NCBI RefSeq assembly: GCF_934309415.1
Contig: NZ_CAKRDI010000032.1
Coordinates: forward strand, 1-36,109
Reading direction: 5' to 3'
DNA from: an uncultured Mediterraneibacter sp.
GTDB taxonomy: Bacteria > Bacillota > Clostridia > Lachnospirales > Lachnospiraceae
DNA length: 36,109 bases
In this document: positions 1 through 36,109 of the stretch, one piece after another
Position numbering within the stretch: position 1 is the first letter of the stretch
Layout: each line of letters opens with the position of its first letter
The notes under the pieces: model-generated
Database searches by the model: none
Told to the model about the DNA's origin: nothing
What the model saw: the letters and a program-made list of their open reading frames with translations, nothing else
Made by a program: the position numbers and the translations under genes

Positions 1-90
1 ATGCATCTCGCCCATCGTCGCAGACGATTCTAAATGGCGAGATGCGTTACTGTTTGCAGGTTACCTGTGAACAGTAATGTGAACAGTAAC
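1..90 (-). mobile_element. Family-1 MITE-like element, copy A (partial)
   Basis: Reverse-oriented copy of the repeat seen complete at 3233-3375, 6089-6245 and 6327-6469. The window begins inside it. Read on the minus strand it starts at position 90 with GTTACTGTTCAC, continues into the first hairpin and then the GCATCTCGCC/GGCGAGATGC stem-loop. Its outer end is doubled (GTTACTGTTCAC followed by ATTACTGTTCAC). The 8 bp after it (91-98, TAAACACA) should be the target duplication, but the partner lies outside the window. No ORF. Confidence 0.85.
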
Positions 91-118
91 TAAACACAAG
101 AAATAACAAAGAAATCCT

Positions 119-146
119 TTGCATAATGATGAAAATGCGGTATAAT
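119..146 (+). promoter_or_regulatory. glgA promoter
   Basis: TTGCAT at 119-124 and TATAAT at 141-146 with a 16-nt spacer, a good sigma-A match about 55 nt before the glgA start codon. It lies just right of repeat copy A. Confidence 0.65.
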
Positions 147-200
147 ATTTTTAGTTAATCGCCGATCAGGCGATGTAAGCGAAAACGGAGGATTGTGTAT

Positions 201-1649
201 ATGAAAAATATTTTGTTCGCATCTTCAGAATGCGTGCCGTTTATTAAAACAGGAGGACTTGCAGACGTTGTAGGATCACTCCCGAAAGAATTTGACAAGG
301 AAAGATATGATGTGCGTGTCGTACTTCCGAAGTACATGTGTATGAAACAGGAATGGAAAGACAGACTGGAGTATATCACAAACTTTTATATGGATATTGC
401 AGGACAGGATCGGTATGTCGGAATCTTCAAGACAGAACTGGATGGAATCACATTCTATTTCATCGATAACGAATACTATTTCTCAGGATTCGCTCCGTAT
501 GACGGAGATCCGAAGTGGAACATTGAGAAGTTCGCTTTCTTCTCAAAAGCAGCTCTGAGTATTCTTCCGGTGATCGGTTTCCGCCCGGATCTGATCCACT
601 GTCATGACTGGCAGACAGGCCTGATCCCGGTTTATCTGGATAACTTCCGTTTCCTTGGCGAGTACTACCGTGGAATCAAGACTGTAATGACAATACATAA
701 TCTGAAGTTCCAGGGAGTATGGGATACAAAATCTGTGCAGGGAATCACAGGACTTCCGGAATACTATTTTGTACCGGACAAACTGGAAGCATACAAAGAT
801 GCAAACCTCTTAAAAGGTGGTATCGTATATGCAGACAAAGTAACAACTGTAAGTAACAGTTACGCAGAAGAGATCAAGACTCCGTTCTACGGAGAAGGAC
901 TGGACGGTCTGATGAACGCAAGAGCGAATGATCTGTGCGGTATTGTAAACGGTCTGGATTACAATGACTGGAATCCGGAGACAGATTACCGTCTCGCAAA
1001 AGGATTCAATGTAGAAAACTTCAGAAAGAACAAACCGGTGAACAAGGCTGCTCTTCAGGAAGAGCTTGGACTTGACAAAGACAATCATGTGATGCTGATC
1101 GGTATCGTATCCCGACTGACAGATCAGAAAGGATTTGATCTGATCGATTATATGATGGATGAGATGTGCCAGGATGCGGTTCAGATCGCAGTACTTGGAA
1201 CAGGAGATCCAAAATACGAGAATATGTTCCGTCATTTTGCATGGAAGTATTCAGGAAAAGTATCTGCCAATATTTTCTATTCAGATGATCTTTCACACAG
1301 ACTTTACGCAGGATGTGATGCATTCCTGATGCCATCACTGTTTGAGCCTTGCGGCCTGAGCCAGCTGATGAGCCTCCGTTACGGAACACTTCCGATCGTT
1401 AGAGAGACAGGTGGACTGAAAGATACAGTACAGCCGTACAATGAATTTGAAAAGACAGGTACAGGTTTCAGTTTTACAAACTATAACGCACATGAGATGC
1501 TCAATGCAGTACGTTACGCAGAGAGAATTTACTATGACAGAAAACGTGACTGGAACAAGATTGTAGAACGTGCCATGAACCAGAATTTCTCCTGGCAGAA
1601 TTCTGCAGGACAGTACGATGAACTGTACAGGAGCCTGATCGGCGAATAA
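201..1649 (+). CDS. glgA: Glycogen (starch) synthase
   Basis: ADP-glucose-dependent alpha-1,4-glucan synthase (GT5 family) that elongates glycogen chains in the cytosol. The N-terminal GT5 signature KTGGLADV begins at residue 16; the C-terminal nucleotide-sugar half carries FEPCGLSQ and ETGGLKDTV, both typical of GlgA. At 482 aa it is a normal full length. The start is the ATG at 201, 8 nt after GGAGGA (187-192). The in-frame GTG at 195 is too close to that site. It has its own promoter at 119-146. The usual glg partners are not in this window, and the next genes concern one-carbon metabolism, so co-function with them is not implied. Confidence 0.96.
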   Translation: MKNILFASSECVPFIKTGGLADVVGSLPKEFDKERYDVRVVLPKYMCMKQEWKDRLEYITNFYMDIAGQDRYVGIFKTELDGITFYFIDNEYYFSGFAPYDGDPKWNIEKFAFFSKAALSILPVIGFRPDLIHCHDWQTGLIPVYLDNFRFLGEYYRGIKTVMTIHNLKFQGVWDTKSVQGITGLPEYYFVPDKLEAYKDANLLKGGIVYADKVTTVSNSYAEEIKTPFYGEGLDGLMNARANDLCGIVNGLDYNDWNPETDYRLAKGFNVENFRKNKPVNKAALQEELGLDKDNHVMLIGIVSRLTDQKGFDLIDYMMDEMCQDAVQIAVLGTGDPKYENMFRHFAWKYSGKVSANIFYSDDLSHRLYAGCDAFLMPSLFEPCGLSQLMSLRYGTLPIVRETGGLKDTVQPYNEFEKTGTGFSFTNYNAHEMLNAVRYAERIYYDRKRDWNKIVERAMNQNFSWQNSAGQYDELYRSLIGE

Positions 1650-1686
1650 AGAGAAAACAGAAAAGAACAGAGGAGTTAATAACCCG

Positions 1687-2556
1687 ATGAAAATAATTGA
1701 CAGACTGAATGAAGACAGAATCAACATTTCATTTGAAGTGTTTCCGCCGAAGACAGATGCGGGATTTGATAAGGTGAAAACAGCGACCGATGAGATGTCA
1801 AAATTGAATCCGGCTTTTATCAGTGTAACTTATGGAGCTGGCGGAGGAACAAGTAAGAATACGGCAAAGATTGCAGCGCATATCAAGGATGATCTGAATG
1901 TACTCAGCCTTGCACATCTGACCTGTGCTTCTTCTACAAAAGAAGAGGTACGCCAGGTAATCGCAAATCTGAAAGAACTTGGAATTGAGAATATCCTTGC
2001 ACTGCGTGGCGACATTCCGGAGGGAATGGTATTTCCGGAAGGAGACAGATTCCATTATGCATATGAACTTGTAGAAGAGATCAGAAAGCAGGGGGATTTC
2101 TGCATCGGTGCAGCCTGTTATCCAGAAGGACATGTGGAGAATGAACATAAGGCAGATGACATCCGATATCTGAAACAGAAAGTAGATGCAGGAGTTGATT
2201 TCCTTACAACACAGATGTTCTTCGACAATGATATCCATTACAATTTCCTTTATAGAATCAGAGAAGCGGGTATCAATGTTCCGGTACTTCCGGGTATCAT
2301 GCCGATCACAAGTGCTTCTCAGATGAAGCGTAGCCAGGAACTTTCAGGAACTGTATTCCCGAGAAGATTCCTCGCACTTCTGGATCGTTTCGGAAGTTCA
2401 CCGGAAGCAATGAAGCAGGCTGGTATTGCTTATGCGACAGACCAGATCATTGACCTGCTGGCAAACGGTGTAAAGAACATTCATATTTATTCTATGAATA
2501 AACCGGAGATTACAGAAGCAATCATGAAGAATATTTCAGAGATTATTAAGTGCTGA
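1687..2556 (+). CDS. metF: Methylenetetrahydrofolate reductase
   Basis: Flavoprotein TIM-barrel enzyme that reduces 5,10-methylene-THF to 5-methyl-THF, the methyl donor for methionine synthase. The family start motif FEVFPPKTDAGFDKV lies near the N-terminus; TYGAGGG, ALRGD and TTQMFFD follow in the expected order. At 289 aa it matches bacterial MetF. A ribosome site AGAGGAG lies about 11 nt upstream. It is 37 nt after glgA and 4 nt before the methionine synthase activation gene, and metH follows. This cluster supplies and uses methyl-THF for B12-dependent methionine synthesis. No SAM or cobalamin riboswitch is apparent upstream. Confidence 0.95.
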   Translation: MKIIDRLNEDRINISFEVFPPKTDAGFDKVKTATDEMSKLNPAFISVTYGAGGGTSKNTAKIAAHIKDDLNVLSLAHLTCASSTKEEVRQVIANLKELGIENILALRGDIPEGMVFPEGDRFHYAYELVEEIRKQGDFCIGAACYPEGHVENEHKADDIRYLKQKVDAGVDFLTTQMFFDNDIHYNFLYRIREAGINVPVLPGIMPITSASQMKRSQELSGTVFPRRFLALLDRFGSSPEAMKQAGIAYATDQIIDLLANGVKNIHIYSMNKPEITEAIMKNISEIIKC

Positions 2557-2560
2557 GAAA

Positions 2561-3223
2561 GTGAAATACCAGATGAGTAATACAGACAGGAAGACACGCG
2601 AAGCAATACGATATCTGGGATTTGGAAGAAATGCGGCGGACGGGCGGACTTGTGAACTGGTAAAAGAATCTTTTGAGGATCTTGACAGGGAAGCAAGTCC
2701 CAAATCGATCAGCCGCATTTTTGATTTGGATCACAGAGAAGATGGAAAATTAGTAGTAGGCTCTATGGAGATAGAGAGCAGAAGCCTGAACAGGAATCTG
2801 AAAGGATGTGGACAGATCGTGCTGTTTGGAGCCACGCTGGGAGCAGGGACAGACCGTCTGATCCGGAGAGTTTCGCTGACAGATATGGCGAAAGCAGTGG
2901 TACTGCAGGCCTGCGCAGCGGCAGAACTGGAAGAATATTGCGACCAGTGCCAGATGGAGATCGCAGCAGAGCTTGAAAAGAAAGGCCTGTATCTGCGTCC
3001 GAGATTCAGTCCGGGATATGGAGATTTCGACATTCATTTTCAGGAACCGCTGATGCGGATGCTCGACTGTGCAAAGACGATCGGACTGACGATGACAGAC
3101 AGTTATATGATGAGTCCGACCAAATCAGTGACAGCAGTGATCGGGATCAGTACGACAAAAGAGCGCTGCCCGATCTCGGGATGCGAGACCTGTTCAAAGA
3201 AGGACTGTGCATATCGACGTTGA
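2561..3223 (+). CDS. Methionine synthase reactivation (activation-domain) protein
   Basis: Stand-alone protein matching the C-terminal AdoMet-binding activation domain of B12-dependent methionine synthase. The family hallmark RFSPGYGD is present, followed by MMSPTKSVTAVIGI, and the C-terminus is Cys-rich (CPISGCETC, then KKDC). In clostridia this domain is often a separate gene, and the metH here (3697-6087) ends after its B12 domain, so the two should work together. The GTG at 2561 gives 220 aa and overlaps a GAGAAAG-type site poorly; the in-frame ATG at 2573 is an alternative. Its stop lies 9 nt before repeat copy B, which separates it from metH. Confidence 0.85.
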   Translation: MKYQMSNTDRKTREAIRYLGFGRNAADGRTCELVKESFEDLDREASPKSISRIFDLDHREDGKLVVGSMEIESRSLNRNLKGCGQIVLFGATLGAGTDRLIRRVSLTDMAKAVVLQACAAAELEEYCDQCQMEIAAELEKKGLYLRPRFSPGYGDFDIHFQEPLMRMLDCAKTIGLTMTDSYMMSPTKSVTAVIGISTTKERCPISGCETCSKKDCAYRR

Positions 3224-3224
3224 T

Positions 3225-3232
3225 ATCAAAGG
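3225..3232. repeat. Target-site duplication, left of copy B
   Basis: ATCAAAGG, repeated exactly at 3376-3383 on the other side of the 143-bp element. Evidence of insertion by a transposase that makes 8-bp staggered cuts. Confidence 0.9.
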
Positions 3233-3375
3233 GTTACTGTTCACAGCATAGCTGCAAACAGTAACGCATCTCGCCATTCAGAATCGTCTGCGACGATGGG
3301 CGAGATGCATTCAGGCCAAAACGTGCATCCTCATAGTTAATCAGCAAAGTGATTAGCTATGGTCTGAACAGTAAC
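3233..3375 (+). mobile_element. Family-1 MITE-like element, copy B
   Basis: A 143-bp non-coding element with ends GTTACTGTT...AACAGTAAC. It has three internal hairpins: GTTACTGTT/AACAGTAAC enclosing AGC-ATA-GCT; GCATCTCGCC/GGCGAGATGC enclosing ATCGTC-TGC-GACGAT; and a 12-bp CATAGTTAATCA/TGATTAGCTATG stem. Between the last two is a conserved single-stranded stretch containing AAAACGTGCATCC. It is flanked by the 8-bp duplication ATCAAAGG. It sits between the activation-protein stop codon and a likely terminator. It encodes no transposase, so it must have been moved in trans. I do not recognise the parent IS family. Confidence 0.88.
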
Positions 3376-3382
3376 ATCAAAG

Positions 3383-3405
3383 GAATCTCATTTCCAGATT
3401 CTTTT
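3383..3405 (+). terminator. Possible terminator of the metF operon
   Basis: GAATCT (3383-3388), 7-nt loop, AGATTC (3396-3401), then TTTT. The stem is short, so the call is tentative. Copy B inserted directly in front of it. Confidence 0.45.
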
Positions 3406-3458
3406 ATTGATGGTCTGATATTGATGAGAATGATAATATAAAAAATGTGCAGACAGTA

Positions 3459-3618
3459 GAGTATGTCTTAAAAATGCTTTCTGCAAGATATATGTCACAA
3501 TTTATGGGAGATTTTGTCTGAATGAGGGCGGCGTAGCAGGCTACGTCAACCGAATAAAGGCAAAATATACCGTAAAGTGGGGCATGTAGATTGCAGGAAT
3601 GATTTTTCAGACACACTC
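3459..3618 (+). mobile_element. Family-2 palindromic MITE-like element, copy 1
   Basis: A 160-bp non-coding element beginning GAGTATGTCT and ending AGACACACTC. The two ~55-bp arms are imperfect inverted repeats of each other, and the centre folds as CGTAG-CAGG-CTACG. The dinucleotide TA flanks both ends (3457-3458 and 3619-3620), as expected for IS630/Tc1-mariner type insertion. A second copy in the opposite orientation is at 8167-8324. It lies in the 5' region of metH, 78 bp before the start codon. No transposase is encoded. Confidence 0.72.
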
Positions 3619-3696
3619 TAGTATAGGAAAGCAGAACGATAGAGAAATTGAGCTGCAAGAAGGAAACAAAAAGAGAAATTCAGGAAGGAAAGAAAC

Positions 3697-6087
3697 ATGT
3701 TACGAGAACGGCTTGGAAAAGAACTGTTATTTTTTGATGGAGGAATGGGAACACTGCTTCAGGCGAAGGGGCTTCAGCCCGGTGAATTGCCTGAGACATG
3801 GAATTTTACTCATGAAAAGGAAATCCGGGAGATACACAGACAGTATATTGAAGCCGGAAGTGATATTGTCCTGACGAATACGTTCGGGGCGAATGCATTA
3901 AAGTTTCATGATGACGCCTATTCCCTTGAAGAATTGATTCAGCGTGCAGTTAATAATGTAAAAGTTGCGGCAGAGGAAGCAGCAACCGGACGCAGAATCT
4001 ATACAGCACTGGATGTTGGTCCGACAGGAAAACTGCTGAAACCAATGGGAGATCTGGACTTTGAGACAGCCTATGAGACATATAAAGAAGTTATGATCTA
4101 CGGCGAGAAGGCAGGAGCTGACCTGATCCATATTGAGACAATGAGTGATACTTACGAATTGAAGGCAGCGGTGCTGGCAGCAAAAGAGAATACCTCTCTG
4201 CCGGTATTTGCAACAACGATCTTCGATGAGAGAGGAAAACTTCTGACCGGAGCGGATGTACCGTCTGTTGTGGCTATGCTGGAGGGACTCCGTATCGATG
4301 CGCTTGGAATCAACTGTGGAATGGGACCGGAGCAGATGCTTCCGATTCTGGAACAGCTCATGACATATTCTTCACTTCCGATCATTGTAAAACCAAATGC
4401 AGGACTTCCAAAACAGAAGGACGGCGAGACTTATTACGATGTATCACCGGAAGAATTTGCTTCTGTTATGAAGCATGTAGTAGATCTGGGAGCTGTTGTG
4501 ATCGGCGGATGCTGCGGAACAACTCCGGCACATATCCGTTGTATGGCCGATTATTGTAGAAAGCTTCCGGTTAAACCAATCGTAAAGAAGAATTTTACAG
4601 TGGTATCTTCTTACGGGCAGAGCGTATTTCTCGGAACGGGCTCTAAGATTATCGGTGAGCGTATCAACCCGACCGGAAAGAAGCGTTTCAAACAGGCATT
4701 AAAAGAGCATGATTTGGACTATATTCTGAAAGAGGGAATTACACAGCAGGATAATGGTGCACACATTCTGGATGTTAACGTAGGTCTTCCGGATATTGAT
4801 GAGCCGGCACTGATGAAAGAAGTGGTACAGGAGCTTCAGAGTGTCACAAATCTTCCGCTACAGATCGATACCGTAGATCCGGTTGCGATGGAAAATGCGC
4901 TGCGTATCTATAATGGAAAAGCGATGGTCAACTCTGTAAGTGGAAAGCAGGAGTCCATGGATGTGGTCTTCCCTCTGATTCAGAAATACGGCGGCGTGGT
5001 CATCGGTCTTGCACTGGATGAGGATGGAATCCCGGCAGATGCAGAAGGACGTGTGCGTGTGGCAAAGAAGATCATCAAGGAAGCTGCAAAATATGGCATT
5101 GAGAAGAAAGACATTGTCATCGATGCACTTGCCATGACGATCAGTTCAGAGCCGGAAGGAGCGAAAGTAACACTGGAGACACTTCGCAGACTCAGAGATG
5201 AGGTGGGTGTATGTACCGTGCTTGGTGTATCGAATATTTCCTTCGGACTTCCAAGTCGCCCGATCGTTAACTCCATTTTCTATACAATGGCAATGCAGAA
5301 CGGCCTGAGTGTGGGAATCATTAATCCGTCTTCTGAGGATATGATGAAAGCATGGTATGCATATCATGCTTTGATGAATCTGGACAGCAACTGTGAGAAA
5401 TATATTGCCAGATATGCACAGCAGCCGGGAACAACAGCAGCACCGGTGGGAAAGACATCAGGAAGTTCCATGAGCCTGAAAAGTGCAATCGAACGTGGAC
5501 TGAAAGAAGAGGCTAACAGCATCACAACGGAAATGGCTGAATCCAAAGATGCACTGGACATTATTAATGAGGAACTGATCCCGGCACTGAATACGGTGGG
5601 AGAAGGATTTGAGAAGGGAACGGTCTTCCTTCCACAGCTTCTGATGAGTGCAGAGGCTGCCAAATGTGCGTTCGCTGTTCTGAAAGACAAGATGGAGAGC
5701 AGCGGGGAAGTACAGGAGAAGAAAGGAAAGATTGTTCTTGCTACCGTAAAAGGGGATATCCATGATATCGGTAAGAATATCGTAAAGGTTCTGCTTGAAA
5801 ATTACAGCTTTGAAGTAATTGATCTTGGAAAGGATGTACCGCCTGAGACAGTTGTGGATACAGTACTGGAGCAGGATATTCATCTGGTCGGGTTAAGTGC
5901 CCTGATGACAACGACCGTAGTCAGCATGGAGGAGACGATCAAACAGCTCCGTGAGAAAGCGCCGGATTGTCTGGTGATGGTCGGAGGAGCCGTGCTCAAT
6001 CAGGATTATGCAGATATGATCGGTGCAGACTTTTATGGAAAAGATGCGATGCAGTCCGTGCATTATGCTCAGAAAGTGTTTGCGTAA
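3697..6087 (+). CDS. metH: B12-dependent methionine synthase, without activation domain
   Basis: Transfers methyl from methyl-THF via cobalamin to homocysteine. Domain order: homocysteine methyltransferase with zinc ligands C207 (GINCG) and C272-C273 (GGCCGTT); pterin-binding barrel around residues 315-570 (GERINPTGKKRF); B12-binding cap; cobalamin Rossmann domain with the DxHxxG box at D687-H689 (GDIHDIGKN). At 796 aa it ends after the B12 domain. Full-length MetH is about 1,200 aa and carries the activation domain, here supplied by the gene at 2561-3223. The start ATG follows GGAAGGAAAG. The stop codon lies inside an 8-bp target duplication made by repeat copy C. Confidence 0.95.
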   Translation: MLRERLGKELLFFDGGMGTLLQAKGLQPGELPETWNFTHEKEIREIHRQYIEAGSDIVLTNTFGANALKFHDDAYSLEELIQRAVNNVKVAAEEAATGRRIYTALDVGPTGKLLKPMGDLDFETAYETYKEVMIYGEKAGADLIHIETMSDTYELKAAVLAAKENTSLPVFATTIFDERGKLLTGADVPSVVAMLEGLRIDALGINCGMGPEQMLPILEQLMTYSSLPIIVKPNAGLPKQKDGETYYDVSPEEFASVMKHVVDLGAVVIGGCCGTTPAHIRCMADYCRKLPVKPIVKKNFTVVSSYGQSVFLGTGSKIIGERINPTGKKRFKQALKEHDLDYILKEGITQQDNGAHILDVNVGLPDIDEPALMKEVVQELQSVTNLPLQIDTVDPVAMENALRIYNGKAMVNSVSGKQESMDVVFPLIQKYGGVVIGLALDEDGIPADAEGRVRVAKKIIKEAAKYGIEKKDIVIDALAMTISSEPEGAKVTLETLRRLRDEVGVCTVLGVSNISFGLPSRPIVNSIFYTMAMQNGLSVGIINPSSEDMMKAWYAYHALMNLDSNCEKYIARYAQQPGTTAAPVGKTSGSSMSLKSAIERGLKEEANSITTEMAESKDALDIINEELIPALNTVGEGFEKGTVFLPQLLMSAEAAKCAFAVLKDKMESSGEVQEKKGKIVLATVKGDIHDIGKNIVKVLLENYSFEVIDLGKDVPPETVVDTVLEQDIHLVGLSALMTTTVVSMEETIKQLREKAPDCLVMVGGAVLNQDYADMIGADFYGKDAMQSVHYAQKVFA

Positions 6088-6088
6088 T
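6081..6088. repeat. Target-site duplication, left of copy C
   Basis: TGCGTAAT, repeated exactly at 6246-6253. The metH TAA stop (6085-6087) falls inside it, so insertion left the gene intact. Confidence 0.9.
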
Positions 6089-6245
6089 GTTACTGTTCAC
6101 AGCATAGCTGCAAACAGTAACGCATCTCGTCATTCAGGATTGTCTGCGACGATGGGCGAGATGCATTCAGGCCAAAACGTGCATCCTCCATGCCAATCAG
6201 CGGAGTGATTGACATGGGAGTGAACAGTAACGTCTGAATAGTAAC
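6089..6245 (+). mobile_element. Family-1 MITE-like element, copy C
   Basis: A 157-bp copy with the same three hairpins as copy B. Its right end is doubled: a normal end (...TGAACAGTAAC, finishing at 6231) is followed by a second, slightly diverged end (GTCTGAATAGTAAC, to 6245). The 8-bp duplication TGCGTAAT lies outside the second end, so that distal end was the one used. Stem 2 contains two G-T wobble pairs relative to copy B. It lies directly after the metH stop codon. Confidence 0.88.
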
Positions 6246-6270
6246 TGCGTAATATCTTAAGACTAGTTTA

Positions 6271-6299
6271 TTGACAAAAAATTATCAATATATTATAGT
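6271..6299 (+). promoter_or_regulatory. Hydrogenase promoter
   Basis: TTGACA at 6271-6276 and TATAGT at 6294-6299 with a 17-nt spacer: a strong sigma-A-type promoter. It lies between repeat copies C and D, so the transcript should carry all of copy D in its leader. Confidence 0.75.
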
Positions 6300-6318
6300 A
6301 TAAGAAGCAATGGAAAAA

Positions 6319-6326
6319 GAAAAAGG
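6319..6326. repeat. Target-site duplication, left of copy D
   Basis: GAAAAAGG, repeated exactly at 6470-6477 after the 143-bp element. Confidence 0.9.
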
Positions 6327-6469
6327 GTTACTGTTCACAGGTAACCTGCAAACAGTAACGTATCTCGCCATTTAGAATCGCCTACAGCGATGGGCGAGAT
6401 ACATTCAGGACAAAACGTGCATCCTCCATGCCAATCAGCGGAGTGATTGACATGGGAGTGAACAGTAAC
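6327..6469 (+). mobile_element. Family-1 MITE-like element, copy D
   Basis: A 143-bp copy with diverged but still paired stems. The first hairpin has AGG-TAA-CCT instead of AGC-ATA-GCT. The second has GTATCTC/GAGATAC instead of GCATCTC/GAGATGC, and an inner ATCGC/GCGAT pair. It is flanked by the duplication GAAAAAGG. It lies within the 5' leader of the hydrogenase gene, downstream of its promoter. Confidence 0.88.
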
Positions 6470-6552
6470 GAAAAAGGAACAATGGGAATCAGGAGAAACA
6501 GGTGTTTGTCAGATCAGTCATTGCTCCGATGTTTATCTAAGGAGGAAAACAG

Positions 6553-8064
6553 ATGATAAGAGGATTACAGACTCCGGTAAGAGCGATCCGCCGGCGTGTA
6601 TTTACAGAGGTCGCAAAGCTTGGTTTTAAAGCCAATGCAGATACCCTGGTAGATGATATGGAAGCCATCCCTTATGAAATTGTAAATGATGAGAGTGAGA
6701 GATTCAGAGAGAGCGTATACCGTTCCCGTGCTATCGTAAGAGAGCGTGTGCGTCTGGCTATGGGACTTTCCCTTCGTCCGGAGAATAAACCAGTTCATCT
6801 GACCGCAGGCGTGGAGGCAAGTAATATTTCTGAGAAGTACTATGAGCCACCGCTGATGCAGGTAATTCCATCCGGCTGTGAGAGCTGTGAAGAGAACAAG
6901 TACGAAGTATCCAACATGTGTAAAGGATGTCTGGCGCATCCATGTCAGGAAGTCTGTCCGAGAGGAGCGATCTCAATGGTCAACGGCCGTTCCTTTATCG
7001 ATCAGACCAAATGTATCAAATGTGGAAAATGTAAATCAGCCTGTCCGTACGATGCGATCGCAAAGAAAGAGCGCCCATGTAAAAAAGCATGTGGTGTGAA
7101 TGCAATCGTATCAGACAAACTGGGAAGAGCCTATATTGATTCGGATAAATGCGTATCCTGTGGTATGTGTATGGTAAGCTGTCCATTCGGAGCTATTTCT
7201 GATAAATCACAGATCTTCCAGCTGGCACGTGCACTTTCCGAAGGAGAGGACATTGTAGCAGAAGTTGCACCTGCATTCGTAGGACAGTTCGGACCGAATA
7301 TCAATGCGAGAAATCTGAAAGCAGCATTGGCAGAACTGGGATTTAAAGAGACTTATGAAGTGGCACTCGGTGCAGATATCGGTGCAGTGGCAGAAGCACA
7401 TCACTATGTAGAGAAGGTTACAACGGGTGAACTTCCGTTCCTGCTGACTTCCTGTTGTCCGTCCTGGGCAATGCTTGCCAAGAAGTTCTTCCCGGATCTG
7501 ATAGATCAGATCTCCCAGGAGCTGACTCCGATGGTTGCAACAGCACGTACGATCAAACAGGAACATCCAAATGCGAAAGTAGTATTTATCGGACCTTGTG
7601 CGGCAAAGAAGCTGGAAGCATCCAGAAGAACAGTCCGCAGTGACGTGGATTTCGTTGTGACATTTGAGGAACTGCAGGCAATGTTTGATGCCAAAGGAAT
7701 CGATCTGACAGAGTATGAGGCAGAGTCTTCCTTCCATGATGCAACAGGAGCCGGACGTGGATATGCCTGTGCCGGTGGTGTGGCAGATGCGATCGAGAGA
7801 TGTATCAATGAGTATTATCCTGGCACTCAGGTAAATATCGAGCATGCAGAGGGACTTGCAGACTGTAAGAAGATCCTGACGCTTGCCAAGGCAGGAAGAA
7901 TGAACGGATGCCTGATTGAAGGTATGGGATGTCCGGGCGGATGTATTGCCGGGGCAGGAACGAATATCCCGATCGTGACTGCGAAGAAGGATGTGGCGGC
8001 CTTTGTCAAAGGCTCTACAAAAGCACTTCCGCCGAAAGAACTGGAAGAGATTGAATTGAAATAG
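6553..8064 (+). CDS. [FeFe] hydrogenase, group-B-like
   Basis: Iron-only hydrogenase that couples oxidation of reduced ferredoxin to H2 production in fermentation (family knowledge). The N-terminal half has many 4Fe-4S ligands: CESCEENKYEVSNMCKGC, CIKCGKCKSACPYDAI, CKKACG, and CVSCGMCMVSCPFGAI. The H-cluster domain carries L1 TSCCPSW (C301 likely proton-relay, C302 ligand), L2 GPCAAKK (C349) and L3 GMGCPGGC (C460, C464). The GPCAAKK and GMGCPGGC variants resemble group B enzymes rather than the CpI type. At 503 aa it is a plausible monomer. A strong AGGAGG lies 8-10 nt upstream. Maturases HydEFG are not in the window. Confidence 0.9.
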   Translation: MIRGLQTPVRAIRRRVFTEVAKLGFKANADTLVDDMEAIPYEIVNDESERFRESVYRSRAIVRERVRLAMGLSLRPENKPVHLTAGVEASNISEKYYEPPLMQVIPSGCESCEENKYEVSNMCKGCLAHPCQEVCPRGAISMVNGRSFIDQTKCIKCGKCKSACPYDAIAKKERPCKKACGVNAIVSDKLGRAYIDSDKCVSCGMCMVSCPFGAISDKSQIFQLARALSEGEDIVAEVAPAFVGQFGPNINARNLKAALAELGFKETYEVALGADIGAVAEAHHYVEKVTTGELPFLLTSCCPSWAMLAKKFFPDLIDQISQELTPMVATARTIKQEHPNAKVVFIGPCAAKKLEASRRTVRSDVDFVVTFEELQAMFDAKGIDLTEYEAESSFHDATGAGRGYACAGGVADAIERCINEYYPGTQVNIEHAEGLADCKKILTLAKAGRMNGCLIEGMGCPGGCIAGAGTNIPIVTAKKDVAAFVKGSTKALPPKELEEIELK

Positions 8065-8105
8065 AAATAGATTCAGAAACAAAAATGTTGTAGAAAATGG
8101 AAATG

Positions 8106-8139
8106 AACAGCCCCTGTTGCTTTACAAACAGGGGCTGTT
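8106..8139 (+). terminator. Terminator after the hydrogenase gene
   Basis: Perfect 13-bp inverted repeat AACAGCCCCTGTT / AACAGGGGCTGTT with an 8-nt loop, 41 nt after the stop. The following T-run is poor (TATGG), so termination efficiency is uncertain. Confidence 0.6.
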
Positions 8140-8166
8140 ATGGTATATTCTAAGATAGGCTTTTTA

Positions 8167-8324
8167 GGATGTGTCTTAAAAATCATTTCTACAATCTATA
8201 TGCTCCATTTTGTGGTATATTTTGCCTTTGCTCGGTTGACGTAGCCCGCTACACGCCCTCATTCAGACAGAATCTCCTGCAAATTGTGACATGGATCTTG
8301 TAGAAAGTATTTCCAGACATACTC
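8167..8324 (-). mobile_element. Family-2 palindromic MITE-like element, copy 2
   Basis: A 158-bp element matching the reverse complement of 3459-3618. Its left arm (GGATGTGTCT...) corresponds to the right arm of copy 1, and the centre folds as GTAGC-CC-GCTAC. It is flanked by TA on the left and TG on the right, so the target duplication is less clear than for copy 1. It ends 25 bp before the alaS start codon. I see no T-box leader or strong promoter in the remaining spacer. Confidence 0.7.
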
Positions 8325-8349
8325 TGTGAGCAAAAGAGGAGGATGATGT

Positions 8350-10989
8350 ATGCAGCCATACGGAGTAAACCAATTAAGAAAAATGTTTTTGGAGTTCTTT
8401 GAGAGCAAGGGACATCTTGCAATGAAGAGCTTTTCATTAGTACCACATAATGATAAGAGCCTTTTACTGATTAATTCAGGAATGGCACCACTGAAACCGT
8501 ACTTTACAGGACAGGAGATCCCGCCGAGAAGAAGAGTGACTACCTGCCAGAAATGTATTCGTACAGGTGATATCGAGAATGTAGGAAAGACAGCACGTCA
8601 CGGTACATTCTTTGAGATGCTTGGAAACTTCTCCTTCGGAGATTATTTCAAGAACGAAGCAATTGAATGGTCCTGGGAGTTCCTTACAGAAGTTGTAGGA
8701 CTTGACCCGGACAGATTATATCCGTCTGTTTATGAAGATGATGACGAGGCATTTGACATCTGGAATAAGAAGATGGGGATTCCGGCAGAGAGAATCTTCC
8801 GTTTCGGTAAGGAAGATAACTTCTGGGAGCACGGTTCAGGTCCATGCGGTCCATGTTCCGAGATCTACTATGACAGAGGAGAAAAATACGGCTGTGGAAA
8901 ACCAGGATGTACAGTTGGATGTGAATGCGACCGCTACATGGAGATCTGGAATAACGTATTCAGCCAGTTCAATAACGACGGACACGGAAACTACACAGAT
9001 CTGATCCAGAAGAACATCGATACAGGTATGGGACTGGAGCGTCTTGCATGTATCGTACAGGATGTAGATTCCATGTTCGATATCGACACAATGAAGGCAT
9101 TAAGAGACCATGTATGTCAGCTTTCCGACAAACAGTACGGAACAGATCATGAGACAGACGTATCTCTGCGTGTTGTAACAGACCACGTGCGTTCCGTTAC
9201 ATTTATGATTTCTGACGGAATCATGCCATCTAACAGCGGACGTGGCTATGTACTCCGCCGTCTGTTAAGACGTGCCTGCCGTCATGGTAAATTACTTGGA
9301 ATCGACGGAGCATTCCTTGTAGAACTTTCCAAGACAGTGATTGATGGATCCAAAGACGGATATCCGGAACTGGAAGAGAAGAAAGAATTTATCTTCAATG
9401 TAATCGCAAAAGAAGAAGCAAACTTCAACAAGACAATCGATCAGGGACTTGCTATCCTTGCAGATATGGAAGCAGATATGGAGAAGAACGGAGAGAAAGT
9501 ACTTTCCGGAGAGAATGCATTCAAGCTTTATGACACATATGGATTCCCGATCGACCTGACAAGCGAGATCCTGGAAGAAAAAGGTCTTACTTATGATGAG
9601 GAAGGCTTTAAGAAAGCACAGGAAGAACAGCGTGCAAAATCCGAGGGAACATTCGGAACACATTCTTATACAGGAAAAGAAGTATCTGTATACGATCAGC
9701 TGGATGCTGAGATCGGAACAGAGTTTGTCGGATATGATCATCTGACAATTGATTCTAAAGTATCTGCTCTGACAACAGAGACAGAAGTAGTAGATGCACT
9801 TTCAGACGGTGAGAAGGGAACAATCATCGTAGATCAGACTCCGTTCTATGCAACAATGGGTGGACAGGAAGCTGATAAAGGTGTGATCCGCACTGCGGAC
9901 GGAGAATTCATAGTAGAAGACTGTATCCACCTTGCAGGAACAAAGGTAGGACATGTAGGTCATGTTGTAAAAGGTATGATTAAAGTTGGTGATACAGTAA
10001 CTCTGGAAGTAGATGCAAAGAAACGTGCCCTGACAGAGAGAAACCACAGTGCAACTCATCTGCTTCAGAAAGCACTTCGTACAGTACTTGGAAGCCATGT
10101 AGAGCAGGCAGGATCTTTTGTAAATGAAGACAGACTGCGTTTTGACTTTACTCATTTCTCAGCAGTAACACCTGAGGAACTGAAGAAAGTGGAAGAGATC
10201 GTAAATCAGGAGATCTCCAACGCTCTGGAAGTTGTAACCAAGAATCTTCCGATCGAAGAAGCAAGAAAGACAGGAGCTCAGGCTCTGTTCGGAGAGAAAT
10301 ACGGCGATGTAGTCCGCGTAGTAGACATGGGCGGATTCTCCATCGAATTCTGTGGAGGAACTCATGTAAAGAATACTTCTGAGATCACAGCACTTAAGAT
10401 TGTATCTGAGAGTGGTGTGGCAGCAGGTGTGCGCCGTATCGAGGCTCTGACCTCCGAAGGACTGATGAACTACTATGCAGAGATGGAGAGGCTGCTCAAA
10501 GAGGCAGCACAGCTTGTGAAAGCATCTCCGGAGACTCTTGCAGAGAAGATCACACATCTTCAGGCTGAGAACAAAGCACTCAGAGGCGAAGTTGACAGCT
10601 TAAAGAGCAAGATGGCTCAGGATGCGGCAGGAGATATCCTGAATCAGGTAACAGAGGTCAAAGGTGTAAAACTTCTTGCAGCACAGCTTGACGGTGTAGA
10701 TATGAACAGTCTGCGTGACCTTGGCGACCAGCTCAAAGAGAAGCTTGGCGAAGGTGTTGTTGTACTGGCTTCCGGAAATGACGGAAAAGTAAGCCTGATG
10801 GCAACAGCTACAGACGGAGCAATGAAACAGGGAGCTCATGCAGGTAACCTTGTAAAAGCCATTGCAGGTCTTGTAGGCGGTGGCGGCGGTGGACGCCCGA
10901 ACATGGCTCAGGCCGGCGGAAAGAACCCTGCAGGTATTCCGGCAGCACTTGAGAAAGCAGTGGAAGCACTGGCTGATCAGATTAAATAA
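8350..10989 (+). CDS. alaS: Alanyl-tRNA synthetase
   Basis: Charges tRNA-Ala, with built-in editing of Ser/Gly mischarging. The aminoacylation core comes first (NQLRKMFLEFFESKGH, then RVTTCQKCIRTGDIENVG). The editing domain has NHSATHLLQKAL and FCGGTHVKNT, and the C-terminal C-Ala domain ends in the glycine-rich GGGGGGRPNMAQAGG. At 879 aa it is the expected length. The ribosome site GAGGAGG lies about 8 nt before the ATG. Firmicute alaS genes often have T-box leaders; none is recognised here, and the family-2 element fills most of the upstream space. Confidence 0.98.
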   Translation: MQPYGVNQLRKMFLEFFESKGHLAMKSFSLVPHNDKSLLLINSGMAPLKPYFTGQEIPPRRRVTTCQKCIRTGDIENVGKTARHGTFFEMLGNFSFGDYFKNEAIEWSWEFLTEVVGLDPDRLYPSVYEDDDEAFDIWNKKMGIPAERIFRFGKEDNFWEHGSGPCGPCSEIYYDRGEKYGCGKPGCTVGCECDRYMEIWNNVFSQFNNDGHGNYTDLIQKNIDTGMGLERLACIVQDVDSMFDIDTMKALRDHVCQLSDKQYGTDHETDVSLRVVTDHVRSVTFMISDGIMPSNSGRGYVLRRLLRRACRHGKLLGIDGAFLVELSKTVIDGSKDGYPELEEKKEFIFNVIAKEEANFNKTIDQGLAILADMEADMEKNGEKVLSGENAFKLYDTYGFPIDLTSEILEEKGLTYDEEGFKKAQEEQRAKSEGTFGTHSYTGKEVSVYDQLDAEIGTEFVGYDHLTIDSKVSALTTETEVVDALSDGEKGTIIVDQTPFYATMGGQEADKGVIRTADGEFIVEDCIHLAGTKVGHVGHVVKGMIKVGDTVTLEVDAKKRALTERNHSATHLLQKALRTVLGSHVEQAGSFVNEDRLRFDFTHFSAVTPEELKKVEEIVNQEISNALEVVTKNLPIEEARKTGAQALFGEKYGDVVRVVDMGGFSIEFCGGTHVKNTSEITALKIVSESGVAAGVRRIEALTSEGLMNYYAEMERLLKEAAQLVKASPETLAEKITHLQAENKALRGEVDSLKSKMAQDAAGDILNQVTEVKGVKLLAAQLDGVDMNSLRDLGDQLKEKLGEGVVVLASGNDGKVSLMATATDGAMKQGAHAGNLVKAIAGLVGGGGGGRPNMAQAGGKNPAGIPAALEKAVEALADQIK

Positions 10990-11021
10990 TTTTGGATTAA
11001 ATTTTACAGTGAATTAATTTT

Positions 11022-11130
11022 GCAGGAGAATCTGTTGGATCACTTTGTCGTGCGCGGATTATTATGTGATAATTGCGCGGAAAATGAACTTTAAAGTTTA
11101 TTAAAGAAAGGAAGATGACAGATTCTCTTG
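11022..11130 (+). ncRNA. Candidate structured RNA downstream of alaS
   Basis: A perfect 10-bp inverted repeat GAGAATCTGT (11026-11035) / ACAGATTCTC (11118-11127), extended by CA/TG pairs past one mismatch, encloses 82 nt. Inside is a GCGC...GCGC hairpin with ATTAT/ATAAT, and AACTTTAAAGTT. A weak promoter-like TTGGAT-17-TAATTT (10993-11021) would start transcription almost exactly at the outer stem. I cannot match it to a known RNA family, and no clear terminator follows. Confidence 0.3.
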
Positions 11131-11221
11131 TGCATTTCTGACAGAATGGCAGCACTAATTTGCTGATCTTTTGATGAATGCATCAAATGTAAAAAAACAT
11201 GTAAAAAACATTAAAAATCAG

Positions 11222-11249
11222 TTGACGAATCCAGAAAATATGTTATAAT
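11222..11249 (+). promoter_or_regulatory. rpsU promoter
   Basis: TTGACG at 11222-11227 and TATAAT at 11244-11249 with a 16-nt spacer, about 80 nt upstream of the rpsU start. Confidence 0.75.
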
Positions 11250-11328
11250 TATATGCAGTGCAATAAATATACCCGAACAGTCGTATGATGCACAATACAA
11301 GGCTGGAGGGGAGGTTAGGTGTGAGACT

Positions 11329-11505
11329 ATGTCAAATGTAATCGTTAAAGAAAACGAAACGTTAGATAGCGCCTTACGCAGATTCAAGAGAAACTGTGCA
11401 AAGGCTGGTATTCAGCAGGAGATTCGTAAGAGAGAGCACTACGAGAAACCAAGCGTTAGACGTAAAAAGAAATCTGAAGCTGCTAGAAAACGTAAATATA
11501 ACTAA
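11329..11505 (+). CDS. rpsU: Ribosomal protein S21
   Basis: Small 30S subunit protein of 58 aa, highly basic at the C-terminus. It begins [18 protein letters not shown], the conserved S21 N-terminus, and ends in [15 protein letters not shown]. The leader has a purine-rich GGAGGGGAGG (11305-11314). An AGGT lies 8 nt before the ATG at 11329. An out-of-frame GTG at 11321 would give only a six-codon peptide overlapping the start. The gene has its own promoter and terminator, so it is monocistronic here. Confidence 0.95.
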
Positions 11506-11518
11506 TATGTGCAAATGG

Positions 11519-11549
11519 ACAGAGTACTGGAAACGGTACTCTGTTTTTT
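11519..11549 (+). terminator. rpsU terminator
   Basis: ACAGAGTAC (11519-11527), 8-nt loop, GTACTCTGT (11536-11544), then TTTTT. A classic Rho-independent terminator 13 nt after the stop. Confidence 0.9.
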
Positions 11550-11867
11550 ATATATCAGGAAAGTGCTTTCCTAATATATAAAAAAAACGCTCCGCTTAGG
11601 ATGCACACTGCGGCGTATAATGTAAGTGTCGCAAGCGACCGCCGCAGGCGCAAGAATGTGCCGAGGCACATTCTTTATTCTATTCGTACAGAGAAAATCG
11701 TGCGCACTGCGGCGTATGATGCAGGTTATCTTATGGAAAACCACCATTTTCCTATCTGTTTACTCGACATATAACCTTAAATATGCTGAAAATTGCAATT
11801 TGATACATTAGTTCATGCAGTTTTATCAACTTAAAGTGATAAAACTTTAAAATAATGCAATTAATGA
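11550..11867. other. Non-coding spacer with hairpins and a short direct repeat
   Basis: No convincing gene. It contains GTCGC/GCGAC, a perfect 11-bp hairpin AAGAATGTGCC/GGCACATTCTT (11652-11675) with a 2-nt loop, and two copies of CACTGCGGCGTAT (around 11606 and 11705) about 100 bp apart. The right part is AT-rich with no other feature that I can support. Confidence 0.5.
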
Positions 11868-11896
11868 TTGACAATCTTTCATTTAGCTTATAAAAT
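11868..11896 (+). promoter_or_regulatory. gdhA promoter
   Basis: TTGACA at 11868-11873 and TAAAAT at 11891-11896 with a 17-nt spacer. It predicts a leader of roughly 135 nt before the gdhA start. Confidence 0.65.
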
Positions 11897-11904
11897 AAAC
11901 GAGT

Positions 11905-11955
11905 AGACAACGGTGTCTGGGGTAACAGATTGCTTGTCAGTCTGTTTTTTCTTTT
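11905..11955 (+). promoter_or_regulatory. Possible attenuator in the gdhA leader
   Basis: AACAGA (11924-11929) can pair with TCTGTT (11941-11946), followed by a T-rich tract. An alternative upstream stem GACAA (11906-11910) / TTGTC (11934-11938) uses the terminator loop. Mutually exclusive stems before a T-run suggest attenuation, but the stems are short and AU-rich, so this is tentative. Confidence 0.3.
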
Positions 11956-12025
11956 AGAAAAGACATCCGTTGACGAAAGATACAATAGTATCAGGGAGAT
12001 AGGAATCCCAATCTATTTATTCTAG

Positions 12026-13372
<1,347 letters not shown>

Positions 13373-13385
13373 GATTTATAAAATC

Positions 13386-13415
13386 ACCCCGTAAGCCTTG
13401 AGTTTACGGGGTTTT
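13386..13415 (+). terminator. gdhA terminator
   Basis: ACCCCGTAA paired with TTACGGGGT around a short loop (13386-13412), then TTTTC. A strong Rho-independent terminator, and the last host feature before the prophage. Confidence 0.9.
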
Positions 13416-13467
13416 CTTATTGTCAGAATTGTTTCTTAGAAGCAGAAAATAGTAGTAAAAAGTAGCT

Positions 13468-13511
13468 CGTAATATACACGTAATATACACGTAATATACA
13501 TGTAGTATACA
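13468..13511. repeat. Four tandem 11-bp repeats next to the integrase (likely arm sites)
   Basis: Three perfect units of CGTAATATACA (13468-13478, 13479-13489, 13490-13500) plus one diverged unit TGTAGTATACA (13501-13511). Period 11 is one DNA turn. Located between the gdhA terminator and the 3' end of the integrase gene, these are best read as integrase arm-type or excisionase binding sites near the left attachment site. Confidence 0.6.
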
Positions 13512-13542
13512 AATTGCAAAAACACAGGGTAAGTGAATTTCC

Positions 13543-14643
13543 TTATATTTTATTGATTTCTTCCAGTAATTCTTCTAATGTCTTTTGGGTGTAAACTCCC
13601 TTGGTAATATTCTCATTGGATCCTGTTTTAAAGTTCTTTCCATCTTTGTCTTGAATAGAATGTCCCATGATGATTTTTTGACATACCTCATTCATTCCGG
13701 CATTATCCGCAATGGCGGCAAAGGTGTATCTGCAATCGTGTGGAGTATGCTTCATTCCTAATTTCTTCATCACTGTATCGAAATTCCCATTCGCATATGT
13801 TCCGTATGTGAAGTGGTTCCCAAACTTATTGTTAATCAAATATTTCCTGTCTGGATTATATCTGTTGCGTACCAGTGGAACAATTTTATCGTGAAGCGGT
13901 ATAATACGGTCATATCCGGCTTCTGTCTTCATGCCACCAACCATATATAGCTTATCAAGAAAAACGTTCTCTGTGGCTATGTTAAGAAGCTCAGAGGGGC
14001 GCAAGCCTGTGTAGATCATTATCAGAACGATATCAACATTGTTTATCTCATATAATTTATCCCACAGCTTTTGAATTTCTTCATCTGAGAATCTGGAATG
14101 GATTGATTGAGTTTGCTGTGTGTATTCATAGATGAGAAATGGAGTCGGATTTTCTTCAACGATTCCTTCCATCGTAGCGTAAGTATATACAGATTTCAGA
14201 ACCGCTCTCATGGATCCGATGGTTGTCTTGCTTTTCGTATTCCATTTATTTAAGCATTCTTGTATTTCCGATGCTTTAATATCGACTACTTTCCGATGAT
14301 GAATATCCTCTAAATGTGAAAAGGCGATTTCATAGTTTTTCCATGTGGTATCAGCCAGTTTGGTTTTCAGTCCTTTCCGGTATTCTTTCCATTTGTCGTA
14401 TAATTGTGCGAATGTGAGAGAATCAACCATGTTCTTATGCTCTTTTACTGGACTGCCTGCATTATATTCAGCAAGACATTTCAATGCTGCGTCCCTTTTC
14501 TCAAAATATCCGATATATTTGAACTTCTGTTTTACTTCTTTATTTTCCTTGTCAACTTCAAAATAAGATATTCTTACAGCGAATTTTTTTCTCCTATTTC
14601 CTCCTAATTTTACGACCGAGCCATATCCATTTGGTAATTTCAT
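13543..14643 (-). CDS. int: Phage tyrosine integrase
   Basis: Site-specific recombinase that inserts and excises the prophage. The N-terminus (GYGSVVKLGGNRRKKFAVRI) is of the arm-binding, AP2-like type; a SAM-like core-binding domain spans about residues 75-165. The catalytic domain shows TGLRPSELL (R215), HDCRYTF (H302, R305), a GHS motif and the nucleophile in GVYTQ (Y351). At 366 aa it is a complete member of the family. GGAGG lies 8-9 nt before the start on the minus strand. It is convergent with gdhA, consistent with integration downstream of gdhA. Confidence 0.95.
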   Translation of the reverse strand: MKLPNGYGSVVKLGGNRRKKFAVRISYFEVDKENKEVKQKFKYIGYFEKRDAALKCLAEYNAGSPVKEHKNMVDSLTFAQLYDKWKEYRKGLKTKLADTTWKNYEIAFSHLEDIHHRKVVDIKASEIQECLNKWNTKSKTTIGSMRAVLKSVYTYATMEGIVEENPTPFLIYEYTQQTQSIHSRFSDEEIQKLWDKLYEINNVDIVLIMIYTGLRPSELLNIATENVFLDKLYMVGGMKTEAGYDRIIPLHDKIVPLVRNRYNPDRKYLINNKFGNHFTYGTYANGNFDTVMKKLGMKHTPHDCRYTFAAIADNAGMNEVCQKIIMGHSIQDKDGKNFKTGSNENITKGVYTQKTLEELLEEINKI

Positions 14644-14659
14644 AATATCAACCTCCTTA

Positions 14660-14776
14660 AAATGGTATAAAAATAACAGCTAGCAGAGAACGGATGTTCT
14701 GCTTGCGATAGCTGTCCGAAGATGATACAATATTACCGACCAAAGTATAGTGTATATCTTCGGATGTACCTTAAAG
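14660..14776. other. Nested inverted repeats upstream of the integrase
   Basis: ACAGCTA...TAGCTGT encloses a GCAGA...TCTGC hairpin (about 14676-14715), and CCGAAGAT (14717-14724) pairs with ATCTTCGG (14756-14763). Read on the minus strand these lie in the integrase mRNA leader. The function is not recognised; control of integrase expression is the simplest inference. Confidence 0.4.
14703..14731 (+). promoter_or_regulatory. Possible rightward promoter antisense to the integrase leader
   Basis: TTGCGA at 14703-14708 and TACAAT at 14726-14731 with a 17-nt spacer. Together with the terminator at 14777 it would make an RNA of about 70 nt complementary to the integrase leader. Inference only. Confidence 0.3.
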
Positions 14777-14813
14777 ACCGTTCCTGTTGGCGCAGGGGCG
14801 GTTTTTATTTTAT
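14777..14813 (+). terminator. Rho-independent terminator on the + strand
   Basis: ACCGTTCCTG (14777-14786), 6-nt loop, CAGGGGCGGT (14793-14802), with two G-T pairs, followed by TTTTATTTTATT. No + strand gene precedes it, so it ends either a short antisense RNA or rightward read-through. Confidence 0.6.
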
Positions 14814-15007
14814 TGTCTGTGCGATCTCAAATATAATTCATTTTTGAGATCAAGTATTCTATTTTGCAAATCTTCATCAAGAAGCTTGAAATGATTAGGT
14901 TTTGAAAGATTTTCGTATCCGATAATTTCGTTAATCATTTTTGCATAAGCGTTCAGCTCTTTGAACGAGTAATGGGTGAGAGAATTATTATAAATGTGCT
15001 TTTTCAT
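14810..15007 (-). CDS. Small hypothetical phage protein
   Basis: A 65-aa charged, soluble protein with no recognised motif and no membrane segment. The middle (FKELNAYAKMINEII) looks helical. A GGGGG ribosome site sits about 5 nt before the ATG. It is the last gene before the integrase in the leftward lysogeny module, 13 nt after the zinc-ribbon membrane protein, so it is probably cotranscribed. Its stop codon overlaps the end of the + strand terminator. Confidence 0.55.
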   Translation of the reverse strand: MKKHIYNNSLTHYSFKELNAYAKMINEIIGYENLSKPNHFKLLDEDLQNRILDLKNELYLRSHRQ

Positions 15008-15020
15008 ATATCCCCCATTC

Positions 15021-15827
15021 TTATTGAGCTTCTTCTACGATATCTGCGTAATAAGCATCAAGGGAAAAGTCTTCACCTTTTTCACCATTGAGTGAATTTT
15101 CAGTTTCTTGGAGCCCGTTAAATTCTCCGTAAAACGTTACGATGTCATCTTCAAGCAATTTAACGTATCCATCAGCATCTTCATCCCGTTTATCAAAAAT
15201 CCAAACCATTTTATCAAAATAGTGACCGCTTCCGTCATCCGTGTATGCTTTATAGTATTTTCCGGTTGACCATTTATCGGATACAGAGAAGATTTGAACA
15301 GTGATTTTTAATTTCTTTCCAGCGTAATCATCTGGATTTCTCATTACATCGTTGTAACTTGCTTCTTCGCACTGAGCTTTGTATTCATCCGGAGAAAGTG
15401 TTTCCTCCTTTTGTTCGTCCGTGGAATCAGAGTCTATGTTACTGGTAGATTCCTCTTGAGTAGTGGTTCCATCATTGCTGCTCGCTCCTACACCAAAAAG
15501 GAATGTGCAGAAATAGAGAGTCAGAAGAAGTGTAACAATAATCCTTAAAAACAATTTTTTGGGCTTGCTGGCCATCCATAGAAAGGCAACTCCCAATGGT
15601 GGGAGAAATATGCAGGAAAGAATAATTACCCATGTTTTTTCGTAAAACGGCTTCTTTGGTGGATTTTGCATATATGGATTATATTGCTGATATCCGTTGC
15701 TATACATGTTTTGTTGTTGCGGTGGTACATTATACCCAGCATTTTGATTTGGTTGTAACGGTGCACCACAATTTGAGCAGAACTTACTCCTATCTGGATT
15801 GTTGAATCCACAATTAGGACATATCAT
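15021..15827 (-). CDS. Zinc-ribbon membrane protein
   Basis: A 268-aa protein. The N-terminal zinc ribbon has two CxxC pairs (MICPNCGFNN...FCSNCGAPL). A Gln/Asn/Pro-rich linker and two hydrophobic segments follow (around VIILSCIFLPPLGVAFLWM and IIVTLLLTLYFCTFLFGVG). The C-terminal ~120 aa (from SPDEYKAQCEEA) is acidic and resembles small beta-barrel domains of similar Firmicute proteins, probably extracellular. The start is the ATG at 15827 with an AAGGGGGAA site; the longer reading frame to 15893 lacks one. Such proteins recur in lysogeny modules and may alter the cell surface or sense stress. Function unknown. Confidence 0.75.
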   Translation of the reverse strand: MICPNCGFNNPDRSKFCSNCGAPLQPNQNAGYNVPPQQQNMYSNGYQQYNPYMQNPPKKPFYEKTWVIILSCIFLPPLGVAFLWMASKPKKLFLRIIVTLLLTLYFCTFLFGVGASSNDGTTTQEESTSNIDSDSTDEQKEETLSPDEYKAQCEEASYNDVMRNPDDYAGKKLKITVQIFSVSDKWSTGKYYKAYTDDGSGHYFDKMVWIFDKRDEDADGYVKLLEDDIVTFYGEFNGLQETENSLNGEKGEDFSLDAYYADIVEEAQ

Positions 15828-15909
15828 TTGAATTCCCCCTTTTTTATAAAACCTATTCCCTGAGCACACCACATGCTCTGTATATAAGCCCATTATAGGA
15901 AGTATATCA

Positions 15910-16275
15910 TTATTTTGTTAAATCATTATATTGCTTTAGGTTGTCGTTATCGTCTTGCTTTTTTAATTCAGCATTCCGCATTGTTGCGTTGTAAAAAGCT
16001 CTTTCTGATAGTTCTCTATCTTCCTTGATTTTTCGCTGACGTTCTTCCCTTGCCCTCTGTAATTCAATTTCTTTATCACGTAATTTTCGATTTTGTCTTG
16101 AATTTTTAATTAGTTTCCAGATTGTACTCAGTATTATATAGATCAGCCAAATTGCGAGCGCAAATAATCCAATATATAGAAATCCCCCAAGAAGTAGCGG
16201 AAGAATAATCATAATTGCGAACAAAGATGAAAAGCACCCAAAACATCCACAGCCTTGATTATTTCTCGAACTCAT
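15910..16275 (-). CDS. Membrane protein with charged coiled-coil tail
   Basis: 121 aa. Cys/Gly-rich start (QGCGCFGCFSS), then a long hydrophobic stretch (about residues 15-50) that could cross the membrane once or twice, then a basic/acidic helical tail (RDKEIELQRAREERQRKIKE) likely to form a coiled coil. The start at 16275 has GAGG 9 nt upstream; the in-frame ATG at 16290 has no site and touches the preceding stop. Family not recognised. Its place between the peptidase and the zinc-ribbon membrane protein suggests a membrane-linked lysogeny function. Confidence 0.6.
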   Translation of the reverse strand: MSSRNNQGCGCFGCFSSLFAIMIILPLLLGGFLYIGLFALAIWLIYIILSTIWKLIKNSRQNRKLRDKEIELQRAREERQRKIKEDRELSERAFYNATMRNAELKKQDDNDNLKQYNDLTK

Positions 16276-16289
16276 ATTTTCAATCCTCA

Positions 16290-16586
16290 TTAATTAGCAG
16301 TTACAACCCTTATTCTTTGCATGCATGGAAAAAGCTCTGCTGATGCTTCTATGTAGCAATCATACATATGATTCCGCATTTCAATTGTTTGAACATCAGA
16401 TTCGCTGAAATCATCACCTAAAATATGTCTCATTTCATGTAAGAACACTTCATGCTGTTTTTCATAGTTCAAAGATGCATCTATGAATATTGTGTAGGAA
16501 TCATCAGCGTTATGTCTGACGCATCCTGGAATCCCGCAAGATTCATCCATCATTACCACGTTTATGTAATATCCTTTGTAATACAA
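16290..16586 (-). CDS. Small HEXXH-type metallopeptidase (ImmA/IrrE-like)
   Basis: 98 aa with HEVFLHEMRHILGDDFSE: the HEMRH zinc motif followed by an acidic helix, as in the ImmA/IrrE (M78) group. It is directly downstream of the XRE repressor gene. In ICEBs1 and related phages an ImmA-type protease cleaves the neighbouring repressor to trigger induction; the same role is inferred here because this repressor lacks a self-cleaving domain. The frame opens with TTG at 16586, behind AAGGTGAAG, right after the repressor stop. The protein is shorter than typical ImmA, so it may be a minimal version. Confidence 0.65.
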   Translation of the reverse strand: MYYKGYYINVVMMDESCGIPGCVRHNADDSYTIFIDASLNYEKQHEVFLHEMRHILGDDFSESDVQTIEMRNHMYDCYIEASAELFPCMQRIRVVTAN

Positions 16587-16961
16587 TCATTCTTCACCTT
16601 CCTCCAATTTGCGGAGCTCTGCAAGCTTTTTCGCGAATTCTACGAGCCTTTCTTTGTCTACTGTTTTGTACACGTCAAAGAGAATCTTGTCATTGTTATA
16701 GATTTCTTGAGCTGTTTTAGCTGCCTCTTCATCAATGTAGTATCCATGATTTGTGATTTCTGTCTTTGTGTCACCACCGTTCATTAAATAATCAATGGAA
16801 ACATTGAAATAATTTGCTACTATTTCTGCTAAATCCATTCCGCATTTTGAATTCTTCTTTTTCCATGTACTTATTGTTGATTGCGATACTCCTGTTTCTT
16901 TGCAAAACTTATAAGCACTTATTCCGTGGGATTGTAATAATTGCTCAAAAATTTCGTACAT
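16587..16961 (-). CDS. XRE-family phage repressor
   Basis: 124-aa DNA-binding protein. A classic helix-turn-helix lies at about residues 8-60 (GISAYKFCKETGVSQSTIS, then WKKK), with the conserved NYFNVSIDYLMNG at its end. The C-terminal half is helical and acidic, without the S24 LexA-type peptidase. The start is the ATG at 16961 preceded by AAAGGTGG; an extension to 17024 has no ribosome site and would overlap the operators. It divides the leftward lysogeny genes from the rightward operon and is the obvious candidate to bind the AACCGAAGTA sites upstream. Confidence 0.88.
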   Translation of the reverse strand: MYEIFEQLLQSHGISAYKFCKETGVSQSTISTWKKKNSKCGMDLAEIVANYFNVSIDYLMNGGDTKTEITNHGYYIDEEAAKTAQEIYNNDKILFDVYKTVDKERLVEFAKKLAELRKLEEGEE

Positions 16962-17017
16962 TTTTTGTCCACCTTTCATAAAAACTAAATACTTTGTCAA
17001 AAACGCAGTAATACTTG

Positions 17018-17046
17018 TTGACAACCGAAGTATTCAGTGCTATAGT
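17018..17046 (+). promoter_or_regulatory. Rightward early promoter overlapped by operator 1
   Basis: TTGACA at 17018-17023 and TATAGT at 17041-17046 with a 17-nt spacer. The operator-like AACCGAAGTA (17023-17032) lies in the spacer. A second possible -10, TATAAT, is at 17124-17129. Repression by the adjacent XRE protein is inferred. Confidence 0.6.
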
Positions 17047-17166
17047 ATGGACATACTTGATTGAACCGAAGTAAACCGCCAAGTAAAATTCGATTCCGAG
17101 AAGTACTTCGTTTGTGCTATAAGTATAATTCGTTTTATTAAACTATATCACTAAACCGAAGTAAAC
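17023..17166. promoter_or_regulatory. Operator cluster of the lysogeny switch
   Basis: Three copies of AACCGAAGTA at 17023-17032, 17064-17073 and 17154-17163; the last two extend to an identical 13-mer (AACCGAAGTAAAC) exactly 90 bp apart. Between them is a perfect palindrome GAAGTACTTC (17100-17109) built from the same half-site GAAGTA. Repeated sites between divergent repressor and early genes are typical of phage operators. Confidence 0.6.
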
Positions 17167-17202
17167 ACAAGTATAAATAACTATAAAAAGGGAGGGATAT
17201 TT

Positions 17203-17391
17203 TTGTCTAAAATGTACACCTGTGACGAAGTGGCAGAAAGATACAAAGTCAAGGTCATTACCGTTTGGGAATGGATTCGCCAACGCAAGTTGAATGCAAT
17301 TAAACTCGGACGAGAGTACAGAGTATCGGAAGAAGACCTTATTCAGTTTGAAAATGAGCGTAAAACAATTCAAACGGAACGAGACGTTTAG
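17203..17391 (+). CDS. Small HTH (excisionase/MerR-like) DNA-binding protein
   Basis: 62 aa matching the HTH_17 excisionase-type fold: MYTCDEVAERYKVKVITVWEWI, then GREYRVSEEDLIQF. It is the first gene of the rightward operon, where Cro- or Xis-type regulators usually lie. The start is TTG at 17203, 6 nt after GGGAGGG; the ATG at 17212 would be too distant. It probably binds DNA as a recombination directionality factor or early regulator; which of the two cannot be decided from sequence. Confidence 0.75.
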   Translation: MSKMYTCDEVAERYKVKVITVWEWIRQRKLNAIKLGREYRVSEEDLIQFENERKTIQTERDV

Positions 17392-17406
17392 CAGAAAGGA
17401 GATAAG

Positions 17407-18132
17407 ATGAACGAATTACAAATTACAGAGTACAAAAACATTCGCGTACTCACAACGCAGCAGATTGCAGAAGCATATGGAACTGATAACAAAACAATTT
17501 CATACAACTTCAATCATAACAAAGATAGATATGTTGAAGGTAAACACTTCATTTGTTTGTCCGGAGATGAATTAAGGGCGTTTCGTGAAATTCACGATTT
17601 GCCAAACAATCTCAATAAATTATATCTCTGGACAGAAAAAGGAGCTTTCCTTCACGCAAAATCCCTAAACACTGATACAGCATGGGAAGTATACGACAGA
17701 CTGGTTGATAATTATTTTGAAAAACCGAAAACAGTTCCAATGACAACAGATCAGAAGATTCAGTTACTTGCTCAAGGAAATGTAGAACTGACAGAAAAGA
17801 TTGATAAGGTTGACAAAGATTTACAGGATTTCAAAGCAGATATGCCACTGTTAGCTCTGGAATGCCAGAAGATCACAAGAGCTAAGAATCAGAAAGTAGT
17901 TCCATTGATGGGTGGCAAGAACGCACCTGCTTACAAAAATAAAAGTTTGATGCACAAAGTCTACGGTGATGTGGATGCACAGCTCAGAAGAGAATTTGGT
18001 GTAAATACCTATAAAGCTATCAAACGTAGCCAATGTGACTTAGCAATTGAAATTATCAAAGCATATGAGCTGCCAATGTATTTAAAAGAAGAAATCAGTG
18101 CTGAAAATGCTCAGATGAGCTTTGCAGTGTAG
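17407..18132 (+). CDS. ORF6N/ORF6C-domain phage antirepressor
   Basis: 241 aa. The N-terminal ORF6N domain (NIRVLTTQQIAEAYGTDNKT to WTEKGAFLHAKS, residues about 10-90) is the DNA-binding part. A short coiled-coil linker (NVELTEKIDKVDKDLQDF) follows, then a C-terminal ORF6C-like region (YGDVDAQLRREFGVNTYKAI). This architecture is standard for phage antirepressors of the early region. An AGAAAGGAG site precedes the ATG, 15 nt after the HTH gene. It likely helps relieve repression by the XRE protein. Confidence 0.85.
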   Translation: MNELQITEYKNIRVLTTQQIAEAYGTDNKTISYNFNHNKDRYVEGKHFICLSGDELRAFREIHDLPNNLNKLYLWTEKGAFLHAKSLNTDTAWEVYDRLVDNYFEKPKTVPMTTDQKIQLLAQGNVELTEKIDKVDKDLQDFKADMPLLALECQKITRAKNQKVVPLMGGKNAPAYKNKSLMHKVYGDVDAQLRREFGVNTYKAIKRSQCDLAIEIIKAYELPMYLKEEISAENAQMSFAV

Positions 18133-18142
18133 GAGAGGAAAG

Positions 18143-18475
18143 ATGAAATTAAAAGATTTAAGACCAAACATGGTTGTCCAGACAGCAGAAAACAGAAAAT
18201 ATCTTCTTACAGAAGAGGACGGAATACTGTACGGAATCGGACTGGGAGGGTATTTGGAAATCACGGGTTACGCAGAGGATTTAAGATGTCCAGAATGTTG
18301 CTGCTGTGATATTGATGCTGTCTATAGACCGGGTTTGGGTTCATACAGCAATATGCTGAACGACAAGGATACATTGCTTTGGATGAGAGATGAACCAAAG
18401 AAGGAAATCACAATGGATGAAGCAATGAGAGCTCTTAGACAGAGATTCGGGGAAGGAGTGAAGATTATTGACTGA
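18143..18475 (+). CDS. Hypothetical phage protein with a Cys cluster
   Basis: 110 aa. The N-terminal half looks beta-rich (LRPNMVVQTAENRKYLL); the middle has CPECCCCD, an unusual run of five cysteines in six positions flanked by acidic residues, so metal binding is possible. The C-terminus (TMDEAMRALRQRFGEGVKI) is helical. The start is the ATG at 18143 after GGAGAGGAAAG. It overlaps the next gene by 8 nt. No family recognised. Confidence 0.65.
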   Translation: MKLKDLRPNMVVQTAENRKYLLTEEDGILYGIGLGGYLEITGYAEDLRCPECCCCDIDAVYRPGLGSYSNMLNDKDTLLWMRDEPKKEITMDEAMRALRQRFGEGVKIID

Positions 18476-18722
18476 AAACATTGAATTCCCAATGGGGCAT
18501 GTGCCAGTCCCGATCGCTGCAAAAGTCTATGGGAAAGATGCTACATGGGTTAGAGCCGGGATTATTGATGGATGGCTGAACATCGGTGTTGCAATCAGGC
18601 ATGGAAAAGAAGTCAAGGACGTTAAAGAAATGGACAGCAAGAAAGGCAGAATCAATTATTACATTAGCCCGAAACGACTGTACGAGGAAACCGGTTATCT
18701 GTGGAACGGAGAAAAATCATGA
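18468..18722 (+). CDS. Small HTH-like phage protein
   Basis: 84 aa starting with TTG at 18468 behind GGAGTGAAG and overlapping the previous stop. The segment VPIAAKVYGKDATWVRAGII resembles the helix-turn-helix of small excisionase-like proteins found in Clostridial phages, followed by a basic stretch and ISPKRLYEETGYL. It likely binds DNA; the exact role is unknown. Confidence 0.6.
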   Translation: MTENIEFPMGHVPVPIAAKVYGKDATWVRAGIIDGWLNIGVAIRHGKEVKDVKEMDSKKGRINYYISPKRLYEETGYLWNGEKS

Positions 18723-18901
18723 ATCAGTTGGAATTAATCAATATTAATAAGAAGAAAATAGATCTGATTGATATTAACTGCAAGAAGATTGATAGGAAAG
18801 AAAACGACAAGAAATTGAACGGAAGTGCTTATCTAGCATCGGCTCTTGGTGTGATGTCAGTTACATGGATGGTTATTGCATGGCTTGTATTTGGATATTA
18901 A
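18719..18901 (+). CDS. Small single-pass membrane protein
   Basis: 60 aa; the start codon overlaps the previous stop (ATGA). A lysine/isoleucine-rich N-terminal helix is followed by one membrane segment at the C-terminus (YLASALGVMSVTWMVIAWLV). It has GGAGAAAAATC upstream. Small tail-anchored proteins are common in phage early operons. No family recognised. Confidence 0.55.
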   Translation: MNQLELININKKKIDLIDINCKKIDRKENDKKLNGSAYLASALGVMSVTWMVIAWLVFGY

Positions 18902-18905
18902 AAAG

Positions 18906-18943
18906 CACCCTGATAAGGCTGCAACCTTTGGGCGCTTAGGGTA
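18906..18943 (+). other. Short nested hairpin in the early operon
   Basis: ACCCT (18907-18911) pairs with AGGGT (18938-18942), enclosing AAGG (18915-18918) / CCTT (18925-18928). It sits between the small membrane-protein gene and the next gene. The stems are short and no T-run follows, so terminator function is doubtful. Confidence 0.25.
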
Positions 18944-18975
18944 AAAACCAATTAAATAATAACACGGGAGGAAAT

Positions 18976-19158
18976 ATGAAGCAACCTAAAAAATTAACGA
19001 GACAGAATAAGATTCTGCTGGAAAAGGCCGGTCTGGATCCAAGAGACTGGATGAATCACTTTGAAGATGAAAATTATTTTCATGTGGTGGACAGGGATAG
19101 AAATATCAAAATTATAGATAAATCGGAAGGGAAGGTAACGAGAAATGGTGCAGATTAA
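18976..19158 (+). CDS. Small phage protein (DUF6906-like)
   Basis: 60 aa with the pattern KKLTRQNKILLEKAGLDPRDW, then a hydrophobic beta-like patch, resembling the DUF6906 family of small Clostridial phage proteins. CGGGAGGAAAT provides the ribosome site. It overlaps the ATPase gene by 14 nt, so translation is probably coupled. Function unknown. Confidence 0.6.
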   Translation: MKQPKKLTRQNKILLEKAGLDPRDWMNHFEDENYFHVVDRDRNIKIIDKSEGKVTRNGAD

Positions 19159-21160
19159 ACTGAAATCATTACATATTCAGAACTTCAAAGGTTGCAAGAA
19201 TAGAATGATTTCTTTTGGAGAGAAAACGCGAATTACCGGAGCAAACGAAAGCGGGAAAACAACGATTTTTGATTCGTTCATGTGGTTACTGTTTGGAAAA
19301 GATTCTCTTGGAAGTTCGGATTTCGACATTCGTCCACTTGATAAAGATGGAAAAATGATTGATAACGTTGAGATTTCTGTTGAAGCAGAAATCACTGCGG
19401 ACGGCGAAGAATACGAACTGAAAAAGCTCCAGAAGCAGAGATGGGTAAAAAAGCGTGGAACTGATACGAGAGAATTTCAGGGAAATGTGAATGAATTTGA
19501 AATTAACGGATATCCAAAATCTCAAAAAGAATTCAAGGAGTTCATTTCTGGAATTGTTGATGAAGATGTATTCAATTTGATTACTAATCCGGCGGCATTT
19601 AATGCCTTGCCTTGGAAGAAGCAGAGAAAAATTTTAATGAAATTTGTTGGATCATTTTCAGACGTGGAAATCGCAGAAGTATTTGACGAGAAATATAAAA
19701 AACTCATTCCGGAACTGAAAATTGCTGGAACAGATGACATTTTGAAGAAATACGCTAAGGCGAAAGGTGCTCTTAGCAAGAATATGGTTGAGATTCCGGC
19801 GCGTATTGATGAAATTTCTAAACAACTTGTAATTGCTGATGTCGGTGCTCTTGAAGTAGAGAAAGCTGCTAAAGAAGCAGAATTGAAGAAAGTCGAAGAG
19901 GAATTAACTGGTGGCAACAGCAAGTTAGAGGAAATCAATTCAAAGCGCGAAGAAGTTATTAAGCTTAAATTTCATCTTTCAGAGATTCAGAATGCGGAGA
20001 ATCAGAAGTTGCTTGATGGTTGCGCAAAGCTTAGAGAGGAAGAAATAAGCAAAGAGGATGCATTAAAGGAACTGAATCGTAAGATTTCTATTGTCCAGTC
20101 AACAATTCGTGAATCTCAGTTGAAATATCAGATGCATGACGGAGAAGTTAAATCTCTTATTGATGCTTGGAAAACAGAAAAAGCAAGGACATTTCCTGTT
20201 TATGTTCCACTGGATCCGTTACCGGAAAGCGCAACTGTGTGCCCTACTTGTGGACAGGAACTTCCAGAGGATCTTAAGCAGAAGAATATTTCTGGTTATG
20301 AATCACGCAAAAAAGCACATGAAGAAGACTATGCGAAGAAAAAGGCTGCTTTCGATAAGACGCACGAAGAGAATCTTAAGCAGATCGTGGAAAATGGCAA
20401 CAAGGCATCTGCTTCAAGGGATGAATATAAAGCTAAGGAAGAATCCTTTAGCAAAAGCTTAGATGAACTCAATTCTAAACTTAGTAATGCAGAAGCAGAA
20501 TATGTGGCTGCAAAAGAAAAAGTAGACGCGTATCCGAGAGTTGCTGATGTTTCTCAGAATGAAGAATATAAATCAACTTTTGAGAAAATCAAGGATCTGG
20601 AAAATGAGATTGAGTCAATGAGCAAGGAATCTTCTGGAAGAACAGAACTTGAAGCGAAAAGGGTTATTCTGAAAGATGAAATTACCGAAATTGCCGGAAA
20701 GATTTTAGCGTCAGATAATACGAAAATTAAAGAACGTATTGCTGAGCTTGAAGCAGAACAGAAAGAAATTGGTCAGAAAGTTGCGGAACAGGAACAGATG
20801 ATTGATCTTATGGAAGACTTTATTCGTGCAAAAATGAACATGATTTCTGAAAAAATCAATGGCATGTTTAAAGTTGTTTCTTTTAAACTTTTTGATAATC
20901 AAATTAATGGCGGGCTGAAAGAAACCTGCGAATGCACTGTAAATGGCGTACCGCTGTCAAGTCTGAATAATGGGCACAGAATTATTGCCGGATTGGATAT
21001 CATTCAGTCTATGTCGAATCTGTATGGCGTAAGCTGTCCTGTATTTATTGACAACAGCGAGGCTGTGAATGAGTTTAATTTCCCTGAGATGGATTCTCAG
21101 ATGATTTATTTAGCAGTAACCGATGAAAAAGAATTAAAAGTAGAAAGCGAGGACAAATAA
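19145..21160 (+). CDS. Rad50/SbcC-like AAA ATPase
   Basis: 671-aa SMC-type ATPase. Walker A GANESGKT is at residues 32-39; two long coiled-coil stretches (about 215-365 and 385-560) flank a zinc-hook CPTCGQ (C366, C369); the C-terminal lobe has the Walker B-like CPVFIDNSE. The layout is like Rad50/SbcC but shorter. Phage relatives act in DNA end processing and recombination beside RecT- or SSB-type proteins, as here. No SbcD/Mre11-type nuclease is adjacent; the MBL-fold protein at 23103 and the ERCC4-like protein at 25256 are possible nuclease partners (inference). Confidence 0.85.
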   Translation: MVQIKLKSLHIQNFKGCKNRMISFGEKTRITGANESGKTTIFDSFMWLLFGKDSLGSSDFDIRPLDKDGKMIDNVEISVEAEITADGEEYELKKLQKQRWVKKRGTDTREFQGNVNEFEINGYPKSQKEFKEFISGIVDEDVFNLITNPAAFNALPWKKQRKILMKFVGSFSDVEIAEVFDEKYKKLIPELKIAGTDDILKKYAKAKGALSKNMVEIPARIDEISKQLVIADVGALEVEKAAKEAELKKVEEELTGGNSKLEEINSKREEVIKLKFHLSEIQNAENQKLLDGCAKLREEEISKEDALKELNRKISIVQSTIRESQLKYQMHDGEVKSLIDAWKTEKARTFPVYVPLDPLPESATVCPTCGQELPEDLKQKNISGYESRKKAHEEDYAKKKAAFDKTHEENLKQIVENGNKASASRDEYKAKEESFSKSLDELNSKLSNAEAEYVAAKEKVDAYPRVADVSQNEEYKSTFEKIKDLENEIESMSKESSGRTELEAKRVILKDEITEIAGKILASDNTKIKERIAELEAEQKEIGQKVAEQEQMIDLMEDFIRAKMNMISEKINGMFKVVSFKLFDNQINGGLKETCECTVNGVPLSSLNNGHRIIAGLDIIQSMSNLYGVSCPVFIDNSEAVNEFNFPEMDSQMIYLAVTDEKELKVESEDK

Positions 21161-21161
21161 T

Positions 21162-21479
21162 ATGATTAAAGCGGAATGCGGAAAAGGCGAAGAAAAGGGA
21201 CAGGTAATTATCGAAGGTGAAACAAACGAACTTATGAATGAGTTTAGAGTAATTTGCAAAGGAATGAGAAGAGTATTTGCCAAGAACTTCGGCGAAGAAT
21301 ATGGAAATAAAATGTTTGATGCTATTTCAAGCGACAAACCGGACGATGAAGTCGAGAAAGAGGTCAGAGACATTTGGAATGCTTTTGTAAAAGAAAAGGC
21401 TGATGAAATTAAGTCTAAAAGTGGTGATTTGATTGAGATGTTATTGAAATCTATGTTTGGCGAAAGGGATGAGGACTAA
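21162..21479 (+). CDS. Hypothetical phage protein
   Basis: 105 aa, acidic and mostly helical, with no cysteines of note apart from two. The start is 1 nt after the ATPase stop, and its own stop overlaps the next start (TAATG). The layout places it in the recombination cluster between the Rad50-like ATPase and the RecT-like gene. The segment NEFRVICKGMRRVF is typical of small proteins at this position in Clostridial phages, but I cannot name a family. Confidence 0.6.
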   Translation: MIKAECGKGEEKGQVIIEGETNELMNEFRVICKGMRRVFAKNFGEEYGNKMFDAISSDKPDDEVEKEVRDIWNAFVKEKADEIKSKSGDLIEMLLKSMFGERDED

Positions 21480-21688
21480 TGTTGTATATCAAGGCAAAAT
21501 ACATGAAAAACGGCGTGCAGCATGGTCGTGAATATACATTCGGTTCAGATGTGATCGTGAAGCCGGGAGATGTAGTTTCTATCGGAACTGCGAAAGCAGT
21601 GGTAACCAATGTTGATGTGCCGGAGGAAGAGATTCTTCCTTTCCAGGACAAGCTGAAAAAGATTGATGGGAAAGTTGAGGAAGAGTAA
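21479..21688 (+). CDS. Small hypothetical phage protein
   Basis: 69 aa, beta-rich (MLYIKAKYMKNGVQHGREYTF, then VKPGDVVSIGTAKAVVTNV), which suggests a small barrel. It overlaps both neighbours by one base, consistent with coupled translation with the RecT-like gene. No family recognised. Confidence 0.6.
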   Translation: MLYIKAKYMKNGVQHGREYTFGSDVIVKPGDVVSIGTAKAVVTNVDVPEEEILPFQDKLKKIDGKVEEE

Positions 21689-22716
21689 TGGCAGAGAAAA
21701 ATGAAGTGGCTCAGAAAGAAAGTTTTACAACCGGTCTGAGTCAGTGGACAAATACAATTACCGGACTGGTCTCAAGGGATTTTGAACAGAACGGTGTTCA
21801 ATATGATGAATATTCCAAGCAGTGTGCTATGAACGCAATGGGATCAATATTTCAGTTGGTGCAAAACGATGAAAAAGCAGATATGAAGAATCTTAACACT
21901 TCCAATCTGAGAGAGGTTGTAGCTCAGTGCGCAAGCCTTAAGCTTAACGCCAATGCCGTGCCGAGAGAGGTGTATTTCCAGCTCAGAAGCAAGCAAATCG
22001 GCGGTCAGTGGTGCAAAATGGTTGAAATGGGAATTGAAGGGGACGGAAACGATGCGCTCCTGAGACAGTTTGGAAACAACATTGATACCGTTTACCCAGT
22101 GTGGCTTGTAAAAGATGGAGACGAATTTACATACCCTCGTAGACGTGGAATTGAGATTAAACCAGCAGAATGGACTCCAAAGGGATTATCTGACAAGACG
22201 GTGCGTGTCGTATATCCGGTAAAGCTAAAGGATGGAACGATTGACTATCTAATTGCCGAAAGAGAGCCAGTGAAAACAAATCTGATTGCACATATCAGGA
22301 ACAATCTTCTGAATGAAACATTTGGAATCTGTGAGAATCGCTATAAGGCTACTGCAAAGCAGAAAGAACAGATTAAGGCAAAGAAAGATGAAATCATGGC
22401 AGCTGTCCGCGAGTGCGAAACGTTGGAGGATGTTTTGAATTGTGAAATCGCTAAACCATACATTAGTGCGGCATGGCTCGATACTCCAGAAGCAATGATT
22501 GTTCGTAAAATGCGGAATAATGCGATTAAAAAATTCCCGAAGAATCTCAATAGTATGGCGTCAAGTTCTTTATTGCAGCTTGATGATGCATATAAGGCAA
22601 CTCAGGAAGAAATTGCAGAGAATGAAAATTCACAGGAGTTTGTTTTTGAAGATGCGGACATTGTAGCTGAATCTGAAGCCGTAGAGGTTGAAACTCCGGA
22701 TTTTGCAAAGGAGTAA
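21688..22716 (+). CDS. RecT-like single-strand annealing protein
   Basis: 342 aa. The order of conserved stretches (NLREVVAQCASLKLNANAV; VPREVYFQLRSKQIGGQW; then YPVWLVKDGDEFTYPRRRG) and the acidic tail fit phage recombination proteins of the RecT/Redbeta type, which anneal single strands during recombination and replication. It lies after the Rad50-like ATPase and before SSB, the expected neighbourhood. The usual RecE/lambda-exonuclease partner is not obvious. The start overlaps the previous stop. A RecT-like assignment is probable rather than certain. Confidence 0.65.
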   Translation: MAEKNEVAQKESFTTGLSQWTNTITGLVSRDFEQNGVQYDEYSKQCAMNAMGSIFQLVQNDEKADMKNLNTSNLREVVAQCASLKLNANAVPREVYFQLRSKQIGGQWCKMVEMGIEGDGNDALLRQFGNNIDTVYPVWLVKDGDEFTYPRRRGIEIKPAEWTPKGLSDKTVRVVYPVKLKDGTIDYLIAEREPVKTNLIAHIRNNLLNETFGICENRYKATAKQKEQIKAKKDEIMAAVRECETLEDVLNCEIAKPYISAAWLDTPEAMIVRKMRNNAIKKFPKNLNSMASSSLLQLDDAYKATQEEIAENENSQEFVFEDADIVAESEAVEVETPDFAKE

Positions 22717-22720
22717 GTGT

Positions 22721-23113
22721 ATGATAGCTGAAACAAAATGGTTGGATAAAGCTATAGAAGACATGAAGAACGGCACATACGATATGACAAAGGATGGAAA
22801 ATGCACTCAATGTGGGGCGTGCTGTAGCAATTATTTGCCTATGACGCAGAAAGAGATTGCTACGATACGCAGATACATAAAGAAGAATAATGTTAAGGAA
22901 TATAAACATCTGTTCCCGCTGACAAAGGAAGTTTGTGATCTTATGTGCCCATTTATGGATGATTCCAAGCTGAAAGAAAAATGCAGAATCTATCCTGTAC
23001 GACCAGAAATTTGCAGGCAGTTCATTTGCTCAAGGAAAAAGAAGCCATTTAATGGATATTGGCAACAATATGAGGTTGTGGATGTTAGAGAGGAGTTTTT
23101 CAATGGTAATTAG
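22721..23113 (+). CDS. CxxCxxCC (YkgJ-type) cluster protein
   Basis: 130 aa. The CTQCGACCSNYLP motif and later cysteines (CDLMCPFM, CRIYPVRPEICRQFIC) match the YkgJ/PF03692 family thought to bind zinc or an iron-sulfur cluster. The ATG at 22721 follows AAAGGAG; a longer frame reaching back into the RecT-like gene has no site. It overlaps the next gene by 11 nt. Family members in phages have no settled function. Confidence 0.8.
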   Translation: MIAETKWLDKAIEDMKNGTYDMTKDGKCTQCGACCSNYLPMTQKEIATIRRYIKKNNVKEYKHLFPLTKEVCDLMCPFMDDSKLKEKCRIYPVRPEICRQFICSRKKKPFNGYWQQYEVVDVREEFFNGN

Positions 23114-23837
23114 AACAATTGGTACAGGCTCTTCCGGTAATGGTTACGCTCTGATTTCAGGGGAAGATATTCTTCTCCTGGAATGCGGAGTTCCAGCAAA
23201 AGAGATGCTGAAAGCGATTGACTATCAGACTTCCAAAGTGAGTGGATGCATCGCAAGTCACGTCCATAAAGACCATGTTGGATTTATCAAGCAGTATATG
23301 CGGTACGGAATCAAGGTATACACCTCAGACGAAGTACAGGCAGATATTGAAACTGTGATAGGAGAGAAAACAACTGGCTTGCAGAGAATGAAGCGACAGC
23401 AGATGGGCTCATTTTCAGTGATACCGTTTCGTGTGCCGCATGGAGAAACGGAGTGTGACGGATGGTTGATTGATACGCCGGAGGGCAAGATCCTGTTCAT
23501 TACGGATGCTGAGTATTGTCCGTACGATTTCTCAAAAATGGGAATCAACTATGGATTGATTGAATGCAACTACTCAGAAGATTATATCAGCCGGGAAGAA
23601 GATGGAGCTAAATTTGATCATGTGCTTACTGGACACATGGAATTGCAAACGTGTAAACGGTTCATACAGAGCATTAATAGTCAGAGCCTAAGAAGTCTAG
23701 GCTTGATACATTTAAGTAGCTGGAATGGCAATGCAGAGCGGTTCACGGACGAGATACAAGAGATTGTTGATTGTGATGTGGACGTATGGGCAGCAGAAAA
23801 AGGAATGGAAAAGGAATTTTGTCTGATGCCGTTTTAG
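23103..23837 (+). CDS. Metallo-beta-lactamase-fold hydrolase
   Basis: 244 aa. The metal-binding motif ASHVHKDHVGF (HxHxDH type), an early GTGSSGNGYAL and later GHMELQTCKRF and LIHLSSWNGNAE fit the YycJ/RNase Z-like branch of the fold. Proteins of this type recur in Clostridial phage recombination clusters and may be nucleases (family knowledge plus inference). The start ATG at 23103 has AGAGGAG upstream and overlaps the previous gene. Confidence 0.82.
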   Translation: MVIRTIGTGSSGNGYALISGEDILLLECGVPAKEMLKAIDYQTSKVSGCIASHVHKDHVGFIKQYMRYGIKVYTSDEVQADIETVIGEKTTGLQRMKRQQMGSFSVIPFRVPHGETECDGWLIDTPEGKILFITDAEYCPYDFSKMGINYGLIECNYSEDYISREEDGAKFDHVLTGHMELQTCKRFIQSINSQSLRSLGLIHLSSWNGNAERFTDEIQEIVDCDVDVWAAEKGMEKEFCLMPF

Positions 23838-23845
23838 GAGTTGAT

Positions 23846-23998
23846 ATGTGGTTTAAAGTAATTTTAATTATTTTTGATTGTATTGGAGCGATTTTTAATT
23901 TTTGGCAATATAGAGACACCGGAAACAAAGAGTTTTTAATTCCGTTTGTAATGTTTTTATTTGCACTGATTTGTGCTGTCGTATCCATTATTGTTTAA
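23846..23998 (+). CDS. Small membrane protein
   Basis: 50 aa with two hydrophobic segments (MWFKVILIIFDCIGAIFNFW and FLIPFVMFLFALICAVVSII) joined by a short polar turn. The ATG at 23846 follows TAGGAG. It lies between the MBL-fold gene and ssb. No family recognised; possibly a holin-like or exclusion-type protein, but this is a guess from shape only. Confidence 0.5.
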   Translation: MWFKVILIIFDCIGAIFNFWQYRDTGNKEFLIPFVMFLFALICAVVSIIV

Positions 23999-24039
23999 CA
24001 TGGAAAATTACACAAAAGTAAAGAAAGGTAGAGTAACTT

Positions 24040-24468
24040 ATGAATAAGGCTATTTTAATAGGAAGACTGACAAGAGATCCAGAGGTGAGATATTCGCAGG
24101 GACAAAATGCTACAGCGGTAGCAAGATTCACGATGGCAGTTGATAGACGCTGGAAGAGAGAGGGTGATCCGTCAGCGGACTTTATTCCATGCGTTGTGTT
24201 TGGAAAGTCAGCAGAATTCGTAGAGAAATATTTCAGAAAAGGAATGCGCGTTTCTGTTTCTGGTCGTATCCAGACTGGAAGCTATACGAATAAGGATGGT
24301 CAGAAAGTATACACGACAGAGGTTGTTGTAGAAGAACAGGAATTTGCTGAAAGCAAAGCAGAAACTCAGCAGAATCAGCAGGTAGCAGGCAACGGATCAA
24401 TGCCGGCATCCGATGATGGATTTATGAATATCCCGGATGGATTAGATGAAGAATTACCATTTAACTAA
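24040..24468 (+). CDS. ssb: Single-stranded DNA-binding protein
   Basis: 142 aa. The N-terminal OB fold begins MNKAILIGRLTRDPEVR and includes ARFTMAVDRRW and FIPCVVFGKSAEFVEKY; a Gln-rich linker leads to an acidic tail ending EELPFN, a variant of the DDDIPF partner-binding tip. It coats single strands during phage replication and likely recruits host partners. AAAGAAAGG lies upstream. Size and layout are those of bacterial/phage SSB. Confidence 0.95.
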   Translation: MNKAILIGRLTRDPEVRYSQGQNATAVARFTMAVDRRWKREGDPSADFIPCVVFGKSAEFVEKYFRKGMRVSVSGRIQTGSYTNKDGQKVYTTEVVVEEQEFAESKAETQQNQQVAGNGSMPASDDGFMNIPDGLDEELPFN

Positions 24469-24479
24469 AGGTGGCTACT

Positions 24480-24905
24480 ATGGCACGAACTAAGAAACCG
24501 CCAAAGTGCTGCCATCCCAATTGTTTTGAGTGCCCGTATGTAGAATGCCGGTGGAACGATATGACAACAGATGATTATACAGAAACAAATCGAAGAGATT
24601 ATGAGTTGTATGAAGATTCCACCGGAAGAAAATATCACAAAGGATCTGATGAAGAATATAGGAAGAATTGGGTTTCTGCATACAACCGGTCCGAACGCGG
24701 AAAATCGGCTCAAAAAAGGTATAGAGATTCTGAGAAGGGCAAGGAAAATGAACGGCGTAAGCGAAAAAGGAAGATTGCATCTGGGAAAAATGCAGAATCA
24801 TGCCGTAGATACTACGAAAGGCACAAGGAGGAAATTCTTGAGAGAAAAAGAAAAGCACGGAGAAAGGAGGCTGATCTAATTGGAAACAGGAAAGAAGCCG
24901 TCTGA
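24480..24905 (+). CDS. Basic protein with N-terminal zinc-binding cysteines
   Basis: 141 aa. The start CCHPNCFECPYVECRW supplies five cysteines that could hold zinc. The rest is very rich in Arg/Lys/Glu and looks helical (YRDSEKGKENERRKRKRKIA), as in small phage zinc-finger DNA-binding proteins. The ATG at 24480 follows AAGGTGG; GTG at 24471 is inside that site. It overlaps the next gene by 26 nt. Confidence 0.6.
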   Translation: MARTKKPPKCCHPNCFECPYVECRWNDMTTDDYTETNRRDYELYEDSTGRKYHKGSDEEYRKNWVSAYNRSERGKSAQKRYRDSEKGKENERRKRKRKIASGKNAESCRRYYERHKEEILERKRKARRKEADLIGNRKEAV

Positions 24906-25272
24906 GGAGTTACAGCATTTTATCACATTTTTGGAAGAATCAAAAGCTGCTTACGAGAGTGCGAAGAAAAAGCTTTCCGAATACGATTCGATGGACAGAC
25001 ATATTCATTGGGCACACGAATTTGAATTCGCTAAAGATAGAAATGAGAGAAACAAGCTTGCTACGGCGTATCAAAGAGAACGAATTGAAAGACGGCATTA
25101 TAAGGACGTTTGCGTGCGATATGAGGCACTTCACGATTTTGCCAATAGTGAACTCAATAAGAACACTTTAAAGCGTTTACGGGGCGTTGTACAGCGTCAG
25201 GAGAAGCAAGAAAATTATCTTGAAAGCGAAAGAACATATAAGCGAGGTGATTCCAGTGATAGTGATCAGTGA
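24880..25272 (+). CDS. Hypothetical helical phage protein
   Basis: 130 aa, highly charged and predicted helical throughout, possibly coiled-coil (EESKAAYESAKKKLSEY). The start is TTG at 24880, 9 nt after a perfect AAAGGAGG; no ATG fits. It overlaps both neighbours. No motif recognised. Confidence 0.6.
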   Translation: METGKKPSEELQHFITFLEESKAAYESAKKKLSEYDSMDRHIHWAHEFEFAKDRNERNKLATAYQRERIERRHYKDVCVRYEALHDFANSELNKNTLKRLRGVVQRQEKQENYLESERTYKRGDSSDSDQ

Positions 25273-25852
25273 CAAAGGGCAGCAGAAGGGGAAGCATACA
25301 GAGAAAGAAGAGTACTGGAAAGAACTTGGAATCGAAGTCATAGACGCACCTCTTCCATGCGGAGATTACATTATTGCCAATGATAAAGTCATGGATGTTA
25401 TTTCAAGAAAAAGGGAACGGGGAATTCCAGTCAAAAAAATGGATTTCCTCGGGACATATAATGTGACTGTTGACACGAAGAAAGATATTCAGGAGCTTGT
25501 GGGCGATATCTGCGGTAAACAGCATGCTCGGTTCAGAGATGAGTTAATCCTTGCTCAAAATAATGGAATTAAGCTTTATGTGCTGGTTGCTAATCTTGAT
25601 GGGGTGACGCGTCTTTCGGATCTTGAAAATTGGAATAATCCAAGGCTTGCGAGGTACGAAAGAATCAAGGAAATGCATGAAAACGGAAGATGGAAAAGTG
25701 TCAAGCTTCCAAAAAGGAGACCGACAGGTGGAGCGCAGTTAATGAAAGCCTGCAGAACAATGGAGCAGAAATATGGGGCAGAATTCTTCTTTTGCCATAA
25801 TTCCGAACAAGGAGCTATGGTGTTGGAGTTATTGCAGCAGGAGGTACCGTAA
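25256..25852 (+). CDS. ERCC4-type nuclease-like protein
   Basis: 198 aa. The stretch CGDYIIANDKVMDVISRKR followed by the helical DICGKQHARFRDELILA resembles the ERCC4/XPF nuclease fold (GDY...ERK core, here with SRK in place of ERK). Phage members are thought to cut branched DNA. The likely start is GTG at 25256, 6 nt after GAGGTG; the ATG at 25187 has no ribosome site and lies deep inside the previous gene. The stop overlaps the next ATG. The variant catalytic triad leaves the exact activity open. Confidence 0.65.
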   Translation: MIVISDKGQQKGKHTEKEEYWKELGIEVIDAPLPCGDYIIANDKVMDVISRKRERGIPVKKMDFLGTYNVTVDTKKDIQELVGDICGKQHARFRDELILAQNNGIKLYVLVANLDGVTRLSDLENWNNPRLARYERIKEMHENGRWKSVKLPKRRPTGGAQLMKACRTMEQKYGAEFFFCHNSEQGAMVLELLQQEVP

Positions 25853-26808
25853 TGTCTGGAGATGTAAAATGGATAAAAATTGTTACAGATATCTTTGATG
25901 ACGAGAAAATGTACGCTATTGAATCGCTTCCAGACGGAATGCAAATTGAAATTGTTTGGTTTAAAATACTGTGTCTTGCCGGCAAATGCAATCAGGGAGG
26001 ATTGCTTAGCATTTCCAATAAAATAGCTTACACGGACGAGATGCTGGCTAAGATATTCAGAATGGAAATAGGCACGGTAAAGAGAGCTATAGAAGTATTC
26101 CAGAGCCTTGAAATGGTTGAACTGGAAGATAATGCATACATAGTGTCGAATTGGTCAAAATACCAGAATCAAGATGCACTTGAAGCCATTAAAAAGCAGA
26201 ATAGAGAGAGACAAAAAAGATTCAGGGAAAGACGTAAGGAAAAAGAAAATAACGTTACAAAAGCGTTAGAAAATAACGTTAATTGCTCTATATCTAGTTC
26301 TTATTCTTATTCTTATTCTAATAATTCTAATATATCTAATTTATCTTATGTATTAGATAACAATATACATACAGATAGTAAATATATATTGGAAAATGGT
26401 GATTTACATGAATGTCTGGAAGAGTGGATGCAGTATAAGGACGGAAGAAAGCCAAAATCAAGCAACCACTATGGAACTGAGATTGGAATAAAAAAGACGA
26501 TTACGCAGTTTGTTTCTGCGTACAGAGAATATGGTATGGATGCGTTAAAGAAGATAGTTGATGATTCAATGGCGAATAATTATGCTGGCGTGATATGGGA
26601 TAGATTGAATAGATTCCAGAAGAACTCAAAGCCGGTAACTCAGAAACGAGATGAACAAGGCATGGATGATCGCTTTGCTTGTCTGGAACCATCTTTCCGA
26701 AAGCAATTGGAAGAAGCAGGAGCGATTTACGGAGATCAGAGTCTTGATTACGGAATCCTGAGCGAACATCATGATTGGCTAAAAATAATTCAGGAGAGTG
26801 GTGTTTAA
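25852..26808 (+). CDS. Phage replisome organiser / replication initiator
   Basis: 318 aa. The N-terminal ~120 aa (WIKIVTDIFDDEKMYAIES, LPDGMQIEIVWFKILCLAGK) match the Phage_rep_org_N winged-helix domain, which binds the phage origin and recruits the helicase. Basic residues follow (NRERQKRFRERRKEKEN), then a low-complexity Ser/Tyr/Asn linker encoded by an AT-rich tract, then a helical C-terminal domain of the DnaD-like kind. The helicase gene follows directly. The middle of the gene carries repeats that may be the origin itself (see 26245-26400). Confidence 0.85.
   Translation: MSGDVKWIKIVTDIFDDEKMYAIESLPDGMQIEIVWFKILCLAGKCNQGGLLSISNKIAYTDEMLAKIFRMEIGTVKRAIEVFQSLEMVELEDNAYIVSNWSKYQNQDALEAIKKQNRERQKRFRERRKEKENNVTKALENNVNCSISSSYSYSYSNNSNISNLSYVLDNNIHTDSKYILENGDLHECLEEWMQYKDGRKPKSSNHYGTEIGIKKTITQFVSAYREYGMDALKKIVDDSMANNYAGVIWDRLNRFQKNSKPVTQKRDEQGMDDRFACLEPSFRKQLEEAGAIYGDQSLDYGILSEHHDWLKIIQESGV
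26245..26400. other. Candidate phage replication origin inside the initiator gene
   Basis: GAAAATAACGTTA occurs at 26245-26257 and 26269-26281, 24 bp apart and each holding the palindrome AACGTT. Directly to the right is an extremely AT-rich tract with repeated TTCTTA/TTATTC units, suited to strand opening. Lambda-type and many Gram-positive phages place their origin within the initiator gene at a low-complexity protein linker, exactly as here. Inference. Confidence 0.45.
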
Positions 26809-28629
26809 ATGTACTATCAGTTCAAGTCGGAAGATGCATATGAATTTGCTAGATTTATCGGGGCGAGGACAAGGCAGCATGGGGATGAGTTGAAATTTAA
26901 AATTTGTCCGTACTGCAAGGGGAGAACTGAAAAAGGAAAGCTGGATGGAGACACATTCTCTATAAATCTTGGGACAGGGCAATTCAAGTGTTTGAGATCA
27001 AGCTGCGGTGTTACTGGAAATATGATTACTCTTGCAAGGGATTTTGATTTCAGTCTTGGTGAACAGGTGATGGAATATTACAGACCGAAAAAGCAGTACA
27101 GAAGATTAAAAACACCGGACAAGCCAATTGTTCCGAAAGAACCAGCTATCGCTTATCTGGAAAGCAGAAAAATATCTGCTGAGGTTGCGCGCAAGTATGA
27201 AATTACCACTCAGAAAGATCATGACAATATTCTTGTATTTCCGTTTTATGACGGTGATGGAAAGCTGCAATATGTGAAATACCGTAAGACAGATTTTAAC
27301 AAAGAGGTCGATAAGAATAAGGAGTGGTGCGAAGCTGAATGTAAGCCGATTCTATTTGGAATGAAGCAATGCAAGGAGTTCACAAGGCTTGTGATTACGG
27401 AGGGGCAGTTAGACAGCCTTTCCGTAGCAACAGCCGGAATAGAGAATGCCGTAAGCGTCCCGAACGGAGCAAAAGGGTTTACCTGGCTTCCATATTGCTT
27501 TGACTGGGTAAGCAAATTCCAAGAGATTGTGGTGTTCGGGGATTTTGAAAAAGGACATATGACATTGCTTCCGGAATTGAAAAGCAGATTTCCAAACAAG
27601 ATTAAGCACGTTCGTGAAGAGGACTACAAAGGTTGTAAAGACGCAAATGAGCTGTTAATGAAATACGGGCGTGAAGATGTTCGACTGGCAGTAGAAAATG
27701 CCGAATTTGAGCCGATTAGACATATCAGAGAGCTTGCTGATGTGGAGAACGTTGACATATACAGCTTAAAAAAGCTAGATTCTACAATCAACCAGTGCAA
27801 TCGGTTACTGTATGGCGGCCTTCCGTTTGGCGGAGTGGTCATTATTATGGGAAAGCCAGGCGAAGGAAAATCAACCTTTGCGAGTCAGATAATGGGTAAA
27901 GCAATTGAAGATGGTCACAGAGTATTTGCTTATTCCGGTGAGCTGCCAAACTATTTGTTTAAGGCATGGCTTGATTTTCAGATTGCTGGTCCGCAGCACA
28001 TCATTGAGACAACGAATAAGTTTGGAGATGTTTCAAGAAAGATTTCCAACCAAAATCAAAGTATGATCAATGCCTGGTATCGTGGAAAAGCGCTTATTTA
28101 CGACAGCACAATTATTGAGGAAGATGAAAAAGAGGATATCTGCAAAACAATTCAAGAAGTTATTATCAGATATGGAGTGGACGTGATTTTGATCGACAAC
28201 CTAATGACAGCAGTTGATCTGGATGCAGAAAAAGGATCTGACAAGTATGAGAAGCAAAGTCTTTTTATGAAAAAGCTTACAAGGATGGCTCTGCAATTCG
28301 ATGTTCTGATTTTGCTGGTAGCTCACAAGAGAAAAAACAATTTTTCTGCAAATGAGACGGATGAAATCAGCGGCGCAGGCGATATTTCGAATCTGGCTTC
28401 ACTTGTGATCGGATACAGCAAGGATAAAGAGTTGAGCAATACATATAGGCGCATCACGGTTCCGAAGAACAGATTGTTTGGAAGAATCGATACAGAAGGA
28501 TTCTTGGCGATGTATGACGAACGATCCAAACGAATTTACGGAGACAATGATAATTTGAGCGTAGAATACGGCTGGTCCGGTCAAGATGGATTCGGGCAAG
28601 TAGATCAACTTCAAATTCCGTTTGAGTAG
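26809..28629 (+). CDS. TOPRIM primase / DnaB-like helicase
   Basis: 606 aa in the T7 gp4-like order. Zinc-binding N-terminus (CPYC at 33-36, then CLRSSC around 64-69); TOPRIM domain with VITEGQLDS (E198, D202); RecA-like helicase core with Walker A GKPGEGKST (348-356) and Walker B VDVILIDNL. It unwinds and possibly primes phage DNA. The start is adjacent to the initiator stop. No separate primase gene is in the window, so a bifunctional role is plausible. Confidence 0.9.
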   Translation: MYYQFKSEDAYEFARFIGARTRQHGDELKFKICPYCKGRTEKGKLDGDTFSINLGTGQFKCLRSSCGVTGNMITLARDFDFSLGEQVMEYYRPKKQYRRLKTPDKPIVPKEPAIAYLESRKISAEVARKYEITTQKDHDNILVFPFYDGDGKLQYVKYRKTDFNKEVDKNKEWCEAECKPILFGMKQCKEFTRLVITEGQLDSLSVATAGIENAVSVPNGAKGFTWLPYCFDWVSKFQEIVVFGDFEKGHMTLLPELKSRFPNKIKHVREEDYKGCKDANELLMKYGREDVRLAVENAEFEPIRHIRELADVENVDIYSLKKLDSTINQCNRLLYGGLPFGGVVIIMGKPGEGKSTFASQIMGKAIEDGHRVFAYSGELPNYLFKAWLDFQIAGPQHIIETTNKFGDVSRKISNQNQSMINAWYRGKALIYDSTIIEEDEKEDICKTIQEVIIRYGVDVILIDNLMTAVDLDAEKGSDKYEKQSLFMKKLTRMALQFDVLILLVAHKRKNNFSANETDEISGAGDISNLASLVIGYSKDKELSNTYRRITVPKNRLFGRIDTEGFLAMYDERSKRIYGDNDNLSVEYGWSGQDGFGQVDQLQIPFE

Positions 28630-28637
28630 GTGAAAAC

Positions 28638-28883
28638 ATGACGGAACAAGAAAGAAAAGTATATTACAAAGTAATTACGCAGAACTGGCTTGCATTTAAC
28701 GAATTTCTGAAGCATGGAGATTTTTCGGAGGAAGTCTTAGTGGAATATTGTGGATCAGATGGAGTGATTGAGAAAATCTTCCAGAGCAATGGAAAAACGA
28801 ATTTTGCAAAAGATGTAAGCATGGCAATGATTAATGAAATAGAGAGGTTATGTAATGAAAAAAGAAATCTTAAACAAAGCTAA
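28638..28883 (+). CDS. Small hypothetical phage protein
   Basis: 81 aa, soluble, mixed charge, no motif recognised. A GTAGGTG site precedes the ATG. Its 3' end overlaps the first DGR target gene by 29 nt, so the two are read from the same mRNA in different frames and are likely translationally coupled. Its role with either the helicase or the DGR is unknown. Confidence 0.6.
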   Translation: MTEQERKVYYKVITQNWLAFNEFLKHGDFSEEVLVEYCGSDGVIEKIFQSNGKTNFAKDVSMAMINEIERLCNEKRNLKQS

Positions 28884-29463
28884 GGAACTTGTAGAAATGT
28901 TAATTGAAGAAGAGAAGAAACAGAGCGTGCAGCTGTCAGAAATTCCTGCTGGAGGAAAATTCGATACTGGAATCGGTAGATTTATTGTGCTGGAACAGAA
29001 AGAGGATTCAACTGTTGTTATCACAGAAGATTTATATCGCAAGGAAGTGAAATATGATGGCGATACTTGCGAATACTTTGGGTCTGATCTGTCGAATCTT
29101 TTTGAAAAGGAAATTTATCCAGAATTCAAAGAAGAATTCGGAGCTGAAAACCTGTGTGATGCAGCAGCAAGTTTAGTGACGGTAGATATGCAAAATAAAA
29201 ATGAAGTGCTTCACGCAAGAGTTAGACCGCTGACGTTTGACGAAGCGCGTAAATACAATGAATTGCTGGTCAATAAGGATTTGGATGATTGGTATTGGAC
29301 ATGCACTGCTTGGAGTACTGAGGAAAGAGGCTGGAAGTATTCGGTAGCGGTTGTTTCTCCGTCCGGTGACTTCAACCGCTATGACTACGACGTCGGTAAC
29401 GGGGTTCGCCCACTTTGTATCTTAAAATCTAATATCTTTGTATCTTGTGTAGAGGAGAACTAA
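28855..29463 (+). CDS. DGR target protein 1 (DUF6273-like, variable C-terminus)
   Basis: 202 aa. A charged N-terminal helix (residues 1-25) is followed by a DUF6273-like C-type-lectin-type domain: GRFIVLEQ, SDLSNLF, LTFDEARKY, WYWTCTAW and the GVRPLCIL end. The variable repeat VR1 encodes about residues 165-189; the residues that differ from the template product are D172, F173, R175, Y176, D177, D179, V180 and G181. No signal peptide or membrane span is visible, so the protein seems cytosolic or virion-associated. The start ATG follows GAGAGG. It is 1 nt before target gene 2 in a tight operon. The ligand is unknown. Confidence 0.85.
   Translation: MKKEILNKAKELVEMLIEEEKKQSVQLSEIPAGGKFDTGIGRFIVLEQKEDSTVVITEDLYRKEVKYDGDTCEYFGSDLSNLFEKEIYPEFKEEFGAENLCDAAASLVTVDMQNKNEVLHARVRPLTFDEARKYNELLVNKDLDDWYWTCTAWSTEERGWKYSVAVVSPSGDFNRYDYDVGNGVRPLCILKSNIFVSCVEEN
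29346..29420 (+). repeat. DGR variable repeat VR1
   Basis: Aligns without gaps to the template at 30461-30535. From 30461 to 30527 there are ten differences, all at template adenines: A to G at 30483, 30493, 30498, 30504, 30507, 30510; A to T at 30486, 30495, 30508; A to C at 30492. No C, G or T of the template is changed in this stretch. Non-adenine differences occur only at the 3' edge (30528, 30530). Confidence 0.95.
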
Positions 29464-29464
29464 T

Positions 29465-30064
29465 ATGATGACATTAAAAGAATTCGGAGAAAATCTTGAA
29501 AAATTAAATTTAGCTTATGAAGAGCTGAAAAAGAAATACGGAAAACCGGAAGTAGGAAAGACGATTGAGGTTGCCGGGCTTACATGGAGAGTCTTGGACA
29601 AGCTTGAAAATGGATATCTTGTGATTTCAGATGGATTTTACAGGGATAGCAGAGAATTCGATGATAGTTCAAATAATTGGGATTCCAGTGATCTCAGAAA
29701 TGAATTAAACACGGATCTTCGCAAGAAGATTGAGGATAGCGTAGGTGAAGGCGCGCTTCTTAAATTCACACGCGATTTACTTTCTATGGATGGACAGACG
29801 GAATATGGCACATGCGAAGACTATGTATCACTCCTCACGGTTGATGAATATAGAAAATACAGAAAGTATCTGCCGAATATGCAGGAATGGTGGTGGCTGA
29901 TCACACCGAGTACTACACCTTGTAATAACAATAATCGTTTGGTTCAGGTTGTTTCTCCGTCCGGTTGCATCAACTGCAATTACTGCCACTACAGTATCGG
30001 GGTTCGCCCAGTTTGTATCTTCTCCTCTTCAATCTTTGAATCTTGTAAGGAAGACGACGAATAA
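29465..30064 (+). CDS. DGR target protein 2 (DUF6273-like, variable C-terminus)
   Basis: 199 aa, diverged paralogue of target 1. A helical N-terminus is followed by DUF6273 features: GKTIEVAGLTWRVLDKL, NNWDSSDLRNELN, SLLTVDEYRKY, EWWWLITPS and GVRPVCIF. VR2 encodes about residues 162-185; the diversified positions are C168, C171, Y173, C174, H175, Y176 and I178. No signal peptide or membrane segment. GAGGAG lies 7 nt before the first of two adjacent ATG codons (29465, 29468). It overlaps the Avd gene by one base. The upstream domains of targets 1 and 2 are far less alike than their VRs, which is the expected result of shared template-driven homing. Confidence 0.87.
   Translation: MMTLKEFGENLEKLNLAYEELKKKYGKPEVGKTIEVAGLTWRVLDKLENGYLVISDGFYRDSREFDDSSNNWDSSDLRNELNTDLRKKIEDSVGEGALLKFTRDLLSMDGQTEYGTCEDYVSLLTVDEYRKYRKYLPNMQEWWWLITPSTTPCNNNNRLVQVVSPSGCINCNYCHYSIGVRPVCIFSSSIFESCKEDDE
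29947..30018 (+). repeat. DGR variable repeat VR2
   Basis: Aligns to the template at 30464-30535 without gaps. Nine differences up to 30527, all at template adenines: A to T at 30483, 30492, 30498, 30507, 30514; A to G at 30484, 30493, 30502; A to C at 30504. Outside adenines the block is identical until the 3' edge (30528, 30530). Confidence 0.95.
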
Positions 30065-30435
30065 TGGGTGAAAACGACCTGAAAGTAATTCAAAAAGCAA
30101 AAGCTCTGGTTACTCATACGTTGAAAGTAACCAGTAATGCCAACCGCTATCCGAAGAAATTTAGATTTTCACTCGTTGATAAGATGCAAAATAAGTCAAT
30201 AGAAATTTTTGAAATGCTCTTTGAAGCGAATAGAACAGACATTAAGAATTACAAAAGAGATCGGCTTGAATTACAGACGAAAGCTATTACATATTGCGAT
30301 GAGTTGCTTGTCTACATAGAAATATCGCACGAACTCGGAATTATCAATATAGGCAGTGTAGAACATTGGTCTAAAATGGTTTCCGATGTAAAGCACATGG
30401 CGATTGCATGGAGAACAAAAGACAGGCAAAGATAA
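30064..30435 (+). CDS. avd: DGR accessory variability determinant (Avd-like)
   Basis: 123 aa, basic and all-helical: KALVTHTLKVTSNANRYPKK, SLVDKMQNKSIEIFEMLFEAN and a final WSKMVSDVKHMAIAWRTKDR. This is the profile of the four-helix-bundle Avd proteins that form a barrel-like pentamer and bind the DGR reverse transcriptase and template RNA. It lies between the second target and the template repeat, the usual position. The start overlaps the target-2 stop by one base. The template begins 25 nt after its stop. Confidence 0.87.
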   Translation: MGENDLKVIQKAKALVTHTLKVTSNANRYPKKFRFSLVDKMQNKSIEIFEMLFEANRTDIKNYKRDRLELQTKAITYCDELLVYIEISHELGIINIGSVEHWSKMVSDVKHMAIAWRTKDRQR

Positions 30436-30460
30436 ATACATTTTAGGTTTGTTTCCGTTA

Positions 30461-30535
30461 AGCGGTTGTTTCTCCGTCCGGTAACATCAACAACAATAAC
30501 TACAACAACAGTAACGGGGTTCGCCCATTCTGTAT
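30461..30535 (+). repeat. DGR template repeat (TR)
   Basis: Non-coding copy of the VR sequence between avd and the RT gene. Read in the VR frame it is packed with AAC/AAT codons between GGT (30480-30482) and GGG (30516-30518). There are 19 adenines in 30481-30515; 10 are changed in VR1 and 9 in VR2. AAC codons allow wide amino-acid choice without making stop codons. The 3' part carries the invariant GGGGTTCGCCC, the likely homing initiation end, followed by TR-specific mismatches. Confidence 0.95.
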
Positions 30536-30631
30536 TACAGACAGTCAGAGTAGGCATGAAGCCGAAATCAGAAAGAAAGATACAAAAAGGAAACAGACCT
30601 TCCTCTTAGAGGTAAATACAAAGGAATGCCA

Positions 30632-31657
30632 ATGGATAAGGATATTATTACAGATTACAGCAATCTGTATCAAGCTTATAAGAAAGCAAAATCAGGTAAG
30701 AAGTTTAATAGCAGCACTGCAAAATTTTCTTCAATGGCTTTAGAAGGCATTTGGATACTGAAAGAACAGCTAGAGAATCAGACATATGCAGTAGCTCCAT
30801 ACAATAAATTTGAGATCTATGAGCCAAAGAGAAGAAAAATTGAATCGTGTTCATTCAAAGATAAGGTAGTGCAGCATGTACTCTGTGATAATATCCTGCA
30901 TCCCAAATTAAAGAATGTGTTTATCGAATATAATTCTGCCGGTCAGGAAGGTAAAGGCACTTTGTATGCGCTGGATGGACTGAAAATTCATATGGAGTCG
31001 TTCCACCAAAAGCATGGTGCGGATGGTTGGATATTGAAATGCGATATCAGACATTTCTTTTACGAAATTGATCATGAAATACTGAAAGACATTGTAGATT
31101 ATTTCTTTCCGGATTCTTACACAACATGGCTGAATCATACACTAATTGACAGTAGTGAGAATCCTGGCTTACCACTTGGTAATCAGGCTGGACAGGTATA
31201 TGCATTGCTTACGGTCCATCCGGTAGACTGCATGGTGACTGGGGAACTTGGAATTGAAGAATACGGTCGATATATGGATGATTTTTATCTGATACACCGG
31301 AGTAAGGAATATTTGGAATGGTGCCTTGAATGTATAAGAGAGCTTCTGAAAAGTCTTGGATTGGAATTGAATGGAAAGACGCAGATCATCCCGTTTAAGA
31401 ATGGAATTCGCTTTCTTGGCTTTCATCACTATGTAACGCACGATGGAAAATATATTCGGAAGTTGACAGGCGAGAATAAACGGAAGAATAAGAAGAAATT
31501 CCGAAAATTGGTTAAAGATGTGAAAGATGGAAAACTTTCAGAGGAGAAATTTTACAAGAAATACAATTCATGGAGAAACCATGCTTTGCATGGAAATTGT
31601 GTGAAGTTGGTTCATAGCATGGATTTGTATATAGAAGGGTTGATGAATGGAAAATGA
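30632..31657 (+). CDS. DGR reverse transcriptase
   Basis: 341 aa from the ATG at 30632, 7 nt after AAAGG; the ATG at 30626 is too close to that site. Group-II-intron-like RT fold: first catalytic Asp in KCDIRHFF (D138), GLPLGNQAGQ (179-188), the YMDD box at 214-217, and the later GIRFLGFHHY. The size is typical of DGR RTs, with no maturase or endonuclease domain. DGR RTs copy TR RNA with errors at adenines. The usual SQ in the G-x-x-x-SQ motif is GQ here, a variant. It overlaps the next gene (ATGA). Confidence 0.93.
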   Translation: MDKDIITDYSNLYQAYKKAKSGKKFNSSTAKFSSMALEGIWILKEQLENQTYAVAPYNKFEIYEPKRRKIESCSFKDKVVQHVLCDNILHPKLKNVFIEYNSAGQEGKGTLYALDGLKIHMESFHQKHGADGWILKCDIRHFFYEIDHEILKDIVDYFFPDSYTTWLNHTLIDSSENPGLPLGNQAGQVYALLTVHPVDCMVTGELGIEEYGRYMDDFYLIHRSKEYLEWCLECIRELLKSLGLELNGKTQIIPFKNGIRFLGFHHYVTHDGKYIRKLTGENKRKNKKKFRKLVKDVKDGKLSEEKFYKKYNSWRNHALHGNCVKLVHSMDLYIEGLMNGK

Positions 31658-32217
31658 AATATAAAGTAGGCGACAAAGTAAGGGTAAGGAGCGATTTGGA
31701 AGCGCGTGAACCATATGGTAGTACTGTGGCTACGGAAAGCATGAAAAAATTGGCAGGCAAGATAGTGACAATTTCACAGGTAGGATTCGACAGTTATCAG
31801 ATTTATGATATGGACTGTTACTGGACAGATGAAATGCTTGAGCCGGTAGAAGAAATGAGTGCAGTTGAAGCAACAAGACTTTTGGGGAGAATGTGTAGCG
31901 AAAGTGGCTGTTATATAGATTGTCCTATAGGAAAAGGAAAAGGCAAAAAGACGTGTCAAGATTTCCGAAAAGATAATCCAGAAGAAACACTTGAAATCCT
32001 TAAACAGTGGAAGCTGAATCATGCGAGAAAGCCGTTTGAAACAGAAAAAGCCTTGTATGCGGTGGTTATGGATGAGAATAGAAATGTTGTATATGAAGAA
32101 AAAACAAGTCTTACAAATAGTGAACATACGCAAAGAAAGATTTTAGAAAAATATTGTTCAAACCATGAGGGTAAGTTTTACGCACTAAGTGAAGTTAGGA
32201 TCACAGTAAAGGAGTAA
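31654..32217 (+). CDS. Hypothetical phage protein with SH3-like N-terminus
   Basis: 187 aa. The N-terminal KYKVGDKVRVRSDLEAREPYG and the WTDEMLEPVE end of that block look like a small SH3/KOW-type barrel. A Cys-containing stretch follows (MCSESGCYIDCPIGKGKGKKTC), then a conserved helical region (NPEETLEILKQWK) common to Clostridial phage proteins, and a C-terminal alpha/beta part. Its start overlaps the RT stop, so it is in the same operon, but a DGR role is not implied. Function unknown. Confidence 0.65.
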   Translation: MKYKVGDKVRVRSDLEAREPYGSTVATESMKKLAGKIVTISQVGFDSYQIYDMDCYWTDEMLEPVEEMSAVEATRLLGRMCSESGCYIDCPIGKGKGKKTCQDFRKDNPEETLEILKQWKLNHARKPFETEKALYAVVMDENRNVVYEEKTSLTNSEHTQRKILEKYCSNHEGKFYALSEVRITVKE

Positions 32218-32220
32218 CAT

Positions 32221-32439
32221 ATGAATACAGGAGACAAGATAGATTACATGATTCAGTGCTTGAAAATTGCAAAAGCTGAGTATGATTACACGGCTGATTA
32301 CATTGCAAATAAACCAACGGAAAGACCAGAGCTGTGGAAATTCCTTGATACGCATAGAGCGCCAAACAAGGCACTGATTAAGGATAATCTTAGGAATGTG
32401 GCAAGAATGGGATTCCAACTTGCGAATGAGGTAAAGTGA
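32221..32439 (+). CDS. Small hypothetical phage protein
   Basis: 72 aa, helical, with no motif recognised. AAAGGAG lies 7-8 nt upstream of the ATG. It overlaps the next gene by 4 nt, consistent with coupled translation. Confidence 0.6.
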   Translation: MNTGDKIDYMIQCLKIAKAEYDYTADYIANKPTERPELWKFLDTHRAPNKALIKDNLRNVARMGFQLANEVK

Positions 32440-32708
32440 TGATTAGAAAATTAATAGAAGAAATTATCGAAAAGTATTATCGAGAAAGTGACGAATACTA
32501 TTCGAGATACCGTGAAGATGAAGATGAAAACGAATTTGGAATGGACGAAGAAATTAAATCTGCATTGGAAGAAAAAGGAATACAGTTCGAGGTTGGATTT
32601 GAAGATGGCTTTTCTTCGCCTGGCTACGACAATGATTTTCTGGCTATCGCATGGATAGAAGCGGATGGAACATTGGAACTTGAAACGGTGTTATTAGAAA
32701 TTAAATAA
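32436..32708 (+). CDS. Small acidic hypothetical protein
   Basis: 90 aa, strongly acidic in the middle (YYRESDEYYSRYREDEDENE). It begins at 32436 or at the following ATG (32439), both overlapping the previous stop. Highly acidic small phage proteins sometimes mimic DNA to block host enzymes, but no specific family is recognised and this is only a possibility. Confidence 0.55.
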   Translation: MMIRKLIEEIIEKYYRESDEYYSRYREDEDENEFGMDEEIKSALEEKGIQFEVGFEDGFSSPGYDNDFLAIAWIEADGTLELETVLLEIK

Positions 32709-32715
32709 ATTACAG

Positions 32716-32761
32716 AAAGGAGTACGGAGCTCCGGCCGGGCAAAGATATATCGGCTCCTTT
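32716..32761 (+). promoter_or_regulatory. Hairpin that can sequester a ribosome-site sequence
   Basis: AAAGGAG (32716-32722) can pair with CTCCTTT (32755-32761); inside is the palindrome CGGAGCTCCG. It sits just before the start codon of the PP-loop gene at 32769, which has no well-placed Shine-Dalgarno sequence of its own. This suggests translational control. Confidence 0.4.
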
Positions 32762-32768
32762 CGAGAAG

Positions 32769-33791
32769 ATGTATATACAAGAAGATGACTTGAAACTAAA
32801 TGACTGGCAGTTCTCGCAAAGAAAATATCTGCCATATGAAACAAAGCTACGGCTTACAGAAACCCGTATAAGAGAATGGCATTACAACTGGGATGGGCAA
32901 GTGTATTTAAGCTATTCTGCTGGACTTGATAGCACGGTGTTACTACATATGATCCGAAAAATATTAGGAAATGATGTCCCGGCTGTCTTTTCTAACACAG
33001 GTTTGGAATTTCCAGAAATCGTGAGATTTGCAAGGAAAGCACCGGGTGAATTTGAAGAGATATATCCGAGAGAAAAAGATGGAAAGAGGATTACATTTAA
33101 ACAGGTCGTTGACCAATACGGATTCCCGCTTGTGTCGAAAGAAACGGCATTGAAAATACATAAGTTGCGACACGGGAACTTATCAGATCGGTATAGAAAC
33201 TATCTGCTGAACGGGGACGAGCGTGGAAAGTTCGGAGTTTTGGCAAAAAAATGGAAGTTTCTGTTGGACGCAAAATTTGATACATCTGAGAAGTGCTGTC
33301 ACATTATGAAGAAGAAACCATTTAAAGAATACGAAAAGCGCACCGGCAGAAAACCATATATCGGCACAACACAGGATGAGGGATTCATGCGAGCGCATCT
33401 ATACGCAAGCACAGGCTGTAATGTGTATGACGGGAAGAAAATTAAATCACAGCCGTTAGGATTTTGGAACAGACAGGATGTATTAAGATACGTGGTCGAA
33501 AATGATGTGGAAATATGCTCTGTGTACGGAGATATTAAGCAAGATCAGCAGGGTAACTATTATACAACAGGAGAACAACGAACAGGATGTATGTTCTGTG
33601 GATTCGGAGCGCACCTGGAAGAAGAACCAAACAGATTCCAGAGAATGTCGGTAACGCATCCGAAACATTATGGAATTTGTATGAATCTTGAGAACAACGG
33701 TGTGAAGTATAAGAATGCACTGGGAATGTGCGGGATTTGTACGGAAACATGGAAGCAACAAGGACAGATGGACATATTTGATTTTATTTAA
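32769..33791 (+). CDS. PAPS-reductase-family (PP-loop) phage protein
   Basis: 340 aa. The ATP-pyrophosphatase loop SYSAGLDSTVLLHM (about residue 55) and FSNTGLEFPEI define the PAPS-reductase/DndC-like superfamily. Later cysteines (EKCCHIMK, TGCMFCGFG, GMCGICTE) may hold a cluster or metal. Phage members are widespread and unassigned; ideas include sulfur-based nucleic-acid modification. The ATG at 32769 is the only start in frame after the preceding stop. A second PP-loop protein follows at 33956. Confidence 0.85.
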   Translation: MYIQEDDLKLNDWQFSQRKYLPYETKLRLTETRIREWHYNWDGQVYLSYSAGLDSTVLLHMIRKILGNDVPAVFSNTGLEFPEIVRFARKAPGEFEEIYPREKDGKRITFKQVVDQYGFPLVSKETALKIHKLRHGNLSDRYRNYLLNGDERGKFGVLAKKWKFLLDAKFDTSEKCCHIMKKKPFKEYEKRTGRKPYIGTTQDEGFMRAHLYASTGCNVYDGKKIKSQPLGFWNRQDVLRYVVENDVEICSVYGDIKQDQQGNYYTTGEQRTGCMFCGFGAHLEEEPNRFQRMSVTHPKHYGICMNLENNGVKYKNALGMCGICTETWKQQGQMDIFDFI

Positions 33792-33955
33792 AGAAAGGAA
33801 TAACGAATCCTCGGTAAACCGAGGTTGTATCAAGATTAGTATGGTGAATTGGTACATAAAGATTGACGGAGTGGCTGTGCCTAATTAAGCACTTAATAAT
33901 GCATCCAAGCCGATTGTTAATCTATCCACGATACATGGATTTGTAGCGTGGTGTT
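33792..33955 (+). other. Structured spacer between two PP-loop genes
   Basis: No gene. It contains a perfect 7-bp hairpin CCTCGGT-AA-ACCGAGG (33809-33824), a GTGC/GCAC stem near 33873-33888, and a hairpin CCACG-A-TACA / TGTA-G-CGTGG (33926-33951) ending 4 nt before the next start codon, where the only weak ribosome-site sequence (GTGG) lies. No tRNA fold could be completed. Confidence 0.4.
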
Positions 33956-34666
33956 ATGAAAGTATGTTGGTTTTCAACAGGAATTAGCAGTTTTGTAGCT
34001 TGTTATTTAGCAAAGGATGTAGATGAGATAATTTATACTCATGTACCAGATCAGCATCCTGATTCTTTGAGATTTTTGCATGATTGCGAAAGGATATTGG
34101 GTAGAAAAATTACAATCTTACAATCTGATAGGTTTTCGTCAGTAGAGGATGTAATGAATTTTTCTCACACAATGAATACTCCTTTTGGTGCTCCATGCAC
34201 AAGGTATCTCAAAAAAGAAGTTAGGAAAAAATGGGAAAGAGAGAATCCTGACCACCACACTTATGTATGGGGATTTGATGTAAACGAAACAACGAGAGCT
34301 GAAAATACTTGCAAGGCATTAAGTGACTACGATCATGAGTTTCCGCTCATTGAAAACGGACTCACGAAAGAGGAAGCTCACGGTATCGCAAGAAAGCTCG
34401 GACTCAAAAGACCTATCATGTATGACATGGGTTATCCGAATAATAACTGTATCGGCTGTGTGAAAGGTGGCATGGGTTACTGGAATAAAATTCGAGTAGA
34501 TTTCCCGGAGGTTTTTGCTAGAAGAGCAGAGCAAGAAAGACGGTTCAACAGGACTTGTATCAAAGGCGTATTCCTAGATGAATTAGAACCAAACAGAGGA
34601 AACATTAATACAGAAGTCATGGAAGATTGCACGATAGCGTGTCAGCTTCTGACTTGGAACAAATAA
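33956..34666 (+). CDS. Second PP-loop (PAPS-reductase-like) protein
   Basis: 236 aa. The N-terminal KVCWFSTGISSFVACYLA is a PP-loop variant (STGISS in place of SGGxDS), followed by IIYTHVPDQHPDS. C-terminal cysteines in NNNCIGCVKGGMGYWNK resemble the metal/cluster site of the family. Shorter than its neighbour at 32769 and probably a different subfamily, it may be part of the same nucleotide or tRNA/DNA modification pathway. The start has no good ribosome site and lies next to a hairpin. Base composition becomes more AT-rich from here on. Confidence 0.72.
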   Translation: MKVCWFSTGISSFVACYLAKDVDEIIYTHVPDQHPDSLRFLHDCERILGRKITILQSDRFSSVEDVMNFSHTMNTPFGAPCTRYLKKEVRKKWERENPDHHTYVWGFDVNETTRAENTCKALSDYDHEFPLIENGLTKEEAHGIARKLGLKRPIMYDMGYPNNNCIGCVKGGMGYWNKIRVDFPEVFARRAEQERRFNRTCIKGVFLDELEPNRGNINTEVMEDCTIACQLLTWNK

Positions 34667-34680
34667 TAGTACCTTGACAA

Positions 34681-34709
34681 TTGAATATTGATGGTTGGAA
34701 TGGTATAAT
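34681..34709 (+). promoter_or_regulatory. Independent promoter of the DUF2971 gene
   Basis: TTGAAT at 34681-34686 and TATAAT at 34704-34709 with a 17-nt spacer, immediately after the stop of the preceding gene. TTGACA at 34675-34680 is too far from the -10 (23 nt) to be the -35. Confidence 0.65.
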
Positions 34710-34739
34710 TTCCGTATAAATGTACGGGAGGAAATGCCA

Positions 34740-35543
34740 ATGAGTAAAGAATGGATGTCGGAATACATAGAGAAATTAGAGGATGAAAAAATTTCGTTTT
34801 TTGATGTAGTACAATTTGTGAAACAATATATGCCACGCAAATTGTACAGTTATAGAAGAATGAATGATTATTGGCGAGAAAATGTATTTAAAGGGTGTGT
34901 TCATTTAACGCCGGCTTCTGAATTTAATGATCCATTTGATTGTTTTCCTACTATTGATTTCATTAAAGACACTGGAACAATATCTAAAGCATACAGAGAA
35001 TATAGTAAAAGTACAAAACCAGAATATAGAGAGGCAAAAAAAGAGATAGATAAAGTTGTTCGTGAATTATTGGGAAAGAATCAACGTGATACGTTAGTGT
35101 CATGTTTTACGGAGAAAAAAGATTCTATTTTAATGTGGTCGTATTATACTGAAAATCATAAAGGGTTTTGCATAGAATACGATACGACAAAAGCAGAAAT
35201 TTTTCACCAGCAGGTATTACCTGTTATTTATGATGATAACCGATATAATGCTATGCGTTTACTAGAAACACAAAATAATAATATAATTTTGAATCCATAT
35301 GTGTATAAAGCAAAGTGCTGGAAACATGAAGAAGAGTGGAGAATTTTATCTACACATTGTGAAGAAATTCATCCAAACGATAACGTTTATTTAAAAGAAG
35401 CAATAACTGGTGTGTACTTGGGAGCAAAGATAGACAAGGATATAGAAGAAGAAATAAAAAATTGGGGAAAAACAGAAAAAATACCCATTTATAAAATGGA
35501 GTTAGATAATCAAAAGTATATACTTAATAGTAAACGATTGTAA
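34740..35543 (+). CDS. DUF2971 protein, moron-like cargo gene
   Basis: 267 aa. The DUF2971 pattern is clear: KLYSYRRMNDYWRENVFKG, TPASEFNDPFDCF, VSCFTEKKDSILMWSYYTEN, GFCIEYDT, VIYDDNRY and CWKHEEEWRIL. The biochemical function of DUF2971 is unknown; members turn up near phage-defence and cargo genes. The ATG at 34740 is 8 nt after GGGAGG; the ATG at 34734 is too close. It has its own promoter and strong terminator and is more AT-rich than its neighbours: the hallmarks of a moron expressed from the prophage. Confidence 0.85.
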   Translation: MSKEWMSEYIEKLEDEKISFFDVVQFVKQYMPRKLYSYRRMNDYWRENVFKGCVHLTPASEFNDPFDCFPTIDFIKDTGTISKAYREYSKSTKPEYREAKKEIDKVVRELLGKNQRDTLVSCFTEKKDSILMWSYYTENHKGFCIEYDTTKAEIFHQQVLPVIYDDNRYNAMRLLETQNNNIILNPYVYKAKCWKHEEEWRILSTHCEEIHPNDNVYLKEAITGVYLGAKIDKDIEEEIKNWGKTEKIPIYKMELDNQKYILNSKRL

Positions 35544-35550
35544 TAATTAT

Positions 35551-35586
35551 TACCAACCATCAATATTCGGTGGTTGGTATTTTTTT
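35551..35586 (+). terminator. Terminator of the DUF2971 gene
   Basis: TACCAACCA (35551-35559), 11-nt loop, TGGTTGGTA (35571-35579), then seven T. Strong Rho-independent terminator 7 nt after the stop. Confidence 0.9.
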
Positions 35587-35615
35587 ACGCATTTTTAAGG
35601 AGAAATGAACGAATT

Positions 35616-36044
35616 ATGAGAAGTTACGAAGTTAAATTGCCGAGAGGTATTGAAGTAGATATTTTCAATCTACCGGAAGATTTTGAAGAGCAGATAAAAG
35701 AATCTTTCAGAGATTATACAGAGGAAACCGCAAAAGAATATAGGTATTGCGACAAGCTTGGATATATTGATTGCTGCATCAAGCATTTAAACGGTGGAAA
35801 GCGTTCTGACGATATCGTAAACGAAATGGTAGAAGGTCATATTCTTTATGAATGGAGAGAAAATGGAGAAATCATTGATGAAGATGATATCTACTGCTTA
35901 GAGTTTATGGAAGATTGCTACGACAGAGGAAAAGAAGATGCAAGGCTGTGTTCGCACTTCGGCAGCGATGACCACCACATTTACGATCAGATTCAGAAGG
36001 TACTGGTAAAAGTAATTACAATTGTAATGAACTATGAGGATTGA
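35616..36044 (+). CDS. Hypothetical acidic phage protein
   Basis: 142 aa, acidic, with EVKLPRGIEVDIFNLPEDFE at the N-terminus and a His-containing patch late (SHFGSDDHHIYDQI). No family recognised. AAGGAG at 35597-35602 is 13 nt before the ATG at 35616, a long spacing; the ATG at 35605 is in another frame. It resumes the rightward operon after the moron. Confidence 0.55.
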   Translation: MRSYEVKLPRGIEVDIFNLPEDFEEQIKESFRDYTEETAKEYRYCDKLGYIDCCIKHLNGGKRSDDIVNEMVEGHILYEWRENGEIIDEDDIYCLEFMEDCYDRGKEDARLCSHFGSDDHHIYDQIQKVLVKVITIVMNYED

Positions 36045-36064
36045 TGAAGAAAAGGAGAAAACAC

Positions 36065-36109
36065 ATGAAAGGGAAGAATACACTGAGAGATAAGCCTTTT
36101 CGGTATGGT
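36065..36109 (+). CDS. Start of a further phage ORF (cut by the window end)
   Basis: The ATG at 36065 is preceded by AAAGGAG at good spacing, and the frame is open for the 15 codons left in the window (MKGKNTLRDKPFRYG). Nothing can be said about its product. Confidence 0.5.
   Translation, partial: MKGKNTLRDKPFRYG

What the first reader, a model, noticed from the sequence alone, without database searches (positions are those of the whole stretch)
28855..31657. Complete diversity-generating retroelement with two targets and one template
Seen: two tandem genes end in near-identical blocks (VR1 29346-29420, VR2 29947-30018) that match a non-coding block (TR 30461-30535) between an Avd-like gene and a YMDD reverse transcriptase. 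Over the aligned core, VR1 has 10 and VR2 has 9 differences from TR, and all 19 are at TR adenines; no template C, G or T changes before position 30528. Known: adenine-specific TR-to-VR mutagenesis is the DGR signature. Inference: the element is active or recently active, since both VRs are otherwise identical to TR while the target genes upstream have diverged.
Basis: partly seen in the sequence, partly recalled or inferred. Interest (0 to 1): 0.95.

Follow-up and report, generated by a model that had tools for sequence, protein, structure and literature searches.

The report
Twin-target phage gene-diversifying retroelement
A likely prophage in this window carries a complete diversity-generating retroelement whose single template matches the ends of two neighbouring genes except at adenines; it would let the phage vary two proteins predicted to have a lectin-like fold, a known kind of system in an unusual genome position and with its own pattern of changes.

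Summary
Confirmed. Window 28855-31657 holds a complete diversity-generating retroelement (DGR): two target genes, Avd, template repeat (TR), YMDD reverse transcriptase. VR1 differs from TR at 10 sites and VR2 at 9, all TR adenines. Relatives show a lineage: 47 loci (window included) carry two targets upstream of Avd. Within two phage groups the two targets form an old, order-keeping pair, yet each VR follows its own TR (0.3% mismatch at non-A sites, 30% to other elements' TRs). The closest relative's TR carries a silent T/G difference from the window's, and both its VRs carry it too, as copying into both targets predicts. Models give both targets a C-type-lectin-like (DUF6273) fold. A covarying 12-bp RNA helix encloses TR. 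Less ordinary: the cassette lies beside replication genes; in two relatives read at length it is 10-21 kb from the structural genes, so a virion role is open. And A-to-C is nearly absent where A precedes C (3 of 424 changes), the reverse of BPP-1's published rule; nd4/nd12 phages were already reported so. Selection on the proteins is not excluded as the cause. Live activity was not tested.

The parts
28855..29463 (+). Target gene 1 (distal target), 202 aa, VR1 at its 3' end
29346..29420 (+). VR1; core 29346-29412 matches TR 30461-30527 with 10 differences, all at A
29465..30064 (+). Target gene 2 (proximal target), 199 aa, VR2 at its 3' end
29947..30018 (+). VR2; core 29947-30010 matches TR 30464-30527 with 9 differences, all at A
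30064..30435 (+). Avd gene, 123 aa
   Evidence: phrog_3206 'Avd protein of DGR' 2.6e-24; Pfam bAvd 28.1 bits, under cut-off 40; NCBIfam Avd 43.5 bits, under cut-off 80
30445..30456 (+). 5' arm of the 12-bp RNA helix that encloses TR
30461..30535 (+). TR, the template repeat, between Avd and RT; 21 adenines in 30461-30527
30589..30600 (+). 3' arm of the 12-bp RNA helix
   Evidence: 97.7% of cells paired, 10 of 12 pairs with changes on both sides over 22 sequences
30602..30612 (+). Small covarying hairpin in the spacer before RT
   Evidence: helix 4: 3 pairs, 98.5% of cells paired
30626..31657 (+). Reverse transcriptase, 343 aa, YMDD at 31271-31282
   Evidence: RVT_1 3.2e-17; phrog_1423 9.7e-99; 8ub7_A 3.3e-32
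26809..28629 (+). Context: phage primase/helicase two genes upstream of target 1
   Evidence: phrog_239 1.7e-84
13543..14643 (-). Context: likely integrase at the prophage edge (label recalled, not searched against a library)
   Evidence: ORF; phmmer relatives in other loci

Best explanation
This is a diversity-generating retroelement in which the reverse transcriptase and Avd would copy the TR RNA with errors at adenines, and the copy is predicted to overwrite the ends of two tandem target genes, so that one template likely keeps varying two proteins. Shown by sequence: all parts; adenine-only differences; a silent TR difference shared by TR and both VRs in the closest relative; an old, order-keeping pair of targets; a covarying 12-bp helix around TR. 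Inferred: the folded TR RNA recruits RT and Avd, as published for BPP-1; transfer ends near the GTNCGNCC segment at the 3' end of VR; the lectin-like domain presents the VR-coded stretch for binding. Inferred and weaker: the place beside the replicative helicase couples copying to phage DNA replication after induction, giving mixed progeny. My guess for the targets is virion-borne receptor binding (about 0.55); a role in the infected cell is the main alternative.
For: Parts and A-only differences. 65 distinct VRs of 36 two-target elements differ from their own TR at 0.34% of non-A sites and from other elements' TRs at 29.7%. L070: GTG in TR and both VRs where the window has GTT. Target tree: in the window's group distal and proximal copies fall in separate starred clades (14-16 rows each), as in an 18-locus second group. 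Both targets modelled as C-type-lectin-like. Helix: 97.7% paired; whole structure 97.8%, slid controls 31-45%. TR/VR homology ends 8-14 nt after the start of GTNCGNCC in 66 of 66 distinct TR/VR 3' flanks.
Against: No read-level or experimental evidence of activity. Avd is under the Pfam and NCBIfam cut-offs. No stem-loop after either VR stands out in the window (z 0.45 and 0.27); in L070 one of two does (z -3.47; the other -1.33). Eight of 94 target slots gave no VR by the ungapped scan. 27 of 47 two-target loci show no homolog of the window's SSB, DnaD, DnaB or RecT in the DNA held, so the replication setting is shown for part of the lineage only.
Confidence: 0.93

Rival explanations
1. The shortage of A-to-C before C reflects selection on the target proteins (few Thr, Ala, Pro tolerated), not an error rule of this RT lineage.
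For: Codon position and base context are confounded: nearly all A-before-C sites are second positions of AAC or like codons. Every VR read here is from a gene under selection. G/T make-up varies more among VRs than chance (chi2 125.5, df 67). PMC10743442 section 2.6 leaves both readings open.
Against: The same codon differs by RT lineage: second A of AAC gives G/T/C 208/104/2 in clade A, 103/33/3 in B, 62/11/34 in C (A against B not significant, p 0.22). C occurs in 2 of 60 clade A elements and 17 of 23 clade C elements. In two-target VRs a first-position A before T never became C (0 of 23 changes), against 49 of 349 before A (I ran no test on this).
Confidence: 0.45
2. The two targets are not virion parts: they act in the infected cell or on the lysogen, for example in phage-host conflict.
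For: The cassette lies outside the structural module: RT to terminase about 21 kb in L070's record and about 10 kb in L077's. A second DGR target outside the structural module, near defence genes, is published for Quimbyvirus (PMC8008677, passages). No membrane-like segment in either window target.
Against: Viral DGR targets of several clades are mostly annotated as tail proteins (PMC8144416 section 9, read); phage virion proteins can be encoded apart from the tail genes.
Confidence: 0.4
3. A decayed DGR: the VRs were diversified in the past and the element no longer works in this strain.
For: No activity data. Faecalibacterium phage DGRs were discussed as possibly inactive in culture (PMC11792537, passages).
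Against: RT, Avd and both targets are open; YMDD intact; 0 non-A mismatches in either VR core.
Confidence: 0.15
4. Ordinary repeats or gene conversion between paralogs, without reverse transcription.
For: Tandem paralogs can exchange sequence.
Against: Changes are confined to template adenines in both VRs; the template is non-coding and beside an RT and Avd; the pattern recurs in relatives.
Confidence: 0.02

Closest known systems
Bordetella phage BPP-1 DGR (mtd, avd, TR, brt)
   Same: Avd, TR and RT in the same order; VR at the 3' end of a target with a lectin fold (fold of Mtd recalled); annotated parts seen in NC_005357; an avd-end/spacer RNA duplex is predicted there too (no control).
   Different: One target, inside the tail region; TR 134 nt; published error rule has G opposite A highest at A before C (26.8%) (PMC12875486 section 7).
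Phages nd4 and nd12, two-target DGRs
   Same: Two targets, one TR; their target 2 is a DUF6273-only protein with VR at the 3' end; rare A-to-C at the second A of AAC already noted (PMC10743442, abstract, passages and sections 2.6 and 3).
   Different: Target 1 is a tentaclin (lectin domain plus Ig domains, VR near the 5' end); nd12's RT lies among tail and lysis genes. RT 45.5% (nd12) and 39.2% (nd4) identical.
Lagaffe_CP, Lelie, CP11 and Roseburia phage Shimadzu two-VR DGRs
   Same: One TR, two targets; Lagaffe_CP has two homologous targets (PMC11792537, passages).
   Different: Lagaffe_CP targets are Mtd-like; genome position of these cassettes was not compared here.
Quimbyvirus DGR
   Same: A target outside the structural module (PMC8008677, passages).
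   Different: Only one of its two targets lies outside; RT split over three frames.
N-terminal domain of Thomasclavelia ramosa IgA peptidase (9qa6)
   Different: Part of a secreted peptidase and dispensable for its activity; a shared fold shows no shared function.

Membership tests
Diversity-generating retroelement | Reverse transcriptase of DGR type | tested here: met
   phrog_1423 9.7e-99, 8ub7_A 3.3e-32 (identity of 8ub7 recalled); PADLOC and NCBIfam hits are to other RT kinds, NCBIfam ones far under cut-off
Diversity-generating retroelement | Non-coding TR near the RT | tested here: met
   30461-30535 between Avd and RT; a 81-aa reverse-strand ORF also spans it and was not judged a gene
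Diversity-generating retroelement | VR in a target gene, differing from TR at adenines | tested here: met
   10 of 10 and 9 of 9 differences at A
Diversity-generating retroelement | Accessory Avd (usual) | tested here: met
   PHROG Avd 2.6e-24; under the Pfam and NCBIfam cut-offs
Diversity-generating retroelement | Boundary at the 3' end with VR and TR differing (IMH and IMH*) | tested here: met
   Both VRs differ from TR at 30528 and 30530; 66 of 66 flanks end 8-14 nt after the start of GTNCGNCC
Diversity-generating retroelement | Stem-loop after the VR, as in BPP-1 (important, not strictly required) | tested here: inconclusive
   z 0.45 and 0.27 in the window, -1.33 and -3.47 in L070
Diversity-generating retroelement | Mutagenic retrohoming takes place | not testable with these tools
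   No reads or experiment; TR difference shared by both VRs in L070 is indirect
C-type-lectin-like (DUF6273) target proteins | Lectin-like fold | tested here: met
C-type-lectin-like (DUF6273) target proteins | Pfam DUF6273 over its cut-off | tested here: inconclusive
   Target 2 25.5 bits over 23.5; target 1 no hit at 1e-3
Tentaclins | N-terminal lectin domain followed by Ig domains | tested here: not met
   Targets are 202 and 199 aa, one lectin-like domain after a short helix; VR at the C-terminus

The most novel reading that the evidence does not exclude
The RTs of this gut-phage lineage follow an error rule opposite to BPP-1's. They almost never put G opposite a template A that comes just after a correctly copied C; G appears mainly when the neighbouring A has just been miscopied (first A of AA to C in 12 of 245 changes when the second A is kept, 56 of 249 when it is changed). 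AAC codons thus reach Tyr, Asp, Ser, Gly, Phe, Ile, Arg, Cys and Leu but hardly Thr, Ala or Pro. Set in the replication module, the cassette diversifies an old pair of lectin-fold proteins in step with phage DNA synthesis.
Probability: 0.4. Interest if true: 0.72.

Novelty: new variant of a known kind. Interest (0 to 1): 0.5.

Why it matters
One template feeding two old paralogs is a natural setting to ask why phages diversify two binding proteins at once. A cassette beside replication genes, away from the structural genes, asks whether DGR targets must be virion parts. The lineage-specific pattern bears on the error profile that a 2026 study measured for BPP-1's RT at AAC motifs: it suggests that this profile differs between RT lineages, which can be tested by putting this RT into the laboratory E. 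coli system described there.

Tried and rejected
A hidden third target: none found in the window (up to 8 non-A mismatches), in L070's record (57,851 bases) or in 40,000 of 40,190 bases of L077's record (up to 6). L077's record has portal, head, tape-measure, tail-spike and endolysin genes; L070's record ends shortly after the tape-measure gene, and the window's own late genes lie beyond its end. So a third target is not excluded for the window's phage.

Lost targets: the distal targets of L075, L076, L079 and L080 gave no VR in the ungapped scan. Their sequences look like VRs with a shifted register; I did not re-align them with gaps. L001 distal and L013 proximal were not resolved; L074 gave no TR.

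Rfam: one weak RT-2 match in the window (19.3 bits, gathering 40); in six relatives only tRNAs reached gathering score. Defence RT: PADLOC hits are to general RT models; rejected because of TR, VRs and Avd. No solved Avd was found by sequence. Megablast of the prophage part of the window against phage records gave two short pieces (160 and 40 nt), both outside the cassette; the cassette alone gave none.

IgA binding: the best fold match is a domain of an IgA peptidase, but that domain is reported dispensable for cleavage, so I drew no function from it.

Papers: seven searches were answered. In the listings and the passages I opened I saw no report of two tandem DUF6273 targets in a replication module; most subscription papers are not held, among them the 2025 BPP-1 RNA structure paper, seen only in a reference list.
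Full report
Observation. Target 1 (28855-29463), target 2 (29465-30064), Avd (30064-30435), TR (30461-30535) and RT (30626-31657) lie in one direction. A repeat search with no adenine filter finds the three copies. VR1 shows 10 differences and VR2 9 over the core, all at template adenines; for random sites the chance is 1.4e-6 and 6.1e-6.

Relatives. RT searches gave 69 genome loci and 80 viral loci, the latter a capped list of 152. Of these 149 and the window, 124 have an Avd found by similarity, 76 of those have a target upstream, 47 (window included) have two. A VR was found in 86 of 94 target slots, with 963 differences at A and 28 elsewhere; without identical pairs and pairs over the filter, 65 remain with 736 and 23. 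The scan accepts only A-biased pairs, so the totals describe detected VRs. In a 60-nt register 65 VRs of 36 elements differ from their own TR at 0.34% of non-A sites (at most 5%) and from other elements' TRs at 29.7% (least 2.4%). L070 is the best single case: its TR has GTG where the window's has GTT, and both L070 VRs have GTG. The difference is silent (valine), so protein selection does not explain it; which state is older is unknown. The adenine-site patterns of the four VRs all differ. Copying from TR into both targets since the two phages split explains this directly.

The pair is old. In a tree of 100 distinct target proteins the distal and proximal copies of the group that includes the window fall in separate starred clades (14-16 rows), and so do those of an 18-locus Oscillospiraceae-type group. 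The deep joins between groups are weak, so one or more duplications cannot be told apart.

Place in the phage. The window has chromosomal genes up to about 13.4 kb, a likely integrase (13543-14643, minus), then genes that I label RecT-, SSB- and DnaD-like from recall, and a primase/helicase two genes upstream of target 1. In L070's record the terminase, portal, head and tape-measure genes start about 21 kb downstream of the RT. In L077's record the terminase lies about 10 kb downstream of the RT, followed by portal, head, tape-measure, tail-spike and endolysin genes. Homologs of the window's SSB, DnaD, DnaB or RecT are held in 20 of 47 two-target loci, 1 of 20 loci with a single target of at least 250 aa, 0 of 30 loci of RT clade B and 0 of 9 of clade C. 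The other 27 two-target loci show none; locus lengths differ, and unrelated replication genes would be missed. So the replication setting is shown for part of the lineage.

RNA. An alignment of 22 elements, chosen by me from clade A's 62, folds with a 12-bp helix between 30445-30456 and 30589-30600, so that TR lies inside a closed loop. For this helix 97.7% of cells pair and 10 of 12 pairs have changes on both sides; for the whole tested structure 97.8% pair, against 31-45% when partners are slid by 1-3 columns. Over all three clades own-partner duplexes are more stable than swapped ones by about 5 kcal/mol on average, with wide spread. BPP-1 gives an avd-end/spacer duplex too (no control), so this is probably a general DGR feature; the paper on the BPP-1 RNA structure was not available, so I claim no novelty for it.

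Error pattern. With further viral scans 280 loci had an RT, 222 of them a TR/VR pair, giving 124 distinct RTs. In the window's clade A (62 RTs) A-to-C makes up 3 of 424 changes at A before C, 1 of 146 before T and 73 of 527 before A. Clade B (32 RTs): 6/178, 24/68, 53/258. Clade C (24 RTs): 34/120, 26/56, 30/168. Six RTs lie outside these sets (2/27, 5/22, 13/50). Some counts before T outside clade A come from one repeated context (18 of 19 GAT changes are to C in the downstream-target group), so those rates are inflated. For AAC alone the second A gives G 208, T 104, C 2 in clade A, 103, 33, 3 in B and 62, 11, 34 in C (element-level p 3.5e-12 for A against C; 0.22 for A against B). In AA doublets the first A becomes C in 12 of 245 changes when the second A is kept and in 56 of 249 when it is changed in clade A (p 7e-9); 19/155 and 34/103 in B (p 7e-5); 12/82 and 17/85 in C (p 0.42). 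The share of G over T varies more among VRs than chance, and is weakly shared by the two VRs of an element (Spearman 0.38, p 0.03, 32 elements). BPP-1's measured rule is the reverse: G opposite A 26.8% before C, 2.4% before A (PMC12875486 section 7, read). BPP-1's own VR is too small to decide (1 C of 9 changes before C). Baykov and colleagues noted rare A-to-C at the second A of AAC in nd4- and nd12-like phages and left mutation and selection open (PMC10743442 section 2.6, read). I add the contrast between RT lineages and the doublet dependence. All VRs here are from genes under selection, so selection remains a real alternative.

Mechanism and verdict. The element is a DGR with one template and two targets. 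The likely course: TR RNA folds and recruits RT and Avd, is copied with adenine errors, and the copy replaces VR up to the GTNCGNCC boundary in either target. A published E. coli study finds editing favoured near the origin and in one orientation (PMC12875486, passages); a cassette beside the replicative helicase may exploit this, which is inference. The finding is real and mostly of a known kind; the layout and the error pattern make it a variant worth testing.

Noticed in passing
window 32769-33791 and 33956-34666: Two PAPS-reductase-like genes (both phrog_424) follow the cassette; relatives of one or both also lie near the cassettes of L070, L077, L078 and L081. Role unknown.
   Followed up: no
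window 34695-35543: A DUF2971 gene (37.4 bits, cut-off 22) lies further downstream.
   Followed up: no
L128 19173 and L140 19242: Clade B elements with a main target of about 580-607 aa after the RT have a second VR some 7 kb further on, in a small gene like window target 2 (198 and 203 aa).
   Followed up: no
L057 17933-18631, minus strand: A second TR/VR-like pair with an RT-like ORF at 16615 (minus) lies about 8 kb from the first element in one Collinsella contig, which suggests two DGRs in one stretch.
   Followed up: no
L075 123, L079 3408, L080 8699: Distal VRs that fall out of register with TR part of the way, as if a codon-sized piece of the AAC run were missing; not aligned with gaps.
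   Followed up: partly
L048 8347-9377, L126 8803-9825: The RT reading frame is broken into two ORFs beside a TR/VR pair that still looks DGR-like; described only.
   Followed up: no
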